Positions 1-64,000 of a stretch of 64,000 nt of DNA are shown here, in pieces. The stretch comes from a virus: the IMG/VR virus record IMGVR_UViG_3300046804_004438, positions 46,387 through 110,386 of that record; one strand, 5' to 3'. The number at the start of each line of letters is the position of its first letter. The stretch's first letter is position 1. A program made the position numbers and the translations under genes. The notes beneath the pieces were generated by a model. It saw only the letters and a list, made by a program, of their open reading frames with translations, made no database searches and had not been told where the DNA came from.

Positions 1-2
1 GT

Positions 3-794
3 TTAGCAGGATTCAAAGAACTTAAAGATGTAAACTTACTTTCTATAGCTGGAGGACTTCTAGCTTTAGGTCCCGCCATGTTAGCGTTCTTTGGTTCTGA
101 AGGTATTGCAGGAATTGCAGAATCATTTAAAGGATTCTGGAACTGGATGACAGGATCAGATGATAGTGGCAATACAAGTTCTAATAGAATAAAAAAATTA
201 GTAGAATCAATCAAGCCACTAGGTGAATTAAACAATCTTAAATTTGATAAATTGGATGCATTATCTGCATCTATAAGCAATCTTGCTGATGCAATGACAA
301 AAATGGCAGATGTATCAGTAGGAAGATTGCAAGATAACTTACAAAATTTTATTACGTCATTTGCTAGTCAAATTAAAAACTTAGATGTTCTAGCGCACGG
401 TGGTATGTTAGAAATAACAGAACCAGGAATGTTGTGGGGTACAAATACCAAAAAAGTTCCTCTGAAAAAAGGAATACTAGATCCTTCACTTAGTATAGAT
501 GAGATGTTTAATGTTATTTCTAAAGTAAGAGCTATAATGGGCTCAACTGATGGAAATTATAATCCAGTACAAAATGATCAGTTAAATTCTGCTAAGAAGA
601 TAAATCAAAGTGCTACTGAAAAAGAATCTGGATCTAATGTAACAGTTAACAATAACAATGTTAATAACAATTATAATGGTGGATCTGGAGCTAGGGAACC
701 AAAAATAGGTGGTAATGTAAAAACATCACCACCTAGATCAGGAATTGAAGAACGTTTATTAGGTCCTCCAAACGTATACGCAGCTACACCTTAA
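3..794 (+). CDS. Tape-measure-like virion protein, C-terminal part
   Basis: The frame is open at the left edge of the window (residues LAGFKELKDVNLLSIAGG precede the first ATG at 78), so this is the 3' part of a longer gene. Glycine/alanine-rich hydrophobic stretches, amphipathic helices and an Asn/Gly-rich low-complexity region near the end resemble tape-measure or large tail-associated proteins of myophages; this is inference from composition. It is one of few plus-strand genes and meets gp32 tail-to-tail, the two stop codons overlapping by 4 bp. Confidence 0.45.
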   Translation, partial: LAGFKELKDVNLLSIAGGLLALGPAMLAFFGSEGIAGIAESFKGFWNWMTGSDDSGNTSSNRIKKLVESIKPLGELNNLKFDKLDALSASISNLADAMTKMADVSVGRLQDNLQNFITSFASQIKNLDVLAHGGMLEITEPGMLWGTNTKKVPLKKGILDPSLSIDEMFNVISKVRAIMGSTDGNYNPVQNDQLNSAKKINQSATEKESGSNVTVNNNNVNNNYNGGSGAREPKIGGNVKTSPPRSGIEERLLGPPNVYAATP

Positions 795-1708
795 TTGGTG
801 TTAGCAAGCTTCTTGAAGAAGCTGAGATCTTCATCATCGTCCTCATCCCATGGTGCAGATTCCTGCTTAGGAATTGAAGGAGCAGCTGCTGCCTTCTGAG
901 GAACTGGGAAAGCTTCATCTTCATCGATAGCTGATGGCACGTTCTGAGCTGAATCATTACCAACACCAAGAGCCTTCTCCAAGCGAGCCTTAAGTTCTTC
1001 ATAAGACTTGAAATGCTTGTGATCAAGAAGCTCTTGAAGTGAATGCTGCTTGCCCCAGATTGCCTTGATTTCATCATCATCATTAGCAATTGCTGATGGT
1101 GCCTCAAACTCAGACTTGTCGTAATTACGATAGCCTTCTACCTGACGAATCTTCAACTTGAAGTTAGCACCATCCCAGAAGTCAAATGGATTGACTGCCT
1201 TCTCGTCAGCAAACTGAGGATGCATTGCTTCATTGAGCTTATCAAAGATCTTCTTGCCATACTTGAACAAGAACACCTTACCGTTATTCTCTGGACGAGT
1301 AGGATCATTAACAACAAGAATGTTTGAGAAGTAAGAAAGACGGCGCTTATACTTACGAGCAAGATTCTTGTTTGATTCGATACCAGAGTTCCACAACTTG
1401 TTGTTCATCTCAGATACAGGATCTGGCTTGTTGAACGTAGTCAGACTCTTCTCGATATACCAGCCACCAGGACCTTGGAACCCATGGTCCCAAATGCGTA
1501 CGAAAGGCATATCTTCTCCGGCTGGTGCGGGAAGGAAACGAATGATCGCATAACCATTGCCGGCTTTGTCGACATCTGGTTTCCAGTAGCGATCGTCGTT
1601 GCCTGAGCCTTCTTGGGGAACTGTAGAATTGAGCTTGTTGAGCTCGGAGGTAAGTTTGTCAAAGTTAGACTTACGATTTTGCTTGAGTGCTTCGAAATTA
1701 ATAGTCAT
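791..1708 (-). CDS. 32: Single-stranded DNA-binding protein gp32 (T4-like)
   Basis: Helix-destabilising protein that coats ssDNA in replication and recombination. The basic N-terminal LAST-like motif (KQNRKSNF, residues 9-16), the core GYAIIRFLPAP and GGWYIE stretches and a very acidic C-terminal tail (EDDDEDLSFFKKLAN) match T4 gp32 in order and length (305 versus about 301 residues). Oddity: the whole protein has no cysteine, so the zinc ligands of T4 gp32 (one His, three Cys) are reduced to the His (H75). It has a strong promoter upstream (1744-1772) and a late-type element at 1800-1807, in line with gp32 being needed throughout infection. Confidence 0.93.
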   Translation of the reverse strand: MTINFEALKQNRKSNFDKLTSELNKLNSTVPQEGSGNDDRYWKPDVDKAGNGYAIIRFLPAPAGEDMPFVRIWDHGFQGPGGWYIEKSLTTFNKPDPVSEMNNKLWNSGIESNKNLARKYKRRLSYFSNILVVNDPTRPENNGKVFLFKYGKKIFDKLNEAMHPQFADEKAVNPFDFWDGANFKLKIRQVEGYRNYDKSEFEAPSAIANDDDEIKAIWGKQHSLQELLDHKHFKSYEELKARLEKALGVGNDSAQNVPSAIDEDEAFPVPQKAAAAPSIPKQESAPWDEDDDEDLSFFKKLANTN

Positions 1709-1743
1709 TATATTCTCCGTTGTATGTGTGTTTCGATATGTTT

Positions 1744-1772
1744 ATTATATGATACGATGTATATTAGATCAA
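1744..1772 (-). promoter_or_regulatory. Sigma70-like promoter for gp32
   Basis: On the minus strand: -35 TTGATC (1772-1767), 17-bp spacer, perfect -10 TATAAT (1749-1744), about 36 bp before the gp32 start. Confidence 0.7.
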
Positions 1773-2341
1773 GAGAATTTATTCTTCAAGATCTGACAGT
1801 ATTTATCTTTATCATATTTTATAAAGGGATGGAGCTTCTTACAGTTCATTGCTATCTGTGGCCAAAGAACTGGATCAGCAATCTCTTTATTCCATTTACT
1901 GAAGAAACGTACACAGTCTTGGATAATGATGAACGTTTCTTTTGTAATCTTTTTTCGTGTGAGTAGAGTGAGAAGGTAAGGATAGTCACCTGGCTTTACT
2001 TCAAAGTTAGAGTCAAAGTTTTCTAACAAATTATCTATGTCAGATTCAAATGTGTATTGTAGTGATTGCCTACGTCTCAAAAACTCATTGTATTTCATCT
2101 GCTGGTCAAGACCAAACAAATCACCTACCCATAACTTTTGGTACTCAGAAAAGTTAGCCACAAGAAACGTGAGAGGATCCTCGTGTTTGGACAATTTATA
2201 AAACATATACTTGTCCTTGCGAGTCTCAAAAGAATGTTCTGTTACTCTTACCTTGCCATTGTACTTAAAGTAGTCGTATGATTGGGTAGTAAAGTGATTC
2301 TTAATTGCAGTGTATAGTTTAAATGCTTCAAAAGGTGTCAT
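1769..2341 (-). CDS. 59: Helicase loader gp59 (T4-like)
   Basis: T4 gp59 loads the gp41 replicative helicase onto gp32-coated forked DNA. The N-terminal part (YDYFKYNGKVRV, then ETRKDKYMFYKLS) aligns by eye with T4 gp59 (KYNWCMRV, KRRDKYFFQKLS), and the later WVGDLF corresponds to WIGDIS. Length is 190 residues against 217 in T4. It lies directly upstream of gp32, as in T4-like genomes, and overlaps the oxygenase gene by 4 bp (ATGA-type coupling). Confidence 0.85.
   Translation of the reverse strand: MTPFEAFKLYTAIKNHFTTQSYDYFKYNGKVRVTEHSFETRKDKYMFYKLSKHEDPLTFLVANFSEYQKLWVGDLFGLDQQMKYNEFLRRRQSLQYTFESDIDNLLENFDSNFEVKPGDYPYLLTLLTRKKITKETFIIIQDCVRFFSKWNKEIADPVLWPQIAMNCKKLHPFIKYDKDKYCQILKNKFS
1800..1807 (-). 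promoter_or_regulatory. Late-type promoter element (GATAAATA)
   Basis: T4-late-like -10 element on the minus strand inside the 3' end of the gp59 gene, about 90 bp before gp32; a possible second, late start for gp32. Weak evidence on its own. Confidence 0.35.
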
Positions 2342-3051
2342 GTAAATTTTTTAATAAGTTCCGGAGCTATCCTGCCTATCTCTAGACCCTTCACTTCTGG
2401 CTTGAGATGTAAACTGGTGTCACCAACAACTGCGATTCTTCTTCCTTTGAATGGTTCTGTTGCCTTTGGATTAGCAATGGTACCATGATTTAGACCACCA
2501 GGGAATGCAACAAACATACCTTCATGTGGGTAGAAATGATACGTATTGAAGTTTGCAGTATTATATTCTCTAATCAAATTATGCTCACTATCTCTTCCAT
2601 CATCCAATGCACCTGGAAATATTTCATTTGGCTTATGCATATTAGCAAAGCTGATCACATCAGAATTTTCAGGGACATCCAAATAATATACAAAAGAAAT
2701 ATCAGAAGATGTATGACTATGATATCTCATATGAAGATCATCTTTGTCAATAATTGACAACCAACATTTCGTGATGTAGATGTCAATCAGGTTTTCTTTA
2801 TATCCTAGACCGTGGATGTATGAACGTATATTAGACGTAACCTCGTTAAAAAATATTTCTAATTGTGGAATCAGATGAATGTCTGTCTGACCATTGTACT
2901 CACCAGTAAGCAGATCTGACGTACTTTCAAATATATAATCTTTTAGATTATTTCTCAACAGTTGATTATATGTTTGGTAGTATTTGAATGTGCTTTTATA
3001 TACAGCGAGTGGAAATAAGAACACAAGCTCAGGATCTTCAACAACACTCAT
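2338..3051 (-). CDS. 2-oxoglutarate/Fe(II) oxygenase-like protein
   Basis: Double-stranded beta-helix (cupin-fold) dioxygenase-like protein of the type common in T4-like marine phages. The iron-site signature is visible: YHSHTSSDISFVYYLDVP (His111/His113, Asp117), then FPGGLNHG (His189) and an arginine in GRRIAV for 2-oxoglutarate. Substrate is unknown. It overlaps gp59 by 4 bp and gp33 by 4 bp, so it is co-translated with replication genes. It is in the same operon as ACP and KAS, which raises the possibility of an acyl substrate; that is inference only. Confidence 0.7.
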   Translation of the reverse strand: MSVVEDPELVFLFPLAVYKSTFKYYQTYNQLLRNNLKDYIFESTSDLLTGEYNGQTDIHLIPQLEIFFNEVTSNIRSYIHGLGYKENLIDIYITKCWLSIIDKDDLHMRYHSHTSSDISFVYYLDVPENSDVISFANMHKPNEIFPGALDDGRDSEHNLIREYNTANFNTYHFYPHEGMFVAFPGGLNHGTIANPKATEPFKGRRIAVVGDTSLHLKPEVKGLEIGRIAPELIKKFT

Positions 3052-3293
3052 ATATGAAGTCTTCCTGACTTTCTGACAAGGTTTAGATTCTCTGCCTCTA
3101 GTTGTAGCTTTGCCTTGAGAACAGTACTTTGTTTAATAATAGATGCAGCTGTCTCTACCTCGATGTTGTTTGTCTCACAATAGTGAACGACGGCATCAAC
3201 ATATGACAGACCATTGAGACCTGCTATCCTATCAATCTCTTTTACAAATTCTGAAACAAACTCAGATGATGATTTTACTTTACCTATTCTCAT
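3048..3293 (-). CDS. 33: Late transcription co-activator gp33-like
   Basis: Small protein (81 aa) with the YVDAVVHYCETNNIEVE segment followed by a helical region and a C-terminal LNLVRKSGRLHI. This matches the compact gp33 form of marine T4-like phages, which bridges RNA polymerase and the sliding clamp to activate TATAAATA late promoters. Position next to gp59 is the T4 order (59-33). Late promoter elements elsewhere in the window fit such an activator. The similarity is short and recalled rather than searched. Confidence 0.72.
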   Translation of the reverse strand: MRIGKVKSSSEFVSEFVKEIDRIAGLNGLSYVDAVVHYCETNNIEVETAASIIKQSTVLKAKLQLEAENLNLVRKSGRLHI

Positions 3294-4456
3294 GAATCCA
3301 ACTTCTTGTATGCTAGGGTTACATTTGTTCCACCAAAACCAAATGAATTGTTGAGAACAACATTTTGTTTTTTGTTTAATAGAGATATGGGAAGAATAAT
3401 GTTTAGTGAAATGGTAGGATCTTGTTGATCAAGATGCCAGTTTGGAATTACACTATTGGTCTCTAGTGATGTTATACATGCAAGTGTTTCTATTGCACCA
3501 GCTGCTCCAAATAAATGACCATGCAATGATTTAGTAGAGCTTACAGGAATATTATTTGTATGACTACCAAACAACTGCTCTATGCTTTGAAGTTCGACAA
3601 GATCACCCATCTGTGTTCCTGTACCGTGTGCGTTGATATATGTAACATCAGAAAGTTCAAAGTCTTTGATCGATTGTTTCATACATTGAACCTGACCTTC
3701 AACATTAGGTTTAGTTACAGACTCGCTTCCATTTGATATTCCGTAACCAACGATCTCACAATATATCTTTGCACCTCTATTAACTGCACTATTATATTCC
3801 TCTAGTACGAATATAACAGAACCTTCTGACATTGTAATTCCATCTCTGTTCTTAGAAAATGGCTTACAATCAGAACTCAGTGCACCCATTGCCTTCCAAT
3901 AAGCAAACTGCAACTGATTGATGCATGCTTCGGAACCTCCGGCAACCAATACCTTGTGCTCACCATATGCAATCTTCTTATATGCTTCACCAATTGCAGT
4001 AGAAGAAGAAGAGCATGCTGTGGAGTATGTTATTGCAGGTCCTTTGATTTGATCTTTGAGTGCAATGAAGTTTGCACCCATGTTAACAACTGAACAAACC
4101 AATGCTGTTGGTTTGACCTTGCCTTTTGCAAATAATGATCTGTAAGCTTCTTCATATGCTAATGCACCACCACCATATCCAACACCAAGAAATATACCCT
4201 CTGGATAGTTGTTACTATCAAAGATTGCATCCTTATACGATAACCATGCTAGTCTTGTAAATCTGTCTGTTATGTTTAGATCATATCTATCAAAGTGCTG
4301 ATCAATGTGTGTAAGTTGATCTACGACATACGCACTACTATCAAATTGATCTACTTTTGAACCTTTAGTACCATTTAGAAAACTATCTCTGACTGTTTGA
4401 TAGTTGTTTCCTAAAGGTGTCCTACAACCAATACCAGTAATAACTACTCGGTTCAT
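3290..4456 (-). CDS. Beta-ketoacyl-ACP synthase (KAS II/FabF-like)
   Basis: Condensing enzyme that elongates an acyl chain on ACP with malonyl-ACP. Full-length thiolase fold (388 aa; FabF is about 410) with every catalytic residue: nucleophile Cys148 in STACSSSS, His277 in NAHGTGT, Lys309 and His314 in STKSLHGHLFGAAGA, and C-terminal GFGGTN. Overlaps ACP upstream and gp33 downstream by 4 bp each, so it is locked in a tightly coupled phage operon. Intact motifs argue for activity. Whether it takes part in fatty acid, lipid A or polyketide-like synthesis cannot be told from sequence. Confidence 0.93.
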   Translation of the reverse strand: MNRVVITGIGCRTPLGNNYQTVRDSFLNGTKGSKVDQFDSSAYVVDQLTHIDQHFDRYDLNITDRFTRLAWLSYKDAIFDSNNYPEGIFLGVGYGGGALAYEEAYRSLFAKGKVKPTALVCSVVNMGANFIALKDQIKGPAITYSTACSSSSTAIGEAYKKIAYGEHKVLVAGGSEACINQLQFAYWKAMGALSSDCKPFSKNRDGITMSEGSVIFVLEEYNSAVNRGAKIYCEIVGYGISNGSESVTKPNVEGQVQCMKQSIKDFELSDVTYINAHGTGTQMGDLVELQSIEQLFGSHTNNIPVSSTKSLHGHLFGAAGAIETLACITSLETNSVIPNWHLDQQDPTISLNIILPISLLNKKQNVVLNNSFGFGGTNVTLAYKKLDS

Positions 4457-4707
4457 TTTTTATCAATGTTGTTGTATAGAAAATCTATTAGTTGATCAAT
4501 TGTTTCTGTTTGTTGTTGAACAGTGATATTCAATTTGAGTTTATCTTCAAGTTCTGAAATGAATGTAATAATTTCCAAAGAATCTAACTTCTCATTTATG
4601 TTTTGTAGATCTTTTAACAAAAAGCTACCATCAAAAGAATTAAGATCAATATTGTATTCTTTTTTAAATTGATCAAATACTATCTGTCTTACTTGATCTC
4701 TTGTCAT
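4453..4707 (-). CDS. Acyl carrier protein
   Basis: 84-residue acidic helical protein with the phosphopantetheine attachment motif LDSLEII (Ser43), followed by the recognition helix ELEDKLKLNI; length is typical of ACP. Four-bp overlap with the KAS gene. It starts only about 14 bp after the tmRNA terminator, with a GGAG Shine-Dalgarno sequence. A matching holo-ACP synthase is encoded at 9464-9856, so the phage can carry both carrier and activating enzyme. Confidence 0.92.
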   Translation of the reverse strand: MTRDQVRQIVFDQFKKEYNIDLNSFDGSFLLKDLQNINEKLDSLEIITFISELEDKLKLNITVQQQTETIDQLIDFLYNNIDKK

Positions 4708-4720
4708 ATCACTACTCCAT

Positions 4721-4757
4721 AAAAAAGGTGGAGAGATTCTGTTTCCAAGCTCTCTCC
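4721..4757 (-). terminator. Intrinsic terminator ending tmRNA
   Basis: Stem GGAGAGA/TCTCTCC (4757-4751 with 4736-4730) followed by ACC and six T on the minus strand. It forms the 3' end of the tmRNA coding piece and precedes the ACP ribosome binding site. Confidence 0.7.
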
Positions 4758-5022
4758 GGGCTCATGCTTAAGCAGCAAGTGCTAAGCTAGGTGCAAAGTT
4801 ATCGTTTGCATTTAGTTTTGTTGCATCAGTCTCAGGTCAGCCTTTACTACACCTGTCGATCCTGTTTCGTCCCCATCAAAAGCATATCCCTTGCCACTAT
4901 CTCATCCGCTAGCAGGACTATTGAGACCAACGTCAAGGGTTGGCGGATATGCTTATGGTGGAGACGCCGGGTACCGCCCCCGGGTCCAGAATGTTTATTC
5001 TACTTCCGTCAACGACATCAGC
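4727..5022 (-). ncRNA. ssrA: tmRNA, circularly permuted two-piece (alphaproteobacterial type)
   Basis: Ribosome-rescue RNA in permuted order. Acceptor piece first: T-arm CCGGG-GGCGGTA-CCCGG, then acceptor strand CGTCTCC, discriminator A and encoded CCA (CCA end at 4956). An intervening loop is closed by AAGCATATCC/GGATATGCTT. The coding piece then starts GGGGACG at 4874. The two acceptor strands pair over 7 bp with a wobble at the third pair, the G3-U70 alanine identity element. The tag frame (4809-4768) reads ANDNFAPSLALAA then TAA, the resume codon being GCA. The tag ends ALAA as host proteases prefer. The 5' boundary is inferred from the promoter. Confidence 0.93.
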
Positions 5023-5028
5023 ATTATA

Positions 5029-5057
5029 TTTATAGCACATTATATTGTATAAGTCAA
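5029..5057 (-). promoter_or_regulatory. Sigma70-like promoter for tmRNA
   Basis: Minus strand: TTGACT (5057-5052), 17-bp spacer, TATAAA (5034-5029). Predicted start near 5022, just before the acceptor piece. Confidence 0.75.
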
Positions 5058-5091
5058 CAGTTTTTAAATTGATTATACAATACATTGTATG

Positions 5092-5286
5092 TCAATGCTT
5101 CTTCTTTCTACCTTTTTTACGATTGGTTGTACCACTCCAATCGGAACCTCCTGTTTTTTTCCAACTAGATTTACCATTAGATTTAATCTTTGTAAAGGAA
5201 GATGTTGAACCACTTTTATTTCTAACCACTTTGGTAGACTTGTTACTTACTAACGTTTTGGCTGCTTTAAAAAGACTCTTAAACAT
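5092..5286 (-). CDS. Small basic hypothetical protein
   Basis: 64 residues, rich in Lys, Ser and Gly, ending in a polybasic run (RKKGRKKKH). No domain recognised; composition suggests nucleic-acid binding or a disordered protein. Its start overlaps the stop of the DUF2061-like gene by 1 bp, so it is probably co-translated. It is the last gene before the tmRNA promoter. Confidence 0.5.
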   Translation of the reverse strand: MFKSLFKAAKTLVSNKSTKVVRNKSGSTSSFTKIKSNGKSSWKKTGGSDWSGTTNRKKGRKKKH

Positions 5287-5489
5287 TATACCTTACCCCA
5301 GTCTATACTATTCCATATTCTTTCATTAACAAAATAGGAGAGTGTCCATAGGCAATTAATTATTATTGTAGGTATGATTGCCTGAGTCATGTTCTGACCA
5401 GTAATCAGTAGCATGATATAAGTTGTAAGGATAACAAACAATCTGTACAAAAGTGATTTGACTATTGTTCTTTTTATTGTTGCTTTCAT
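5286..5489 (-). CDS. DUF2061-like small membrane protein
   Basis: 67 residues with two hydrophobic helices (LYRLFVILTTYIMLLITG and the following AIIPTIIINCLWTLSYF) preceded by a basic N-terminus and ending NERIWNSIDWGKV. This layout, including the terminal NERIW motif, is that of the DUF2061 family of two-helix membrane proteins. Function unknown. Overlaps the upstream exonuclease gene by 4 bp. Confidence 0.65.
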   Translation of the reverse strand: MKATIKRTIVKSLLYRLFVILTTYIMLLITGQNMTQAIIPTIIINCLWTLSYFVNERIWNSIDWGKV

Positions 5490-6187
5490 ACGTCATACCT
5501 TACCTTATATTGATGCCTTACTTCTAGTAATTGTTTAACAAAATCATCTCTTCTATCTTCAAACACTTGTGGTGTGTCACCATCGACAGATATGAGAATT
5601 ACAATTCTATTTACTGGTATCTGAAATCTTTCTTCATACATTATTGCATATGCTGCAGCCTGGCAAAAATAGTTTGTAATATAATCTCTATTCTTGTGTT
5701 TTGTTGCAGTCTTGAAATCTATAATAGATAACTTACCTTTCCATTCTGCAACACAATCTACTGTTCCTGCCATTTGTAAGAAGTCAGAATATAATCTAGT
5801 TTCTTGCAAATGAATATTATCAATATAGTTATCAAGAAAAGGTTTTATCTCTCCAAAATTAATTGTATCATTATAATTATATTTACTTGAATCTATTTCT
5901 TCGTTGTCAAGATATTTCTCAAACAACTCATGCATGCGAGTCCCACGGACAGATGCCTTTGAACTTATCTTATTGGCTTCTTCGTTTCCTACTCTTTGTC
6001 TCCATTGTTGAATTGACTTTTCATTCATCAATCCTGTAACCGTTGTCACCGATGGATAAAGGGCACCGGTAGGTGACTTATAATACCTACCGGTGTCTGT
6101 ATTTACTTGTTCTAGAACTTCTTCATCAAGGGTCTTTTTGAGATGTGTGAAGTGCTTGCGCTGGGCTAAAATGTCCTTGAGTTGCAT
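5486..6187 (-). CDS. PD-(D/E)XK exonuclease (Cas4/RecB-like)
   Basis: Restriction-fold nuclease domain: AGTVDCVAEWKGKLSIIDFKTA carries the Asp and the D-F-K catalytic signature, preceded by RGTRMHELFEKYL (conserved helix with Glu) and followed by a QAAAYAIMYEE helix (QxxxY motif typical of Cas4/AddB-type nucleases). There are no clear cluster cysteines. Probably acts in phage DNA recombination or processing; it follows phoH in a run of overlapping genes, the two overlapping by 62 bp. Confidence 0.8.
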   Translation of the reverse strand: MQLKDILAQRKHFTHLKKTLDEEVLEQVNTDTGRYYKSPTGALYPSVTTVTGLMNEKSIQQWRQRVGNEEANKISSKASVRGTRMHELFEKYLDNEEIDSSKYNYNDTINFGEIKPFLDNYIDNIHLQETRLYSDFLQMAGTVDCVAEWKGKLSIIDFKTATKHKNRDYITNYFCQAAAYAIMYEERFQIPVNRIVILISVDGDTPQVFEDRRDDFVKQLLEVRHQYKVRYDV

Positions 6188-6926
6188 TATGTACTATTCC
6201 GTTTTCTATCATATTCTTTTTAATTATAAAGTCTTTTACTAGCCCAGATCTAACAATATCATTTTCATTAAATTCTATACATGAGAAGTACTTAGGCATC
6301 TTATTAAGTATCTTCATGAACTTATGAATGCCTTCTCTTTCATCATCCCATTTTAGATCAGTCTGTCTATAATCTCCACAGAAAATAATCTTTGAACTTT
6401 GACCTACACGAGTAATGATTGTATTTAATTCTTGATATGTCATGTTCTGACATTCGTCGACAATTATGATTGTATTGTCTAGTGTGAGGCCTCTAAGGAA
6501 AGATGAGGTCTCAAAATTTATCATACCTTTTTGTTTTAGGATTTCGTATGCATCGCCTCTGTTGAATAACTCTGTACAGATAGCTTGGTATGGTGCTTCA
6601 TATACTTTTGATTTATCTTTTATTGATCCTGGAAGGAATCCCATATCGCGAGAAGGGACTACGGAGCGAATTATTGTAACACTGCTATAATCTCTATACT
6701 CTTCTATTTCTGATAATGCAAGGTAAAGTGATATGAACGATTTACCCGTACCTGGAAGACCATGAATAAGAAGATGTTTACCGTTTATAAATTCTTTAAA
6801 TACTCTCTCTTGATTTGCTGTCTTAGGTGTTACTGTTTTAAGTTCGAGGTTATTTTTATTTTGTCTTTGCTCCTGACGCTTTTGTTGCTTTAGTAGTCTT
6901 TTTTCTGCGCGGGATAATCTTTCCAT
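6126..6926 (-). CDS. PhoH-like ATPase
   Basis: P-loop NTPase of the PhoH family, widespread in marine phages. Walker A HGLPGTGKS, Walker B IIIVDECQNM, and the family signature GDYRQTDL are present. Start chosen at the ATG reading MERLSRAEKRLL, because a longer frame would run into the upstream gene, whose stop is at 6940. The N-terminus is a basic, Gln-rich helix. Role in phage biology unresolved; often called phosphate-starvation-related, though an RNA-related function is also proposed. Confidence 0.88.
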   Translation of the reverse strand: MERLSRAEKRLLKQQKRQEQRQNKNNLELKTVTPKTANQERVFKEFINGKHLLIHGLPGTGKSFISLYLALSEIEEYRDYSSVTIIRSVVPSRDMGFLPGSIKDKSKVYEAPYQAICTELFNRGDAYEILKQKGMINFETSSFLRGLTLDNTIIIVDECQNMTYQELNTIITRVGQSSKIIFCGDYRQTDLKWDDEREGIHKFMKILNKMPKYFSCIEFNENDIVRSGLVKDFIIKKNMIENGIVHNATQGHFSPAQALHTSQKDP

Positions 6927-6939
6927 ATAGCACCTCGTG

Positions 6940-7176
6940 TTACCATGTGTTAATAGTATTCTTCCTCCCACTAGCACTTTTGATACGCTTCAAGACATCA
7001 CGAAAACCAGAGTCAGGCTTCTTGAGGCCTAACCTGGTTGGATCCGCTATATTGGGAACGGAGAATACTTGTTGAAGATGTGGATTGTTTTCTGTGTAGG
7101 CGTCGTATTCAGAGATCGGCATAGATATGTCGAACTCTTTATTGGTCTTTGTATCTAAAAAAGTATAATTAGCCAT
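6940..7176 (-). CDS. Conserved marine-phage protein, unknown function
   Basis: 78 residues from ATG (MANYTFLDTKTNKEFD); an in-frame GTG six bases upstream is a weaker alternative. The pattern of NPHLQQVFSVPNIADPTRLG, then DSGFRDVLKRI near the end, is recalled from T4-like marine phages, sometimes annotated FmdB-like although the zinc cysteines are absent here. Overlaps the preceding gene by 8 bp. Confidence 0.6.
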   Translation of the reverse strand: MANYTFLDTKTNKEFDISMPISEYDAYTENNPHLQQVFSVPNIADPTRLGLKKPDSGFRDVLKRIKSASGRKNTINTW

Positions 7177-7366
7177 TGACACCTATACCTTTAGACTTCC
7201 AATAAAATTGGACGTCATCTTTATTTAGCGGATCCAATCCTTTAGATCGCATTTCTTCTTCAACTAAATCCTGCAAATATGCTTTTTCGTTAAGATTTCT
7301 AGGATTATAATATTCATCTATAATATTGGTAACTGTTTGTTTGCTACTATCAAGAATCTGTGACAT
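7169..7366 (-). CDS. Small hypothetical protein
   Basis: 65 residues, mostly helical and acidic, with no recognised domain. Overlaps the membrane-anchored protein upstream by 17 bp and the next gene by 8 bp, which supports real translation as part of this compact operon. Confidence 0.55.
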   Translation of the reverse strand: MSQILDSSKQTVTNIIDEYYNPRNLNEKAYLQDLVEEEMRSKGLDPLNKDDVQFYWKSKGIGVNG

Positions 7367-7538
7367 CTAGGAGCTCCTGTCTAAGTTTTGTCTGAACACG
7401 TTTCAATGCATCTGGTTCATGATGATGAAAAACACTAAGTGTTTCTGTCACGCCTTTTTTATGACCCTCAAGCCAATAGTAAAATGCTACCGCTGCTAAA
7501 AGCAGAGTATACAATCCTGCAGTTATAATATTGTCCAT
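7350..7538 (-). CDS. Small membrane-anchored hypothetical protein
   Basis: 62 residues with one N-terminal transmembrane segment (IITAGLYTLLLAAVAFYYWL) followed by a charged, His-rich cytoplasmic part. No family recognised. One base separates it from the upstream stop. Confidence 0.55.
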   Translation of the reverse strand: MDNIITAGLYTLLLAAVAFYYWLEGHKKGVTETLSVFHHHEPDALKRVQTKLRQELLDVTDS

Positions 7539-7539
7539 G

Positions 7540-7734
7540 TTATTCGTCGTCTTCGTAAGATAGAAGTCTATCTAAGTTTTTAGAACGAAGAGCATTTTCA
7601 TAATTGCGATAATGCTTTTGCATTTTTTCTCGCTTCACTTCTCTAAAGCTGAGATTCTCTTCGTCTATGTGATTGTAGTTATATTTCTTCTTAGTTTTAA
7701 AATCAATTTTGTTAGATTTAGGCGAGTCGTTCAT
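7540..7734 (-). CDS. Small charged hypothetical protein
   Basis: 64 residues, Lys/Asn/Glu-rich and largely helical (REVKREKMQKHYRNYENALR). No domain recognised. Start overlaps the stop of the upstream gene by 4 bp, consistent with coupling. Confidence 0.55.
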   Translation of the reverse strand: MNDSPKSNKIDFKTKKKYNYNHIDEENLSFREVKREKMQKHYRNYENALRSKNLDRLLSYEDDE

Positions 7735-8159
7735 TCTTTAATAAATCCTGGGATAGCTTCATTAACAATGTCTTTGGTAATCCCTTTGAAGGGACATTTC
7801 TTATCTTTCATACTTAGAAGAAGTTTAGCATCATCTGCATTTATTCTTTCCAGTACATCGATAAAGATTTGCTCTCTTCTTATCTGTTTAAGATTAGGAT
7901 TGCCACCTTCCACAAACAAATAGAATCGAGAAACTTCTTGGATGAATGCTTTTGGTTCATCAAACTTACTTTCCTTGTAAGGAGGTACACCTTCTGGAAG
8001 TAAAAATTTTAAATCAGGATCAAACCAAGCGGCCAAAACCGTACGAACAGTAAGATTATTAATTTCTCTGAGAGCCTTGACTCGATCTTCTTTCTTTTTT
8101 ATTTCACTTATTTTTGCAAATGTCTTTGCTACAGAATCCATCTTATATTGAACTGGCAT
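7731..8159 (-). CDS. Conserved T4-like phage protein (DUF6433-like)
   Basis: 142 residues. The pattern (short N-terminal helix, then ALREINNLTVRTVLAAWFDPDLKFLLPEG, then RREQIFIDVLERINADDAKLL and KKCPFKGITKDIVNEAIP) is that of a conserved protein found beside RNase H in marine T4-like phages. Function unknown. Overlaps the RNase H gene by 1 bp. Confidence 0.6.
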   Translation of the reverse strand: MPVQYKMDSVAKTFAKISEIKKKEDRVKALREINNLTVRTVLAAWFDPDLKFLLPEGVPPYKESKFDEPKAFIQEVSRFYLFVEGGNPNLKQIRREQIFIDVLERINADDAKLLLSMKDKKCPFKGITKDIVNEAIPGFIKE

Positions 8160-9016
8160 TAGAAATCACCTATGTTTTCCATCATGTTTTTGAGTTTGAA
8201 ATTAATGAAGTAATTAAACAGCTTACTTTTATCCTTACCTTGTTCGTTAATATATTTATTAAGAACTTCTGTTCTGATACTTTCAGGAACCATTGAGAGA
8301 TCAACCATGTGTTTATTACGCATAAAGTTTCTGTCAATTTGGCTATCTAGTAACACTGCACCATCATTATAAATCTTATTTATTTTCTTTTGGGTAAGAG
8401 GCTTCTGACGCTTGTCTGAAACAAACGTATCATCATCTGAAAGCACGTTTGGAATTCCGTCTCCAGCATCACCTTTAAGAATATGCTCCAACAAGAAGCG
8501 CTCAGGGTTATCGTGATTGATCCACTTCTTTCGAACAGGATCATACTGTTTGACATTATTAAAAGTCTGGAGCTGCACAAAGTCCTTGTCACCAGAAAGT
8601 ATCAATATACTTTCACCATAGTTCAAATCCTTGCCAAATTTGTTGACAAGTGAAGCTATAATGTCATCTGCTTCGGCAGATTCTACCTGAATGACACGAT
8701 AAGGGAAGTTTTCTTTGATCTCTAGTTTGATCTTATTGAAGATCTCAAACACCTGAGTCCAGTTGATCTCAGACTCTTCTCTGTTCTTTTTGCGATTGGC
8801 TTTGTAGTAAGGAAAGATCTGCTTACGCCAATAGTTCTTGTCATCACATGCAATTACCATCTCACCATATTGATCACCAAACTTCTGTTTGTATGAACGT
8901 AGTGAGTTAATAACCATATGACGAAACAATCCCTCTTCGATAGGAATGTTTGTGTGATTTCCCAACTGCATCATCAAGTTGGAAATCATTACTTGGTTAA
9001 AATCAACTATTATCAT
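8159..9016 (-). CDS. rnh: RNase H / 5'-3' exonuclease (T4 Rnh-like, FEN family)
   Basis: Removes RNA primers from lagging-strand fragments. The FEN/5'-exonuclease acidic residues are visible: Asp5 in IIVDFNQV, ESAEADDIIASLV, and LSGDKDFVQLQ, followed by the helix-hairpin-helix-like KGDAGDGIPNVLS. Length 285 is close to T4 RNase H (305). It has its own promoter at 9049-9077. Confidence 0.9.
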   Translation of the reverse strand: MIIVDFNQVMISNLMMQLGNHTNIPIEEGLFRHMVINSLRSYKQKFGDQYGEMVIACDDKNYWRKQIFPYYKANRKKNREESEINWTQVFEIFNKIKLEIKENFPYRVIQVESAEADDIIASLVNKFGKDLNYGESILILSGDKDFVQLQTFNNVKQYDPVRKKWINHDNPERFLLEHILKGDAGDGIPNVLSDDDTFVSDKRQKPLTQKKINKIYNDGAVLLDSQIDRNFMRNKHMVDLSMVPESIRTEVLNKYINEQGKDKSKLFNYFINFKLKNMMENIGDF

Positions 9017-9048
9017 GTTAAAGGTTCCACCTAATTTATACTATATTA

Positions 9049-9077
9049 ATTATATAGTCTATCGATTAAGTGTTCAA
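9049..9077 (-). promoter_or_regulatory. Sigma70-like promoter for RNase H operon
   Basis: Minus strand: TTGAAC (9077-9072), 17-bp spacer, perfect TATAAT (9054-9049). The -35 lies in the end of the upstream gene. Confidence 0.7.
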
Positions 9078-9419
9078 CAGTTTTTCTTCTATCAAATTGT
9101 CAATTTGACTACGAGCATCAGGTGTTAAAGTCACAACAGTATCTGCCAATTCTTGGAATGAATGATTAAGATTTTTTGTAGAATATACCATTGCTTTGAT
9201 GGCTTCTTCTACAAAAACAATATACTTTACATTCTGTTCATCTGGCTTTACAGTGATTCCATATGATGCTAGAACGGAAAAAGCAGCTTCCATCACATCA
9301 GAACATACTTCATCACAATAGTCTCTTCTGACTTCTTCGATATGTTCGTACGATTGTTCAATTGATATTGGAAAATTTTCAGCGCTTAATTTATTTGGAA
9401 ATTTTACTATATTATCCAT
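9066..9419 (-). CDS. Conserved hypothetical phage protein
   Basis: 117 residues from ATG (MDNIVKFPNKLSAENFP); an overlapping GTG start is less likely. Helical protein with EQSYEHIEEVRRDYCDEVCSD and a C-terminal Asp/Glu-rich helix. The pattern is recalled from marine T4-like phages without a known role. A late-type element lies just upstream at 9450-9457. Confidence 0.55.
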   Translation of the reverse strand: MDNIVKFPNKLSAENFPISIEQSYEHIEEVRRDYCDEVCSDVMEAAFSVLASYGITVKPDEQNVKYIVFVEEAIKAMVYSTKNLNHSFQELADTVVTLTPDARSQIDNLIEEKLLNT

Positions 9420-9449
9420 CACTGTGCCTTGTAAGAGGGCATATAATAT

Positions 9450-9457
9450 TATTTATC
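9450..9457 (-). promoter_or_regulatory. Late-type promoter element (GATAAATA)
   Basis: T4-late-like element on the minus strand between the AcpS gene and the gene starting at 9419. Confidence 0.4.
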
Positions 9458-9463
9458 ATTATT

Positions 9464-9856
9464 TTAAACGCTCTCTATGATTACCGAGGCAATTGCGAGG
9501 TCTTTTTCATCTGATATTGACAATTGAATATTATATGTTTTATCTTTACCTACTAAAAGAATTAATTTAGTTAGAGCCTGATTCTTTAAAACTAGTATAG
9601 GCATTCCGTTGTCATAGTTTTTAACTGTAATGTCTGTAGGAACAACATCGACAAAACCTGTACCAAGAGCCTTGACAAATGCTTCTTTTGCTGCATACCT
9701 TTTTGCATAAAAAGCTGCTGGTTTCATCAAACCAGCAGCCTCAGCTTGTTCTTCTTTTGTAAAGATGGTGTCTATAAATTTCTGGCCATACACACTACCA
9801 ATTGATTCTTGAAATCTACTGATCGTGCAAATATCGACACCATGACCAACAATCAT
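9464..9856 (-). CDS. acpS: Holo-ACP synthase (4'-phosphopantetheinyl transferase)
   Basis: Transfers phosphopantetheine from CoA to the ACP serine. AcpS family signatures are intact: GVDICTISRF with Mg-ligand Asp8, AKRYAAKEAFVKALGTGF with Glu58, and the C-terminal SISDEKDLAIASVIIE. Length 130 equals bacterial AcpS (about 126). With the ACP (4453) and KAS (3290) it forms a self-contained acyl-carrier set, though it lies 5 kb from them. Overlaps the upstream gene by 4 bp. Confidence 0.93.
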   Translation of the reverse strand: MIVGHGVDICTISRFQESIGSVYGQKFIDTIFTKEEQAEAAGLMKPAAFYAKRYAAKEAFVKALGTGFVDVVPTDITVKNYDNGMPILVLKNQALTKLILLVGKDKTYNIQLSISDEKDLAIASVIIESV

Positions 9857-10953
9857 TTGACTACTCTCAGCAGGATAATGTTTGGATTAATACGGTCAGA
9901 GAATGCAGCAGGCTCTGACTTGATCTCATCCATCAACTTACGGAGAACAATTTTGCCACCTGACAGAACAGTCTTAACATATTGTTCTGGCTTACGACCA
10001 ATACGTTTTGTCAAGGAAGTATCGCTATCATAGCCATCAATGCTAGAGCGGTGTACACTGAGCCCACTATGGCCACGAGCACGGAACACGCTAAGAGTTT
10101 TAGACTTAGTGTTAAACGTCCATAATTCTTGAGCGCCGATAACCGTTGCGGGGTCACACGATTGTAATTTATACTCATTGCTTTCTTTCTGATATTGAAA
10201 ATGTTTCAACAGTTTCTCAGTAGTAGGAGCTTTCTTCTTACGAGGTGCGCGAGCCTTCTTTACATTGCCTGCAAAGCGTTCACAATCCTCAATAAGTTTT
10301 AGTACATAACCAAGTTTTTGCTTGAGTTCATTCTTCGTGTAGTGTTGGTAGCCTTCGTTATCTTCTGTTAATGCATACACATATTCATCACGTAATGGCT
10401 TATAAAATTCTGCAATCTTCCCTGCATGCATTGCAGGAATCTGATTCTTCTGCAGCCATTCATAGATATTAACAATCTCACCAGAATCAAGAATAGCCTC
10501 GACATCTCCAATGATATCAGAAACTCGTTCTCTTACTCGTTCCTGAATAGAAGGTTTGTTCTTAGGCTCTTCTGGTTTCTTTTCTTGCTCTACATGGTTT
10601 GTGGCATTCTTGATAGTATCAACAACACGCTGCAGATCTTTAGAATCTAACTGCTGCTTGTTGTTAGTAGCAATCCTACAAAGCCATGCAGATGTGAGAG
10701 GTATAAACTTCTCAGGGATGTGATCAATCATCTTGATTAGCTGCTTGTCACCTGTGAAGTAATCCTTAAGATAGGTACGAGCCTCCTCGTTCTCACACAT
10801 AGTGTTATACCACGTGAAAGCCTTTATCATGTCAATCTTGGACTGTATGTTCTTTGGCTCATCACCAAGATATTTCCAGTTAACAAGATAGGTCTCGCTC
10901 TTTGTGGAGCGCTTGACCTTCTTTGTTTTTACTTTAAGTAAGGATTTAGCCAT
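9853..10953 (-). CDS. Conserved T4-like phage protein, unknown function
   Basis: 366 residues. Basic N-terminus (SLLKVKTKKVKR), helical middle, a Lys/Arg-rich linker (KKARAPRKKKAPTTEK, about residue 235) and a C-terminal domain beginning YQKESNEYKLQSCDPATVIGA with a GRKPEQYVKTVLSGGK segment. The architecture recalls a conserved protein of marine T4-like phages. The basic linker suggests nucleic-acid contact. No catalytic motif recognised. Confidence 0.6.
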   Translation of the reverse strand: MAKSLLKVKTKKVKRSTKSETYLVNWKYLGDEPKNIQSKIDMIKAFTWYNTMCENEEARTYLKDYFTGDKQLIKMIDHIPEKFIPLTSAWLCRIATNNKQQLDSKDLQRVVDTIKNATNHVEQEKKPEEPKNKPSIQERVRERVSDIIGDVEAILDSGEIVNIYEWLQKNQIPAMHAGKIAEFYKPLRDEYVYALTEDNEGYQHYTKNELKQKLGYVLKLIEDCERFAGNVKKARAPRKKKAPTTEKLLKHFQYQKESNEYKLQSCDPATVIGAQELWTFNTKSKTLSVFRARGHSGLSVHRSSIDGYDSDTSLTKRIGRKPEQYVKTVLSGGKIVLRKLMDEIKSEPAAFSDRINPNIILLRVVK

Positions 10954-11206
10954 TCTTTGTCACATCAAATGTAAAGAGAGAAACATTACATGCACCTACA
11001 CCTAAGTGATGTGCATCATGATATTTCGAGAAGTATGTATCGTTCTCGACATCTAGCACCCAGCACTTGCCGTACGTCTCGACCATCCAATCGACAAACG
11101 AATCTAGTGCCTGTGAATCCTCTTCATCAAGATCACCCTCATCGCCGTTGATAAGGATAGGAGCCCAGTGTGTAGGAAGTTCAAAGTGATCGATCTCAAT
11201 AGCCAT
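10946..11206 (-). CDS. Small acidic protein (DUF6926-like)
   Basis: 86 residues beginning IDHFELPTHWAPILINGDEGDLDEED. The LPTHWAPILINGD opening is a pattern of small phage and bacterial proteins of unknown function. Overlaps its downstream neighbour by 8 bp; its start codon shares one base with the upstream stop (TAATG). Confidence 0.6.
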   Translation of the reverse strand: MAIEIDHFELPTHWAPILINGDEGDLDEEDSQALDSFVDWMVETYGKCWVLDVENDTYFSKYHDAHHLGVGACNVSLFTFDVTKNG

Positions 11207-11421
11207 TAGTGTTGTCCTTCAAAATAACGAACATCTGCATCAGTTGTATAAGGATCCTTAATCAACTTGCCAATCAAAGCCTTCCTGAGACCATAGATCT
11301 GATCTAAGAATGCTTCTGCAAGACCATATTCCTCAGAATCAACAGCCTTGCTGTAGTTTTCCTCAATACAATCAAGAGCAAATCGAATCTGCTCAATTGT
11401 AAGTTCTGAATACTTGCTCAC
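11206..11421 (-). CDS. Small helical protein, paralogue of the 12495 gene
   Basis: 71 residues from a GTG start chosen because GGAG lies 8 nt upstream; the longer ATG frame begins inside a promoter-like motif. Sequence SKYSELTIEQIRFALDCIEENYSKAVDSE matches the product of 12495-12686 (NYSNLDIDQTRQLLDMYES), which also uses GTG. No known domain. Confidence 0.55.
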   Translation of the reverse strand: MSKYSELTIEQIRFALDCIEENYSKAVDSEEYGLAEAFLDQIYGLRKALIGKLIKDPYTTDADVRYFEGQH

Positions 11422-11439
11422 TTTTTCATCTCCACTCTT

Positions 11440-11478
11440 GATATTATTAATATATGATATTTTCATAAAAAAGACAAC
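11440..11478 (-). promoter_or_regulatory. Repeated promoter-like motif, copy d
   Basis: Minus strand GTTGTCTTTTTTATGAAAAT followed by a TATATTAATAATAT block; one of four related elements at 11.4-12.3 kb. Contains TTGTCT and TATATT spaced by 17 bp. Confidence 0.5.
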
Positions 11479-11484
11479 AGATAT

Positions 11485-11589
11485 TTAGTGCTTGTACAGA
11501 TACAAACACAGCCATAAAAACATAAGCCACGGAGTAGCCCATAACACAAAAACAAAAGTGGCCCAGATATTAAGAATAAGACGAAACAT
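11485..11589 (-). CDS. 34-residue membrane peptide
   Basis: ATG preceded by a strong Shine-Dalgarno (AAGGAG, 7 nt) and by a consensus promoter at 11610-11638. The product is almost wholly hydrophobic and Trp-rich (MFRLILNIWATFVFVLWATP ... LYLYKH), a single-pass or hairpin membrane peptide. No family recognised. The promoter and SD make it more credible than its size suggests. Confidence 0.55.
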   Translation of the reverse strand: MFRLILNIWATFVFVLWATPWLMFLWLCLYLYKH

Positions 11590-11609
11590 TGTTAACTCCT
11601 TATATTGTA

Positions 11610-11638
11610 ATAATACGATCTAAAGAAAATAAAGTCAA
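11610..11638 (-). promoter_or_regulatory. Sigma70-like promoter
   Basis: Minus strand: TTGACT (11638-11633), 17-bp spacer, TATTAT (11615-11610), directly upstream of the 34-residue membrane peptide. Confidence 0.7.
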
Positions 11639-11651
11639 CAATTTTTTTAAT

Positions 11652-11687
11652 AAAAGGGGAGAGTTTATTCTCTCCCCTTTTTTTGTT
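11652..11687. terminator. Bidirectional intrinsic terminator
   Basis: AAAAGGGGAGAG-tttat-CTCTCCCCTTTTTTT, with A and T tracts on both sides, so it can work in both directions. On the minus strand it ends the gene at 11689-11871. Confidence 0.75.
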
Positions 11688-11688
11688 T

Positions 11689-11871
11689 TTATGAATTAAG
11701 AGAAGGATGTAGAGGGAAGGATTGAGGATAGTAGTGAGTGTAGTAGTTTATTAGATTTTGGTAGTTAATATTATATGGAAGATTATATGTTTGAAGTTGT
11801 TGTAAGAATTGTATTTTTTGTTGGATTGTGTTAAGGGATTGGAATGTTGAGTAGATATAATTGAGGTCCAT
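11689..11871 (-). CDS. 60-residue Tyr/Asn/Gln-rich protein
   Basis: Preceded by AAAGGAGAACTGAA (strong Shine-Dalgarno) and followed immediately by an intrinsic terminator, so it is a monocistronic unit. Composition is biased to Asn, Gln, Tyr and Leu with no charged core. No family recognised. Expression signals rather than similarity support it. Confidence 0.5.
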   Translation of the reverse strand: MDLNYIYSTFQSLNTIQQKIQFLQQLQTYNLPYNINYQNLINYYTHYYPQSFPLHPSLNS

Positions 11872-11888
11872 TTCAGTTCTCCTTTACC

Positions 11889-11924
11889 TTTATAATATCC
11901 GATATTTTAATAAAAAAGGCAACA
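11889..11924 (-). promoter_or_regulatory. Repeated promoter-like motif, copy a
   Basis: Minus strand GTTGCCTTTTTTATTAAAAT then ATCGGATATTATAA; immediately upstream of the 11871 gene. Closely matches copies b, c and d. Confidence 0.5.
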
Positions 11925-11987
11925 ATTAATTTTTCGTGTAAAATCAAGAGGTTAGCTAACCCTTTGAAAACACACAATTTTTTTTCT

Positions 11988-12024
11988 GTTGCCTTTTTTA
12001 TGAAAATAACGGATGATAATTATA
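11988..12024 (+). promoter_or_regulatory. Repeated promoter-like motif, copy b
   Basis: Plus strand GTTGCCTTTTTTATGAAAAT then AACGGATGATAATTATAG; divergent from copy a and upstream of the plus-strand gene run. Confidence 0.5.
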
Positions 12025-12047
12025 GTGAAAAACAAAGAGATTTTCGT

Positions 12048-12218
12048 ATGAAAAACGCTAAAGATTACAACTATTTAGTAGAGATTGTTTTCAAGGATAA
12101 ACGCAGGTTTGTCAGGAAAAATCTTACGAAAAAACAAGCGGTTACGGAGTACAATCGTTATCTGCGGGATATGTCTATTCTCCAGATTCAACAGGTTGGT
12201 TGGGAACTGCAAAAATAA
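12048..12218 (+). CDS. Small basic hypothetical protein
   Basis: 56 residues from the ATG at 12048 (MKNAKDYNYLVEIVFKDKRR); longer starts at 11964 and 12000 would lie within or before the promoter-like motif. Basic, with a C-terminal LQIQQVGWELQK. First gene of a plus-strand cluster of small proteins. No family recognised. Confidence 0.5.
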   Translation: MKNAKDYNYLVEIVFKDKRRFVRKNLTKKQAVTEYNRYLRDMSILQIQQVGWELQK

Positions 12219-12220
12219 CT

Positions 12221-12258
12221 GTTGTATTTTTTATTAAAAAATCGGATATTAATAATAT
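12221..12258 (+). promoter_or_regulatory. Repeated promoter-like motif, copy c
   Basis: Plus strand GTTGTATTTTTTATTAAAAA then ATCGGATATTAATAATAT, just before the 12278 gene. Confidence 0.5.
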
Positions 12259-12277
12259 GAGCAATGGAGAGAAAAAT

Positions 12278-12502
12278 ATGACTGAGCAAGATTTTATGAT
12301 GTATGGTGTCTCAAAACAGACTATTGAAAATGTGTATATCAATTCTGGTACAACTAAATTAGCTGGTATTGAAATGACTGTTATGGGTATTCTTTCAGAT
12401 GCTCAGCATGTCTTGGAGCACGGTGATAGAGAAAGTGCTCGTAAGTATGTAAATATTGCTAAGTACATTCTTTCGGAAATGATGGAGCAGAAACGTGGTT
12501 AA
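12278..12502 (+). CDS. Small helical hypothetical protein
   Basis: 74 residues from ATG (MTEQDFMMYGVSKQTIENVY) with GGAGAG just upstream; longer in-frame starts overlap the motif at 12221-12258. Helical with GILSDAQHVLEHGDRESARKYVNIAKYILS. No domain recognised. Overlaps the next gene by 8 bp. Confidence 0.55.
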   Translation: MTEQDFMMYGVSKQTIENVYINSGTTKLAGIEMTVMGILSDAQHVLEHGDRESARKYVNIAKYILSEMMEQKRG

Positions 12503-12686
12503 TTATTCAAATCTAGATATCGACCAAACCCGTCAACTACTTGACATGTACGAAAGCATCTATTGCGTTGCTATGGATGCTGCTGTTGATAAAGATGATA
12601 TTGAGTATGCAAGTTCAATCTACCGTAGCATACTCCTTACTCGTTACGCACTAAAAAATAAACTAGAGAAGCAGGAGCAAGCCTGA
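12495..12686 (+). CDS. Small helical protein, paralogue of the 11206 gene
   Basis: 63 residues from GTG with GGAGCAG upstream. NYSNLDIDQTRQLLDMYESI and SILLTRYALKNKL align with the minus-strand gene at 11206-11421 over most of the length. Function unknown; two copies on opposite strands within 1.5 kb suggest duplication. Confidence 0.55.
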   Translation: MVNYSNLDIDQTRQLLDMYESIYCVAMDAAVDKDDIEYASSIYRSILLTRYALKNKLEKQEQA

Positions 12687-12687
12687 T

Positions 12688-12909
12688 ATGAACACTATAG
12701 ATTTGAAAGAATCTGAACAATATTTCTTTACGCATGGTAGTCGTATTCTTAATACTATCTATCCTAAACAATATGTGTTCTATAGTAAGAATCGTTCTTA
12801 CATCACAAAGAAGATCGATCAGAAGGTTGCTGATGGTTTCAAATTGAAATCACAAAGCGTCAACAGACCAGATGGTACAATCAGAGTTGTTATGGAGAGA
12901 AGCCAATGA
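12688..12909 (+). CDS. Small hypothetical protein
   Basis: 73 residues, mixed alpha/beta pattern (YPKQYVFYSKNRSYITKKID), basic. Lies 1 bp after the previous stop and overlaps the next gene by 4 bp, so is part of one operon. No family recognised. Confidence 0.5.
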   Translation: MNTIDLKESEQYFFTHGSRILNTIYPKQYVFYSKNRSYITKKIDQKVADGFKLKSQSVNRPDGTIRVVMERSQ

Positions 12910-13127
12910 AACAGATCACTATACCTGTTACGTTCAATGTTTCCGACGAAGCTTATGATGCATATCATGGTTGCAGCTACATTCATTATCTTGAACAAGA
13001 ACTTGCTGATATGATGTTTGGCGCATTCCGTAAATTTGTGTTTATGGGTTCTGTTAATCAAGAGATTATCAAATTGGCAGAAGATATGAACAAGCAATTT
13101 GAGGAAATGGAAAAAGAGTATGCTTGA
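12906..13127 (+). CDS. Small hypothetical protein
   Basis: 73 residues starting MKQITIPVTFNVSDEAYDAY, ending in a charged helix (EDMNKQFEEMEKEYA). Coupled to both neighbours by overlaps. No family recognised. Confidence 0.5.
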   Translation: MKQITIPVTFNVSDEAYDAYHGCSYIHYLEQELADMMFGAFRKFVFMGSVNQEIIKLAEDMNKQFEEMEKEYA

Positions 13128-13311
13128 TATCAAGCTTCTACTACAACAAACATTAGATTCTGCAAAGAAGCTAGCAGAAGAACCTATGCCTGATTGGTAT
13201 AATATACACGATTATTCTTCTGGATTTTATTACGGAAGAAAGTCTGCTGCTCAGGATAAAATTGATTTGATAGAAGAAATTCTCAATCAATTAGACAAGA
13301 GATCTGAGTAA
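13120..13311 (+). CDS. Small hypothetical protein
   Basis: 63 residues from the ATG at 13120 that overlaps the preceding stop (ATGCTTGA). Helical, with DWYNIHDYSSGFYYGRKSAA in the middle. Last gene of the plus-strand run; its end overlaps the glycosyltransferase gene on the other strand by 21 bp. Confidence 0.5.
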   Translation: MLDIKLLLQQTLDSAKKLAEEPMPDWYNIHDYSSGFYYGRKSAAQDKIDLIEEILNQLDKRSE

Positions 13312-14220
13312 CCCTTCCCATTCGCCTTTTCTTCTATCCCAGCTATAGAAGTAATCATAATAACTTTTTTGGAAACCAAGGTAAGGATCTTCTTTACCTT
13401 GGTTGTTTCTTATTGTATTGATTGCATGCTCAAGAGTATGAGCAAACTGCACGGCATGTGCGTTCTTATTTTCTGTCCATGGATACATCATTGCAAAATT
13501 AGCACATGTCTCGGGGAGTGCTGCATAGTTAGGACACACGACTAGATTCATTGCTGACATTGCTTCAATTACAGAAAGACAACTCGTCTCTGGCCAGATA
13601 GATGGGTATGCATAGATGTGAGACTTCTTTAGTGCTTCTCTTACTTGTTCGTTAGGAACTGCACCATGATACGTTATCTGAGGATGCTGCTTACAACGTT
13701 CAAATAATTGTCTGTATGGTTCATCTCTCTGTTCCCATCCATATATGCTAAACGAAGAATATACATCAAGGTGAATATCTTTATACTTCTGTGCGAGCTC
13801 ATGAAACACGGGAACAAGTATTTCTAGACCACGATGTGGTGTAGTATGGTATATCAGATTGATTGTATCATCATATTGTTTTGTTTCAATGTCAATTGGA
13901 TAAATTGCATTCTTGATCACAACGGATTCAGAATAAGGAAGACCAGATGCAAGATTATAAAATTGCATCTGCCAATCTGATACACAAACAATCTTGTCAA
14001 ATCTTTTACGTAGGTTGGGATCTTTGATATGTTCTGATTCTGGATCAACAGGTAGATCGTGCAACCAGAGAATCTTTTTCTTGTCTGGATCTAGATCTCT
14101 GACTCGTGATGGTATGATCTGAAACTTTTCCAAAAGATCAGCAGGCAGTGAACTGTGAAGACGTTCCTGCATAAGCTCTGTGCCACCACGAGCATTTTTA
14201 CTTAATTCATTTTTTTCCAT
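13291..14220 (-). CDS. Glycosyltransferase family 4-like (GT-B)
   Basis: GT-B fold sugar transferase. Near the N-terminus ARGGTELM is the acceptor-binding loop; NAIYPID, IYHTTPHRGLEILVPVFHEL and YAYPSIWPETSCLSVIEAMSA follow, the last holding the E-x7-E-like sugar-nucleotide site. 309 residues, slightly short for the family. It stands apart from the main glycan cluster at 42.8-53 kb. Substrate unknown; host surface glycan or modified DNA base are both possible. Confidence 0.82.
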   Translation of the reverse strand: MEKNELSKNARGGTELMQERLHSSLPADLLEKFQIIPSRVRDLDPDKKKILWLHDLPVDPESEHIKDPNLRKRFDKIVCVSDWQMQFYNLASGLPYSESVVIKNAIYPIDIETKQYDDTINLIYHTTPHRGLEILVPVFHELAQKYKDIHLDVYSSFSIYGWEQRDEPYRQLFERCKQHPQITYHGAVPNEQVREALKKSHIYAYPSIWPETSCLSVIEAMSAMNLVVCPNYAALPETCANFAMMYPWTENKNAHAVQFAHTLEHAINTIRNNQGKEDPYLGFQKSYYDYFYSWDRRKGEWEGLLRSLV

Positions 14221-14244
14221 AACAAAATACTCATAATATAAAAA

Positions 14245-14583
14245 TCAATCTTTAGGTTTAAAGATCTTACCTGGTAGTTTCAATTCAACTTTTTCATCTT
14301 GCAAACCAATCAATAGATGGGCAGCAAATGATAATATACTCCAAGCACTAAATCCTACAGCTACTGAAGCTGCTATAAGATTATCTGATGATAAATTCCA
14401 GTGTAGCCACTCTAAGAGTACTGGTGCAAATACGATTGCAGCCATAACACTCAGACCTGATCTAATTGCCGCATCCCAAACATTTTGAGGTCTATAGAAC
14501 GCCATAAACGACACCCCACCTATTAGCCCACCTAGACCGGTCATCATCTTGACCATCAACGGTGTTGAAATTGGATCTGACAT
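14245..14583 (-). CDS. Putative holin-like membrane protein
   Basis: 112 residues from ATG (MSDPISTPLMVKMMTGLGG) with AGGA upstream; a TTG start five codons earlier is less likely. Three hydrophobic segments (about 9-28, 43-62 and 75-95) and a charged C-terminus (QDEKVELKLPGKIFKPKD) fit a class I holin. A late-type promoter element lies upstream at 14619-14626. Holin role is inference from topology and late expression. Confidence 0.5.
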   Translation of the reverse strand: MSDPISTPLMVKMMTGLGGLIGGVSFMAFYRPQNVWDAAIRSGLSVMAAIVFAPVLLEWLHWNLSSDNLIAASVAVGFSAWSILSFAAHLLIGLQDEKVELKLPGKIFKPKD

Positions 14584-14617
14584 TAGTATTCCTGACAATG
14601 TATAAAAACTAATGCTT

Positions 14618-14866
14618 TTATTTATGAATACTAATTATTGAATCATAGCGAAATGAACGCCAAGAATCCTTTTCAACATCCCAAACTGATAAAATATTAT
14701 CATTTATTTTCTTTTCACGATCAGTTTTTTTCTCGTGAGGTCTTACGATATGCTCCATAAGAGTACATTTCATATCACGTTCTGATCCATCTGTCTTTGT
14801 AAACTTAACGTTGACAATTCCAGATTGTAACATATGAACGATAGTAGATTTAGAAAGCTCCGTCAC
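14618..14866 (-). CDS. SH3-like beta-barrel protein (DUF2693-like)
   Basis: About 82 residues from a GTG at 14866; a longer ATG at 14890 is possible and would overlap glutaredoxin by 41 bp. Segments VNVKFTKTDGSERDMKCTLMEHIV and ILSVWDVEKDSWRSFRYDSI are the pattern of DUF2693 proteins common in T4-like phages. Function unknown. Confidence 0.6.
   Translation of the reverse strand: MTELSKSTIVHMLQSGIVNVKFTKTDGSERDMKCTLMEHIVRPHEKKTDREKKINDNILSVWDVEKDSWRSFRYDSIISIHK
14619..14626 (-). promoter_or_regulatory. Late-type promoter element (CATAAATA)
   Basis: Minus-strand late-type element about 36 bp before the holin-like gene. Confidence 0.4.
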
Positions 14867-15101
14867 CGTGTCCACCTGCTGTCTCCTCAAGATAAACTTT
14901 CAACTCTTCATAACCACCAATACGCTTACCATCAACAGCAACAATTGGAACAGTTCTTACACCCGGGAACATCTCAGTGAGTTCTGTAATACCAATATCT
15001 TCACCTACTGTAAGATATCGATAATTAATTCCACGTTCGTTGAGTAACTGTTTTGCAGCTACACACCAATTACAATTTAGTTTACCATATACTTCAATCA
15101 T
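14850..15101 (-). CDS. grx: Glutaredoxin
   Basis: 83-residue thioredoxin-fold protein. Redox motif CNWC near residues 10-13, TVPIVAVDGKRIGGYEEL (cis-proline and glutathione-binding GG). Likely electron donor; in phages usually linked to ribonucleotide reduction, and the class II RNR is 2 kb away. Overlaps the next upstream gene by 8 bp. Confidence 0.88.
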   Translation of the reverse strand: MIEVYGKLNCNWCVAAKQLLNERGINYRYLTVGEDIGITELTEMFPGVRTVPIVAVDGKRIGGYEELKVYLEETAGGHGDGAF

Positions 15102-15375
15102 TTGACATCCTTATTCCCATGTCCTTGTCTGATCTCTTCCATGGACCAAATGCAGCAGGATGATTACCTTCAACTCTAATAAAAGGCTTGTTTGTTTCAT
15201 TCTTGTTTGGGTTAGGAATAGTGACCATAGTCTTCTTTCCTCTTGCCCATTGCTTAAGCTGATTCAAAAGTTTATCAGTATAACTATGATCTTTTCTCAT
15301 AGCCTTTACAGTCTCTTTTGATACACTACCATACTTACCTTTAGAAACGTATGTCTTTCTTTTCTTGGCTGCCAT
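15094..15375 (-). CDS. Small basic hypothetical protein
   Basis: 93 residues from ATG (MAAKKRKTYVSKGKYGS); the in-frame TTG two codons upstream is less likely. Strongly basic, with TMVTIPNPNKNETNKPFIRV. Pattern recalled from T4-like phages; possibly nucleic-acid binding. Confidence 0.55.
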   Translation of the reverse strand: MAAKKRKTYVSKGKYGSVSKETVKAMRKDHSYTDKLLNQLKQWARGKKTMVTIPNPNKNETNKPFIRVEGNHPAAFGPWKRSDKDMGIRMSND

Positions 15376-15377
15376 AA

Positions 15378-15602
15378 TCAATCATCCTCTGATACATCAA
15401 TAATCTTTTTTTCAATAACACTCATACAAGCAATACACTTAAAGTAAACCATACTTGCTTGAGGGTTTCTACCATTTAATGCAAAATTTGTGAGAACTAA
15501 GGATCTGTTACCTGAACCACATTTAGGACAATTACCTACTACTACAGGTACATTACTACCCTGTTCAGCACAGACCCTTATTTGTTCATCACTTCTTTGC
15601 AT
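15378..15602 (-). CDS. Zinc-ribbon protein
   Basis: 74 residues from ATG (MQRSDEQIRVCAEQG). Two pairs of cysteines, NCPKCGSGN and FKCIACMSV, form a four-Cys zinc ribbon. A longer upstream frame would run through the Lys/Ala-rich gene, so the short start is used. Overlaps that gene by 14 bp. Role unknown; such ribbons often bind nucleic acid. Confidence 0.65.
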   Translation of the reverse strand: MQRSDEQIRVCAEQGSNVPVVVGNCPKCGSGNRSLVLTNFALNGRNPQASMVYFKCIACMSVIEKKIIDVSEDD

Positions 15603-15834
15603 TCTTCTTTGTGTTCTTTGCTTTTGCTTTTGGTGCAGCTGCTTTTGCTTTCTTTGCTGGCTTTGATTCAGCTTTGATAGCTTCTGCAATCTTTGTTTCT
15701 ACTTCTTTAAGTTCAGCTGATGCTGTTTGTACTACTGCTGCAGCTGCATTCTGTACTTTTACTTCTACTTGCTTTACTTCTTGTTTGACTTCATTGAGTC
15801 CAACACCAAAGAATTCTTTAAGCCAATTTAACAT
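15589..15834 (-). CDS. Ala/Lys-rich helical protein
   Basis: 81 residues. N-terminal amphipathic segment (LNWLKEFFGVGLNEVKQEV), long Ala/Val/Glu helix and a histone-like KKAKAAAPKAKAKNTKKNAKK tail, which suggests DNA or membrane association. No family recognised. Overlaps the RuvC-like gene by 17 bp. Confidence 0.55.
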   Translation of the reverse strand: MLNWLKEFFGVGLNEVKQEVKQVEVKVQNAAAAVVQTASAELKEVETKIAEAIKAESKPAKKAKAAAPKAKAKNTKKNAKK

Positions 15835-16375
15835 TTTTTAACTCCTGTTCATATCCATATTTACAAATAAAATAACTGTCAATAATATCTGAAGATGGGT
15901 TCCATTGGTTATCTGATAACCCTAGCTTCTTTTTAATATTATATCCAGTGTTTTCTTCAAACACATCCTGTAATAATTGTTTGTTGGCATTTCCTTTGCC
16001 AGTTGCAAACTTCTTAATTACAGTAGGAGGAACTATAGTATAATCATAGCACCTTCTAAACAAAAAGTGTTTAAGCAAGCCAGCATTCTCGGCTATATTA
16101 AACACCCTGCCTGTCGATCCCATCGAGTACCCTTCTATGTATACCTTAGCATCTTCAGGAATCTTATTGATTGCCCATTTGGCAATATTATAGTATCTTT
16201 GTTCATCGCTGTAATAATCTTCATGTTGATCGCCATGAATATTATCAAAATCTACATCATATTTTTTAGTATCTGTCAGGTAATAAAAATTACACTTTGA
16301 GAAACCAAAATTTTTAGAATCACAAATACATACACAAGGAGATGACAAACTATAATCAATACCAACAATAACCAT
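15818..16375 (-). CDS. RuvC-like Holliday-junction resolvase
   Basis: RNase H-fold nuclease. First-strand Asp in MVIVGIDYSLSSP, Glu in KVYIEGYSMGSTG, PPTVIKKFATGKGNANKQ and the C-terminal Asp pair in SSDIIDSYFICKYG are the RuvC pattern. 185 residues versus 173 for RuvC. Probably resolves recombination intermediates before packaging, in place of T4 endonuclease VII, which is not seen in the window. Confidence 0.82.
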   Translation of the reverse strand: MVIVGIDYSLSSPCVCICDSKNFGFSKCNFYYLTDTKKYDVDFDNIHGDQHEDYYSDEQRYYNIAKWAINKIPEDAKVYIEGYSMGSTGRVFNIAENAGLLKHFLFRRCYDYTIVPPTVIKKFATGKGNANKQLLQDVFEENTGYNIKKKLGLSDNQWNPSSDIIDSYFICKYGYEQELKNVKLA

Positions 16376-16384
16376 ATAAATTAA

Positions 16385-16615
16385 TTATTCATCCTCACCA
16401 TAATCAAAACCATCTTCATCATCTTCATACTTATCTTCGTCTTCATCATCCCATACATATCTGCTCAAAACATTGTCAAATACATCATCTTGACCTTCGC
16501 TATCTGAAGCATCTCTTGTGCCAACAAGGTCAAACAATTTTCTATATATTTCGCCTCTTGTTGCATCTTCTCTAACAGATTCTGTTAAAACTTCAATTAG
16601 TGCATCCCAATCCAT
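16385..16615 (-). CDS. Acidic hypothetical protein
   Basis: 76 residues; the last 25 are almost all Asp and Glu (DDEDEDKYEDDEDGFDYGEDE). Acidic tails like this occur in DNA mimics and ssDNA-binding partners; no family recognised. Overlaps the DUF1289 gene by 23 bp. Confidence 0.5.
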   Translation of the reverse strand: MDWDALIEVLTESVREDATRGEIYRKLFDLVGTRDASDSEGQDDVFDNVLSRYVWDDEDEDKYEDDEDGFDYGEDE

Positions 16616-16775
16616 TATTATTTTCCTTTAGTTTATTGATGATCTGCTTTCTTTGATCATTAGTATATATACGCCATTGTCTAATCTGTTCTACAGTCCT
16701 ACCACACCCAATACAAATAGATGTGACAGGATCTAATTTACACACTTTTATACAGGGTGTCAGAATAGTTCGCAT
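16593..16775 (-). CDS. DUF1289-like cysteine protein
   Basis: 60 residues from ATG (MRTILTPCIKVCKLD), which overlaps the end of the RNR gene by 16 bp. Motif PCIKVCKLDPVTSICIGCGR and then RQWRIYTNDQRKQII is the complete DUF1289 signature with four Cys, probably a metal site. DUF1289 is common in proteobacteria; function unknown. Confidence 0.8.
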   Translation of the reverse strand: MRTILTPCIKVCKLDPVTSICIGCGRTVEQIRQWRIYTNDQRKQIINKLKENNNGLGCTN

Positions 16776-18973
16776 CCACCACCAACACAAGCAGCAGAAC
16801 CAATTGTATCTACATCTATATATTTGACTTCTTTTAACTCATCTTCCCACTTAATGTCTGAGATAGTCTGTTGAATCTTTTCCCACTTGTGTAGTAGATA
16901 AACATCCTTGAAGCAGTATTCTGCTTTCTTAAGATCACCATTAAAATAGTTAGTGGCAAACTTCTTGAAACGACGAATCCAATCTTTCTTAAGAGTGTTC
17001 TGATGATTATCTGCAGTAAGATCTTCACCATAACCGTTTGCAGTCATACAGGCAAGCCAAAGATTATCAAACGACTTAAGAGCCTCAACAATAAGACCAG
17101 ATGCCATAATTGCACCTGCACCGTACTTCTCAGTCAACTGAGCTGCATTCAATACCTGTGTGTTTGGTGCTTGGAAATAATCCTTATCACCCGTCATAGG
17201 AAGGAATGAAATACCAGCAAAATAATTGCGGTTGTCATAAACATAGTTTTCAATCTCGTCCCAATTGTCGACGATAACAGTATTAGACACATTGTGGCGT
17301 ATGCCAGGATGAGCACATCTATCAATATTCGTACCTGCATTAACCCAGAACTCCTGTGCTTTCTTAATTAGATCAAGGTGCTTGATACCAATGAGATCAT
17401 CCTTGAAGATTGAGCCTTCTTTAGCAACAACTGGGAATGAAACAACATAGTCAGTCTTACCTGCTGACCATGCTGACTCTTCTACCATGTTAGGATTAAT
17501 TCTCTTGATTAGTTTTGCAACTTCTGTATCTTTGTTTAACTGAATGTTACGAATATACATTGGAGAGTGATCGGCATGAATACCAGATGCAGTCATGAGA
17601 AGTACTGATGCATTACCAGATGGCTTAACGCATGTTGTACGAGCAGCAGGGTTAATACCAAGAAGCTCTGCTACTTCTTTGTTTGTTTGCTTGACAATCT
17701 CTGCACCCTTTGCAAGGATCTTTTCATCAAACAATGTTTTAGGATTGTTCATCCAGCCTGTTACAGATACACCGAGCAGTGCCTCACGGTCAAAAATTGC
17801 CTTTGATGTTTCAGAAAGAAACTTAAAGTCTGTATAACCAGCCTGTAGTGTTCCTAAGATAGAAGCAGCACGACATGCCTTATAGAATGTTTCTTCGTTA
17901 TCACATTGACCACCGTTGATCTCAGTGAGATTACATCCTTGCCAACCTGACTTACCATCAATCTGAGGATACATACCAATCTCAACACATGGATTAGTTG
18001 TAATATCTTTATCATCAACAAAGAAGAATCCTGGCTCACCATACTGCTTGATTGATGTCATTAAGGAAGCAAATTGTTCTCTTGTAATTTCATTACGAAC
18101 AATAACAGCACTGTTGTTAGAACGACCGCGCTGTGGGTTATCAATATACCAACTACCAGTCTTGGCACTTGCCATCTCTTGATCGTCTGCAGAGAAAAGA
18201 CAGATAGTAGCAGAACGGCGAACGCCGCCAGCAAGCACTGCATCAGCAGCATGCATAACAATATCATAGACATGGATTGGCCTCAATGATGCGGTCTTCT
18301 CGTTAAGAGTAAGACCTGTTAAAATATATTCAATACGATCTAGTGAACGACGAAGAGGTTCTGGACCTGGTGCCTTGAAACCTCCAGAAATCTTTGATCC
18401 TTTAGGACGAACTAGTGAAAGATCAAATGCTACCTTACGGCCTGCATATTCAGGAAATTTACCACCATTTTCAAAGAATGAAGACATAAGAACATCTAGT
18501 GCAGTTGCCCATCCTTCAATAGAATCTTCTACTGTATGAAGTTTAGGAGCCTTTGTACGATGTATTAATTTAGGAAGCTTTCCTACATGATGAGACTGAA
18601 CAGAAAATCCTGCACCAGCACCACAAAGAAGAATATAGAACACTTCACCAAAGAACTCAGGACGATCTGCATATGATGATGTACAATTATACATTCTCAT
18701 CTGATGTTTGAATAGTTGCTCACCACCAAACTGTAGAGCGCGCTGTGCACCAAGTACTAGCTTCTGCTTATATGCTGCAGCAGCCTCATCCATATAACCC
18801 ATTAACTTTGATGACATCTTGTCTGCATAGAAACCAGAATGCATTTTCATAACACGGTTAACAGCTTCTGACCATGTTTCATAACGACCCTCTTCTTCTA
18901 TGAAGCGAGCATAACCTTCATAAAACTTAGCATCGGAAAGTAATTTTTTTGTATCTTTATAAGCTGCAACCAT
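16760..18973 (-). CDS. nrdJ: Ribonucleotide reductase, class II (adenosylcobalamin-dependent, monomeric)
   Basis: Makes deoxynucleoside triphosphates for phage DNA. 737 residues, the length of the monomeric Lactobacillus-type RTP reductase. Key parts seen: MYNCTSSYAD (reducible Cys96), GGVRRSATICLFS, NPCVEIGMYP (active-site Cys/Glu), TTCVKPSGNAS and the C-terminal shuttle CVGGGCELF. No beta subunit is needed. The host must supply B12. Followed directly by DUF1289 and, 2 kb on, by glutaredoxin. Confidence 0.93.
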   Translation of the reverse strand: MVAAYKDTKKLLSDAKFYEGYARFIEEEGRYETWSEAVNRVMKMHSGFYADKMSSKLMGYMDEAAAAYKQKLVLGAQRALQFGGEQLFKHQMRMYNCTSSYADRPEFFGEVFYILLCGAGAGFSVQSHHVGKLPKLIHRTKAPKLHTVEDSIEGWATALDVLMSSFFENGGKFPEYAGRKVAFDLSLVRPKGSKISGGFKAPGPEPLRRSLDRIEYILTGLTLNEKTASLRPIHVYDIVMHAADAVLAGGVRRSATICLFSADDQEMASAKTGSWYIDNPQRGRSNNSAVIVRNEITREQFASLMTSIKQYGEPGFFFVDDKDITTNPCVEIGMYPQIDGKSGWQGCNLTEINGGQCDNEETFYKACRAASILGTLQAGYTDFKFLSETSKAIFDREALLGVSVTGWMNNPKTLFDEKILAKGAEIVKQTNKEVAELLGINPAARTTCVKPSGNASVLLMTASGIHADHSPMYIRNIQLNKDTEVAKLIKRINPNMVEESAWSAGKTDYVVSFPVVAKEGSIFKDDLIGIKHLDLIKKAQEFWVNAGTNIDRCAHPGIRHNVSNTVIVDNWDEIENYVYDNRNYFAGISFLPMTGDKDYFQAPNTQVLNAAQLTEKYGAGAIMASGLIVEALKSFDNLWLACMTANGYGEDLTADNHQNTLKKDWIRRFKKFATNYFNGDLKKAEYCFKDVYLLHKWEKIQQTISDIKWEDELKEVKYIDVDTIGSAACVGGGCELF

Positions 18974-18974
18974 T

Positions 18975-19133
18975 TCAGACCTCTTTTTGTTTTTCTTTTA
19001 AAATAATTTTATTATCTTCTATAACCCATTCGAGCTCAGTCTCTCGATTCCAACCAAGCTCATTAACCATTTGTTCAGGTATCTCAATATAGAGTTCGTT
19101 ATCTATATCCTGTTTTATTTCTACTATATGCAT
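18975..19133 (-). CDS. Small AbrB/MazE-like protein
   Basis: 52 residues (MHIVEIKQDIDNELYIEIPE ... LGWNRETELEWVIEDNKIIL). The pattern of IPEQMVNELGW followed by TELEWVIEDN is the swapped-hairpin AbrB/SpoVT half-barrel seen in small T4-like phage proteins and antitoxin-type regulators. Just upstream of RNR (stop and RNR start lie within 5 bp), so possibly co-expressed or regulatory. Confidence 0.55.
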   Translation of the reverse strand: MHIVEIKQDIDNELYIEIPEQMVNELGWNRETELEWVIEDNKIILKEKQKEV

Positions 19134-19135
19134 AA

Positions 19136-19720
19136 TCAATCTCTACTATAAAAACCTGTATTAAACGCAAACGATATTCTATCCTCACCTGATAAATTTT
19201 GCTTCACCTCATGTTCAACCCAACTAGGAAACATAATTAAATTACTTTCGCTTGGATATATACCCAACTTTGAACTATTAAATATATTATAGTTTTTCAT
19301 AATATCTGTTGGTGTGAATAATGATATTAAATTTGAAGGATGCTTTAGAACTAAACTACCAGAGTTTTCAGGAATCTTAACATAATACACACCAGAAATA
19401 TATGAGTTTGGATGAATATGATTTGAATTGTAGCTGTATGGATGATTAATATTGATCCACATACTTTCTACTCTAAGGTGTAAACTATCAATAAACTCTA
19501 TGCTATTTCTTATTTGCTCCAGTCTTTGATTTATTTCCTCAACTAACGGCTGTACTATCGGTTCATGGTCAATAAAGCTACTTTGCCAACCTCCCATATT
19601 AGTATACTTACGACCATCAGTGTTTTTCATTTGCTGATATGCAAATATTTCAAGCTTGTGATTATCAACAGTAAGTTTATCGGTAACCAACAATGTTGAA
19701 AATATCGATTCCACCTTCAC
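19136..19720 (-). CDS. 2OG-Fe(II) oxygenase (TIGR02466-like)
   Basis: 194 residues. SNHIHPNSYISGVYYVKIPENSG (shown in parts: HIHPNSYISG with the two His) followed by IMFPSWVEHEVKQN and RISFAFN gives the complete iron and 2-oxoglutarate site of this phage-rich family. Substrate unknown. It is distinct from the oxygenase at 2338. One-bp overlap with primase. Confidence 0.8.
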   Translation of the reverse strand: MKVESIFSTLLVTDKLTVDNHKLEIFAYQQMKNTDGRKYTNMGGWQSSFIDHEPIVQPLVEEINQRLEQIRNSIEFIDSLHLRVESMWININHPYSYNSNHIHPNSYISGVYYVKIPENSGSLVLKHPSNLISLFTPTDIMKNYNIFNSSKLGIYPSESNLIMFPSWVEHEVKQNLSGEDRISFAFNTGFYSRD

Positions 19721-20769
19721 TATACCTTACTCCACTGTTGAAGTCTCATCTTAGCAGAAAGACCAGAAAATGTATTAGAGTCAATAATAGCCTGTACAGC
19801 AGAACCGGATAGATCCTGCTTTAAAACCATATCATTTATATCTTTGTGTTCAATAAAATCTGGCCAGATACAGACTTTGTAGCCTTGATCCACTGCTTTG
19901 GAAATCTTTTTAACAATCTCTTTGTTTCGTGGCTCATTGTCATATACTACCGTTATCTTATCTCTATCTGTAATATTATTCAAGTTAATATCGGCTCCGG
20001 CCATTGCAATACAATTATCTAAGAAAAGACTATCAATTGGACCTTCTACGACATAGACATTCTTGTCTTTGTTGATCGTATCTAGTCCAAATACCTTTTC
20101 TTTTGTCTCGTCTAAGATAATTGTTGAATAGCGCATGCTAGTCGATTTACTCAACGAACGTCCAGTAAACCCAAAAACATAGCCTTTGGAATCAATGAAG
20201 GGAAAAACGATGCGTGGTTCATCGAGCTTTAAAGCTTTGTCGTTGAACTTGTTTGGCACTATCGAGTTTACCCAAGTGTAGTATATATGAGAATAGTAAA
20301 TTCGGTAGTGAGTGCTTGGAGGAATTTTTCGTTGCAAAACATATAGTTTTGCTGGATGATTTGCCTTCAATTGAGAAATTTTCTTTAATTCTTTGAATGG
20401 TTCAAAAGAATCAATACGCCTGCTAGAAAATTTTTCTATAGCAGGTGTGAATATTTCGCTTATCTCTTGAACAACATTATTGCCAGATTCTTTAAGGATT
20501 TCCAGCTTATATTCTGTATATAATGATTGGTTTTGTGTCTTTACGAAGTTGGAAAGCGAAGTACTAGCGCTACAATTAAAACACTTAAAATTGATGTGAC
20601 CATTGTGCTCGTAGAAATGTCCACGTGTCTTAAACCTATTACGTTGTGAATCTCCGCAAATTGGGCAACGGAACTTTGCAATATAAGGCTTAGTCTTTAC
20701 TACCTTGAACTGCTCGAGCTGTGTACCAACTAGTGAAGCATACTTTTGGTCAATCCATAATGTACTCAT
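19720..20769 (-). CDS. 61: DNA primase gp61 (T4-like)
   Basis: Synthesises RNA primers with the gp41 helicase. N-terminal zinc site CPICGDSQRN (Cys35, Cys38) and CFNC (Cys63, Cys66); TOPRIM domain VYVVEGPIDSLFLDNCIAMAG near residue 225 with the acidic pair further on (VVYDNEPRN). 349 residues versus 342 in T4. Own promoter at 20799-20826. Confidence 0.92.
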   Translation of the reverse strand: MSTLWIDQKYASLVGTQLEQFKVVKTKPYIAKFRCPICGDSQRNRFKTRGHFYEHNGHINFKCFNCSASTSLSNFVKTQNQSLYTEYKLEILKESGNNVVQEISEIFTPAIEKFSSRRIDSFEPFKELKKISQLKANHPAKLYVLQRKIPPSTHYRIYYSHIYYTWVNSIVPNKFNDKALKLDEPRIVFPFIDSKGYVFGFTGRSLSKSTSMRYSTIILDETKEKVFGLDTINKDKNVYVVEGPIDSLFLDNCIAMAGADINLNNITDRDKITVVYDNEPRNKEIVKKISKAVDQGYKVCIWPDFIEHKDINDMVLKQDLSGSAVQAIIDSNTFSGLSAKMRLQQWSKV

Positions 20770-20798
20770 TAAACTCTATCCTTTATGTGAACAGAGTT

Positions 20799-20826
20799 AT
20801 TATACAGTAACTATTTGAGAAGACAA
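20799..20826 (-). promoter_or_regulatory. Sigma70-like promoter for primase
   Basis: Minus strand: TTGTCT (20826-20821), 16-bp spacer, TATAAT (20804-20799). Confidence 0.65.
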
Positions 20827-20829
20827 CAA

Positions 20830-21108
20830 TTATTTTTGTTCGGATACAGTTTTTTCTGCATCATCATAAAACTGCTTTACAGCATCCATTTTTTGTTTGC
20901 ATGTGATGTTGTTCTTTTGCAGTTTTAAAATTAGCGCACCGACTTGTTTATTTGTCAGAGTATCAGATTTTGGGAACTTGGTTTCTACCGGACAGTCATA
21001 CATTGTATCTGGTGCCTTGACAACCTTATATTCTGGCGCAATAAGTTGTACAGCAGTCTGTGAGCAACCAGTAAGTAAAAGAGGCAATAATATAACTAAT
21101 CTTTTCAT
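20830..21108 (-). CDS. Outer-membrane lipoprotein spanin subunit (o-spanin, Rz1-like)
   Basis: 92 residues with a short signal peptide and lipobox LLTGC (lipidated Cys15), then a soluble part with a C-terminal helix. Overlaps the inner-membrane partner by 4 bp. A membrane-anchored coiled-coil protein followed by a small lipoprotein is the layout of two-gene spanins that fuse the membranes at lysis. No overlap-embedded Rz1 is needed. Confidence 0.65.
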   Translation of the reverse strand: MKRLVILLPLLLTGCSQTAVQLIAPEYKVVKAPDTMYDCPVETKFPKSDTLTNKQVGALILKLQKNNITCKQKMDAVKQFYDDAEKTVSEQK

Positions 21109-21509
21109 TTCTTTTTCTCACCATAAGTTGCATCTAACTGTTTAACAATACTCTTTAGATAGGGAGAAGCATCATCTGTTACAGGTTTTGCTTCTGGAGT
21201 AGCTGGTTTAGTATCTTCTGCAGCCTGTCTTTCAATATCTTCTAGAAGTTTCTTTGCTTCTGCTTCTTTCTTTGCAGTCTCTTCTTGAATCTTAGTAGCA
21301 GTATCAGCAATAACTTCCGTCTTCTGTTGAAACTCTTCTTGTTTCTTATTAAACAATTCTTGCTGCATAGTATTAAACTTTTCAGTAGCCTCATTCCACA
21401 AATTGTGATCATGAACAGCAAGCCAACCAAAGAATGCAGAAGACAATAAAATAGCAATACCAATATATTGGCCAATACGATTATTTAAAAAGAAACCAAT
21501 GAAAGGCAT
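21105..21509 (-). CDS. Inner-membrane spanin subunit (i-spanin, Rz-like)
   Basis: 134 residues: N-terminal transmembrane anchor (IGQYIGIAILLSSAFFGWLA), then a long Lys/Glu/Gln coiled coil (about 40-100) reaching into the periplasm. Paired with the lipoprotein directly downstream. Call rests on topology and gene order. Confidence 0.62.
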   Translation of the reverse strand: MPFIGFFLNNRIGQYIGIAILLSSAFFGWLAVHDHNLWNEATEKFNTMQQELFNKKQEEFQQKTEVIADTATKIQEETAKKEAEAKKLLEDIERQAAEDTKPATPEAKPVTDDASPYLKSIVKQLDATYGEKKK

Positions 21510-21510
21510 A

Positions 21511-22875
21511 TCAGGGTCTTCCTAATGATAAAAATTTATCTTGTTTTGTTTTCTTGTAGTCGTTAAGTTTATCCAGATATCCAGCATTACGGAGATCTTT
21601 GAAAATAAGATTACCAAATGCAAACTCACCTTCTTTGGCAATAGAATCACCACGCATCTTTTTAATCTTGTCTTTTAGAATGTCAATTGTATCATCACTG
21701 GAATTATCTGTGATTAGCTTATCAATCATATCCTTGTAGAACTGTACCTTCTTTTGTAGATGATAATCATCTTCAAAATTTAGATCTAACATCTGAGGAC
21801 GAGCAATCCATCTGTTCTGAATTAAGGAATACACACCCTGATTTGCATGAGGCTTTTCATCTATATCCTGAGCATATAGTTCTACAGGATATCCGTAGAT
21901 TGAAATATTTGGATGTTGTAGAGTCCAAAGAATCTTCTTATCTTGCAGATACTCATCAACAAATGCTCTGTCAGGATTGATTGATGCTCTTGACATAACT
22001 ATATGAAGATCTATATCAGAGTTAGGTGTATAGTTGTAGTTTACATTACCACCAGTGATTACTACATCATATATTAAATCAGGGGATATCTTTGCAAATG
22101 CTACCCATGCATCAGCAATTTGTATCAACTTGTCTTTTACATCCTGCTTCAATTCACCTACCGTATCCCAGATCTTTGGATTCAATTGTTTGTGGTATTG
22201 AAGTGTAGTTTCTTCTAAAAGACTTTCTGCTACCTTATTTTGTACTGTAACAATTTCTGTAGAAGATTTATTATTCTTTTTTGTCTGAACACCAACAGTA
22301 TTCTGAGAACCCTGCATAATCTGTTCAGATTGTGTCATAGCTTTTGCTCGTCTTAGCTGAACAAGAAATGGTTGTAGACTCTGTGATGATTTTTTCTGAT
22401 GTTTTTTCTGAGCAGCAATAGACACACCAGGCTCTCCTTTATATGATCCAGGAGGCTGACCAAGCCCTGCTATATCTCCAGAACCTGCACTATTGATAGC
22501 AGCAGTGCCGTCTTCGTTGAGTTCTACTAACTGATCGTATATCTCGTTAAATTGTTGTTCTACAAATAATTGTAGCTGTTCGTCTGTCACATCTTCTCTG
22601 ATAGGAGTAGATCTTAGAAGGAACATTGCAGCAGCAATCGTACCTAATCTTGAAGCACCACCAGGAATTTTTGAAATTAGTTTTTTCAAATTGATTACCA
22701 TTACATCAAATAAACCAAGAATTCTGGTTTCTTGAGGAGTAAATCTGCTACGAGGTTTTAGGAAATTACCTTTGTCATCAATGAGATTGTATGTATACGC
22801 AGGCATCTTATTAAAAGGTGTTGTAAGTTTTTTAATAAACTGGTATGCTAATACAGTATCAACAACGCCTGCCAT
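21511..22875 (-). CDS. Virion-type protein with nucleotidyltransferase domain
   Basis: 454 residues. N-terminal 120 residues hydrophobic/helical, Gly/Gln-rich linker (130-215), then a minimal nucleotidyltransferase core: ITGGNVNYNYTPNSDIDLHIVM with GG at 275-276 and Asp287/Asp289. A late-type promoter (22930-22937) precedes it, and such multi-domain proteins are often packaged. Target of the transferase unknown. Confidence 0.65.
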   Translation of the reverse strand: MAGVVDTVLAYQFIKKLTTPFNKMPAYTYNLIDDKGNFLKPRSRFTPQETRILGLFDVMVINLKKLISKIPGGASRLGTIAAAMFLLRSTPIREDVTDEQLQLFVEQQFNEIYDQLVELNEDGTAAINSAGSGDIAGLGQPPGSYKGEPGVSIAAQKKHQKKSSQSLQPFLVQLRRAKAMTQSEQIMQGSQNTVGVQTKKNNKSSTEIVTVQNKVAESLLEETTLQYHKQLNPKIWDTVGELKQDVKDKLIQIADAWVAFAKISPDLIYDVVITGGNVNYNYTPNSDIDLHIVMSRASINPDRAFVDEYLQDKKILWTLQHPNISIYGYPVELYAQDIDEKPHANQGVYSLIQNRWIARPQMLDLNFEDDYHLQKKVQFYKDMIDKLITDNSSDDTIDILKDKIKKMRGDSIAKEGEFAFGNLIFKDLRNAGYLDKLNDYKKTKQDKFLSLGRP

Positions 22876-22876
22876 T

Positions 22877-23266
22877 TTAGATTTTCCTAAGTTCTTCTAG
22901 TATTTTTTCGTCGTGGGAAATTTCTTTAGTATTTATAGTTCTGTTTTCTATGCCAACATTCTCTACTTTTTCAGGAAGAACATTCAAAAATAGCAGAAAA
23001 GATTTAATCTGTGATTCTAGACCTTTGCATTTTAAAAACAACATCTTCACTGTTGCATGAGGTCCAAATACGTTATTGAGAATTATAATATGATTAAGAA
23101 TTAGACGTTCTTTGAGGTCACCCTCTTCTATGTAACGATTTAACAATCTCTTTATATATTTTAGTCTTTTGAGATCATCATAAAATTCTACAGTATCATA
23201 ACACTGTGGATTATCATAATGTTTGGCTGCATATAAAAGAAAATTAAATTCGTCTAATTTATCCAT
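22877..23266 (-). CDS. Conserved hypothetical phage protein
   Basis: 129 residues from ATG (MDKLDEFNFLLYAAKHYDN), placed just after the upstream stop; a TTG three codons earlier is possible. Helical, with ERLILNHIIILNNVFGPHATVKMLFL, a pattern recalled in many T4-like phages (core gene of unknown function). Confidence 0.6.
   Translation of the reverse strand: MDKLDEFNFLLYAAKHYDNPQCYDTVEFYDDLKRLKYIKRLLNRYIEEGDLKERLILNHIIILNNVFGPHATVKMLFLKCKGLESQIKSFLLFLNVLPEKVENVGIENRTINTKEISHDEKILEELRKI
22930..22937 (-). promoter_or_regulatory. Late promoter element (TATAAATA)
   Basis: Perfect T4 late -10 on the minus strand in the 3' end of the upstream gene, about 55 bp before the 22875 start. Confidence 0.6.
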
Positions 23267-23268
23267 TT

Positions 23269-23892
23269 TTAACAATTATCAAATAAAATTACATGAGCAT
23301 TAAAATTAGCATTGAACGATTGATCATAAATTTCCAATCCATCACCTTCACCATATTGATCAACACTACCACTTACAATGTATAGGTAGCTTTTACCATT
23401 TGGAACAATTGTAAAGTTTTTATTAAGGTTTCCACAATATATTTTCATATTATTATTTAGAGTCAAATTTAACAACTCAAAATTTATACCTCTTTTAACT
23501 ATACTATATCTTGGTTGAGGTTCTTGTTTATTAGGAATCATCCATAATTGAAGATATCTAGCGGGAGTACTTGAAATACATTTTTCAGTATGCCATATAC
23601 TATCACCGCACCACATATGTTGAACATCACCGGGTTCAGCATATGTTACATTACCAAGATTATCAGTATGTTCTAGTTTACCCTCTACTATATAACCAAG
23701 TATATCATAATTCTTATGTTCATGGTTTGGAACCATTTTACCTGGTTGTAAAATATCATCATTAATAACTTTTAGCGATCCATAATTCATGTATTTTGGA
23801 TCCCAATATGTGTTATTACTAAAAGTTCTTCTGCTAGTGATCCATGGCCAATCTAACAAACCACGAGTGTTAGCAGGTCTATATACGATCAT
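23269..23892 (-). CDS. Pirin-like cupin protein
   Basis: Iron-binding bicupin related to pirin/YhaK. 207 residues. RRTFSNNTYWDPKYMNYGSL, then the metal site His57 and His59 (PNHEHKNYDIL), then His101 and Glu103 (IWHTE): the same four ligands and spacing as in pirins. Some pirins have quercetinase activity, others bind transcription factors; function in a phage is unknown. Next to tail-fibre genes. Confidence 0.85.
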   Translation of the reverse strand: MIVYRPANTRGLLDWPWITSRRTFSNNTYWDPKYMNYGSLKVINDDILQPGKMVPNHEHKNYDILGYIVEGKLEHTDNLGNVTYAEPGDVQHMWCGDSIWHTEKCISSTPARYLQLWMIPNKQEPQPRYSIVKRGINFELLNLTLNNNMKIYCGNLNKNFTIVPNGKSYLYIVSGSVDQYGEGDGLEIYDQSFNANFNAHVILFDNC

Positions 23893-23901
23893 TAATTTTT
23901 A

Positions 23902-25110
23902 TTAAATTCCATCAAATTCTATAGCTTTAACATTATAACCGTTACCAAAACCATTAGGATCAAGATGTGTTACATATAAACAATTGTTACCATCTAAACC
24001 CCCACCAATTGTGCTGGTACCATAGCTTGTATTAGAAGTAGTTTGATTTATTATAGTAATATTAGCGTGACCACTATCCTTGACTAACATAGCAGTAAAC
24101 AATTCAGTTCTTGAATTCATATCACTCTGAACTCGAACCCTGACCTCAGCTGCAACTATATGAGAATTGGATGCTGTCCATACTGTGGCAGTTGCACCTC
24201 CACTTTTATATCCATCACCATAAGGATTATTAATACTTGATACTATTTCGCGACTTTTGTTAATGGAACTACCATTTGAAAATATAATTGTGTTTGGAAA
24301 ATTGGTAGATCCATCCTTATTAAACTGCCATGCGTAAGTATTTGCACCAGTATCAGTATAAAAATAAATTACTGTATTAGAATAGAAGGATACATATTCA
24401 CCTCCATTAGTACTAGTATCTACGTAGATACCTGTGTAGTTTAAAGCACTGAGTGAATCTGAACCAATTGTTATTGTATTAGGACCAGGAATAATAACAG
24501 GACCACCAGGAAACGATAGAGTACTATCTGTTCCAAATGTCCATGAATAATTATTACCAGCAATGTCTGAATCTACGGTCAGCATAAAAGGATATGAAAG
24601 TGGTGTATCTATCCTGAAAACTGCTGGAGAAGCACCCGTCTCATCACCAATAAATGTACCACCTCTAAATCTTACATAGTTGTTTGCATTAATATCATAA
24701 GTAGATGATATCATATTAAATACAACATTATCAGTAGTGTTCAAGCTTTGATCATAGCTACCTCCACCAGTGCCAGCGGAACCTGTGAAACCTACTGCAC
24801 CTTCAGATCCAGCATATCCTAGACCACCTTCAGATCCAGTGTATCCTGTACCAACAGAACCAGTGAACCCTATAGGGCCTTCTGAACCAACGTATCCTGT
24901 TGCACCTGCTATACCTTCTGATCCAGTATAACCTATATCACCTTGAGATCCAGCATATCCAGTAGCTCCTACTATATTGCCTTCTACAGTAGAACCATCA
25001 TGAAGTCTAAGTCCATGGGAATCGCTCCATACCAAAGTACCATTCTCATATACATCATTATCGCCATTTCCAGTATAAAGCTTTGAACCTACAAATTTTA
25101 CTACACTCAT
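23902..25110 (-). CDS. Collagen-like tail fibre protein
   Basis: 402 residues. Residues about 48-115 carry tandem Gly-X-Y triplets (GATGYAGSQGDIGYTGSEG type), a trimeric collagen-like stalk. The C-terminal 290 residues are Ser/Thr/Asn-rich beta structure, probably the receptor-binding or tip region. Shares the GYTGS repeats with the next gene upstream. Confidence 0.8.
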   Translation of the reverse strand: MSVVKFVGSKLYTGNGDNDVYENGTLVWSDSHGLRLHDGSTVEGNIVGATGYAGSQGDIGYTGSEGIAGATGYVGSEGPIGFTGSVGTGYTGSEGGLGYAGSEGAVGFTGSAGTGGGSYDQSLNTTDNVVFNMISSTYDINANNYVRFRGGTFIGDETGASPAVFRIDTPLSYPFMLTVDSDIAGNNYSWTFGTDSTLSFPGGPVIIPGPNTITIGSDSLSALNYTGIYVDTSTNGGEYVSFYSNTVIYFYTDTGANTYAWQFNKDGSTNFPNTIIFSNGSSINKSREIVSSINNPYGDGYKSGGATATVWTASNSHIVAAEVRVRVQSDMNSRTELFTAMLVKDSGHANITIINQTTSNTSYGTSTIGGGLDGNNCLYVTHLDPNGFGNGYNVKAIEFDGI

Positions 25111-25120
25111 TTCTTATTCC

Positions 25121-26749
25121 TTAACATGCATAGTCTCTACCATAGAACACTCTTGCAGTCCATTGTATGAAAAAACTCTGTGGAGAGTTGGTAGTGTTTT
25201 TAAAATATAATCCATCATAGCCAGTTATATGCCAGAAGATATCATTTGGTAAGTTTGAATTTCCACTCATGTGTTCTATGTGAGTCACGTCCATATTTTC
25301 ACCATAGTCTGATGCCCAATGTATGGTACCTACAATAGTACCATAATGCCCACCACCACCAGTCATATATGCGTGATATTCGACAATTGCTCCTCTGACA
25401 TCCTCACCAGTGTTAGGAACATTAGCAACATCAAACCATTTTACGGGTGTTGTACCATCAAAAGCACCTGAAAACCCACCATTATAGTTTCTTATATACC
25501 ACTTATGATTATTTGGAGTTGTCCATTCTGAATCTACAGTATTAGCTGCACCACCAGTAGATACTGGACTATTGTTAACAAGAAGATTACCTGTGTTATC
25601 AATAGTAAGTGGAGTATTATTAATATAGATTGTGTTATTACTTACGTAAAGATCTTTCCACTGCTTATCCGCAGATCCCAGACTAAACACATTATTCTGA
25701 GTGGGAATGAAGCTGGTATTAGAATATATTGAAGTGGAATTTATAACTAATTTAACATCTTCTGTATTAGTATTACCAGCAAGAAATTTTATAGAATGAT
25801 CTGATTGTGGACCAATAATTAAGTTACCACCTGTGTTATATAAGTAACCATCGCTTGGACCCCATACATTTCCGTATGTTGTATCCGTATAGGTATTACT
25901 ATTAATACCCATATCAATAAACGGACCTAAACCTTGTTCGTAGTTGCCTTCATTATTATAAGCAACCCAGTCACCAGAGGCATTATTAGCATTAGAACTG
26001 TTTTGAATGACTACTTGATGAAATGTGTCTTGAGATGCAAGAAAAATAGGAGCGCTAGTTAGACTGCCTGAGTGACGGTATATAGAACCATCAAATATCC
26101 ATTCTTGCTGATCGTTTGTTAATGTAAGATCATAGTAGAGAGAAAGATCGCCTGTAATAGGATTTTCAATATACAAACTACCTGGGTTATCTGTGGTAAC
26201 CCTTACCTTCAATCCACCACCTGAATTATTTAAATTCTTAACTGTATATTTCTTACCAGTAGTATGAGGTGCTGTGATAGGTAGTATAATTGTTATATCT
26301 TGAGAAATATTATTAGGATCACAATATATGACACTATCATCTAATGTTGCTGTGTAAGTATTAGCTGCATTAACTGTTCTGAAAGCATATACACCCTCTG
26401 GTGCAGTAGAACCAGTATAACCTATCGCTCCCGAAGAGCCTGTATATCCATTGGTACCATTAGTACCAGAAGATCCTGTGTAACCATTTGTACCAGCAGG
26501 TCCTGTTGAACCAGCATAACCATTAGTACCTGCAGAACCGGAATATCCATTAGTACCTGCAGAGCCAGTATAACCAGCACTGATACCTGCAGAGCCTGTA
26601 TAGCCTCTCAATTGAGTACTGACAGAAGAAACAAAATTATTTACTGTAATTTTATTAGTAGAGGGTAGACCTGCTGGATCATGAACAACCATTAACAGGT
26701 CATTATTAGCAACCGATGTAATGGCATTTAATTCAGAAATCTTAGGCAT
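25121..26749 (-). CDS. Collagen-like tail fibre protein
   Basis: 542 residues. Short N-terminal attachment domain (ELNAITSVANNDLLMVVHDP), collagen-like repeats at about 50-117 (GSAGTNGYSGSAGTNGYAGS type) and a long beta-rich C-terminus with LGSADKQWKDLYVSNNTIYI, a fibre-shaft motif common in T4-like phages. Likely host-recognition fibre. Promoter-like sequence at 26764-26791. Confidence 0.82.
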   Translation of the reverse strand: MPKISELNAITSVANNDLLMVVHDPAGLPSTNKITVNNFVSSVSTQLRGYTGSAGISAGYTGSAGTNGYSGSAGTNGYAGSTGPAGTNGYTGSSGTNGTNGYTGSSGAIGYTGSTAPEGVYAFRTVNAANTYTATLDDSVIYCDPNNISQDITIILPITAPHTTGKKYTVKNLNNSGGGLKVRVTTDNPGSLYIENPITGDLSLYYDLTLTNDQQEWIFDGSIYRHSGSLTSAPIFLASQDTFHQVVIQNSSNANNASGDWVAYNNEGNYEQGLGPFIDMGINSNTYTDTTYGNVWGPSDGYLYNTGGNLIIGPQSDHSIKFLAGNTNTEDVKLVINSTSIYSNTSFIPTQNNVFSLGSADKQWKDLYVSNNTIYINNTPLTIDNTGNLLVNNSPVSTGGAANTVDSEWTTPNNHKWYIRNYNGGFSGAFDGTTPVKWFDVANVPNTGEDVRGAIVEYHAYMTGGGGHYGTIVGTIHWASDYGENMDVTHIEHMSGNSNLPNDIFWHITGYDGLYFKNTTNSPQSFFIQWTARVFYGRDYAC

Positions 26750-26763
26750 ATCTACCCTCTATT

Positions 26764-26791
26764 ATATTATTGATTATTTAATTAGTATCAA
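26764..26791 (-). promoter_or_regulatory. Sigma70-like promoter
   Basis: Minus strand: TTGATA (26791-26786), 16-bp spacer, TAATAT (26769-26764). A region this AT-rich can mimic promoters, so this is less certain than the others. Confidence 0.4.
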
Positions 26792-27630
26792 GAATCTGGT
26801 AATACTGAGTCTTCAGCATCGCCTGACATTGAACCCATTGCTACTAGAGTTTCATACTGAACACGTCCAGCACGACCACCCGTACCTACTTTACGAACTA
26901 CCCAACCAGCATGTGTAATACCCTTGTTGCTACCACCACCTACTACGGCTGCACCAGTTGCTGTATCACCAGTAAGAGTATGACCAGTTTCTGTGAGACC
27001 CTTAGTAAGAGTAATTCTTGAGCCACCAGGAGCGGAAGCAAGAGCAACTACAGTTGCGTTAGCAAACTGAACATAGTACTTAGTTCCTGATGTAAGACCA
27101 CCAATTGCAGTGTTACCAGCTGCTACTGCATATGTTACAGGATCACCCGCAACAAATGCACCTGCGGATGAGATAGTAATAACACTGTTAGAACCACCAC
27201 CACCGTTTCCAGTTACAGCAGAGTTAGCATTGAATGATGTAGAGCTAGGAGCGGCAAATGAGATAGTAGGATTAGTTTCATATGATGAACCAGCATTGCT
27301 GATATTTGATCCACCAATCTTACCTGTGCTATTTGCAGTACCAGTTGCAGCTGCACTAGAACCACCGCCACCAGAGAAGGTAACAGTAGAGTTTGCAGTA
27401 TAACCGGAACCTGCATTAGTTACTATAATTTGAATAACACCACCAGAACCTACACCCATTTCAGTAGTATCAACACCAAACTGACCAACAGTCAATCCTG
27501 AGACTATTGCGCTTTGTGTTACGTTACTAAAAAATGCTGTTCTATTAGTTGTATTTGGTGCAAGGTTGAACCCTGTACCTGCCCACAGCACTGAATTTGC
27601 TGCTGAGTCATCATTTTTCCATTGAGACAT
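26788..27630 (-). CDS. Virion structural protein (Gly/Ser-rich beta repeats)
   Basis: 280 residues starting MSQWKNDDSAANSVLWAGTG, a start recalled from structural proteins of marine T4-like phages. Contains two imperfect repeats (ITNAGSGYTANSTVTFSG-like and ISNAGSSYETNPTISFAA). Late-type promoter upstream and AAAGGAG ribosome site. Confidence 0.68.
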   Translation of the reverse strand: MSQWKNDDSAANSVLWAGTGFNLAPNTTNRTAFFSNVTQSAIVSGLTVGQFGVDTTEMGVGSGGVIQIIVTNAGSGYTANSTVTFSGGGGSSAAATGTANSTGKIGGSNISNAGSSYETNPTISFAAPSSTSFNANSAVTGNGGGGSNSVITISSAGAFVAGDPVTYAVAAGNTAIGGLTSGTKYYVQFANATVVALASAPGGSRITLTKGLTETGHTLTGDTATGAAVVGGGSNKGITHAGWVVRKVGTGGRAGRVQYETLVAMGSMSGDAEDSVLPDS

Positions 27631-27671
27631 TGTTTTTCTCCTTTAAGTAGAATTACAGACTTCTACAAAGG

Positions 27672-27679
27672 TATTTATG
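27672..27679 (-). promoter_or_regulatory. Late-type promoter element (CATAAATA)
   Basis: Minus-strand late-type element in the gap between the Dps gene and the structural gene starting at 27630. Confidence 0.5.
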
Positions 27680-27698
27680 AATTTCAATATTGTTTGGA

Positions 27699-28133
27699 TT
27701 ATGAAAGAATGGATCTTAACATCCAACCATGTTTTTTATGAATGTCAATGCGATCTTGGATGAAATTAGCTAGACCATGCTCAGCATTTTGCTCTGCAGA
27801 AAGATACGCCTGAGTCAATGCATCTATAACCTTGTCATTATCCTGTGCAGCTATAGAAATCATTTGCTCTGCAGGAACAACATCTAACTGATCCTTAATA
27901 GTGGTTTGATCCATGAAACGTGATAGTGAACCAGGAGCAAATCCTTTTACAGCTCTGATATGTTCTGCAATATCATCCACTGCACCCCATACGTCTGTAT
28001 ACAATTCCTCAAAGAACTCGTGGTATTGAGGAAAGTTAGGACCAGTTACATTCCAGTGAAAGAAATGTAGTTTTAGATAAAATGAAAAGTTAGTTGCGTG
28101 TAAAACCTTAAGTTTTTCTAATAGTTGTTCCAT
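27699..28133 (-). CDS. dps: Dps-like ferritin
   Basis: Iron-storing, DNA-protecting mini-ferritin. 144 residues in four-helix form; ferroxidase residues in HFFHWNVTGPNFPQYHEFF (His26, His38) and VDDIAEHIRA (Asp53/Glu57). No extended DNA-binding tail. In the late region, so it may protect replicated or packaged DNA from peroxide, or control iron; role is inference. Confidence 0.9.
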   Translation of the reverse strand: MEQLLEKLKVLHATNFSFYLKLHFFHWNVTGPNFPQYHEFFEELYTDVWGAVDDIAEHIRAVKGFAPGSLSRFMDQTTIKDQLDVVPAEQMISIAAQDNDKVIDALTQAYLSAEQNAEHGLANFIQDRIDIHKKHGWMLRSILS

Positions 28134-28135
28134 GA

Positions 28136-28339
28136 TTAGTCTCCGTTTCCATTCCCTGAACCTCCGGAGCCACCAGAACCACTTCCACCACCGCCACCAG
28201 AGCTAGAACTCTTACCTGGATTAGCAGAATGTAGTTTCATATCAGCACCGCGATATTTTTGTTTTCTAATATTAATAATTTTTCCTGAAGGATCCCTTAC
28301 ATAAAGCTCATCAAGAAACTCTCTGAAAGTCTTCACCAT
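28136..28339 (-). CDS. Small protein with capsid-targeting-like N-terminus and Gly/Ser tail
   Basis: 67 residues. N-terminus MVKTFREFLDE resembles the T4 capsid-targeting peptide (MKTYQEFIAE). The last 25 residues are nearly all Gly and Ser. No domain recognised. Lies in the late operon with other proteins of similar N-terminus. Confidence 0.55.
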   Translation of the reverse strand: MVKTFREFLDELYVRDPSGKIINIRKQKYRGADMKLHSANPGKSSSSGGGGGSGSGGSGGSGNGNGD

Positions 28340-28716
28340 GCCTTACAGCTCCAGTATCTTGCCTTAGTTCTTGGACCTGGATTATCACAGTTATGTCTTG
28401 CACGGAATGATCTTCTACGAGCAGGAATGTTCTTTTTAATAGTCATGTTTGGATCACCAAAGTTTACCTTTACAACATTTCCTCTTTCATTCTTAACATA
28501 GACAGCTCTCTTCTTTGGACCACCAGGAGTCAAGAAAGGCTTTCCCAACTTAACATTGTGACCACCGTGATCTGCTTCTTCTAAAGGTTCACCCCAGTCT
28601 TCATATAGCTCATCGCCAGAAACCAAAAATGTTTCTTCAATCAACTCATGAAGTTCTAGTTCTTCGTCTAGTAAGCAACCGCTTTCTTCTGTGTATTGTT
28701 TGAATGTTTTAATCAT
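28333..28716 (-). CDS. Conserved late protein with capsid-targeting-like N-terminus
   Basis: 127 residues. N-terminus MIKTFKQYTEESG resembles the T4 targeting peptide. C-terminal half (VKVNFGDPNMTIKKNIPARR then HNCDNPGPRTKARYWSCKAW) is a conserved, basic, Cys-containing module that I recall in marine phage virion proteins. Overlaps both neighbours. Confidence 0.6.
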   Translation of the reverse strand: MIKTFKQYTEESGCLLDEELELHELIEETFLVSGDELYEDWGEPLEEADHGGHNVKLGKPFLTPGGPKKRAVYVKNERGNVVKVNFGDPNMTIKKNIPARRRSFRARHNCDNPGPRTKARYWSCKAW

Positions 28717-31265
28717 CCTGATCTCCAGCCTCCACCTTTACTCTTGTACCATTTAGCTGCCCAGCCATTAGCATAAGCAGAAGGATATACATCAAACTTA
28801 CTTCTTGCTAATGCTTTTGCTCTTGACCACAGAGAAGGATTAGTTGGCTTACTTCCTTCATCAATATGCTCAACTTCTTCTGTTCTTACGTTTATAGGAG
28901 CACCACCTTTGCCAGAACGATCTGCAACAGGATCTTCTCTTCTTTTTCTTACTGCAGCTGCTGCTCTCTTTGTTTTATCCATTGCTCTTGCTTTTGCAAG
29001 AGGAAGGCACTTTGGCTTACCTTCACCTTCTTCTCTTGCACAATCACCTTTTATGTTACCCTTGGTATCCATACGGACCCATTTATCCTTGAACCATTGA
29101 CGAAGATCTTCGTTCACTTTTGGCTTATAATCAGAAGGTACTTCTTTTTCGTAATCTGCACGAGTCTTTGTCTTGCGATCGTCAATTGCTTTCTGAGAAG
29201 GAACAGCTCTTCTTCCTATTTCATCTTCTGCAGCTTTTAATATATCTAATGATTTCTGACTGAGTGGCTTTCTTTGAGCAATGTATCTTTCTCTGTTTTT
29301 ACCAAAGTATATTGCTTCATTTACATATTGATCAGGTGTTATACCAGTCTTCTTTACCCACATATCATGCAAATCATGTACATCAATATTAAAATTATCA
29401 GCAACTTGTCTCATAATCTTATCAATGCCATCATATGATGTATCAGTAGCAACATTTAATTTATCTTCCAAATAATTTATAGGATCCATTTCAGAGGTTA
29501 CATCATCGTGAAGATGTCGATAAGGAATAAAATTATGATGTTGTCCTAAAGCTGTATTTCTATAAACTCCTAGATAAGCATTTTTAGAATGATGAGTATA
29601 GTGTCTCATAGCCATTCTTCTTTTTCTATAATATTGTTTTCTCTTAATTCTCTGCATTTCTGAAGATTGAGCAACTGGCACTTTACCAAATGTTTTTTCA
29701 AACAACTCATCCACATCTACATCTTCTTTTACTCTTTTAGTAGTCTTGTTCATTATCTGATCTTGAGTATCAGATTCTGGTTGATCTGCAACCGATGCAT
29801 TCATATGCATAGTGAAATGCTGGTTAACGTGTGCTTTAATTATGTTATCGCGAGTGTCGGCATCTGCTATGTTTTGACCAACATAACCACTGCTTTCACC
29901 ATCCGGACTGCCGGATACATTACCTAGACCTCTTACTCCTCCACCACCAGAAGAGTTGACAGATTCGTTAGTGTTTTTTTTTGCTTCTTTATCTAGAATA
30001 GCCTGATAATCTTTAGCGGCTTGTTGGAGACCTGCCTTTGCAGCTTGTGCTCTTTGCTCGCTATCCTTGAGACGTGGCATTGCTGTTAACATCTTTTCCC
30101 AAGGTGATTTCTTCTCGTCTATTATCTTTTTTTGAATTTGTTGTTGACGGAAAGGTCTGTCATCTTGCTTACGATCTCTCTGATCTCTAGGCACTAGTTG
30201 GATTTTTTTACGATCTTGTTGATGACGATTAACTGCTTCTCTATATTTTGGATCTGGATTTTGATCATCAACCCAACCTTCAAATGCATGATTAATATCG
30301 TCTTTTACAAGATTAGATTTTGGTTCACCTGGAGTATCATGCTTGAACAATACTACTCTTGTTGATGTACCATCATCTCTAAAATGTGAGTTTGAATGAT
30401 TAATTGATTTATGTTGTTTTTTAATATTAGATATTTCTTTATCTTCATCATATTCTTCATTAATAACTAAATCATATATTTGATCCAATTCTTGATATGA
30501 TGTTTCTAATATGAAATGATCAAATATATCATCAACATCTTCTTTTACTGATTTAATCTGATCTGCAATTTCTTTTGCATGTGGATGTAATCCCTTAGGA
30601 AGACCCTTTTTGAATTCTTTCATGTTTCCAGAACGAGCATGGTCACGCATCTTTGTGCCAGACATTCCAGTTGTACCTTCGGCATCAGGATCTCTATCAC
30701 CAGCAGAAACTACATTGATAGATTTAAAATTATAATGACCGTGTGTACCTTTAACACCATTATACTTATTAATCAATTTATGAAATTCATTTACTCTATC
30801 AGATCCTGCAACCATCGTAATATGTTGAACACCAGCTTCATGGAGAGCTGAAAGCTGGTGAAGTAGAGTAGGATGCTCAGAGGTAGAAGAGCGAACATTA
30901 GTACCTTTACCAGCAATCTTCTTGAGGTATTCTACCTTCTTTTCTTTAGGAAGTGGATTCTTAGAATTACCCTCTGTATGCGAAGCAATAACATGAGCCT
31001 CACCACCAACAGATTTTGCAGTATCTTCAACTTTATGAATTAGTTTTTCGTGGCCAATTGTAGGAGGATTGAAACGACCAAATGCAAATACAGCTCTTTT
31101 TTCCTTAGCTTCAAGGACAGGATTCAAAATGATTTCATCTGGCTTTTGGCCAGTCATCGTTCTTCCTTTGGAAATAATGTCCTTGACAACTTCTGTCTTA
31201 CCCTTTTTGAGAGGCTTAGTATCAGAAGTTACTTTATTTGATTGAGGATCATTATACTCTGGCAT
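28713..31265 (-). CDS. Large virion-type protein with cytidylyltransferase-like domain
   Basis: 850 residues. N-terminal nucleotidyltransferase of the HIGH superfamily: FGRFNPPTIGHEKL (63-75) and, near residue 200, TGMSGTKMRDHARSG, the ISGTxxR-type motif of NMN adenylyltransferases. The middle is charged and repetitive. The C-terminus carries GWAAKWYKSKGGGWRSG (DUF5872-like) after a KCLPLAKARAM region. Driven by a perfect late promoter. Probably a head- or tail-associated enzyme; substrate unknown. Confidence 0.72.
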   Translation of the reverse strand: MPEYNDPQSNKVTSDTKPLKKGKTEVVKDIISKGRTMTGQKPDEIILNPVLEAKEKRAVFAFGRFNPPTIGHEKLIHKVEDTAKSVGGEAHVIASHTEGNSKNPLPKEKKVEYLKKIAGKGTNVRSSTSEHPTLLHQLSALHEAGVQHITMVAGSDRVNEFHKLINKYNGVKGTHGHYNFKSINVVSAGDRDPDAEGTTGMSGTKMRDHARSGNMKEFKKGLPKGLHPHAKEIADQIKSVKEDVDDIFDHFILETSYQELDQIYDLVINEEYDEDKEISNIKKQHKSINHSNSHFRDDGTSTRVVLFKHDTPGEPKSNLVKDDINHAFEGWVDDQNPDPKYREAVNRHQQDRKKIQLVPRDQRDRKQDDRPFRQQQIQKKIIDEKKSPWEKMLTAMPRLKDSEQRAQAAKAGLQQAAKDYQAILDKEAKKNTNESVNSSGGGGVRGLGNVSGSPDGESSGYVGQNIADADTRDNIIKAHVNQHFTMHMNASVADQPESDTQDQIMNKTTKRVKEDVDVDELFEKTFGKVPVAQSSEMQRIKRKQYYRKRRMAMRHYTHHSKNAYLGVYRNTALGQHHNFIPYRHLHDDVTSEMDPINYLEDKLNVATDTSYDGIDKIMRQVADNFNIDVHDLHDMWVKKTGITPDQYVNEAIYFGKNRERYIAQRKPLSQKSLDILKAAEDEIGRRAVPSQKAIDDRKTKTRADYEKEVPSDYKPKVNEDLRQWFKDKWVRMDTKGNIKGDCAREEGEGKPKCLPLAKARAMDKTKRAAAAVRKRREDPVADRSGKGGAPINVRTEEVEHIDEGSKPTNPSLWSRAKALARSKFDVYPSAYANGWAAKWYKSKGGGWRSG

Positions 31266-31288
31266 TTGATTTCCTAATGTTTATTTTG

Positions 31289-31296
31289 TATTTATA
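31289..31296 (-). promoter_or_regulatory. Late promoter element (TATAAATA)
   Basis: Perfect T4 late element on the minus strand, 24 bp before the start of the 850-residue protein. Confidence 0.7.
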
Positions 31297-31327
31297 ACTG
31301 TATAGTTACTACCAAAGCCGTAACAAA

Positions 31328-32461
31328 TCATCCTCTGCCAAACCTTGGATTATTCAAGATTGCTGTCGATACTTTTCTAGGAACTAGTTTTGCTACCGGT
31401 CTTCCACCCTTTTGAAGAACAACACCTTCACCAGCTGATTTCTTCCCATCAATAGACGTTTCCATATCTGGATGATGTACACCCTTTAATACATGCTCAG
31501 TTGCCTGTTCAAGGTGATGGTGAATATCGATAGAACGTTGGAAATGTTCCGCATGCTTATCTACATGAGCAATCATTGCAGCATGTTGATCTCTAACTCT
31601 TTGTTGAGCAGCAGGTGTCTTTAACTTGCTAGCTTTCTTTTCAGCCATCGCTTGAAGATGCTTCTTGTAACCTTCAACTGAAGGTGTTGTACCACCACGG
31701 GTAGTACTATTCATATATGTGGTGAAATGAGTAACATGCTCAGGTGTTAAGTGCTTTGTAGTATGACCCTTGAGTAGCTTCTCAGCAGCAGCAAGATGAT
31801 GTTCTGTAGCTTTTCTATCTTCTGCTGAATAATGTTCAGGATCAGGCTTATGTTCATGTTCAGGAACAAATACATTGTCACTGTGTCTCAATGCACCTTT
31901 AGATAAAGCTGATGCAGTCTTACCATGAACTTCAGTATGAATAGCAACACCAAGTGGAGCTTTCGTTTTAGCTTTGTATGTAATTCTATTGGGAGTAGTT
32001 GAAATAGAACTACCAGTTTTCTTTGTATGATTATCAGAAGGTGTATGTAAAAGATCACCTTGTACATGATGGCCTTTATTTACAAACTCATGACCGTGAG
32101 CAAGAAGGTGCTTCATTGCTGCTGCATATTCAGGAGCATGACCAAAATGCTTGTCTACTTCTTCTGGAGTTCTTGCAACTATACCACGCTTCCATCTATG
32201 CTTGTCTGTAACACCAACTCCTTTTTCATCGTTAATGATGTGAACAGAAGCACCACCATCAGTCTTCAGTGATGCTTTAATAGTGCTTTTCTTACCTTGT
32301 CTGTGATTGTGAAACTGACGAATTAAATCAACACCAAGCTTTGCATGCTTTGGGTCTGCATAGTGCAATTCCTTTGCATGAGTAAGATGAGTCAATTCTT
32401 CTTCTTCGACAGACGATGCTGGACGAGCTGCTTCTGATATAAAATTTAAAAACGTTTTCAT
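31328..32461 (-). CDS. DUF6267-like protein with ligase-type nucleotidyltransferase motifs and capsid-targeting-like N-terminus
   Basis: 377 residues. N-terminus MKTFLNFISE|A matches the T4 internal-protein targeting peptide with a predicted gp21-type cleavage site after Glu10. Further in: KTDGG (66-70, KxDG of ligase motif I), VQGDLLHT (133-140, motif III-like), GEGVVLQKGG (344-353, motif IV-like) and AKLV (357-360, motif V-like), in the order of DNA/RNA ligases. A His-rich insertion separates III from IV. Ligase activity is inference; the family is recalled as an uncharacterised marine-phage protein. Confidence 0.55.
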   Translation of the reverse strand: MKTFLNFISEAARPASSVEEEELTHLTHAKELHYADPKHAKLGVDLIRQFHNHRQGKKSTIKASLKTDGGASVHIINDEKGVGVTDKHRWKRGIVARTPEEVDKHFGHAPEYAAAMKHLLAHGHEFVNKGHHVQGDLLHTPSDNHTKKTGSSISTTPNRITYKAKTKAPLGVAIHTEVHGKTASALSKGALRHSDNVFVPEHEHKPDPEHYSAEDRKATEHHLAAAEKLLKGHTTKHLTPEHVTHFTTYMNSTTRGGTTPSVEGYKKHLQAMAEKKASKLKTPAAQQRVRDQHAAMIAHVDKHAEHFQRSIDIHHHLEQATEHVLKGVHHPDMETSIDGKKSAGEGVVLQKGGRPVAKLVPRKVSTAILNNPRFGRG

Positions 32462-32464
32462 GTG

Positions 32465-33457
32465 TTAACCTTTAACACCTACAGATTTTTTAAATTCTTC
32501 CATATGATCATCTTTGTCTAAATTGACATGACTTTTATCTAATCCGTTAACTCCATCAGGATGGAATGCAACAGTTCTAGATCTTTTATTGCCTAGTTGT
32601 TTTTCTCTAACAACCCACTTACCCTTACCAGAAATTTCTGGAAGACCATGACCTGTTTCATCTTTTCCAACTCTATATGTGCCATAATTATTTCCTACTT
32701 GGAGAACATTAACTCCATGATCTCTCAAGTAAGCTTTAGCTGGTTCTAGATCAGGATGTTTAATAGAAATGGTTTTTGCTCTACCACTCTTTGTTGTCTC
32801 TTGTTGATCAGGATTAGGAACATGCTTATTCATATGTTCTAATACTCCTGATTTTTCAATAGCTGCTGCGTATTCTGGTCTTTCTCTTCTCAATCTATCA
32901 GGTATATGCCAGCCACCTTTGTTAGGATGGAAGTGGATAGTTCCTTGTCCAAAAGCAGCATTTACACCACCCTTGGCCTCACCAGATAACACTCTTTCAG
33001 CGCTCGTTACTCTACCACCATGATTCTTTTTCTTTTTTCTATTAATAATAGGAAAATCTGTACCAGCAGTAGAACCAGCAGGCTTGTATCCTTCAGGAAC
33101 CAAACCGTGACTTTTTGCTCTGTTGAAAAAATCTGACTCATATTTGTGACCACGATTTTCAGCAGTTGTTGATCCTGCTGGTTTATTAAGTCTAGAAGCT
33201 CTTACTGTTACAGTCTCTTTTGATCCTTCAGGTCTAACTTCTACATGATGTTCGCCATTTATTACTTTATGACCAACCAACGTAACTCTAGTACCTTTAG
33301 CATGTTGGCCAACTTTTGAAGCAAGCGTATGGGAGTTTTCTTGATGGCTTTCTCCACCAGGAAGATATGGCTTTATATACTTTTCAGCATGCCTATCACC
33401 TTCCAATCCTCTGAATTTAATAGTGGCCTCAGATAAAATTTGAGTAAAAGTTTTCAT
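32465..33457 (-). CDS. PD-(D/E)XK nuclease-like protein with capsid-targeting-like N-terminus
   Basis: 330 residues. N-terminus MKTFTQILSE|A matches the T4 internal-protein targeting peptide. Nuclease-fold residues appear in order: Glu107 (KYESDFF), Asp134 (GTDFPII), Glu160-Ala-Lys162 (SGEAKGG) and Gln171 (FGQGTIHF). Residues 52-92 form a small SH3-like beta domain. A late-type promoter and a terminator separate it from the next gene upstream. A head-packaged nuclease is the best inference. Confidence 0.6.
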   Translation of the reverse strand: MKTFTQILSEATIKFRGLEGDRHAEKYIKPYLPGGESHQENSHTLASKVGQHAKGTRVTLVGHKVINGEHHVEVRPEGSKETVTVRASRLNKPAGSTTAENRGHKYESDFFNRAKSHGLVPEGYKPAGSTAGTDFPIINRKKKKNHGGRVTSAERVLSGEAKGGVNAAFGQGTIHFHPNKGGWHIPDRLRRERPEYAAAIEKSGVLEHMNKHVPNPDQQETTKSGRAKTISIKHPDLEPAKAYLRDHGVNVLQVGNNYGTYRVGKDETGHGLPEISGKGKWVVREKQLGNKRSRTVAFHPDGVNGLDKSHVNLDKDDHMEEFKKSVGVKG

Positions 33458-33483
33458 TAGATTCTCCTTAAAGATTATCTAAG

Positions 33484-33491
33484 TATTTATC
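33484..33491 (-). promoter_or_regulatory. Late-type promoter element (GATAAATA)
   Basis: Minus-strand late-type element right after the terminator at 33496-33525 and 27 bp before the nuclease-like gene. Confidence 0.55.
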
Positions 33492-33495
33492 GAAA

Positions 33496-33525
33496 CAAAA
33501 AAAGAGGGTATTTCTACCCTCTTTT
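33496..33525. terminator. Intrinsic terminator (bidirectional form)
   Basis: AGAGGGTA-tttc-TACCCTCT stem (33503-33522) with an A tract on one side and T tract on the other. On the minus strand it ends the 33581-34398 transcript. Confidence 0.72.
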
Positions 33526-33580
33526 ATATGATATTGTTATTAAAATATCAACTATTAAGATTCAAATTTAGAACGGAATT

Positions 33581-33988
33581 TTATTCACCATATGAATTGT
33601 GATCATCAGCTACTGCTTTGGCATGTTCCGCAGAAACACCACCTGGCACTACTTTATCCATGATCTTCTTGACATGCTCTGGTTTTATTTTTTTAGGAGG
33701 AAGATCGAAATCATAGGATTTACCTGTTTTTGCATCATGTGTAACATGGTGAGCCGGCTCACCATCATAAGACCATGCTGATTCTCCTACATGGTATGTG
33801 TGATGATTACCGTGTGTTGCAACATGGCTAATAACAGCATCATGTGATTCATCTTCTGGAAACCCTATATGCTTAGCTACTGCATCTGTTATTTTGCTGT
33901 TTTCTTTTGTTGCTTCATTAACTACAACTTTACCTTCATTAATTTGACTTGAAATAAAGTTTGCATATGCGTTGATTCTATCGTTCAT
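33581..33988 (-). CDS. Late hypothetical protein, MNDRI family member 1
   Basis: 135 residues. N-terminal 20 residues (MNDRINAYANFISSQINEG) are nearly identical to those of the next gene upstream, whereas the rest differs (DAVAKHIGFPEDESHDAVIS and a C-terminal helix-rich part). VVVNEATK at 22-29 could be a maturation cleavage site. Probably an internal or structural protein; no domain recognised. Confidence 0.5.
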   Translation of the reverse strand: MNDRINAYANFISSQINEGKVVVNEATKENSKITDAVAKHIGFPEDESHDAVISHVATHGNHHTYHVGESAWSYDGEPAHHVTHDAKTGKSYDFDLPPKKIKPEHVKKIMDKVVPGGVSAEHAKAVADDHNSYGE

Positions 33989-33999
33989 TGTTGCTTTCC

Positions 34000-34398
34000 T
34001 TATTCACCATTATATGTAGCGTTAATTTCTTTCTTTGCATGGCCCATAATGGCTTTCAGAGCCTTATCATGATGTGCACCTGAAATACCTTGAGCTTTCA
34101 ACCCATTACTAAAATCACTTTTAGCTCTGTTAGTTTCTGCACTTTGATCATCATCGCCTCCTACTTCTCTAGAAGTAACTGTGAATTTCTTACCACCAAC
34201 ATGACCATGATAGTGAAAATCGTTATCATCACCTGCTGTAAATCTTATTTCGTGATCATCACCCTTAGAAACTGGCTCTGATTCATACTTCTGTACTTTT
34301 GGTGACATTGCATGATCTGATTTAGCGTCTTCTTTAATAACGCCTTCGTTTACTTGCTTTGAAATAAAGTTTGCATATGCTTTAATTCTATCATTCAT
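34000..34398 (-). CDS. Late hypothetical protein, MNDRI family member 2
   Basis: 132 residues from ATG (MNDRIKAYANFISKQVNEG) with AAGGA upstream; the longer frame would start beyond a perfect late promoter at 34439-34446, so it is rejected. C-terminal part beta-rich then helical (AHHDKALKAIMGHAKKEINA). Shares its first 20 residues with the 33581 gene. Confidence 0.55.
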   Translation of the reverse strand: MNDRIKAYANFISKQVNEGVIKEDAKSDHAMSPKVQKYESEPVSKGDDHEIRFTAGDDNDFHYHGHVGGKKFTVTSREVGGDDDQSAETNRAKSDFSNGLKAQGISGAHHDKALKAIMGHAKKEINATYNGE

Positions 34399-34438
34399 TG
34401 TTTTTTCCTTAGAAGTTAGATAAACTTGTCCAATGGTA

Positions 34439-34446
34439 TATTTATA
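34439..34446 (-). promoter_or_regulatory. Late promoter element (TATAAATA)
   Basis: Perfect T4 late element on the minus strand, 41 bp before the 34398 start and inside the 3' end of the upstream gene. Confidence 0.65.
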
Positions 34447-34660
34447 GACCAATCATTTTAGAGCTATAAATGAACGATCCTCTAAAGTCGTTTCTAAGCC
34501 AATCTTCCAGAACCTCAAATCGAAGAGCTGAATCTTCTTCGCCAGCATTCTCAAGATCTACTCGTGCTTTCTTACAAAATTCTACTAGGGACTTATACGA
34601 AATCTTATCTGAATCTGACAGTGCTGCCTTATGCATCTTGCCTGCTCGTTGATTGGACAT
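34442..34660 (-). CDS. Small hypothetical protein
   Basis: 72 residues, helical and charged (KSLVEFCKKARVDLENAGEE). Promoter TTGACT-17-TATACT directly upstream. GGAGG ribosome site lies 7 nt before ATG, inside the 3' arm of a terminator hairpin, so translation is possible only from the gene's own promoter unless the hairpin opens. No family recognised. Confidence 0.6.
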   Translation of the reverse strand: MSNQRAGKMHKAALSDSDKISYKSLVEFCKKARVDLENAGEEDSALRFEVLEDWLRNDFRGSFIYSSKMIGL

Positions 34661-34721
34661 AAAAAAGCCTCCATTGCTAGTCCTATTTTATTAGTATAGC
34701 ATGGAGGCTTTAATAAGTCAA
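34661..34721 (-). promoter_or_regulatory. Promoter nested in a terminator (upstream of 34660 gene)
   Basis: Hairpin of 14 bp with one bulge: AAGCCTCCAT plus GCTA (34665-34679) pairs with TAGC plus ATGGAGGCTT (34697-34710), followed on the minus strand by six T, so it can terminate pstS transcripts. The same segment holds -35 TTGACT (34721-34716), 17-bp spacer and -10 TATACT (34698-34693), the -10 sitting in the loop. Confidence 0.65.
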
Positions 34722-34732
34722 CTGGCAGCTAA

Positions 34733-35656
34733 TTACTTGATTTCTGCGAGGATTTTCTTAACTTCTGCCTTCTGGGCAGCATTCAAAGGAATGTAGTCAA
34801 GTGCTTCTGCATCCTTGTCATGCGCAAGTCCAAATTCAAAGAACTTGATTGCAACTTTTGCTGCATCAACGTCTGCTGATTCCTTATACATTACGATATA
34901 AGAAGTAGCAACCATTGGCCAAGTTGTCTGGAATGCCTTAAGACCAGGAGATACCTTCTTACCATCCTTACCAATCATATCAGCAACCTGGAGATTGTTT
35001 TGCTTAGCAAAAGCATATTCGACGTAACCAATGGAACCATTTGTCTGGTATACGTTGTTTGATACACCATCGTTACCCTTTGCTCCAATTGCACCACCAA
35101 CCCATTCAACTGTCTGACCAGTACCAAAGTTTTTCTTCCAATCAGCATTTGCTTCTGAAAGAAATTTTGTAAAGTTCCAGGTTGTTCCTGAACCATCTGC
35201 TCTACGAATTTTAATAATTGGAAGATCGGGAAGTTTTACTCCAGGATTAACATCAGCAATTTCTTTGTCATTCCAACGTTTAATCTTTTCCATATAGATT
35301 TTTGCAAGAATATCTGTTGTTAATGTTAAATGATCAACTTCTTTAAGATTAAAGATTGGAACAATTCCACCAACAATCATTGGGAATTGTACTTGACCTT
35401 TCTTCTCAAGGTCTTCTGGCTTTACTGGAACGTCAGTAGCACCAAATGTTACGATCTTAGAATCAATTTGCTTAATACCTGCACCAGAGCCAATACCCTG
35501 ATAGTTAATAGTGTTGTTTGTATCTTTCTTAAAAGAGTCGGCCCACTTTACATAAATTGGTTGTGGAAATGTAGCACCAGCTCCTGTAGCTTCACCTGCA
35601 AAGGCTGAAGTTGCAATAAACATAGATCCAATTACGGCAAGAATGTTCTTTAACAT
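34733..35656 (-). CDS. pstS: Phosphate-binding protein PstS
   Basis: Periplasmic phosphate-binding component of the host Pst ABC transporter. 307 residues with signal peptide (cleavage after AFA), TGAGATFPQPIYVKWADSF, GIGSGAGIKQI, RADGSGTTWNFTKFLS and NGSIGYVEYAFA: the full set of phosphate-contact loops. Typical marine-phage auxiliary gene for phosphate-poor water. No Pho box was recognised upstream; the promoter is embedded in a hairpin. Confidence 0.94.
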   Translation of the reverse strand: MLKNILAVIGSMFIATSAFAGEATGAGATFPQPIYVKWADSFKKDTNNTINYQGIGSGAGIKQIDSKIVTFGATDVPVKPEDLEKKGQVQFPMIVGGIVPIFNLKEVDHLTLTTDILAKIYMEKIKRWNDKEIADVNPGVKLPDLPIIKIRRADGSGTTWNFTKFLSEANADWKKNFGTGQTVEWVGGAIGAKGNDGVSNNVYQTNGSIGYVEYAFAKQNNLQVADMIGKDGKKVSPGLKAFQTTWPMVATSYIVMYKESADVDAAKVAIKFFEFGLAHDKDAEALDYIPLNAAQKAEVKKILAEIK

Positions 35657-35673
35657 GTTAACTCCTGGGTTAT

Positions 35674-35723
35674 AAAAAAAACGAAGCTCGACTTTTATAT
35701 CGAGTTCGTTATATATAAACCAA
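35674..35723 (-). promoter_or_regulatory. Promoter nested in a terminator-like hairpin (pstS)
   Basis: Minus strand: -35 TTGGTT (35723-35718), 18-bp spacer, -10 TATAAA (35699-35694). The -10 is in the loop of an 11-bp stem (AACGAACTCGA with TCGAGCTTCGTT, one bulge) followed by a run of T. Same design as at 34661-34721. Confidence 0.55.
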
Positions 35724-35771
35724 TTATTAAAGTTTTATTAAAATCGCGTTACTTTTTGAGACATCAGATAT

Positions 35772-35798
35772 AAAAAAAGGGGGCATCTCTGCCCCCTT
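35772..35798 (-). terminator. Intrinsic terminator after the outer-membrane protein gene
   Basis: GGGGGCA-gaga-TGCCCCC stem followed by seven T on the minus strand, just after the stop of the gene starting at 36449. Confidence 0.85.
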
Positions 35799-35804
35799 AA
35801 TCTA

Positions 35805-36449
35805 TTAGAAATTAAGTGCATAACCTATTGTTACTGAATCAGCAGTTGAAGTATTCCACTTCTTGTCGTATGAACGAGCAACGGAAACGTTTACTGATTG
35901 ATCCTTAGCAAACTTGTAAGTTAGACCTGTACCAACCTGATGTGACTCATAATCGTATGCAGCATCAAATGAGTTGCGATAGCGATAGTTGGCAGCATTG
36001 ATAACAATGTTATCAGTAAGGCTATAGTCCATACCTGCACGAAGTGCATAGTAGCCATAGTTGGCACCGTTGGTGAACTTTTGACCAACGCCTGCACCAG
36101 CCTTAGCAACGAAACCAGCAAAAACTGGAAGCTTATAGCCAGCCTGTGCTTCAATAGTCTGAGTCAATGCACCAGCATTAGCTGCTTGGTTTGTACCAGC
36201 TGCAACTCCAGCTGAGAAACCACCACCAACGTTACGTGAATATGCTACAGAATAGTTAGTAGCTGTGGACTTGCTAAAATCACCTGTGTTATAGTCGAAA
36301 CCATAACCAGCTGAAATCGTATTGTCTGCAGTTGCTGCTGCAGGTGCTGCTGCAGGGGCTGCAGGAGCGGCCTTCTTTGAAGGAAGGTCTGTAGCATACG
36401 CGCCAGTTGCAAAAGCAATAGCGGCTGCAGTAATAAGTAGCTTCTTCAT
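35805..36449 (-). CDS. Outer-membrane beta-barrel protein
   Basis: 214 residues: signal peptide (cleavage after AYA), linker TDLPSKKAAPAAPAAAPAAA, then alternating amphipathic strands ending in aromatic YALNF, the signal for BAM insertion. About eight strands. The DLPSKKAAP start is typical of alphaproteobacterial porin-like proteins, so it is probably host-derived. Possible roles: blocking receptor for other phages, or altering permeability. Confidence 0.8.
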   Translation of the reverse strand: MKKLLITAAAIAFATGAYATDLPSKKAAPAAPAAAPAAATADNTISAGYGFDYNTGDFSKSTATNYSVAYSRNVGGGFSAGVAAGTNQAANAGALTQTIEAQAGYKLPVFAGFVAKAGAGVGQKFTNGANYGYYALRAGMDYSLTDNIVINAANYRYRNSFDAAYDYESHQVGTGLTYKFAKDQSVNVSVARSYDKKWNTSTADSVTIGYALNF

Positions 36450-36476
36450 TATTTACTCCTTGGTTAGAATGAAGGG

Positions 36477-36962
36477 TTAGCCTTCGAAAACAAGTTTTTG
36501 ACCAGTGAGTTTTTCTTTTCTTACCCACTGAACGACTAACCCGATTGCACGACCGTGGGCTTCTATTTCCCAGGGCGTATCCCAGTAATCTACCTTTTTA
36601 GTATCTACTTGTTTACCATTAAACTTGTAGACTTTTGGTTGATTACAAAGCTCGTAATATTCACCTTTAGCCCATTGTTTAACATGTACCAATTCATGAG
36701 CTAGACTATTTAGTAAAAGTTGAATCTTTTGATCTGGATCCATATGGATTGTAAACTCATTGGGACGGTAGTGATTGTCTTCCCAGATACAACTTGCATA
36801 TGTATTGTGGTCTTGAAAAAGCTTTTTCATAAAAACAATATCAATAACCAGCTTATCTTTCCTTGATTTAGTAAAGAATTTGTCTAATACAAAATTACCA
36901 AGGCTTCTTAGCTTGGCAAGATCTTGTTTTTGTACTAGCTTTGTATTCTTAAACTTAATCAT
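36477..36962 (-). CDS. SprT-like zinc metallopeptidase
   Basis: 161 residues. Zinc motif LAHELVHVKQW (HExxH) and a distal DTPWEIEAHG with the third ligand Glu/His. SprT-like domain proteins are frequent in T4-like phages, function unsettled (DNA-protein crosslink cleavage in relatives). Promoter TTGACT-17-TATATT at 36982-37010. Confidence 0.75.
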   Translation of the reverse strand: MIKFKNTKLVQKQDLAKLRSLGNFVLDKFFTKSRKDKLVIDIVFMKKLFQDHNTYASCIWEDNHYRPNEFTIHMDPDQKIQLLLNSLAHELVHVKQWAKGEYYELCNQPKVYKFNGKQVDTKKVDYWDTPWEIEAHGRAIGLVVQWVRKEKLTGQKLVFEG

Positions 36963-36981
36963 TGTGAAACACCTTTACAAT

Positions 36982-37010
36982 AATATAGTATATATTGTTA
37001 CCAAAGTCAA
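36982..37010 (-). promoter_or_regulatory. Sigma70-like promoter
   Basis: Minus strand: TTGACT (37010-37005), 17-bp spacer, TATATT (36987-36982), before the metallopeptidase gene. Confidence 0.65.
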
Positions 37011-37013
37011 CTG

Positions 37014-37670
37014 TCATTTCTCTAGAAGATCTAATTCTTTTAAAGAAGGAAACATATCCATGATCTTGTACCAACAATCTATTGCAATCTCACGGTGTTC
37101 TTTCTGAGTGCCATTAGAACATCTCAGTTGGCAATAATGGATCCAAGAACGTAAAGAGCCAGACATGTACATACGAGAAACAGTAAGACCTTCTGGAAGA
37201 ACTGCTCGTGCCTGTTCCTTGGCAATTCCTTGTTCAATTGCCCATTTATAGATTTTTCGTGAGTAGTTAATTGAGTTTTGTTGAAAATGTTCCCATGTTC
37301 CTTTGATTTGTTCATCATCAAATTCAATTGAGTTTTGTCTGTTCTTTGTATCTTGGAGACGCGCGTCACGAGTGATGAAACCAAGATCTTTCGTTGGATC
37401 TGCATAGCGTTGAGAAAACTCCTGGAATGTAAACGAACGATGTCTTAGAATCTGACGAGCAATATCACGTGTCGTTTCTATTTCCATAACAACATGAACA
37501 AGTTCAAAAGGAGACCAGTGCTTGTTCTTTACAAGATATTTAATCAGACGACCTGATGTTTCATTATTATTCTGATTAGAAGGATTGGATACTCTTGCAA
37601 CATATGCAATAAATTCATCAATTCCTAGACCAGATGTTGGCCTGGTGACAGCAACTATATTAACACTCAT
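37014..37670 (-). CDS. thyX: Flavin-dependent thymidylate synthase ThyX
   Basis: Makes dTMP from dUMP with FAD and methylenetetrahydrofolate. 218 residues; the ThyX motif RHRSFTFQEFSQRY (RHRx7S) is intact, and LPEGLTVSRMYMSGSLRSW carries the second substrate site. Joins the class II RNR in supplying DNA precursors. One bp from the upstream stop. Confidence 0.95.
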   Translation of the reverse strand: MSVNIVAVTRPTSGLGIDEFIAYVARVSNPSNQNNNETSGRLIKYLVKNKHWSPFELVHVVMEIETTRDIARQILRHRSFTFQEFSQRYADPTKDLGFITRDARLQDTKNRQNSIEFDDEQIKGTWEHFQQNSINYSRKIYKWAIEQGIAKEQARAVLPEGLTVSRMYMSGSLRSWIHYCQLRCSNGTQKEHREIAIDCWYKIMDMFPSLKELDLLEK

Positions 37671-37671
37671 T

Positions 37672-37950
37672 TTAGTCCCTCAAGAATTCATATGATTTAA
37701 TCATAATAGATTCTTTTACAGGGTAATAATCATTACCTTGTACACCTTGCATAATATAGTCACCATAGTATGCCTTCATCGCACCTTCCAATGTAAGAAT
37801 CATTACACAAGGAGTATCATCACGATCTAGATGTGTAATGAAAGCCTTACCATCTGACCAACTTTGTAGTTCTTCGTTAGTCAACTCTGGAGTGAATTGA
37901 ATTGCTTTTTGATGAAATGGTTTTTTCTTTACAACATACTCACGAATCAT
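37672..37950 (-). CDS. Conserved phage protein (GDYI/VQGVQG type)
   Basis: 92 residues. The C-terminal segment YYGDYIMQGVQGNDYYPVKE resembles the GDWIVKGVKGEFYPCKP module of many phage proteins. Function unknown. Overlaps the upstream gene by 11 bp. Confidence 0.6.
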   Translation of the reverse strand: MIREYVVKKKPFHQKAIQFTPELTNEELQSWSDGKAFITHLDRDDTPCVMILTLEGAMKAYYGDYIMQGVQGNDYYPVKESIMIKSYEFLRD

Positions 37951-38164
37951 ATACTAATCCTTCACTATAAATTTTATCTATAACTTGTTTGGGAGATTCT
38001 TCTACTTCCCATTGTACACCAGTATGACCACCAAATACAAATGTCTTAAACCCACCAGGAGGATTTGCTACCTCATAGATAGCTGTGATGTGATCAATAT
38101 TAATGTATATTGGATTGCCTTTATGTGCTTCATTATCATTAATAAGTTTAACAAATTTAGCCAT
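37940..38164 (-). CDS. Small hypothetical protein (FlbD-like fold)
   Basis: 74 residues: KFVKLINDNE, INIDHITAIYEV, then VQWEVEESPKQVIDKI. The layout resembles FlbD/DUF-type small beta-barrel proteins with a terminal helix; function unknown. Confidence 0.5.
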   Translation of the reverse strand: MAKFVKLINDNEAHKGNPIYINIDHITAIYEVANPPGGFKTFVFGGHTGVQWEVEESPKQVIDKIYSEGLVYDS

Positions 38165-38184
38165 AATGTAACTTTCTTATATGT

Positions 38185-38261
38185 TGGTACCCTCGACCGG
38201 ATTCGAACCGGTAACACGGAAATTTTAAGTCTCCTGACTCTGCCAGTTGGTCTACGAGGGC
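38185..38261 (-). tRNA. tRNA with Leu anticodon UAA, short variable arm
   Basis: 77 nt with encoded CCA. Acceptor GCCCTCG/CGAGGGT (first pair G-U), anticodon stem GGAGA/TTTCC, loop CTTAAAA (anticodon TAA, codon UUA), T-arm ACCGG-TTCGAAT-CCGGT. The variable region is only 5 nt, whereas bacterial leucine tRNAs have a long arm. Confidence 0.8.
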
Positions 38262-38266
38262 ATGAA

Positions 38267-38343
38267 TGGCGATCTCAACAGGACTCGAACCTGTAACCTA
38301 CAGCTTAGAAGGCTGTTGCTCTATCCAGTTGAGCTATGAGACC
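38267..38343 (-). tRNA. tRNA-Arg (anticodon UCU)
   Basis: 77 nt with encoded CCA and G73. Anticodon stem ACAGC/GCTGT, loop CTTCTAA; reads AGA. T-arm ACAGG-TTCGAGT-CCTGT. Confidence 0.9.
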
Positions 38344-38350
38344 ATATGAA

Positions 38351-38644
38351 TTAGTATATATTCACATCTAACTTGTCACGAAAGTATTTCTTAAGTTCTT
38401 TCTGAAAAAACTCTGGTGATGTTGTCATATAAGTTTTGTAGAGACCATGTACGTCATCGTTACGATCATGTAACTTACCATATACTGTATAACCTCTTTC
38501 TTGAACTTTTTCAATAAGATCTTCATCTCGATCACCAGGTTCATAAACCGTGAATCCACGAAATCTCAATTCATCCACAAGTTGATCGTCATCAAAATCG
38601 TCTAGATCAATATCAACGTCTACTTCTGTTGTGATTGTAGGCAT
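38351..38644 (-). CDS. Conserved acidic phage protein
   Basis: 97 residues. N-terminal VDVDIDLDDFDDDQLVDELRFRG is a pattern found in T4-like phage proteins of unknown function; C-terminus is basic and helical. One bp before it the next gene upstream ends. Confidence 0.55.
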   Translation of the reverse strand: MPTITTEVDVDIDLDDFDDDQLVDELRFRGFTVYEPGDRDEDLIEKVQERGYTVYGKLHDRNDDVHGLYKTYMTTSPEFFQKELKKYFRDKLDVNIY

Positions 38645-38645
38645 A

Positions 38646-38864
38646 TTACTTGTACCTTTTAGTTATTTCATCAACTCTAATCTTAAGATACTCTATAATG
38701 AAATCTTTTGCAACTGAATTCTCAAAATATATTTTGGCATAGTTTATTTCATCAATAAATGCTGCCTTTTTAAGTTGATCGACAGAATAGTTATAAGGCA
38801 GTTCAGTCCCAAAGTGCTTCAAAGTATTTGCCGAAAAGCTTGAATCCGTTTCGTTTTCTTGCAT
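38646..38864 (-). CDS. Small hypothetical protein
   Basis: 72 residues from ATG (MQENETDSSFSANTLKHFG), still overlapping the upstream gene by 62 bp; a shorter start (for example a TTG near 38820) is possible. Helical C-terminus (DFIIEYLKIRVDEITKRYK). Start uncertain, no family recognised. Confidence 0.45.
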   Translation of the reverse strand: MQENETDSSFSANTLKHFGTELPYNYSVDQLKKAAFIDEINYAKIYFENSVAKDFIIEYLKIRVDEITKRYK

Positions 38865-39531
38865 TCCATTTCTCCCAGCCTTCTTTGTCAAATACATGAG
38901 TGTCATTTGGACCTGTGACCATCTGCCAAAGGAATTTGCCTTTTTCTTCACTAGGAAGAGGATCACGTTCACCTAATGGTTTTGGTTCACCTACAGGATT
39001 GTATTCTTGATCTACTTTTTGCCAATGTATATCATGTTTACCTGAATGAAATTGATCTTCTGCATTATCATCTAATTTCTGTTCGAATGCCCAGATCATT
39101 TCATCAAGCACCCAATCCCATCTCTTATGATGATTATCATCTATATCATAATCATGTTTTGGTTTAGGTGCAGAAGTAGATTTAAGTTCTTCTGGAACAT
39201 CTTCATCATCTACATTTGGAGATCCATGCTTAGTATCTCTCAACTGTTTAAGAAGAGGAAGAGTTATAATAGAAATCGTATGATCTGCACTCCATGTATC
39301 ATAACGGTGCAACTTAATTACTTCTTTACGTTTCTTTTTGCTATCAATCCAGTTACAAAATTTATTAACCCAGGTAGAAGCTAGCCAATCACCTAGTCTA
39401 TCTTTGAGTTTATAATCCCATCGCTCCTCGATAGTCTCATCAAGAGGATATTTTTCTTGCCAGAAGAACAACATATCAAGAAGCTGATATGGTCCTATCC
39501 AGTTTTTGTATGGTCCAATATAAACTTTCAT
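38803..39531 (-). CDS. Conserved phage protein (MKVYIGPYKNW family)
   Basis: 242 residues from ATG (MKVYIGPYKNWIGPYQLLDM). This opening, followed by FCNWIDSKKKRKEVIKLHRYDTW (seen in parts) and a long acidic middle and GKFLWQMVTGPNDTHVFD, is a familiar protein of large phages with no known function. Confidence 0.65.
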   Translation of the reverse strand: MKVYIGPYKNWIGPYQLLDMLFFWQEKYPLDETIEERWDYKLKDRLGDWLASTWVNKFCNWIDSKKKRKEVIKLHRYDTWSADHTISIITLPLLKQLRDTKHGSPNVDDEDVPEELKSTSAPKPKHDYDIDDNHHKRWDWVLDEMIWAFEQKLDDNAEDQFHSGKHDIHWQKVDQEYNPVGEPKPLGERDPLPSEEKGKFLWQMVTGPNDTHVFDKEGWEKWNARKRNGFKLFGKYFEALWD

Positions 39532-40337
39532 TAGAACACCATCCATCCATTCTTTTCATCTATCTCATACTTATCGACAGCAGAATCTTTGATTCCTTTC
39601 AGAAAACCATCAGGAGGAATCATATTGTATCTAGCAGTCTTTTGATCTGGTTGTGTATGAGATATTTTGTTTTCCACAGGAACTATTACAGGAGCAGGAT
39701 CTACAACATACAGTGGGAATCTAAATCCATTTTGAATTCCCATCATGTGATCGATAGAAACACCTAGAGGAAAATATCCTCTATTACCATCCCATGTATC
39801 TAATGCATGCAGACAATGCTTTGCAGTGTTGGGTGTAATAGCATAAGCATGAGTACCTTCAAACTTATTCAATTGCACTTTAGTAAAAGGCTCATCAATA
39901 CATTCATAATCATCTCTGTCGTCAACTCTAAATCCTAAAAATGTCCATTGAAAATCTTCAACTTCTATATCAAGAAAATTACGTTTTACAATCGCATCGT
40001 GTTCAAATACTGCTACTGCACCCTGATGTTCATTGGCAACTTTTTGCCATATTGAAAGGTGACCGGTAAGACAAAGTTGTTCTTTGAACCAAATGTTAAG
40101 AACTTTATGTTCTTGTGGATTAGGATGGTTAGGATTAATAACTTCATTACCATCTACACGTGGATCAACTCTGAATCCCCATTTGTCTTTGATAGCCTGT
40201 GTTGTTGTTGGAAGTTTCATCCCAAGATGAGGTGTGACTGGGATACCATACTTCTCACATGATGCCTTGCATTCCTCCATATACTTAACAGCATCTGGAG
40301 TATCAATGTAAAGAATATATGCATGCTCAATTTTCAT
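39531..40337 (-). CDS. Glycosyltransferase family 25-like protein
   Basis: 268 residues from ATG (MKIEHAYILYIDTPDAVKY); a longer frame runs into the initiator tRNA gene and is rejected. AVFEHDAIVKRNF carries the acidic metal site and GTHAYAITPNTAKHCL the family motif for LPS-type glycosyltransferases. Possible envelope or DNA-glycan role. Confidence 0.65.
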   Translation of the reverse strand: MKIEHAYILYIDTPDAVKYMEECKASCEKYGIPVTPHLGMKLPTTTQAIKDKWGFRVDPRVDGNEVINPNHPNPQEHKVLNIWFKEQLCLTGHLSIWQKVANEHQGAVAVFEHDAIVKRNFLDIEVEDFQWTFLGFRVDDRDDYECIDEPFTKVQLNKFEGTHAYAITPNTAKHCLHALDTWDGNRGYFPLGVSIDHMMGIQNGFRFPLYVVDPAPVIVPVENKISHTQPDQKTARYNMIPPDGFLKGIKDSAVDKYEIDEKNGWMVF

Positions 40338-40355
40338 ATCACACCTATTATAAAA

Positions 40356-40430
40356 TGGTTGCGGGGGATGGATTCGCACCACCGACCTTCGGATTATGAG
40401 TCCGACGCTCTTCTACTGCGCTACCCCGCG
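40356..40430 (-). tRNA. Initiator tRNA-fMet (CAU)
   Basis: 75 nt with encoded CCA. The acceptor end CGCGGGG/CCCCGCA leaves a C1-A72 mismatch, the hallmark of bacterial initiator tRNA. Anticodon stem TCGGA/TCCGA, loop CTCATAA. Two of the three conserved G-C pairs are kept; the third is A-U. Confidence 0.9.
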
Positions 40431-40628
40431 TCACTGTTTTCTATGAGATCTCTTATACCATTTACACCAGCCATCAGGATCAATGTTACCTGCAACTGCT
40501 GTACATTTATTAGGAGCTCTCCACATAGTACAATTCTCACAAACCTGTCCATTGTGAGGATGAGCTTGATAACCAGCTTCTTGCTTTGAAGATTTATCTT
40601 CGTTAAGAAACTCGTTAAAACTTTTCAT
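40431..40628 (-). CDS. Small Fe-S-like protein with capsid-targeting-like N-terminus
   Basis: 65 residues. MKSFNEFLNE resembles the T4 targeting peptide. Cys30, Cys33, Cys42 and Cys55 in QVCENCTMWRAPNKC and PDGWCKWY resemble a shortened high-potential iron-sulfur protein (C-x2-C-x8-C-x12-C). The stop codon abuts the tRNA-fMet gene. Cluster binding is inference. Confidence 0.55.
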   Translation of the reverse strand: MKSFNEFLNEDKSSKQEAGYQAHPHNGQVCENCTMWRAPNKCTAVAGNIDPDGWCKWYKRSHRKQ

Positions 40629-40990
40629 TATGCATCTCTCGAAATATAATGCATACGAACTTTCTCAGGCTTAAAATACTTATCTACCGTTTCAATTACT
40701 GTATCATTATTGAATGGCTTACATGAAAACACATCAATATAGAAGTTACCATTTGCTTCTACAAAATGACCTGTAATATTTGATGTCTCAATCATCTGAC
40801 AAAATGATATACCAGACTTAGAAAGATCATGAGTAGCAAAACGTTCAATCCATGGCTCACCAAATGCAACCATGTCAATAGCAACTACAAGCTCCTTAAT
40901 GAACTTATATACATTTTCTTTTGAACTAATTAGTCCAACATCACCACTTGTACAATCAAGTAAAAGATGATAGCCCCATGTATCTTTCAT
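40628..40990 (-). CDS. speD: S-adenosylmethionine decarboxylase proenzyme
   Basis: Self-processing pyruvoyl enzyme that makes decarboxylated AdoMet for spermidine synthesis. 120 residues from ATG (MKDTWGYHLLLDC) with AAAGGAA upstream; the longer frame is rejected. GYHLLLDC and SGISFCQMIETSNITGHFVE followed by YIDVFSCKPF are family signatures, the serine and following residues forming the cleavage site. Relevant to polyamine supply for DNA packing. Confidence 0.88.
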   Translation of the reverse strand: MKDTWGYHLLLDCTSGDVGLISSKENVYKFIKELVVAIDMVAFGEPWIERFATHDLSKSGISFCQMIETSNITGHFVEANGNFYIDVFSCKPFNNDTVIETVDKYFKPEKVRMHYISRDA

Positions 40991-41029
40991 TCTAGTTTCC
41001 TTTTCAGGGTAAATGTAAAACATTATTTA

Positions 41030-41548
41030 TTATCCAAATTTCTTAATAGGTCTTCTGATCTCTACTACGAGGTCGACAGGATATGCAGTAATGTTTACAG
41101 ATTTGTCCTGATTGCCACCCAACAACTGAATATACTTTACTCCATTTTCAGTATAATAGCTATGAAAAAATGCAACATGCCTTCCACTTCCACCAGTTCT
41201 TTTTACCAAAACAATATCACCTGGTTGTGGCTGATTTACTTTCATTCCATAGTTATGATAACTGGCAGCGGAAAGATTGTCGGTAGAATAATAACCAGCT
41301 TTTTCTAAAACAAAATTAATAAACCCTGCACACCAAGGTACTTGCACAGGGTCTACATCCAAGAGCTGTTTTAACTCTTTTCTATTTTTATTAGCATTGT
41401 AGCCATCATAATCCATGGCTATCTTCATTATATCTCCTCCCTTTGATCCTTGAAACATACCATTAAAGTCAACAGACATAGTAAGCTCAAAGGCAACTAC
41501 CTTGAAAGGAAACAGACATAGAAGAGCAATTGCTAATATTTTTTTCAT
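41030..41548 (-). CDS. Secreted cell-wall amidase/peptidase (TIGR02594-like)
   Basis: 172 residues: signal peptide (cleavage near VVA), then a papain-like (NlpC/CHAP-type) domain with PWCAGFINFVLEKAGY (catalytic Cys), GDIVLVKRTGGSGRHVAFFHSY (catalytic His) and LLGGNQDKSVNI. Probable endolysin or lysis-assisting hydrolase. Overlaps the transglycosylase gene by 4 bp. Confidence 0.82.
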   Translation of the reverse strand: MKKILAIALLCLFPFKVVAFELTMSVDFNGMFQGSKGGDIMKIAMDYDGYNANKNRKELKQLLDVDPVQVPWCAGFINFVLEKAGYYSTDNLSAASYHNYGMKVNQPQPGDIVLVKRTGGSGRHVAFFHSYYTENGVKYIQLLGGNQDKSVNITAYPVDLVVEIRRPIKKFG

Positions 41549-41994
41549 TGTAGATGGGTAAGCATTTTTCTGCAGTATGCGGTCTTGTTTGATCTAGGGA
41601 TCTGACCACTGCTATAAAACGATGCTGCTTTGCAGATATCGTTGTTGGTTCTATCTAAAGCATAACGAAGATATGCCATGCTATACTCTAAGTTTACTTC
41701 AGGCTTATAAAGTTCAGTACACTTACCCACAAACCCCTCCGTCTTCGCAGTCTTGCAACGAATCTGGCCTAGACCAATCTCTCCAAGCTTGCCTGTGACA
41801 GTGGGATCATAATTAGATTCCAGACTAACAATAGCATGCGCCAAGTCGTTTGGAACTTTATGTCTTTCTGCGATTATATCTACTAGTAATTTTATATCTT
41901 GTATATTGTACGATGTATTTTTCGGTTTATCAACGGCGTATGATGCAGAAGACATACTAACCCCTATAACGAGGGCTAATAGTACTTTCTTCAT
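41545..41994 (-). CDS. Lytic transglycosylase (SLT domain)
   Basis: 149 residues from ATG (MKKVLLALVIGVSMSSASYA) with AAGGAAG upstream; signal peptide. Catalytic Glu in VSLESNYDPTVTGKLGEIGLGQI, then YSMAYLRYALDRT. Cleaves peptidoglycan glycan strands. Paired with the amidase, so the two act on the wall together. Confidence 0.82.
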   Translation of the reverse strand: MKKVLLALVIGVSMSSASYAVDKPKNTSYNIQDIKLLVDIIAERHKVPNDLAHAIVSLESNYDPTVTGKLGEIGLGQIRCKTAKTEGFVGKCTELYKPEVNLEYSMAYLRYALDRTNNDICKAASFYSSGQIPRSNKTAYCRKMLTHLQ

Positions 41995-42077
41995 TTTTCT
42001 TCCTTGGGTTGACATTAGGATACTCTCCCAATGCTTCTTGTGCCGGAAGGGCACAATAGAATATTTATTCTATTTGA

Positions 42078-42845
42078 TTATTGTAAATTAGTCCACTGCT
42101 TTTTATCTGGATCTGTATTTTCCAGTACCTTTAGATCACCTGGGATCATAGGACTAAAGTCAATCTTTGTTTCCTGCTCAATTTTTTGCACAGAAACCAC
42201 ATACTTAGGAAGGTCTTTTACTTCCAACTTCTCATTTGGGAATATAAAACCAATCATCTTTTTATTAGTTGGATCTATAACAATTTTGAATAGTCTTGTT
42301 GGCACTGCTACTTTGTTAGGACCAATAGTCTTATATCCGTTGTCATAGATTGATCCCTGAATCACATAAAGATCTGCACCCTTGACAACCCAGTCTCTCA
42401 CAAATACTTCCAACTGTTTCCATATTCCTCTGTTATTGCCAGGATTCTGAGGAACCATGTTAGAAAGAAGAAATGATTCAGACATTGCTTGTTTGTTGGC
42501 ACCATTGTTGGCAGCAGGACTCATATGACCTCGATCGTAACCAGCACTATTGTAGTCTTGTAGAGTTGATTGAAATTCTGGTTTAATTTCCGGATCTGGT
42601 CTGAAATCTTCTGTGCGAGGTTCTTCACCAATACGAGTCTTAGATACATGTTCGGCAACATAGAGAGGATTTTTATATACTGTACTATATGCTACAGCAT
42701 AACCTGCACGACAAAGATACTGTATGTTTTCCTTTACAAGAGGAACTGGTGCACCCCATTGTACATGTTGTGGGCATTTATCATCAATAGGATTAGCAAA
42801 TGCTAATGTTGGAAAAAATAGTAAAGCTAATAATAACTTTTTCAT
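42078..42845 (-). CDS. Secreted DNA/RNA non-specific endonuclease
   Basis: 255 residues: signal peptide (FPTLAFA) and NUC1/EndA-type beta-beta-alpha metal domain with catalytic DRGHMSPAANN (His107) and metal Asn in NNRGIW. Exported to the periplasm, where it could scavenge nucleotides or cut DNA of competing phages. In the lysis and envelope gene block. Confidence 0.88.
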   Translation of the reverse strand: MKKLLLALLFFPTLAFANPIDDKCPQHVQWGAPVPLVKENIQYLCRAGYAVAYSTVYKNPLYVAEHVSKTRIGEEPRTEDFRPDPEIKPEFQSTLQDYNSAGYDRGHMSPAANNGANKQAMSESFLLSNMVPQNPGNNRGIWKQLEVFVRDWVVKGADLYVIQGSIYDNGYKTIGPNKVAVPTRLFKIVIDPTNKKMIGFIFPNEKLEVKDLPKYVVSVQKIEQETKIDFSPMIPGDLKVLENTDPDKKQWTNLQ

Positions 42846-42855
42846 TCTGTATTCC

Positions 42856-43890
42856 TTATGTAACGAGCCAATCTGGTCGACTCAATGTCCAATCAACAAC
42901 TTGTTTTATTCGTTCAGTCAATTCAATTTTTGGTTCCCAACCCATTGCCTTCATTCTCTCTCCACTCAGTGCATATCTGAGATCGTGACCAGGACGAGAA
43001 GAATGGAAGTCAACTAATTCATACTTTAATTCTTTGCCCTGAGCATCAGCAATAATTTGAGCCAGCTGTAGATTATTTATTTCTTGTTTTCCAACGATGT
43101 TAAACTTAGGACACTTAACACCAGATGTAGAAGTATCGTTAGGATCATTGTTTGTTTCTGCATTATTAATCAAAAACATAATAGCATCAGCAACATCTAC
43201 AGCATGTATGTAGTGTCTGCTTCCTGGAATTGTTCTGGATGCATCAGAATGTACTGTGATAGTCTCACCATCTCTGATTTTCTTGATACATTTTGGAATA
43301 TACTTCTCTGGATGCTGTCTTTCACCAAACACATTCATCGTATGTGTAACTATGATAGGAAGTTTGTATGTATTGTGGTATGCAACTGCCAACTCTTCAC
43401 CACCTGCTTTGGTTGCAGAATATGGATTGGTTGAATTGTAACGATCGTATTCATCATAATTGACACCGTGTGGTGCAGGACCAAATACTTCGTCTGTTGA
43501 GAAGTAAATAAACTTTTCTAATGATCCATTACAACTGCGTGCATATTCTAAAATATTACATGTTGCCACAACATTATCAAGAACAAACTCCATGGGATAA
43601 TCAATAGAGCGATCGACATGACTACCAGCGGCAAGATGAACGACAATATCGATTGGCCCAATACGAGAAGCAGTAAGAGGAGTAATTGCTGCCTTAAGGT
43701 CATGATATACAATCCTCACTCTGTGTTTGTTAGGATTATCTTTTACTAGATCATGAAGACGATTCAAGTTACCAGAAAAATCTAAACGATCTAATGTTAC
43801 AATATTCCAATCTGTATTATTAAGAAAATAATTTACAACATGATGTGCAACAAATCCTGCACCACCAGTAATCAAAACATTTTTACTCAT
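42856..43890 (-). CDS. dTDP-glucose 4,6-dehydratase-like (RmlB family)
   Basis: Short-chain dehydrogenase fold, 344 residues. NAD site ITGGAGFVAHHV, VHLAAGSHVDRSID (RmlB signature), FSTDEVFGPAP and catalytic NPYSATKAGGEE (Tyr and Lys). First enzyme for deoxysugar synthesis. One-bp overlap with the methyltransferase gene. Start of the glycan cluster. Confidence 0.88.
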   Translation of the reverse strand: MSKNVLITGGAGFVAHHVVNYFLNNTDWNIVTLDRLDFSGNLNRLHDLVKDNPNKHRVRIVYHDLKAAITPLTASRIGPIDIVVHLAAGSHVDRSIDYPMEFVLDNVVATCNILEYARSCNGSLEKFIYFSTDEVFGPAPHGVNYDEYDRYNSTNPYSATKAGGEELAVAYHNTYKLPIIVTHTMNVFGERQHPEKYIPKCIKKIRDGETITVHSDASRTIPGSRHYIHAVDVADAIMFLINNAETNNDPNDTSTSGVKCPKFNIVGKQEINNLQLAQIIADAQGKELKYELVDFHSSRPGHDLRYALSGERMKAMGWEPKIELTERIKQVVDWTLSRPDWLVT

Positions 43891-44474
43891 TATTTTTCAA
43901 CCTTATATAACCAACTGTCCCAACCACCAGATTCATAAACTTTAATATTTTGTTTACCTAATATTTCATTTACTGCTAGATATACACCATGATCTGCATG
44001 TCCTGGTGTACTTACATAATCATGTCCTCCAATAGAGCCACCTTTTTTAATTTTAGGTAGCCAAGCTAATATATCTGCTTTTACATTTTCATATTTGTGA
44101 GAAGCATCTATAAAAACAAAATCAACTGATCCATCTTCAAATAATGTAGAAGCTTCAACACTATCATTAATTATAGTCGTCAAGTAATCAGAAATAGGAT
44201 CTGTGTTTATTGTATATTCATTATATAACATACCATCTAAAACAGATTGATCATTGACCATATGTTCGTCTGGAGAACCTTCGAAAGTATCTACACCATA
44301 AAATTTAATATTTTTATTTCTGTTTATACCTTCAACAACAGCATAACTTATAGATTTACCCTTCCATACTCCAACTTCCACAAATATAGAATTGTCTGTG
44401 ATATTGTCTAACACATCATTATATAATTGTTCAAAATTAAAGAAACCTGGAACGGTATGGAAGAAATGTTCCAT
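43890..44474 (-). CDS. SAM-dependent methyltransferase (MTase_24-like)
   Basis: 194 residues from ATG ([20 protein letters not shown]); longer start rejected because it overlaps the next gene. Class I motifs [31 protein letters not shown] and [17 protein letters not shown]. Family acts on sugars or O-antigen precursors; target inferred from context. Confidence 0.78.
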
Positions 44475-44476
44475 AT

Positions 44477-45088
44477 CTATTCGCCTATAATGAATGCATT
44501 TCCAAATTGGTGTGTCTTGGTCCAATTGCCTTTGAGATGTCCCATCTGATAATCAAAGAACTTAATCTTAAATCCAGCATCACCCAATGCTTTCAACCAG
44601 AACTCTTCTGGCTCTCTAATCACATGGGTTACATCCATCTCATATTGTCGAATACGAAACTTCTTATTGTCTCCCAATGGTACAGCAACAAGAATATTTC
44701 TACAACGAATACGAAATGCTTTCAATATACTTGGTAGCACATCATATGGCACATGCTCTAGAACATCCTTTGCCATGATTAAATCGTAGTTGCCTTTAAT
44801 ATCATCTACACTATTAATAATGCTAAGATAGTCTTTTACTTCTGGCATACCTGCATTAACAGCATAATCTGAAATATCAACACCGTATGCTTCTTTACCA
44901 AGAAGTCTCATTGCATATACCATAAAACCCTTTGCACAACCAAAATCTAGTACAGTCTCAAAATTAATCTTTTCAATAATTGAAGTCGCTTCACGAATAG
45001 TACGCTCAGGCATCCAGCGATAGTTTTCATAACCACTGATGTGATTATTAATACCATCCTCATAATATTTCTCATCAAATATATTCAT
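44477..45088 (-). CDS. Class I methyltransferase
   Basis: 203 residues. SAM site [19 protein letters not shown], then [13 protein letters not shown] and [13 protein letters not shown]. Lies between the other methyltransferase and the radical SAM gene; probably modifies a sugar made by the cluster. Confidence 0.82.
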
Positions 45089-45100
45089 AATAAAATCCTT

Positions 45101-46192
45101 TTACGCAAATTCGTTATGTCTTGTCTCTGTTACGATATCATCGATCAATTCGTTCTGAAGAGCATACTTACAGAATGAGCAGTTGTGATGTCTACGCTTA
45201 TCATTGGCATCATCACCATCAATTGAATTATAATAATCTAAAATAGTATCGATGTTTGCAATCTTAAATTGTGGGTGAACCATATAACCATTTTCTGGTG
45301 CAAGTTCTGCAGAAGGGCAAACATACACATTACCGTCAGTAAACACGCAAGGCTTGACCATATGCATGTAGCAATGATCATTACGACGTGTACCTTTGAA
45401 GTTAAAATCAGAAAGGAATGCAAATTTTAGAGGACCATTTTCTGCTTCAAAATTGTTTAGAATACCACGAATCTTTTCAATATCTTTTGCAGTTTCTTTT
45501 GTATCTTTGATTGCATTAAAAGCAATACGACAAGGAATTTTCTTTTCTTCGACCCACTTGAGCATACGTATGAAGTTTTCTTCCTTGTATGTATTCTTAG
45601 AAAGTACTTTCTTACCTGCAAGCTCACTACCAGTATCTAACCACTGTCCTGTGATGTTAGGATTTGTTGATGTCTCCAATGCACCATCCCATACATATGC
45701 AGCTGAGATCTCAATGTTTGTTAGACCTTCAAATACTGAAAGGTCGTAATCATAACCTTCATCAAAGCCGTACATACCAAGACGAACCCATGATACCTTA
45801 TCCCAGTTCTTGATTTTCTTTAGACGTGAACCATTGGTGACGATACCAATTTTGATACCTTTTGCATGAATGTAGTCAATCATGAAGTTGAGATCGGGAT
45901 GGAGAGTAGGTTCACCACCACCAGTGAATTCCATACCAAGAACACCAAGTTCATGAAACTGATCAACAGCTTTCATCATTTGTTCTTTGGTAAGCATTTC
46001 TTTTAGGTTACGGTTTGCAAAGCAACAGAATGAGCAAGTCAAGTTACATGGATTACATGGCGACATGTGAAACATTACTGGCTTTGGTCTACCACCTTTT
46101 TGGATAATAGAAAGCCTATCCATGTGCTTGAGAAGCTTGACATGATTACTTGTGTAGCTTCTGCCTTGAACTTTGGTTTCCATCTCATGCAT
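45101..46192 (-). CDS. Radical SAM enzyme (SPASM-type)
   Basis: 363 residues. Fe-S motif CNLTCSFC (CxxxCxxC), FTGGGEPTLHPD (GGE, SAM binding), and a C-terminal Cys set (CPSAELAP ... CSFCKYALQ) for an auxiliary cluster. Members modify peptides or sugars. AGGA lies upstream of ATG. Within the glycan cluster. Confidence 0.85.
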   Translation of the reverse strand: MHEMETKVQGRSYTSNHVKLLKHMDRLSIIQKGGRPKPVMFHMSPCNPCNLTCSFCCFANRNLKEMLTKEQMMKAVDQFHELGVLGMEFTGGGEPTLHPDLNFMIDYIHAKGIKIGIVTNGSRLKKIKNWDKVSWVRLGMYGFDEGYDYDLSVFEGLTNIEISAAYVWDGALETSTNPNITGQWLDTGSELAGKKVLSKNTYKEENFIRMLKWVEEKKIPCRIAFNAIKDTKETAKDIEKIRGILNNFEAENGPLKFAFLSDFNFKGTRRNDHCYMHMVKPCVFTDGNVYVCPSAELAPENGYMVHPQFKIANIDTILDYYNSIDGDDANDKRRHHNCSFCKYALQNELIDDIVTETRHNEFA

Positions 46193-46204
46193 AATTTATT
46201 TTCC

Positions 46205-46819
46205 TTATTGTTTAACCCAATACCAGACATTGTCTCGGCATGTTGCAATTGGAGGATAATTACCTTCTGATCTAAATTTATTTAGAGCAGAATTTACTGC
46301 CTGCATTCCATAATCATGGCCTGAAAAAATTCCACCTTTTCTCACTTTAGGATAGAAATTTTTACAATCTCTGTATACAGATTCTTCTGAATGATCTCCA
46401 TCTATAAAAATATAATCTAAAGATTCATCGGGATAATCACCTAGAATGTTTTCACATCTATCTTTGATAAGTAAAATTCTACCTTCAAATTGTTTTGTAT
46501 TTTCAATAGCTGCTTGATGTTGTGCTGACAGAATATCTTCACCAACAAAAGTATTCCAATCCTGAAAAGGAATATATGGATCTACTCCAATCAGATGAAG
46601 ATTGGGTATATTGCTTAAAAAATTATAAATGTTCCATCCACTAGCTACTCCTATTTCCATTCCAACTATTGGAGTGTTAATATCAGGGGATAGTTGTTTA
46701 ACAACATTAATCAAATCAGGAGCAGAAAAATATTTTTTACTTTCCCATTCATTTCTATCTATAAGTTCAGAAATCAACCAAGGATAAAGTTCTGATGTAG
46801 GGTTGTCTATCACACTCAT
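46205..46819 (-). CDS. SAM-dependent methyltransferase (MTase_24-like)
   Basis: 204 residues. GMEIGVASGWNIYNFLS, LIGVDPYIPFQD and YIFIDGDHSEESVYRDC. Same family as the gene at 43890 but with only general similarity; second copy suggests two distinct methylation steps. Confidence 0.75.
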   Translation of the reverse strand: MSVIDNPTSELYPWLISELIDRNEWESKKYFSAPDLINVVKQLSPDINTPIVGMEIGVASGWNIYNFLSNIPNLHLIGVDPYIPFQDWNTFVGEDILSAQHQAAIENTKQFEGRILLIKDRCENILGDYPDESLDYIFIDGDHSEESVYRDCKNFYPKVRKGGIFSGHDYGMQAVNSALNKFRSEGNYPPIATCRDNVWYWVKQ

Positions 46820-46821
46820 TA

Positions 46822-47610
46822 TTAGCTTGTCCTGTAAATAAAATAATTGGGTTGATGATTTGGATTATCAACATAACCATAAATCATGAATTGTCTTTGA
46901 AAAGGTCCAGTATCGATGTCGTATTGGTGCTTCATGAACTTAGGAAATATATCATTTAAAATATGATTCATTTCCTGTTCTGCTTCTGTTCTATCATAGT
47001 AGCTTGGAATGTATCCATAAAAAGAAGCAGGAGGATGAAACATTGTTCTGTCATGAACAATCATAGACTTTTCATTCAATATTGTCGATAAAATTAGATC
47101 TAATCCATAACCAGACTTACATACATGAAACTTATAGAATTCTAAAAAAGTAGGAATTAATGAAGTATGGATGAATGGTCCCATCCCTTCATTAAAGTTA
47201 GTCACAGTAAGAATTTTGGACGGATCATTACCAACTATTTGATGAGTATACTCTGAAGATGGATGAACAGACAACTGAAATAATTTGATATTGTTTTCCC
47301 TTGCAAGGTCTAGTCCATGATTAATACTTTCAATATCAGTTATCATGTCATCATCAAAGAACCCAATATATTCATATTGTGTATAATCAATAGAATTTAA
47401 AAACTGATATGCAAGTTCCCATTTGAATCCTTTTGCCTTAACCAAATAATCATATGTGTTAGGTTCAATTTCTATTTCATCTTTATATTGGTACACATAC
47501 GTTTCATATTGTCTCTCTGGCTTCGTATATCTCCAATGATTTTCTTTGTCATACAAATCAGGATGGTTGTATACGGGGATGCCAACTGGAACAAAGATGG
47601 CACTCTTCAT
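46822..47610 (-). CDS. GT-A type glycosyltransferase-like protein
   Basis: 262 residues. IGFFDDDMITD is a DxD-like metal site; HQIVGNDPSKILTVTNF and SGYGLDLILSTIL (aspartate) resemble DUF707-type transferases. Catalytic assignment is tentative. Overlaps the epimerase by 4 bp. Confidence 0.55.
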   Translation of the reverse strand: MKSAIFVPVGIPVYNHPDLYDKENHWRYTKPERQYETYVYQYKDEIEIEPNTYDYLVKAKGFKWELAYQFLNSIDYTQYEYIGFFDDDMITDIESINHGLDLARENNIKLFQLSVHPSSEYTHQIVGNDPSKILTVTNFNEGMGPFIHTSLIPTFLEFYKFHVCKSGYGLDLILSTILNEKSMIVHDRTMFHPPASFYGYIPSYYDRTEAEQEMNHILNDIFPKFMKHQYDIDTGPFQRQFMIYGYVDNPNHQPNYFIYRTS

Positions 47611-48509
47611 TGCCTATTTTCCCTAATATAATCTGCAATGAAATATTCTGGTGACCAACCTAACAAATTCTTAGCTTTGGAAATATCTGCTAATGTTACT
47701 TTAGCTTCACCAACTCTTGGTTCTATCATAACTTGATTGGATGATATCATATCAGCTAATTCTTTGACGGAATGATTTGTACCTGTTCCAATATTAATCA
47801 GTTCGCCGTGAACTTTACTTTCCATTGCTAAGATGTTTGCTCTTACTACATCATAGACATGAGTAAAGTCTCTTCTTTGATTTCCATCAGGAACAATTGT
47901 AAGAGGTACACCTGCTTTGTATTGTCTTAGAAACAAACCTACAACAGGTGCATATGGACCTTTTAATGGTTCTCTTGGTCCATATACATTAAAATATCTA
48001 AACCATAATGTTCTCAGACCAAACAAATCATTGTACATCTTGCAAAGCTTTTCACCTGATACCTTTGCAACAGAATATGGATTGAGACAATCATCTTGCA
48101 TTTCTTCATTAAGAGGAGGATCATTTTTTAAACCATATCCAGAAGATGTGGAAGAATATATAACCTTCCTTACACCAGCCTCACGTGAACATTGCAGGAC
48201 TACACCTGTACCATATGTGTTAGTTCTGATGGCAAGGAGAGGATTGTTAATTGCAGGTTGTATTCTTGACTCTGCTGCACAATGAAATACAGTATCCACT
48301 CCATTGTATAATTTTCTTGTAGCATCATAGTCAGCAATGTCTGCCATAACATACTTTGCATTATCATTGTAATAAAACTGATCATGAACTGTTGCACTTT
48401 CATTATCAATTACAATAACATCATAACCAAGATCAATTAATCTATCGACAAGATGTGAGCCAATAAATCCTGCTCCACCTGTTACCAAACAAGTTTTATT
48501 ATTATGCAT
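47607..48509 (-). CDS. NAD-dependent sugar epimerase (GalE-like)
   Basis: 300 residues from ATG (MHNNKTCLVTGGAGFIGSHL); the 12-codon longer start overlaps the upstream gene. Rossmann GGAGFIGSHLVDRL, YSSTSSGYG and NPYSVAKVSGEK (Tyr, Lys), RRDFTHVYDVVRA. Produces an epimerised nucleotide sugar. Confidence 0.88.
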   Translation of the reverse strand: MHNNKTCLVTGGAGFIGSHLVDRLIDLGYDVIVIDNESATVHDQFYYNDNAKYVMADIADYDATRKLYNGVDTVFHCAAESRIQPAINNPLLAIRTNTYGTGVVLQCSREAGVRKVIYSSTSSGYGLKNDPPLNEEMQDDCLNPYSVAKVSGEKLCKMYNDLFGLRTLWFRYFNVYGPREPLKGPYAPVVGLFLRQYKAGVPLTIVPDGNQRRDFTHVYDVVRANILAMESKVHGELINIGTGTNHSVKELADMISSNQVMIEPRVGEAKVTLADISKAKNLLGWSPEYFIADYIRENRQ

Positions 48510-49356
48510 ATTTTTCACCCAATATTCTATTCCACTCTGGTACACGATTAAACTGATGTACCATCACATACTTCTCACCCTTACTGTTGTATACATGATT
48601 GCCATCAAAAATTGGTTCAGGACTCATCAAGTGAGGTCTGAATGTATGAATTTTTGAGGGATCAACAGTTGTACCACACTGGCATGCCCAGTTAGTATCA
48701 TGGTCGTTATATTTAGTTATAGACTTATAAGGTTCTAAAGTCAACATAAAATTTACACCTGCCTGATCTGGGATAGGATCAAATTTGTCTAGATGTTGAA
48801 TTGTATGAAATACAGAAAGAGAAAAGTCAACAAAAGTAGAATGTTCACCTGCCATAGAGCCAGCATTATAGATTGGTTTATCCATCATATAATCTGCAAC
48901 CATAGGATTAAATATCTTTTCTACGACACTCTTTGACCATGCTTCATTTTGATGGGTCAATGCTTCACAGCCATAATTTAATTTTTTATCGCCAAGATTA
49001 TTTTCTAGCCATTCTGAAGGATCTGTTTGAAATACAATATCTGTATCACAAGCAATAACATATCTAATATCCTTCATGTCCTTAAGAAAATACCAATAGA
49101 AGAAATGACGGGCAATGATAGATTTAATAGTAAATCCTGGCTCAAAAATAAAACCATCATTGGAAGGATTTCTAGTCTGAGATGTGAGAAAAACTTCAAT
49201 TCCATTTTGTTGGAGTTTATTGATTGTACTATCACTGATGTTAAAAGCTACAATAGCTTTTCTTCCTTTGAATCCACATCTGTTGAGAGAATTGACCCAC
49301 AATTTAATTTTATCAAATTCCCAATCTGACAATACACTAATAACCATATCTTTCAT
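48502..49356 (-). CDS. GT-A type glycosyltransferase-like protein
   Basis: 284 residues from ATG (MKDMVISVLSDWEFDK) with AAGGA upstream. Metal site CDTDIVFQTDPSEW (DxD) and MSPEPIFDGNH; resembles glycosyltransferase family proteins acting on nucleotide sugars. Overlaps the epimerase gene by 8 bp. Confidence 0.6.
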   Translation of the reverse strand: MKDMVISVLSDWEFDKIKLWVNSLNRCGFKGRKAIVAFNISDSTINKLQQNGIEVFLTSQTRNPSNDGFIFEPGFTIKSIIARHFFYWYFLKDMKDIRYVIACDTDIVFQTDPSEWLENNLGDKKLNYGCEALTHQNEAWSKSVVEKIFNPMVADYMMDKPIYNAGSMAGEHSTFVDFSLSVFHTIQHLDKFDPIPDQAGVNFMLTLEPYKSITKYNDHDTNWACQCGTTVDPSKIHTFRPHLMSPEPIFDGNHVYNSKGEKYVMVHQFNRVPEWNRILGEKYA

Positions 49357-49366
49357 AATAAAATCC

Positions 49367-50110
49367 TTATACCATTTCACCCCAGATAGCCAAGTAATCA
49401 CTTTGTTGATATTTCTTATGATCAACATGTTCTAATTTTAGAGTAGTGAATGCTAAGTAACATTCTTTGTCACTTGTCTTGAATTCTTGTCTTGCACCTT
49501 TACGAGGTTCAGGAATCTCAAACAATCTAAAATCATTTAGTGGTTTTTCTAATTCATATAAGTACATACCAAGTGGTTCATATCCAGCTTGTTTGGAAAA
49601 AACTGTTCTGAATAATTCAGGACTAAACTGATAGAATCCATGACCAGCAAAATTATTACAAGGTGTGACAACTGAAAATACGCCACCCACCTTCAACATA
49701 TTTTTAATATTGTCGGTTACCATCTTAACATCAAAGATGTGTTCCATAGTACCACAATCTAAAATATAATCAAATTTGTTATGAAGTTCTTCCGATACAG
49801 GAAGATTGAGATCGTGTATTATTGTAGCATTCTCATAAGGAGAATAGTCCATAGTATCTACTGATTCAGCACCAAGTAAACGAAATAATTTTTCTGTATG
49901 ACCGTCACCATCAACAACAGTTTCCTCTACAGTAAAATCTATTTCATATTTTTTAAATAATTCTGTGCTTACTATTGCCTTACGACCATCTGCATCGGCC
50001 CATGATCCAGCATAATGTAAACCTTGTCTACCTATCTGTAAACAAGTTTTTCCTTTAATAAATTCTTTGTAAGCTAAAACGTGATTCAAACCAGAAAGAT
50101 CAATAGCCAT
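49367..50110 (-). CDS. Class I methyltransferase
   Basis: 247 residues from ATG (MAIDLSGLNHVLAYKEF) with GAGG upstream. DYILDCGTMEHIFDV, then MVTDNIKNMLKVGGVFSVVTP and NNFAGHGFYQFSPEL match sugar/LPS methyltransferases. The N-terminal SAM-binding glycine motif is weak, so activity is less certain. Confidence 0.65.
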   Translation of the reverse strand: MAIDLSGLNHVLAYKEFIKGKTCLQIGRQGLHYAGSWADADGRKAIVSTELFKKYEIDFTVEETVVDGDGHTEKLFRLLGAESVDTMDYSPYENATIIHDLNLPVSEELHNKFDYILDCGTMEHIFDVKMVTDNIKNMLKVGGVFSVVTPCNNFAGHGFYQFSPELFRTVFSKQAGYEPLGMYLYELEKPLNDFRLFEIPEPRKGARQEFKTSDKECYLAFTTLKLEHVDHKKYQQSDYLAIWGEMV

Positions 50111-50122
50111 AATAAACCTCAT

Positions 50123-50152
50123 AATAAAAAAGAGGGTGCTAGAGCACCCTCT
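50123..50152 (-). terminator. Intrinsic terminator after yhhQ
   Basis: AGAGGGTGCT-ct-AGCACCCTCT perfect 10-bp stem followed by a T-rich run on the minus strand, between yhhQ and the methyltransferase gene. Confidence 0.82.
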
Positions 50153-50167
50153 GCATAGTATTATTTA

Positions 50168-50746
50168 TCAGTCTTGTTGAACACGCTTTTGTAAGTAGTT
50201 CAAGAGGATACCATATGTTGGAAGAATAATTACAAGACTTACTATAATCTTGAATACTACGTCTGCGTTAGCAACTGCAAGCCAGTTAGCAGCCATATAT
50301 TCATTTGCACCATTATGGAATGCAGTACCAAAGAACACGTAGGTATCTACAATGTTTGATATAATGCTTGCAGCAAATGGAGCAGCCCACCATACCGTAA
50401 ACTTTTCACGAATACGTTGGAATACAGTAACGTCAAACAACTGTCCAATCAAATATGCAAATGCAGATGCAAAACCAATCCGCCACTCAGAAATCAAACC
50501 GCTAACAATGATAGCAGGAATAAATGCAAGAGCAACTACTGCACGTGCCTGATGCTTATTAGTCAAACGAACTGTCAAGTCAGTTGCAACGAGTACTAAT
50601 GGAAATGTAAACATTGCCCATGCTGCCTTGATTCCAAAAATTTCTAATGGAAACTGGACAATATAGTTAGACAATGCAATAATAAAGACGTGTACTAGCA
50701 TTAACTTCAATGCTAGGTTTTTATTTACTTCTGATAGATTAATCAT
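50168..50746 (-). CDS. yhhQ: Queuosine precursor transporter YhhQ-like
   Basis: 192 residues with about six transmembrane helices. The family pattern is clear: [48 protein letters not shown] and [17 protein letters not shown]. Imports preQ0/preQ1, made into queuosine in tRNA or 7-deazaguanine DNA bases. Overlaps guaC by 4 bp, so co-translated. No tgt, DpdA or queC-E is in the window. Confidence 0.88.
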
Positions 50747-51864
50747 ATAGTATTCCTTTCAAATACATTATTATATTGCTGATTAACTCGAACAAATGTT
50801 GTGCACTTGCTCAGGTATTTCAACTTTGAGGCTCCGACATAGGTGCATGCGGACCTCAAACCACCTAGTATATCTCGTACAGTGTTGGATATCTTACCCT
50901 TATAAGGTACGAGAACCTCTCTTCCTTCTGAAGAGCGGTATTCCTTCAGACCACCAAAGTGCTTATCATTGGCAGCCTGAGAACTCATTCCATAGAACTT
51001 AATAAATTTCTTTTCTTCAATGACTGGCTTATATGTATCCCAATCACGATCATATCTCCACTCGTTGTCTTTTTGTTGAAGCTTGGTAACAATATCACCA
51101 CCACCTTCATCATGACCTGCAAGCATACCACCAAGCATCACAAAGTCAGCACCAGCTGCAAATGCTTTTGCTACATCACCTGGAGAAGTACAACCACCAT
51201 CGGCAATAATATGACCGCCAAGACCATGAGCAGCATCCGCACACTCAATGATAGCTGAGAGTTGCGGATATCCCACTCCAGTCTTAATACGGGTAGTGCA
51301 AACAGAACCTGGACCAATACCCACTTTAACAATGTCAGCTCCTGCAAGAATCAACTCCTCAGTTATATCACCAGTTACAACATTACCAGCAATGATTGTC
51401 AATAATGGATAATTATCACGAACATGTTTTACAATCTCAATAAAACGTTCTGTATATCCGTTTGCAACATCAATACAAACATATCTCAAATTACTTGTAT
51501 GTCTATGTACATTTTGTAACTTTTCTAAATCTTCATCTTTAATGCCAATGCTCATGGCAACATGATCTTGAACATCATCTTTAATTATAGATGCATCTTT
51601 AAAGAACTCAATTAGTTCTTCCTCTGTATAAGTCTTAACAAGAGTAGTGAACATGTTAAAGTTGGCAATCTCAACAGCAACACGTCGAGTACCAACTCCA
51701 TCCATATTAGAAGCAATAATAGGAACACCATAATAGTTAGCCTGACTATTACGAAATGTGTATTGACGTTCTAGATCAACATATTTTCTAGAAGTAAGTG
51801 TGCTACGTTTTGGTCTTAGCAGTACGTCCTTAAAATCAAGTTTGACATCATTATCAATACGCAT
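50743..51864 (-). CDS. guaC: GMP reductase
   Basis: Converts GMP to IMP with NADPH. 373 residues, close to bacterial GuaC along the whole length: [49 protein letters not shown] (catalytic Cys, Thr), [20 protein letters not shown] and [13 protein letters not shown]. Probably adjusts the host purine pool. Its start shares a base with the preceding peptide stop (TAATG). Confidence 0.95.
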
Positions 51865-51953
51865 TATTCTGCTACACCAATAATCTTAAACGTGCGACCA
51901 ATCCAAAATCCTACGAACCATTTCTTTAAGAATACATCATATCGCTTTACCAT
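51864..51953 (-). CDS. 29-residue leader-like peptide before guaC
   Basis: [20 protein letters not shown] then TFKIIGVAE, stop TAA overlapping the guaC ATG (TAATG). AGGA Shine-Dalgarno 7 nt upstream. Basic and aromatic. Supports translational coupling; could be a small protein or a coupling peptide. Confidence 0.5.
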
Positions 51954-51963
51954 TTTGTTTTCC

Positions 51964-52254
51964 TCATACAGACCAACGAGTCTTGTTTGTGATCTTATCA
52001 CGGACGATAGGCTTGTCATAGATTTCTATAAACCCTTTCAAGATACGAATTTGATTCTCAATTGCTCCTGACCAGTCACCCCAGTCATAGAAAGAATCTT
52101 CTTCATTTGTACACTTACGAAGATAGTCAAGAAAATTATTGGTACAGGCGTCTGCATATTCCTGCTCGTCTGAACCGTTACGTACGGATGCACGATGATA
52201 GGCAACATATGCCAACCAAAGGCGTTTGATGTGGGAGTCTAGTTTGTTTTCCAT
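51964..52254 (-). CDS. Small acidic hypothetical protein, possibly leaderless
   Basis: 96 residues from ATG (MENKLDSHIKRLWLAYVAYH). The promoter TGGACT-17-TATTAT ends 6 bp before the ATG, so the transcript would begin at or next to the start codon. A longer frame would lie upstream of that promoter. No family recognised. Confidence 0.55.
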   Translation of the reverse strand: MENKLDSHIKRLWLAYVAYHRASVRNGSDEQEYADACTNNFLDYLRKCTNEEDSFYDWGDWSGAIENQIRILKGFIEIYDKPIVRDKITNKTRWSV

Positions 52255-52260
52255 ATTATT

Positions 52261-52289
52261 ATAATAGGGTATTTCAAATAAAAAGTCCA
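52261..52289 (-). promoter_or_regulatory. Sigma70-like promoter, possibly leaderless
   Basis: Minus strand: TGGACT (52289-52284), 17-bp spacer, TATTAT (52266-52261), with ATG at 52254. Lies inside the 3' end of the glycosyltransferase gene overlap region. Confidence 0.55.
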
Positions 52290-52990
52290 GTACGATGTTT
52301 GTTTTCGTTGGCAATATTTTGCAATAAACTTGGCATAACTTGGTTGTACACCTGATGTTCTCTACTAAGAATTTCACCAGAATTACTTATAGTTGAAGTA
52401 GTTACAGCATATGGTGTATGGTAGAATGTATTAACAATTTGATAATTGTGGTTTAGTTTATAATACAAAGTGTCGTAAATAAAGTTGTCACCCCAGTACA
52501 GATCAAGTCCATCTACAATTGGAATATACTCACACTTAGGATAAAACATTAAAGTTCCCATCCCGAAGTGTATTCTGGGATTATATGGCATTGGACTATG
52601 TACTAGTTCAATCTCACCTGTTGTGATAGGAATATGACCAAACTCTTGCTGTAATCCAGGACATATTCCACAAACCCCAATCCCAGGTCTGAGAAATTGA
52701 TCCATACGATGAAACAATTTAAGATCTACAATAACATCATCATTTAGAAGACAGATGTTTTCATGTTTGGCTATAGAAGTGCCTATATTCCAAGCAGGGT
52801 TAACATATATGTTTTTTCCATACGATATACAATTTACCTTCTCATGTGAAAAGATAGGATCATTAGGCATTACTTCAGGATCATTATCGATAATAATAAT
52901 TTCACCAATAGAAGGTATCGATACCATATCCTCAACGAATTTGAGGAATGGTTTATATTTCCACATTGTAGGAACAACAACAGTAATCAT
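52274..52990 (-). CDS. Glycosyltransferase family 2-like protein
   Basis: 238 residues from ATG (MITVVVPTMWKYKPFLKF); the longer frame reads through tRNA-Ser. GEIIIIDNDPEVMPN, ICLLNDDVIVDLKLF (acidic metal site) and GMGTLMFYP are GT2 features. End of the glycan cluster. Confidence 0.78.
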   Translation of the reverse strand: MITVVVPTMWKYKPFLKFVEDMVSIPSIGEIIIIDNDPEVMPNDPIFSHEKVNCISYGKNIYVNPAWNIGTSIAKHENICLLNDDVIVDLKLFHRMDQFLRPGIGVCGICPGLQQEFGHIPITTGEIELVHSPMPYNPRIHFGMGTLMFYPKCEYIPIVDGLDLYWGDNFIYDTLYYKLNHNYQIVNTFYHTPYAVTTSTISNSGEILSREHQVYNQVMPSLLQNIANENKHRTGLFI

Positions 52991-53007
52991 ATCTACCTCA
53001 TAAACAA

Positions 53008-53097
53008 TGGCGGAGAGTGTGGGATTCGAACCCACGGAACCGGTTAGGGTTCGCTCATTTAGCAAACGAGTGCTTTAGGCCACTCAGCCAACTCTCC
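53008..53097 (-). tRNA. tRNA-Ser (anticodon GCU)
   Basis: 90 nt with encoded CCA and G73. Anticodon stem CTCGT/ATGAG, loop TTGCTAA; reads AGC/AGU. Has the long variable arm expected of serine tRNA. Confidence 0.92.
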
Positions 53098-53098
53098 G

Positions 53099-53329
53099 TT
53101 AAAATTTAATATCGTAAACTTTACTCCAACTGGATCTACTGTAATTGTATCTCCAAGTAAACTCCCGCCAGTACTCTACTTCTTCTGGTATTTTATAAAA
53201 TGTTTTTGTTTCATTATCAAATAAAAAAGGTTCGAAATCTTTTTCACTAATAACAACCTGTAACTTGTCGTCAGCATACATTTTCATAATATCGGATGTA
53301 GGTAGATTTAAGTCAACAGGTTCTATCAT
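53099..53329 (-). CDS. Small hypothetical protein
   Basis: 76 residues, acidic, with EVEYWREFTWRYNYSRSSW near the C-terminus. One bp after the tRNA-Ser gene; one bp before the nucleosidase stop. No family recognised. Confidence 0.5.
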   Translation of the reverse strand: MIEPVDLNLPTSDIMKMYADDKLQVVISEKDFEPFLFDNETKTFYKIPEEVEYWREFTWRYNYSRSSWSKVYDIKF

Positions 53330-53330
53330 T

Positions 53331-53864
53331 TCACCATTCCAATTTATCTAAAAATTCACTAATACCTTTATTAATGTTTTCTTGCCAATGCATAGCTGCA
53401 TTTTCATCTGCAAAGTCTGTTAGATATTTGTAGCAATGAAATGGTTTATTATATAATTGACAAACTTTTGCTATTGCGTATGCTTCCATATCAACAGCAT
53501 CAGTTACAATCTCAGGAATAGATGTAACAAAGTTATCACCTGTACTGAGGGTAAATGGGGATTCGTTTAAAACTATAGGGCCACCATTATTATCAAAAGG
53601 AGTATATCCAAGCTTGGCTAATGGCCTCGCATCCATATCTCTTTGATATAAAGTACCAATAGAGATTAGCTTGCCAATGATAGCTTTGTTGAGTGCCCCT
53701 GCTGTTCCATAATTAATGATCTCAGTACAATTACCAAACAGACAAGATTCCATAGCAGCAACAGTAGCATTAATTTTACCAACACCAGTATATTTTATAA
53801 TTAAATTTTTACTATCAAATTTAATTGGAAACTCTTGTTCTAGAGCAACGAGTATATGAATCAC
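53331..53864 (-). CDS. MTA/SAH nucleosidase-like protein
   Basis: 177 residues, shorter than bacterial MTAN (about 230). Nucleoside phosphorylase fold: YTGVGKINATVAAME, INYGTAGALN, DAVDMEAYAIAKVCQ (catalytic Glu) and LTDFADENAAMHW (catalytic Asp). Would recycle methylthioadenosine formed when decarboxylated AdoMet (SpeD) is used. Exact substrate uncertain. Overlaps the DUF3310 gene by 4 bp. Confidence 0.78.
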   Translation of the reverse strand: MIHILVALEQEFPIKFDSKNLIIKYTGVGKINATVAAMESCLFGNCTEIINYGTAGALNKAIIGKLISIGTLYQRDMDARPLAKLGYTPFDNNGGPIVLNESPFTLSTGDNFVTSIPEIVTDAVDMEAYAIAKVCQLYNKPFHCYKYLTDFADENAAMHWQENINKGISEFLDKLEW

Positions 53865-54265
53865 TTAATACTCTTTTCATATTCACTAGTGATTTCTTCT
53901 TGAAGATACCACAAAGCTTTATGAAGGTCTTCTAGTCTTTTTAGTGGATCTTTCTTACCAGCACGAGCAACATACTTAACAACATTGCCTAATGAAAACG
54001 TAAGATTCCAAGCTCTGATAACTTTGATTGCTTCATAAGGATTATCCTTACCACCGTAGTGATCTGGATGATTAACCATTTCTTTTCTACGTCCAAGTTC
54101 TCTCTGAACTGGTTGAGCAATTGGTGTTTGTTTTGCTGGTGGTGTAGGAGTATTAATTGTTTGCTGGAATCCCAAGTTATTGTCTTCCTTCTTAACATTC
54201 TCTACAACAGTAGGTTTTTGTTGTGTCTGAATTGAGGAATTAGGATTATTAAATTTCATTGCCAT
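53861..54265 (-). CDS. DUF3310 protein
   Basis: 134 residues. C-terminal MVNHPDHYGGKDNPYEAIKV then IRAWNLTFSLGNVVKYVARAG is the DUF3310 signature, often labelled nucleotide kinase without proof. N-terminal half is Gln/Pro-rich and disordered. Confidence 0.85.
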   Translation of the reverse strand: MAMKFNNPNSSIQTQQKPTVVENVKKEDNNLGFQQTINTPTPPAKQTPIAQPVQRELGRRKEMVNHPDHYGGKDNPYEAIKVIRAWNLTFSLGNVVKYVARAGKKDPLKRLEDLHKALWYLQEEITSEYEKSIK

Positions 54266-54277
54266 ATAAAATTTCCA

Positions 54278-54694
54278 TCATCTTTTTACGATAGAGGTTC
54301 TATTACGAAGTTCGGTAGTAGAGAACCTGTGCTTACGACTATTATAAATTAATTCAATATTATTATCTAAACAATAATCTTTACCGGTAAAATCTTTGTT
54401 ACGATATTCTTCACCAACAAATCTAACACCAACAGGATATATTGTTAGAATATCTAAAAGATCTTTTTCTGTTTGATAAATGACAACCTCATCCACATAT
54501 TTAACAGCAGCAAGCTGTATCTGTCTTTCTACAATGGATTGAGCTGGAATATTTTTTGTTTCTGGTCTATCAATTGTAGGATCAGTTTGTAGACCACATA
54601 TAAGGTAATCACAATGCTGTTTTGCTTCTTGGAGCATTAAAATATGTCCAGCATGTAATAAATCAAAAGTAGAGAAAGTAATACCAACAATCAT
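54278..54694 (-). CDS. Cytidylyltransferase-like protein (TagD family)
   Basis: 138 residues from ATG (MIVGITFSTFDLLHAGHIL). HxGH in LLHAGH and the terminal FSTTELRNR (RSTTE-type) are the nucleotidyltransferase motifs of glycerol-3-phosphate cytidylyltransferases. Might make an activated polyol for glycan or DNA modification. Confidence 0.8.
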   Translation of the reverse strand: MIVGITFSTFDLLHAGHILMLQEAKQHCDYLICGLQTDPTIDRPETKNIPAQSIVERQIQLAAVKYVDEVVIYQTEKDLLDILTIYPVGVRFVGEEYRNKDFTGKDYCLDNNIELIYNSRKHRFSTTELRNRTSIVKR

Positions 54695-54705
54695 ATAAAA
54701 AAACC

Positions 54706-54897
54706 TCAATTAGCTTTTTCAGCTATCTCTTTTTCAAGCCACTCTATTTCTTTTTTAACTTGTAATTTCTTTATTTTGAGATCCTTGACTTTTTCATCTG
54801 GATCATAATGTATGTATGCTTCTTGAATTTGAGCCTCTAAATCACTATGTTTTGTTTTGAGACTTTCAATGTGGTGTTTGATCTTTTGTACGTTCAT
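54706..54897 (-). CDS. DUF465-like coiled-coil protein
   Basis: 63 residues from ATG (MNVQKIKHHIESLKTKHSDL). Two-helix coiled coil with KDLKIKKLQVKKEIEWLEKEI, the COG5570/DUF465 (YdcH) shape. Function unknown. Promoter at 54930-54958. Confidence 0.7.
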   Translation of the reverse strand: MNVQKIKHHIESLKTKHSDLEAQIQEAYIHYDPDEKVKDLKIKKLQVKKEIEWLEKEIAEKAN

Positions 54898-54929
54898 ATA
54901 TTTTTCACCCATTTTTTACATAATACCTA

Positions 54930-54958
54930 AATATATATGCGTTGATAAAATATATCAA
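54930..54958 (-). promoter_or_regulatory. Sigma70-like promoter with palindromic -35
   Basis: Minus strand: TTGATA (54958-54953), 17-bp spacer, TATATT (54935-54930). The -35 is one arm of the inverted repeat TTGATA-AAATA-TATCAA (54942-54958), which could bind a dimeric regulator. Confidence 0.55.
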
Positions 54959-54988
54959 CTCTAAAATTATGGCTGTCCAATTATATTT

Positions 54989-55018
54989 TTGACAGCATTT
55001 TTACCATGTTTATATTAT
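54989..55018 (+). promoter_or_regulatory. Sigma70-like promoter for autotransporter-like gene
   Basis: Plus strand: consensus TTGACA (54989-54994), 18-bp spacer, TATTAT (55013-55018). Confidence 0.65.
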
Positions 55019-55070
55019 ATGAATTGACTGATTGATTGAATTAGTATGTTCAACCAATGAGGGAATAAAC

Positions 55071-57461
55071 ATGTCTTTTTTACGTAAAATAGCTCTTGCT
55101 GTAGTAGGATTAATGTCAAGTTTTACTATTGCAAAAGCTGATATTGCTGACGGGCAATTCAGCACAAATCAAATATTTGATGTACAATATTACTGGTCAG
55201 GTACAACACTAAACGCATCTAGTTTTATTGCACCATACGATATGAACTTCACACACCCTACTGTAAGTTCAGGTCAATACTTTCAATTTTTTAACAGCAC
55301 TACAAATCCAGGAACATATGGTCTAGGATTATATAACAGTGACGGAACACTTGCACAGGTTGTACACAATACTGGTACACTACAGGCTATTGGTCCTGAT
55401 GCATTATTTTATATTGGATCTGGATTCTTTGGTACTGTTATTACAACATCTGCTGGTTATAGTTACGGTGATAATGCTAGTTTTACTAATATGGATACAT
55501 CAGTATCTGGAACTGATACATCTAGCTATACATGGGCAAGTACTACACCACTAGCAGCAGGTCAGACAGCTGGTTCTGGAGGTTCAGGGTCAGGATCTGG
55601 AGGTTCAAGTAACTATGTTAGTAATCCAACTAATATGAATTTTGCCACCAATGATCTTACAGGATGGACTTCTGGTGGTGGTACAGGAAATCAAACATCA
55701 ACTTATACAGGTACTGGTGTAGGTGTTGATGTAGTACAGGGTATGCAAAACTTCAATGCAGGTGGTTCACATAGTTGGACTATCACACCACCAACTGGCG
55801 ACTACATGGTAAGCATTCAACCAACAGGTCAACAACAAACTGGTACTAATGATTTTCAAACAATGGCAACTGCTCTAAATCTTAGTGCAACCAGTGTAAC
55901 TCAAATCCAGAATGCCATGACTGCATCTGGTAATGGTCTACCAACTAATGCTGCATGGTTGTATCAAGATTTAGTACTAGCAAATGGAACCACATTTAAC
56001 GTTGCATGGCAGTATGTTTCATCTGACTATGAACCATTTAATGATGGTAGCTTAACATCACTTGTCAATACAACAGGTACTGTGGTAGCAACTGTCAATG
56101 GAGAGAACAAGGAGTATGCTCTTCTTGGATTTACTAATGCAGGTACAGGTAACTATTCTGTTGGATCATATGGTGCAACAGGATGGCAGCTTGCAACTTA
56201 TCTTGTAAATGAAAACGGAACTTATAGATTAGGTTTTGGTTCATTTAATCTATCAGATACTGCACTAAGTCCTATTCTATTTGTAACTCAATATCAAGGT
56301 ACTACACTTGATCATGGTGTTGCATTTGGACCTATTGCTCCTAATGCTGGAAGTAGCGCACCTAATAACTCAGGTGGTGGTGGATCTGGTGGTGGAGGTT
56401 CTCCTACTATAGTAAGTACAGCACCTGGTGCTGATATTGTTACATCTTCATCTACGGTTGGTGCAACAGTAGATCAGGACACAGTAAATTATACAGCTGC
56501 AACTTCTGGTGATACTAAGACTATCACTCAGACTACAATAACTGCTCATACAACTCCTACAACTACTGTAACTGTCATAACACCAACTACTGTAGACACT
56601 TATAGTGATGGTTCAACTGTTACTACTAATGGCACTCCTGTAACAACAACTACAACAGTTAATACTATTACTTTTAACCAAGCAGAAGTAGTAAAGACTG
56701 CACACGTTGGTGGTGGTAAGGATGCATACAATAATACAATTGTAAAGCCATTCTTTGTAGATCCGTTTGGTATTTCTGATGGGTCATGGGCAGATGTTTC
56801 ATTATCTTCTGGTAATAATATTGGTAGCACAAATGTAAACTTTGGTTATCAAAAGACTGTAGATAATATCACTGCAGGTGTTGCAGGTTCAGCTGGTAAG
56901 GTTGCATCAAGTGGTCTTAACAATTCTTCTGTAACAGGTGAGACGTATGCTGGAACTGCATATGTGTTAAATAAATCTGATTTAGTAAACGTAAAAGGTT
57001 CTATTGGATTTGGTATTGGTAATTATGTTGTTGATAATTCGATTGCATCTTTTGGTCTTTCTAATAAAACTAAGTCACAACAGAAGACTGCATATGCTGA
57101 TATGGCATTCTATTCTGCAAAAGACTATGCAGGATGGACACCATTTGCTGGTGTGACCGTTCTTAATAGTGACATTGGTAATGTAGAAGAAACTGGAACT
57201 TCACTACTCTCTAGCGGTACTGTTGCATCAAACAAGACATACACAATGCCTTATGTTGGTGTAAAGAATGAAGTATCACCTGGTGTAGTGGTTGAAGTAA
57301 AGGCAACTCAGACAGAACCATATGGAACTGTGGTGTCAGGTAAGGTGACTGCAAAAAATAAAATTACAGATAACGTTTCTCTAAATCTTACAGTAGGTGC
57401 TGATAAAGGTCAGAACTATGATAGTTTAGCAGTAATGTTAGGTCTTGTAGTTAACTTCTAA
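55071..57461 (+). CDS. Autotransporter-like outer-membrane protein
   Basis: 796 residues from ATG (MSFLRKIALAVVGLMSSFTI) with GAGGG upstream. Signal peptide ends near AKA. Passenger (about 25-500) is Ser/Thr/Gly/Asn-rich with GGSGSGSGG linkers; then Thr-rich repeats and a C-terminal domain of about 270 residues with alternating strands, ending LGLVVNF, the outer-membrane insertion signal. Own promoter and terminator. Strong candidate for a surface-displayed phage protein; passenger activity unknown. Confidence 0.72.
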   Translation: MSFLRKIALAVVGLMSSFTIAKADIADGQFSTNQIFDVQYYWSGTTLNASSFIAPYDMNFTHPTVSSGQYFQFFNSTTNPGTYGLGLYNSDGTLAQVVHNTGTLQAIGPDALFYIGSGFFGTVITTSAGYSYGDNASFTNMDTSVSGTDTSSYTWASTTPLAAGQTAGSGGSGSGSGGSSNYVSNPTNMNFATNDLTGWTSGGGTGNQTSTYTGTGVGVDVVQGMQNFNAGGSHSWTITPPTGDYMVSIQPTGQQQTGTNDFQTMATALNLSATSVTQIQNAMTASGNGLPTNAAWLYQDLVLANGTTFNVAWQYVSSDYEPFNDGSLTSLVNTTGTVVATVNGENKEYALLGFTNAGTGNYSVGSYGATGWQLATYLVNENGTYRLGFGSFNLSDTALSPILFVTQYQGTTLDHGVAFGPIAPNAGSSAPNNSGGGGSGGGGSPTIVSTAPGADIVTSSSTVGATVDQDTVNYTAATSGDTKTITQTTITAHTTPTTTVTVITPTTVDTYSDGSTVTTNGTPVTTTTTVNTITFNQAEVVKTAHVGGGKDAYNNTIVKPFFVDPFGISDGSWADVSLSSGNNIGSTNVNFGYQKTVDNITAGVAGSAGKVASSGLNNSSVTGETYAGTAYVLNKSDLVNVKGSIGFGIGNYVVDNSIASFGLSNKTKSQQKTAYADMAFYSAKDYAGWTPFAGVTVLNSDIGNVEETGTSLLSSGTVASNKTYTMPYVGVKNEVSPGVVVEVKATQTEPYGTVVSGKVTAKNKITDNVSLNLTVGADKGQNYDSLAVMLGLVVNF

Positions 57462-57470
57462 TAGAAACAA

Positions 57471-57500
57471 AAAGAGCGGGATTCAACTCCCGCTCTTTCT
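57471..57500 (+). terminator. Intrinsic terminator after autotransporter-like gene
   Basis: AAAGAGCGGGA-ttcaac-TCCCGCTCTTT perfect 11-bp stem then a T-rich stretch. Confidence 0.85.
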
Positions 57501-57505
57501 ATATT

Positions 57506-57583
57506 TGGTGCCCCACCTCCGATTCGAACGGAGAACCTCTTGCTTCTAAGGCAAGCACCTCTAACCAGTTGGGCTAGTGGGGC
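57506..57583 (-). tRNA. tRNA with Leu anticodon UAG, short variable arm
   Basis: 78 nt with encoded CCA and A73. Acceptor GCCCCAC/GTGGGGC, anticodon stem CTTGC/GCAAG, loop CTTAGAA (codon CUA), variable region 5 nt (AGGTT), T-arm CTCCG-TTCGAAT-CGGAG. Lacks the long arm of bacterial leucine tRNA. Confidence 0.82.
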
Positions 57584-57589
57584 TTATTG

Positions 57590-57928
57590 TCAGGCACTCT
57601 TACGTGCTTTAATATATTCTTTCAAAGAACGTGTACGCTTGCGATTGTTTTCTTGCCAACACACTAGATGTACGTTGCCAGGAATATATCCACGATTATT
57701 GTTGATCCGATCAATAGAACAATTAGTAGGAACACGAAGACTGATACTACCAGGCTTCTTAATGGTCATCTTCTTACCAGAAATGGCACACAAACCCTTT
57801 TGCTTAAGCCACAATTTTGTAGCATATTCCTTATCAATACGAATCTCTTTTGGTGATTCACGACTAGCAGCTACGCTAAGACGATGAGATAGGAACTTCT
57901 TGACTTCGTTGATATCTACTTGTTTCAT
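57590..57928 (-). CDS. HNH endonuclease-like protein
   Basis: 112 residues. LWLKQKGLCAISGKKMT, then SIDRINNNRGYIPGNVHLVCWQEN is an HNH/His-Me-finger module (central Asp/Asn and His). Probably a free-standing homing-type endonuclease lying between tRNA genes. Confidence 0.75.
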   Translation of the reverse strand: MKQVDINEVKKFLSHRLSVAASRESPKEIRIDKEYATKLWLKQKGLCAISGKKMTIKKPGSISLRVPTNCSIDRINNNRGYIPGNVHLVCWQENNRKRTRSLKEYIKARKSA

Positions 57929-57971
57929 AATATACTCCAGTTGTTTACGATGTGTGTTACGATGTATAGTT

Positions 57972-58046
57972 TGGTGGACCGTCGGGGAATCGAACCCCGT
58001 CCTGAAGCGTGCAAGGCTACCGTGCTCCCGTTATCACTAACGGCCC
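57972..58046 (-). tRNA. tRNA-Ala (anticodon UGC)
   Basis: 75 nt with encoded CCA. Acceptor GGGCCGT/ACGGTCC has the G3-U70 alanine identity pair. Loop CTTGCAC; reads GCA. One U-U mismatch in the anticodon stem. Confidence 0.9.
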
Positions 58047-58111
58047 ATTTATTATAATAGCAGATAACATTTAATATTGCTACTATTTTTTTACAACACG
58101 TGGTTGTAGAT

Positions 58112-58185
58112 TGGAGCGGGTAACCAGACTCGAACTGGTTTCTACAGCTTGGAAGGCTGGGGCACAACCCATATACCATACCCGC
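58112..58185 (-). tRNA. tRNA-Gly (anticodon UCC)
   Basis: 74 nt with encoded CCA and U73 as expected for glycine. Acceptor GCGGGTA/TACCCGC, loop CTTCCAA; reads GGA. Confidence 0.9.
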
Positions 58186-58193
58186 AAATCTCC

Positions 58194-58670
58194 TTACGCA
58201 GCCAGAATCTCTTTGAGACGATCAGCTGCGTAAGACGCTGCAAAAGCGTTTGGCTTAACAAGAGGTACGACATTACACATACCTCTGATATAGCCAGTTG
58301 CTTCTTGGATCACACATGAAGACCCATGATGTTCATCAGGGTTAATGTCAAGATGTACTTCTACATCTCTATCTTCAAGTATGTCGTGCAGCTTCGTATA
58401 AAGTTCTGCAATCTTGTAAACTTCTGTCATAAGACGCATACGAGGTCTATCTCTTTGTTGATCAAAGTCTCTTTCACGCTGGATTTCACCAAAGATCTTA
58501 CAACCTCTGTTACCATCTTTATGAACAACAACACAAAGAGTATAATCAGCAAACCACACACCATCTATCATAAAGCGCTCAGAGTCACCACCAATATAAA
58601 TCTTTGTCTGTGGTGATTGTGCATTGATATAGTTAGCTACTTCTTCTATATTCATTTCTTTACGTAGCAT
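58194..58670 (-). CDS. DUF458-like RNase H-fold protein
   Basis: 158 residues from ATG (MLRKEMNIEEVANYI), AAGGAG 8 nt upstream. IYIGGDSERFMIDG, then RDVEVHLDINPDEHHGSSC and YIRGMCNVVPLVKPNAFAAS are the signature of this RNase H-like family. Nuclease activity unproven. Confidence 0.75.
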   Translation of the reverse strand: MLRKEMNIEEVANYINAQSPQTKIYIGGDSERFMIDGVWFADYTLCVVVHKDGNRGCKIFGEIQRERDFDQQRDRPRMRLMTEVYKIAELYTKLHDILEDRDVEVHLDINPDEHHGSSCVIQEATGYIRGMCNVVPLVKPNAFAASYAADRLKEILAA

Positions 58671-58685
58671 GATGTATACTCCTTG

Positions 58686-59327
58686 TTAATTATCTATAAA
58701 GAACCCCCATCTTTTTTGATCAGGAGCTTTTACCATTCTTAGTTTAGACATTCCGTTTTCATTATAATATTCATCTTCTTGTGGAATGTAAAACCCATCT
58801 TTCCAAATAGGTATAGCAATTGAATTGCCCCATACAAAATCTGGATTGTGTCTAAAATGTACTTCTATTGGTTTGCCATCAATATATTCTATATTAATGT
58901 ATTCATATTTTTTAATCAACGGTAAAAATAGATCTGGCATTGGAATAGTGTCATCTACTTTTTCCCATTTTGAAAATCTCCACAACTCTGTATTCATTAA
59001 CGAGTTGGATTCCCTAAAACCTTCGACTGCAAGGACTTGTTCTCCGTCCCTGTAGTCGACGCTGATGTGGCGGCCGGTAAACATCTCACACCAGAAAGTT
59101 CCTGGAGGAAGTTCGTCTGTTAAATGCTGTAGAGCATAGAACTGAGCTCCCTTACCCATTCCAGGAATATTAACACAAGGTCTTACAATATAAGTACCAA
59201 GCTTTGGCACATTCATACCTGCAGGACCACAAACATACCCTAGACGTCGTGACAAAATTAACTTGTCAAAAACCCATAGATCTTCGTCGTGTGCATTCTT
59301 CCAGGATATAGCTTCGATGTCTTCCAT
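58686..59327 (-). CDS. Conserved hypothetical phage protein
   Basis: 213 residues. GYVCGPAGMNVPKLGTYIVR, then GTFWCEMFTGRHISVDY and VHFRHNPDFVWGN; a family I recall in T4-like phages without known function. The Arg/Glu/Asn arrangement loosely recalls ATP-grasp enzymes; I do not claim that. Confidence 0.55.
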   Translation of the reverse strand: MEDIEAISWKNAHDEDLWVFDKLILSRRLGYVCGPAGMNVPKLGTYIVRPCVNIPGMGKGAQFYALQHLTDELPPGTFWCEMFTGRHISVDYRDGEQVLAVEGFRESNSLMNTELWRFSKWEKVDDTIPMPDLFLPLIKKYEYINIEYIDGKPIEVHFRHNPDFVWGNSIAIPIWKDGFYIPQEDEYYNENGMSKLRMVKAPDQKRWGFFIDN

Positions 59328-59328
59328 A

Positions 59329-59535
59329 TTATTCTGATCTAATAGTTAATGTGTTGTCTAATTTTGTTACTTGACCATTACACTCAATATAATTACCATT
59401 ATCATCTACAATAGTCCAACTTGGCACTCCAATTGTGACGTTTTGACCAAGTAACGTATCACCATTTACTTCTTGTACTGACCATTGTTCATCTGATGTA
59501 TTATTAGCTTGAAATTGAATTCTTAAAGTTGACAT
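59329..59535 (-). CDS. Small hypothetical protein
   Basis: 68 residues, beta-rich (TIGVPSWTIVDDNGNYIECNG). One bp from its downstream neighbour. No family recognised; possibly a small barrel. Confidence 0.5.
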   Translation of the reverse strand: MSTLRIQFQANNTSDEQWSVQEVNGDTLLGQNVTIGVPSWTIVDDNGNYIECNGQVTKLDNTLTIRSE

Positions 59536-59553
59536 TTACTTCTCCAAAAATGG

Positions 59554-59628
59554 TGGAGCGGAGAATGGGATTCGAACCCACGACCGTCTGCTTGGCAAGC
59601 AGAAGCTCTACCCCTGAGCTACCTCCGC
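59554..59628 (-). tRNA. tRNA-Gly (anticodon GCC)
   Basis: 75 nt with encoded CCA and U73. Acceptor GCGGAGG/TCTCCGC, anticodon stem TCTGC/GCAGA, loop TTGCCAA; reads GGC/GGU. Confidence 0.9.
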
Positions 59629-59630
59629 AT

Positions 59631-59638
59631 TATAAATA
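59631..59638 (+). promoter_or_regulatory. Late promoter element (TATAAATA)
   Basis: Perfect T4 late element on the plus strand, 20 bp before the ATG of the periplasmic protein gene. Confidence 0.65.
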
Positions 59639-59657
59639 TTTATTTGGAGACTATACA

Positions 59658-59954
59658 ATGAAAAAGTTATTAATTGCAGTCCCGTTTTTATTGGTATCGT
59701 TTAATTCCTTTGCTGCAGAACCACCTGGTCAGGTTGTAAGAAAGCCTGTGGTTTGTTTTGCATTGGATGAAGGTTTGAATTATCTAAAGTCTGAGTACGG
59801 TGAAACTATAAAAAGAAAACTAGGTAAGAATCAATATTTTGATACTGAGTTTACTTTATTAGAGAATGAAGAAAAAGGCACCTTTACTGTACTTGAACAC
59901 AAAGATAATATTGGTTGTATTATAGCCTCAGGTAAAGGTGATAAGAAAGTCTGA
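59658..59954 (+). CDS. Small periplasmic protein
   Basis: 98 residues from ATG (MKKLLIAVPFLLVSFNSFAA); the longer frame runs through tRNA-Gly and is rejected. Signal peptide cleaved after FAA; mature part with two Cys (VCFALDE, IGCIIASG) that may form a disulfide. GGAG upstream, late promoter and terminator, so it is a single late unit. Function unknown; lysis timing or envelope role possible. Confidence 0.65.
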   Translation: MKKLLIAVPFLLVSFNSFAAEPPGQVVRKPVVCFALDEGLNYLKSEYGETIKRKLGKNQYFDTEFTLLENEEKGTFTVLEHKDNIGCIIASGKGDKKV

Positions 59955-59955
59955 T

Positions 59956-59984
59956 AAGAGGAGCCGTAGCTCCTCTTTTTTTTT
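59956..59984 (+). terminator. Intrinsic terminator
   Basis: AAGAGGAGC-cgta-GCTCCTCTT stem followed by eight T. Separates the plus-strand gene from the convergent TROVE gene. Confidence 0.85.
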
Positions 59985-59985
59985 G

Positions 59986-61404
59986 TTAGTAATCGTAGCG
60001 ATCGCTCATGATTGTCTTCAACATGATTGCTTCTGGTGTGAATGATGACAAGTCAGCAGACAACACAGACTTAACAATCGCTGGTGAGAAACCAGATACA
60101 AGAGCAACACCACGTTCGTCAAACTTAGCAGGAACGTTGTCGTGTGCATTTAGATTCCAGAACACAATGTTTGGCATTGCATAACCAGCTTCTGCATACT
60201 TACGTGCAATCATTTCCATTGCAGAGTTATCATATCTGACACAAGCATCGAACTGCATGTCTGACAAGATCAGAAGGTTCTGTGGCATTTCTTCCTGAGG
60301 AACATTACCGTTAACTGCAACATCCAGGATCTTCTGAATTGCTAAATGAAGGTTAGTATTCATCTCCCAATCAGAAGACTTCATCTGATTAACCTTATCA
60401 ACAATGTTACCCTTGAGGTTAACAAGTTGTGGCTTTGCAGAGAAGGTCAAGAAAGTATCCTTGAACTTACCCTTGTTCTTGTCTGCAAGATACAGACCAA
60501 GAGATACTGCAACATCAAGATGAGACAGATCGCTGTTCTTGCTCACACGTGAGGTCATAGAACCTGACACGTCAACAAGAGGAAGGATAGAACCATCACC
60601 AACATAGTTAGGAAGTGCATCCCACTGTGCAATGATATGATTCTTGTTCTCTACTGAGTAACCACGATAGTCGTTAAGACCCTTGATAACATCATAAGGA
60701 TATACTGCACCAGCATTAACCTTGACAGTAGATGATACAGAAAGGTCCTTAGAAACAAGAGCAGTTACCCACTCCTTATACTTGTCAGTATGACGAGCAA
60801 ATGCCTTCTTGTAACGAGCTGATGCAACAGATGGTACGTGATTGAAATTGATGTTATCCCAATCCTTTGCACACATCTGAGTCTCAACAACCTGTGTTAA
60901 CTCAACCAGACGCTTACGGTAGTACTTTGGAGACCAACCACAATGTGCACGAAGCTTTGCAGCTACTTCACCCTGACGAGGCATCCACTTAGCACAGAGA
61001 CCATTACCGGCATCAAGTGCTTCGTGAATCATTTTAAATGCTTCATCCTGAAGGCTAGTACCAACAAGAGCTAATAAATCATCCCAACGACCAAGCTCAG
61101 GAACCTTTGTCATCAACGCACGAGCGCGAGATTCGTCAGTGTTAGCAAGATCAACGAGAATATCACGAAAGATCTTACGCTCACCCGCACCACCACGAAC
61201 ATCACGTGCCCAAAGTGCAACACGACCGGCAAGGTCAGCATCGACAATACGAGCAGCAGTCCATTCAGGGATTACGTTCTTACCACGCATCGCACCGATC
61301 TTGAAGAACAAGTCAGTAAGAGCATTACCAGTACCAGAACGAGCCTTCATACCATTCTCTGTACGAGCTTCCTGGTTAATCACAGCGTTAACAAAAGTAG
61401 ACAT
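59986..61404 (-). CDS. TROVE/vWA domain protein (Ro60/DUF2828-like)
   Basis: 472 residues. N-terminal helical HEAT-like ring (about 20-265) with RDVRGGAGERKIFRDILVDL and WDDLLALVG, then a von Willebrand A domain with intact MIDAS D278-x-S-x-S (LVDVSGSM) and TFSAKPQLV. Ro-type proteins hold misfolded RNAs and Y RNAs with host nucleases. A structured untranslated region lies upstream (61600-61858). Own promoter at 61559-61587. Confidence 0.8.
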   Translation of the reverse strand: MSTFVNAVINQEARTENGMKARSGTGNALTDLFFKIGAMRGKNVIPEWTAARIVDADLAGRVALWARDVRGGAGERKIFRDILVDLANTDESRARALMTKVPELGRWDDLLALVGTSLQDEAFKMIHEALDAGNGLCAKWMPRQGEVAAKLRAHCGWSPKYYRKRLVELTQVVETQMCAKDWDNINFNHVPSVASARYKKAFARHTDKYKEWVTALVSKDLSVSSTVKVNAGAVYPYDVIKGLNDYRGYSVENKNHIIAQWDALPNYVGDGSILPLVDVSGSMTSRVSKNSDLSHLDVAVSLGLYLADKNKGKFKDTFLTFSAKPQLVNLKGNIVDKVNQMKSSDWEMNTNLHLAIQKILDVAVNGNVPQEEMPQNLLILSDMQFDACVRYDNSAMEMIARKYAEAGYAMPNIVFWNLNAHDNVPAKFDERGVALVSGFSPAIVKSVLSADLSSFTPEAIMLKTIMSDRYDY

Positions 61405-61456
61405 TTCACTTCTCCATTATTCTACAGATTGAACTTTTTTTGCTATTTCAAAAGCT

Positions 61457-61516
61457 TTAGGTTGCGGTAGTCAATCTAAATTCAACAGGATCATCTTTTG
61501 TGCTATTAGCAAGCAT
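61457..61516 (-). other. Short reading frame in TROVE leader
   Basis: 19 codons (MLANSTKDDPVEFRLTTAT), in the 150-nt leader of the TROVE gene. No clear ribosome site at its ATG; the same frame is open upstream (GSVQQLLK) to a stop. Possibly the remnant of a small protein whose start was lost, or an untranslated leader. Confidence 0.3.
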
Positions 61517-61558
61517 TTTTAATAGTTGCTGAACTGATCCTTAATTACTCATATTATT

Positions 61559-61587
61559 ATATTACTGTATCTTTGATATTAAATCAA
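61559..61587 (-). promoter_or_regulatory. Sigma70-like promoter for TROVE gene
   Basis: Minus strand: TTGATT (61587-61582), 17-bp spacer, TAATAT (61564-61559). Confidence 0.65.
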
Positions 61588-61599
61588 CAGGATCCGCTT

Positions 61600-61858
61600 T
61601 CTGCTTTTTCCCAAAAAAAGTGCCTAAAAGGCGAGAGTTGCTGTTGGGATCCTTAAACTAAATTACTACAGGATAGTTGTTAGAGTTTTTTTAATTATCG
61701 TCTAGATCACGTAATTCTAACAACTAGACTATCTATGTTACAACCACATAACAGGTTGACGAATTATTAGTTCGCCGAGGAGAGTCGACAAGCGACTCGT
61801 TGGTGAGGCATGAAGCCCCTGGCTTTATTAAAGCGTATGCAGTAACTATCCTTAAACT
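61600..61858 (-). ncRNA. Candidate structured RNA between tRNA-Val and TROVE gene
   Basis: No convincing gene. The minus strand holds several hairpins: GAGTCG-CTTGT-CGACTC (61782-61798), GCTTT-AAT-AAAGC (61822-61834), CGAA/TTCG (61760-61774), a perfect 10-bp stem 61675-61684 with 61716-61725, and near the end GCCT-TTT-AGGC plus seven T (61613-61632), a weak terminator. It follows tRNA-Val on the same strand. A Ro-partner RNA is conceivable; nothing proves it. Confidence 0.3.
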
Positions 61859-61935
61859 TGGTGGGTGATGAGAGACTCGAACTCCCGACATTCTGCGTGT
61901 AAAGCAGACGCTACTACCAACTGAGCTAATCACCC
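61859..61935 (-). tRNA. tRNA-Val (anticodon UAC)
   Basis: 77 nt with encoded CCA and A73. Acceptor GGGTGAT/ATCACCC, anticodon stem TCTGC/GCAGA, loop TTTACAC; reads GUA. Confidence 0.9.
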
Positions 61936-61945
61936 TAAACTTGTA

Positions 61946-62053
61946 TTACATACAGAGATCTTCATACTTAGTGGTAAACTGTCTATGTTTTGATTGTTCA
62001 CCATTAAACTGATCGTACCAGAATCTATATAAAATATCTACTAGTTTTTTCAT
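61946..62053 (-). CDS. 35-residue hypothetical protein
   Basis: ATG with AAAGGA 8 nt upstream; MKKLVDILYRFWYDQFNGEQ then a charged tail ending DLCM. Just downstream of the 62336 gene, 10 bp from its stop. Too short for confident assignment but well placed in the operon. Confidence 0.45.
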   Translation of the reverse strand: MKKLVDILYRFWYDQFNGEQSKHRQFTTKYEDLCM

Positions 62054-62063
62054 TCCATTTCCT

Positions 62064-62336
62064 TTAAATTTTATACCAATCTTTAAGATTTTGTTTTGCT
62101 GTGAGTAAAGAAAAGTTAGGATGTTTTTCCCACCAAGATAATTTCTTTTGAGCTATTAGAATTTCTTTGTTAGCTTGGATCTTTTCTTTCATATTCGTTG
62201 TTGAGTTTGCAATATGTTTAAGGACAAAAAGATTGTATGAATGATTTGCCCAGTTCTTGTTTGCATTTAGTTTGTTATATGGAATAGCAAATTTAGGATT
62301 GAAACGCTCTAATTCATTATAAAGAATGTGTGACAT
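62064..62336 (-). CDS. Small hypothetical protein
   Basis: 90 residues from ATG (MSHILYNELERFNPKFAIPY) with GGAG 6 nt upstream; a longer TTG start covers that site and is rejected. Basic helical protein, promoter at 62364-62392. No family recognised. Confidence 0.55.
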   Translation of the reverse strand: MSHILYNELERFNPKFAIPYNKLNANKNWANHSYNLFVLKHIANSTTNMKEKIQANKEILIAQKKLSWWEKHPNFSLLTAKQNLKDWYKI

Positions 62337-62363
62337 TTTTAACTCCAAATTTCCAGAATCTTT

Positions 62364-62392
62364 ATAATACCATTTTTTATTAATAAAATCAA
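62364..62392 (-). promoter_or_regulatory. Sigma70-like promoter
   Basis: Minus strand: TTGATT (62392-62387), 17-bp spacer, TATTAT (62369-62364). Confidence 0.65.
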
Positions 62393-62442
62393 CGGATCAT
62401 AACCCTTTGAAATAAAAGAGAATTTTGGCACCTATTATTTGT

Positions 62443-62471
62443 AATACACATCCTATTTAATAATAAGTCAA
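62443..62471 (-). promoter_or_regulatory. Sigma70-like promoter (weak -10)
   Basis: Minus strand: TTGACT (62471-62466), 17-bp spacer, TGTATT. Its -35 region shares 16 identical bases (TAATAAGTCAACTGGC, plus strand) with the promoter at 34716-34721. Confidence 0.4.
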
Positions 62472-62472
62472 C

Positions 62473-62546
62473 TGGCTGGGGATCAAGGTTTCGAACCTCG
62501 AATTACTGAGTCAGAGTCAGTCGTGATACCGTTTCACCAATCCCCA
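62473..62546 (-). tRNA. tRNA-Gln (anticodon CUG)
   Basis: 74 nt with encoded CCA. U1-A72 pair and G73 as in bacterial glutamine tRNA. Anticodon stem ACTGA/TCAGT, loop CTCTGAC; reads CAG. Confidence 0.88.
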
Positions 62547-62547
62547 A

Positions 62548-62623
62548 TGGTGCTTAGAGATGGAATCGAACCAACGACACCTGGTTCTTCAGACCAGTGC
62601 TCTACCAACTGAGCTATCTAAGC
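62548..62623 (-). tRNA. tRNA-Phe (anticodon GAA)
   Basis: 76 nt with encoded CCA. Acceptor GCTTAGA/TCTAAGC, anticodon stem CTGGT/ACCAG, loop CTGAAGA; reads UUC/UUU. Confidence 0.92.
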
Positions 62624-62627
62624 AAAA

Positions 62628-62703
62628 TGGCACCGGTGGTAGGAATCGAACCCACGCTTACAGAGTTTTGGAGACTCCAGCTCTACCCCTGAGCTACACC
62701 GAT
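62628..62703 (-). tRNA. tRNA-Trp (anticodon CCA)
   Basis: 76 nt with encoded CCA and G73. Anticodon stem GGAGT/ACTCT, loop CTCCAAA. Its first 10 nt overlap the end of the HNH gene upstream. Confidence 0.9.
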
Positions 62704-63107
62704 AATCTATTATTATAATGTAACTTTCTATGACAATTGGAACATAGAACGATACATTTAGATATTTCCTTAAGTACTATTTCTCTAGATACTCTATTAG
62801 AAATTAATCCAGAAACTTCTAAATCCTTTTGATTGGGATCTTTGTGATGAAAATCTAAAACTGCTATATGACTTTCATCACATTGTTCGCACTTAAGTGA
62901 ACTCTTTATCTCATAGAACCAATCTAGATATATTTTTCTGTATTTTTTAGATGAATTTATATAATCTTGTTTGTTTTGTAAATAATGTTTTTTATTCTTT
63001 AATTTGTGACATTCTTTACAATACCTTTCAAGTCCATCTTTATTAGAAGATTTTTTATTAAACATTGTAATATCTTTTAATTGTTTACATTTACTACAAG
63101 TTTTCAT
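62694..63107 (-). CDS. HNH endonuclease-like zinc protein
   Basis: 137 residues. Zinc pairs CSKCKQLK, CKECHKLK, CEQCDESH and catalytic-type HHKDPNQKDLEVSGL with CSNCHRKLHY: an HNH module with extra zinc ribbon. Late promoter (63128-63135) and AGGAG upstream. Its stop lies inside the tRNA-Trp gene. Confidence 0.82.
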   Translation of the reverse strand: MKTCSKCKQLKDITMFNKKSSNKDGLERYCKECHKLKNKKHYLQNKQDYINSSKKYRKIYLDWFYEIKSSLKCEQCDESHIAVLDFHHKDPNQKDLEVSGLISNRVSREIVLKEISKCIVLCSNCHRKLHYNNRLSV

Positions 63108-63127
63108 TGTATTCTCCTGTCTCCAAA

Positions 63128-63135
63128 TATTTATA
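63128..63135 (-). promoter_or_regulatory. Late promoter element (TATAAATA)
   Basis: Perfect T4 late element on the minus strand, 21 bp before the HNH gene. Confidence 0.6.
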
Positions 63136-63153
63136 AAAATTAGAGACTAGAGA

Positions 63154-63396
63154 CTACACCACACTGATATTAATTTTTACACCTATATAAGTTCCAACAA
63201 AAGCACCAAGCCCTGCAGGAATTAATAACCACGGATCGATAACAAAGTTAATTGTTATAATTGCATTTATTACATATATCCCAGTAGCAAGCAATGATGC
63301 ATAGGCTGGTTTATTTTTGACAACTTGTTTTGTATAAACAGCATATAGTATATCAATCACTACCAATGCCAAAAAAACTTGTAACCACAATATCAT
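63154..63396 (-). CDS. Small membrane protein
   Basis: 80 residues with three hydrophobic helices (about 2-20, 33-50, 55-75). Ends FVGTYIGVKINISVV. Looks like small inner-membrane proteins of T4-like marine phages. Overlaps the next gene by 4 bp. No function known. Confidence 0.55.
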   Translation of the reverse strand: MILWLQVFLALVVIDILYAVYTKQVVKNKPAYASLLATGIYVINAIITINFVIDPWLLIPAGLGAFVGTYIGVKINISVV

Positions 63397-64000
63397 CGTC
63401 TAATCAATTCATTTGTAAAATCTAAAAGTAAATCCCAGTTAGACGTCTTTTCTGGATTCCATTTTTTCTTCATCCACGAGTGACAACTATACCAGTTCTC
63501 ATCTGCCTCTGGATGTGAACCTATCAATCCCACCCGTCCTTGATAGCCTGCCATAACATCGCCATTAGGGTAAGTGGCAACAATATCCATTTTACCGCTT
63601 CCAATAATACTGCACCCGTCATACCAATATATTTTTTCTTGTTGTCCATGCCAATTGACCTCTAGATCTTTGGGATGGGGTCTTTTTGTTTTTGATCCAG
63701 GACGACCCATGAACTGGACACAATCTCTGTCTTTGACTAGATTTAAATATTTACTTCCTGCCCAATATGCACCCATACAAATACCAAGATAATGTCCACC
63801 ATGAGCCACATAATCTCTAATAGCATCTTTGTGGTTTTTCATAACCTTATCAAAAGTATTGACATCTCCTATTCCACCAGGAACAGCAATAACATCTACA
63901 TCGTCGAAAAAATTATCATAAGGAATCTTGTGACGTGTAAAAATTTTAAATGTATGTTGTGATTGTAATGCATTCATGATGGCGTTAACACCATCAACCG
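63393..64000 (-). CDS. Glutamine amidotransferase-like protein (BPL-N type), 5' part cut
   Basis: Frame stays open to the right edge (VDGVNAIMNALQ), so the start is outside the window. DVDVIAVPGGIGDVNTF, then GGHYLGICMGAYWAGS (nucleophile Cys in GICMG) and SHPEADE near the C-terminus are class I amidotransferase features of the biotin-ligase-N-terminal family. Substrate unknown. Confidence 0.72.
   Translation of the reverse strand, partial: VDGVNAIMNALQSQHTFKIFTRHKIPYDNFFDDVDVIAVPGGIGDVNTFDKVMKNHKDAIRDYVAHGGHYLGICMGAYWAGSKYLNLVKDRDCVQFMGRPGSKTKRPHPKDLEVNWHGQQEKIYWYDGCSIIGSGKMDIVATYPNGDVMAGYQGRVGLIGSHPEADENWYSCHSWMKKKWNPEKTSNWDLLLDFTNELIRR

What the first reader, a model, noticed from the sequence alone, without database searches (positions are those of the whole stretch)
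4721..5057. Phage-encoded permuted two-piece tmRNA with its own promoter
Acceptor half, intervening loop and coding half are all readable, with a 7-bp acceptor stem containing the G3-U70 alanine pair, an encoded CCA and the tag ANDNFAPSLALAA. The permuted layout is an alphaproteobacterial trait, so it points to the host lineage and was probably captured from a host. Its promoter is TTGACT-17-TATAAA and its terminator abuts the ACP gene. A phage that brings its own rescue RNA may protect its translation or redirect tagged host proteins to proteolysis.
Basis: partly seen in the sequence, partly recalled or inferred. Interest (0 to 1): 0.85.

Follow-up and report, generated by a model that had tools for sequence, protein, structure and literature searches.

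The report
Phage two-piece ribosome-rescue RNA gene
This T4-like phage carries an intact gene for a two-piece ribosome-rescue RNA (tmRNA), a kind already reported in marine phages; here it turns out to sit in the same genome slot in nearly all related phages, behind a promoter that combines a host-type and a phage-late signal.

Summary
Window 5057-4721 (-) is a complete permuted (two-piece) tmRNA gene: alpha_tmRNA RF01849 137.5 bits, tmRNA_permuted RF04321 109.7 bits, 7-bp acceptor stem with G3-U70, encoded CCA, tag ANDNFAPSLALAA, promoter TTGACT-17-TATAAATA, 3' hairpin plus T6, ACP start 14 nt on. The carrier is a 110-kb virus record of T4-like phage type.

Phage-encoded permuted tmRNA is known (Methylophilales phage Melnitz, PMC9004378), so this is a new member of a known kind.

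The comparative evidence changes the reading in four ways. (1) The gene is a fixture: 49 of 51 distinct PhoH-nuclease-gp33 loci found without using tmRNA carry it in this slot, as do Melnitz and HTVC008M; this is old retention, not a recent capture. (2) TATAAATA is the T4-type late-promoter box; at tmRNA genes it is coupled to a sigma70 -35 box (64/110) far more than elsewhere (6/133). I infer early and late transcription. (3) Acceptor, anticodon-like and 3' helices show compensatory changes, and the excised loop is closed by a covarying stem. (4) Tags vary but mostly keep ANDN...LAA. The record shows no SmpB or ClpP, so it must use the host's. Expression and benefit are untested.

The parts
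5052..5057 (-). -35 box TTGACT
   Evidence: sequence; TTGACA with at most 1 mismatch at spacer 15-19 in 64 of 110 non-redundant tmRNA genes having the -10/late box, against 6 of 133 TATAAATA sites elsewhere; same arrangement in Melnitz
5027..5034 (-). TATAAATA: -10 region and T4-type late-promoter box
   Evidence: exact in 82 and at most 1 mismatch in 110 of 125 tmRNA genes; shuffled 2.5 and 34. Other TATAAATA sites in this genome precede head closure, tail tube cap, baseplate wedge and an HNH/endonuclease VII-like gene
4956..5017 (-). acceptor piece: 5' strand of the anticodon-like helix, T-arm (4983-4979/4971-4967), acceptor 3' strand 4966-4960, A4959, CCA 4958-4956 (mature 5' end not determined)
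   Evidence: RF01849 and RF04321 alignments
4875..4955 (-). 81-nt intervening segment, presumably removed in processing; closing arms AAGCATATCC (4954-4945) and GGATATGCTT (4889-4880)
   Evidence: own-arm helix median 11 bp against 5 for arms swapped between genes (105 genes, 96 distinct left arms)
4727..4874 (-). coding piece: acceptor 5' strand 4874-4868, tag frame, 3' hairpin
   Evidence: RF01849
4768..4809 (-). tag reading frame ANDNFAPSLALAA with stop; resume codon GCA
4721..4757 (-). 3' hairpin with GGAAACAGAA loop and T6 run (conserved RNA 3' stem, probable terminator)
   Evidence: sequence; hairpin pairs kept in 26-29 of 30 aligned genes with many compensatory changes
3048..3293 (-). 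gp33-like late-transcription coactivator, syntenic marker
   Evidence: PF16805 E 2.7e-16
5486..6187 (-). PD-(D/E)XK nuclease upstream, syntenic marker
   Evidence: PF12705 E 4.2e-6; synteny table
6126..6977 (-). PhoH-like protein, syntenic marker
   Evidence: PF02562 E 1e-41

Best explanation
A functional, phage-encoded two-piece tmRNA that T4-like (Kyanoviridae-like) phages have long kept between the PhoH-nuclease genes and gp33. One precursor is transcribed from TTGACT-17-TATAAATA, a promoter usable by host sigma70 polymerase early and by the phage late sigma/gp33 polymerase late. The 81-nt loop, closed by its own stem, is cut out by host tRNA-processing enzymes, leaving an acceptor piece and a coding piece held by the acceptor and anticodon-like helices. 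Host AlaRS charges it through G3-U70; host SmpB carries it to ribosomes stalled on broken mRNAs; the tag ANDNFAPSLALAA sends the fragment to host ClpXP. The likely benefit is keeping ribosomes recycled through infection, while mRNAs are being cut and host transcription is off. Shown: gene anatomy, conservation, covariation, promoter architecture, no SmpB or ClpP match in this record. Inferred: transcription timing, processing, charging, tagging, benefit.
For: RF01849/RF04321. G3-U70 in all 94 hits of a finder that does not require it; discriminator A and CCA in 128 of 128 non-redundant genes, with acceptor pairs 5-68 and 6-67 in 5-6 pair types. The anticodon-like helix joining the two pieces and the 3' hairpin change in compensation. 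Own-arm closing stem of the loop. Slot conservation in 49 of 51 loci and in Melnitz and HTVC008M. Hybrid promoter. Tags: 106 of 123 end in LAA and 104 contain ANDN (the set is partly selected on that motif). No SmpB in this record or in 35 others.
Against: No expression, processing or tagging data. The RNA lacks the CCGUUA.CGG element before the tag (part of PK1) that 4 of 5 bacterial comparators have, so its efficiency is uncertain. Two of 51 related loci lack it in the slot, so it is dispensable there in some phages. The coding half tracks core genes only weakly (r 0.35-0.38), so halves and tags are exchanged or change fast. TATAAATA could be read as a sigma70 -10 box alone.
Confidence: 0.77

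Rival explanations
1. It acts mainly as a weapon or salvage device: extra tmRNA tags host nascent proteins and feeds them to proteolysis to recycle amino acids, as proposed for Melnitz (PMC9004378).
For: Tag ends in LAA, the ClpXP-type degron; the -35 box allows early expression.
Against: tmRNA tags whatever ribosome is stalled and has no known way to choose host proteins; the late box means it would also act on phage proteins; no phage protease or adaptor found in this record.
Confidence: 0.12
2. It competes with or replaces a host tmRNA that is lost, degraded or attacked by a defence system during infection (counter-defence).
For: Near-universal retention in the clade; tag and body differ from the bacterial comparators; no exact ANDNFAPSLALAA-TAA was found in the genome collection.
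Against: No defence against tmRNA was tested or found here; the genome-collection null has no positive control in that collection.
Confidence: 0.2
3. A captured, non-functional remnant of an attachment site or of transduced host DNA.
For: ssrA is a common integration site (PMC9004378, PMC11915505).
Against: Complete gene with promoter, compensatory changes and fixed synteny in many diverged phages; no tyrosine integrase in the record.
Confidence: 0.02
4. The promoter is purely host sigma70-type (early), and TATAAATA is only an A-rich -10 box.
For: TATAAA matches 5 of 6 of TATAAT; the TTGACA box is enriched at 17 nt; Buchholz et al. called the Melnitz promoter early (PMC9004378).
Against: Positions 7-8 (TA) are 98% conserved and TATAAT is not the preferred form; 46 of 110 genes keep the box without a good -35 box; the same octamer without -35 stands before virion genes.
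Confidence: 0.25

Closest known systems
Methylophilales phage Melnitz EXVC044M ssrA (PMC9004378; MZ577097)
   Same: Permuted tmRNA, same slot PhoH-PDDEXK-tmRNA-gp33-gp59, same promoter form TTGACA-17-TATAAATA and stem-closed loop.
   Different: Melnitz is reported with a glutamine riboswitch at its ssrA; no riboswitch match here. Here ACP and KAS genes lie between tmRNA and gp33, the tag differs, and the loop is 81 nt, shorter than in Melnitz.
Pelagibacter phage HTVC008M (NC_020484)
   Same: RF04321 match of 90.6 bits at 145161-145370 between nuclease and gp33.
   Different: Not annotated as tmRNA in the record; different tag; TATAAATA and -35 box not evident.
Roseophage and Rhodobacter phages DSS3_MAL1, RcXuper, RcRudolph
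   Same: Permuted alpha-type tmRNA in phage genomes.
   Different: Different genomic neighbourhood; DSS3_MAL1 and RcXuper keep the PK1-like element before the tag.
Alphaproteobacterial two-piece tmRNA (Rfam RF01849)
   Same: Whole-model match, acceptor and T-arm, tag start ANDN, 3' hairpin.
   Different: Shorter body: positions of the model before and after the tag are missing; late-type promoter box.

Membership tests
permuted (two-piece) tmRNA | covariance-model score above the curated cut-off | tested here: met
   RF01849 137.5 vs 50; RF04321 109.7 vs 47
permuted (two-piece) tmRNA | 3' acceptor piece precedes the 5' coding piece, with an intervening segment | tested here: met
   CCA at 4958-4956, 81-nt segment, then GGGGACG at 4874
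permuted (two-piece) tmRNA | alanyl identity: G3-U70, discriminator A, CCA | tested here: met
permuted (two-piece) tmRNA | tag reading frame with resume codon, stop and hydrophobic C-terminus | tested here: met
   ANDNFAPSLALAA
permuted (two-piece) tmRNA | compensatory changes in its helices | tested here: met
alphaproteobacterial-type tmRNA body | PK1 element CCGUUA.CGG before the tag (not required by the permuted Rfam model, which pairs only the tRNA-like domain, PMC11915505) | tested here: not met
   motif absent here; present in 4 of 128 phage and 4 of 5 bacterial sequences. A motif search only; another pseudoknot is not excluded
permuted (two-piece) tmRNA | mature RNA in two pieces, SmpB binding, trans-translation | not testable with these tools
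   needs RNA and protein from infected cells
T4-type late promoter | TATAAATA octamer upstream, shared with virion genes of the same genome | tested here: met
T4-type late promoter | use by the gp55/gp33/gp45 system late in infection | not testable with these tools
   gp33 homologue present; no expression data
sigma70 promoter | TTGACA-like box 17 nt upstream of the -10 box | tested here: met

The most novel reading that the evidence does not exclude
In this phage clade tmRNA is a core gene of the lytic programme. A host-type gene was rewired by turning its -10 box into the phage late box while the -35 box was kept, so the phage supplies the cell's ribosome-rescue capacity from entry to lysis, with a slimmed RNA body and freely exchanged tags and loops.
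Probability: 0.4. Interest if true: 0.62.

Novelty: new member of a known kind. Interest (0 to 1): 0.42.

Why it matters
Phage-borne tmRNA was described as common but not defining in Melnitz-like phages (17 of 47 contigs, PMC9004378). In this related set it is close to universal in one slot and has a promoter signature for early plus late use. That gives a concrete, testable case that ribosome rescue is part of a lytic programme. The permuted genes are also easy to miss: ARAGORN as run here missed this one, and HTVC008M's record does not annotate its copy.

Tried and rejected
Tag look-up in 84,980 species genomes: no match for ANDNFAPSLALAA or ANDN/EN-FAPxLALAA followed by TAA. The pattern works on the window and on viral contigs, but there was no positive control in the genome collection, and other stop codons were not covered. 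No bacterial relatives could be drawn around a virus record, so a host-against-phage tree was not made; five bacterial tmRNAs from plasmid and chromid records were used instead. A riboswitch as in Melnitz was sought and not found. An integration-site remnant was rejected. Blastn of the tmRNA against phage records finds only a short conserved stretch, so covariance models were used. The first script for non-redundant genes required acceptor strands to start GGG, so its 128 of 128 G3 is not independent; the G3-U70 claim rests.

Full report
WHAT IS THERE. On the minus strand of the window, 5057 to 4721, lies a complete permuted tmRNA gene. Rfam alpha_tmRNA matches over its whole model (5061-4727, 137.5 bits, E 1.9e-37) and the general permuted model also matches (109.7 bits). 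Read 5' to 3': TTGACT (5057-5052), 17 nt, TATAAATA (5034-5027), acceptor piece ending in CCA (4958-4956), 81 nt of intervening sequence, coding piece starting GGGGACG (4874-4868), tag frame ANDNFAPSLALAA-stop (4809-4768), hairpin GGAGAGA/UCUCUCC and T6 (4757-4721); ACP starts at 4707. ARAGORN as run by the tool does not report it.

THE CARRIER. The window is 46387-110386 of a 110,386-bp virus record. Around the gene are PhoH, a PD-(D/E)XK nuclease, ACP, beta-ketoacyl-ACP synthase, the late-transcription coactivator gp33, a 2OG-Fe(II) oxygenase, gp59 and gp32. Elsewhere there are primase, ribonucleotide reductase, baseplate wedge, tail tube, tail tube cap and head closure proteins. It is a T4-like phage related to Kyanoviridae such as Melnitz and HTVC008M. 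It has no SmpB, ClpP or tyrosine integrase match; 35 phage records searched together also lack SmpB. As the record may be incomplete, absence is not proof.

CONSERVATION. Relatives were sought by PhoH, gp32 and KAS, not by tmRNA. Of 51 distinct loci with PhoH, nuclease and gp33 from the PhoH and gp32 searches, 49 hold a tmRNA between nuclease and gp33; the nuclease identity to this phage runs from 37 to 82%. Infernal confirms tmRNA in 46 of 49 selected records, 44 of them over the RF04321 cut-off; one of the two exceptions (L278) has a tmRNA elsewhere in its record. Melnitz has the same gene order, and HTVC008M has an unannotated RF04321 match in the same interval. The acceptor half follows the distances of PhoH, nuclease and gp33 (r 0.65-0.68), the coding half less (0.35-0.38), the loop least (0.15-0.21). 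So the gene is old in the slot, while its coding half, tag and loop are exchanged or change fast.

IS IT FUNCTIONAL? In 128 non-redundant phage genes the discriminator-CCA is always ACCA; acceptor pairs 5-68 and 6-67 occur in five to six pair types, and T-stem pairs in up to four. G3-U70 was found in all 94 hits of a finder that does not demand it. In an alignment of 30 related genes the helix that joins the two pieces, the T-stem, the acceptor stem and the 3' hairpin keep pairing through changes on both sides. The intervening loop is closed by a stem whose arms differ in nearly every gene (96 distinct left arms among 105) yet pair with their own partner: median 11 bp, against 5 when partners are swapped. 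That fits a precursor from which the loop is removed. The window RNA lacks the CCGUUA.CGG element that precedes the tag in 4 of 5 bacterial comparators and in only 4 of 128 phage genes: a reduced body. Tags are diverse (88 distinct among 123) but mostly keep ANDN and end in LAA; part of this set was fetched with an ANDN-like pattern, so the ANDN share is inflated.

PROMOTER. The octamer TATAAATA stands before 82 of 125 tmRNA genes exactly and before 110 with at most one mismatch; shuffles give 2.5 and 34. In this genome other intergenic TATAAATA sites precede head closure, tail tube cap, baseplate wedge and HNH/endonuclease VII-like genes, without a -35 box. As a bare octamer it is not enriched in the window as a whole (6 found, 7.9 expected); the evidence is its position. 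At tmRNA genes, 64 of 110 have TTGACA (at most 1 mismatch), mostly at a spacer of exactly 17, against 6 of 133 TATAAATA sites elsewhere in the relatives (Fisher p 2e-21; relatedness of the sequences makes this p too small). Melnitz has TTGACA-17-TATAAATA too, where the authors wrote of an early promoter (PMC9004378). I infer a combined early and late promoter; no expression data were available.

HOW IT LIKELY WORKS. Host polymerase, then phage-modified polymerase, makes a precursor. Host tRNA-processing enzymes remove the loop; AlaRS charges the acceptor piece; host SmpB brings it to stalled ribosomes; the tag leads to host ClpXP. These steps follow from established tmRNA biology and are not shown here. 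The likely benefit is ribosome recycling while mRNAs are cut. Replacement of a host tmRNA that is lost or attacked cannot be excluded.

KNOWN OR NEW. Phage-encoded two-piece tmRNA is known: Buchholz et al. 2022 (PMC9004378) list 53 of 133 unique phage tmRNA structures as two-piece; the tmRNA database of 2025 (PMC11915505) holds 79 phage tmRNAs. New here, as far as the searched papers show, are the near-fixed slot in this clade, the combined promoter signature, and the loop-stem covariation in phages.

Noticed in passing
window 3290-4707 (-): ACP (with DSL motif) and a beta-ketoacyl-ACP synthase with the Cys-His-His residues apparently intact, inserted between tmRNA and gp33 in this phage and in only 3 of the 51 distinct related loci; a possible phage acyl-chain or lipid-modifying pair.
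   Followed up: partly
L245 1293-1727 (+): An ORF of 144 aa with a weak HNH match (21.1 bits, just below cut-off) lies inside the intervening loop of a phage tmRNA gene, between the closing arms: a possible homing endonuclease in a processed-out loop.
   Followed up: partly
L145, L147, L150, L158, L246: These tmRNA genes share a similar loop sequence (CCTGCGAGA..GTTGCTTTAGGGTAGG) although their tags or arms differ, so loops seem to move between genes or carry a function of their own.
   Followed up: no
L141, L147, L155, L162: Unusual long tags such as ARTASNDNVPYSAMKIAA and GMLKASNDNVPYSAMKVAA, the latter with a Gly resume codon, and what looks like an H-type pseudoknot in place of the 3' hairpin.
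   Followed up: no
NC_020484.1 145103-145414 (HTVC008M; L287): Unannotated tmRNA in the record of the SAR11 phage HTVC008M.
   Followed up: yes
window 38185-62703 (-): Twelve tRNA genes scattered over the upper part of the window.
   Followed up: no
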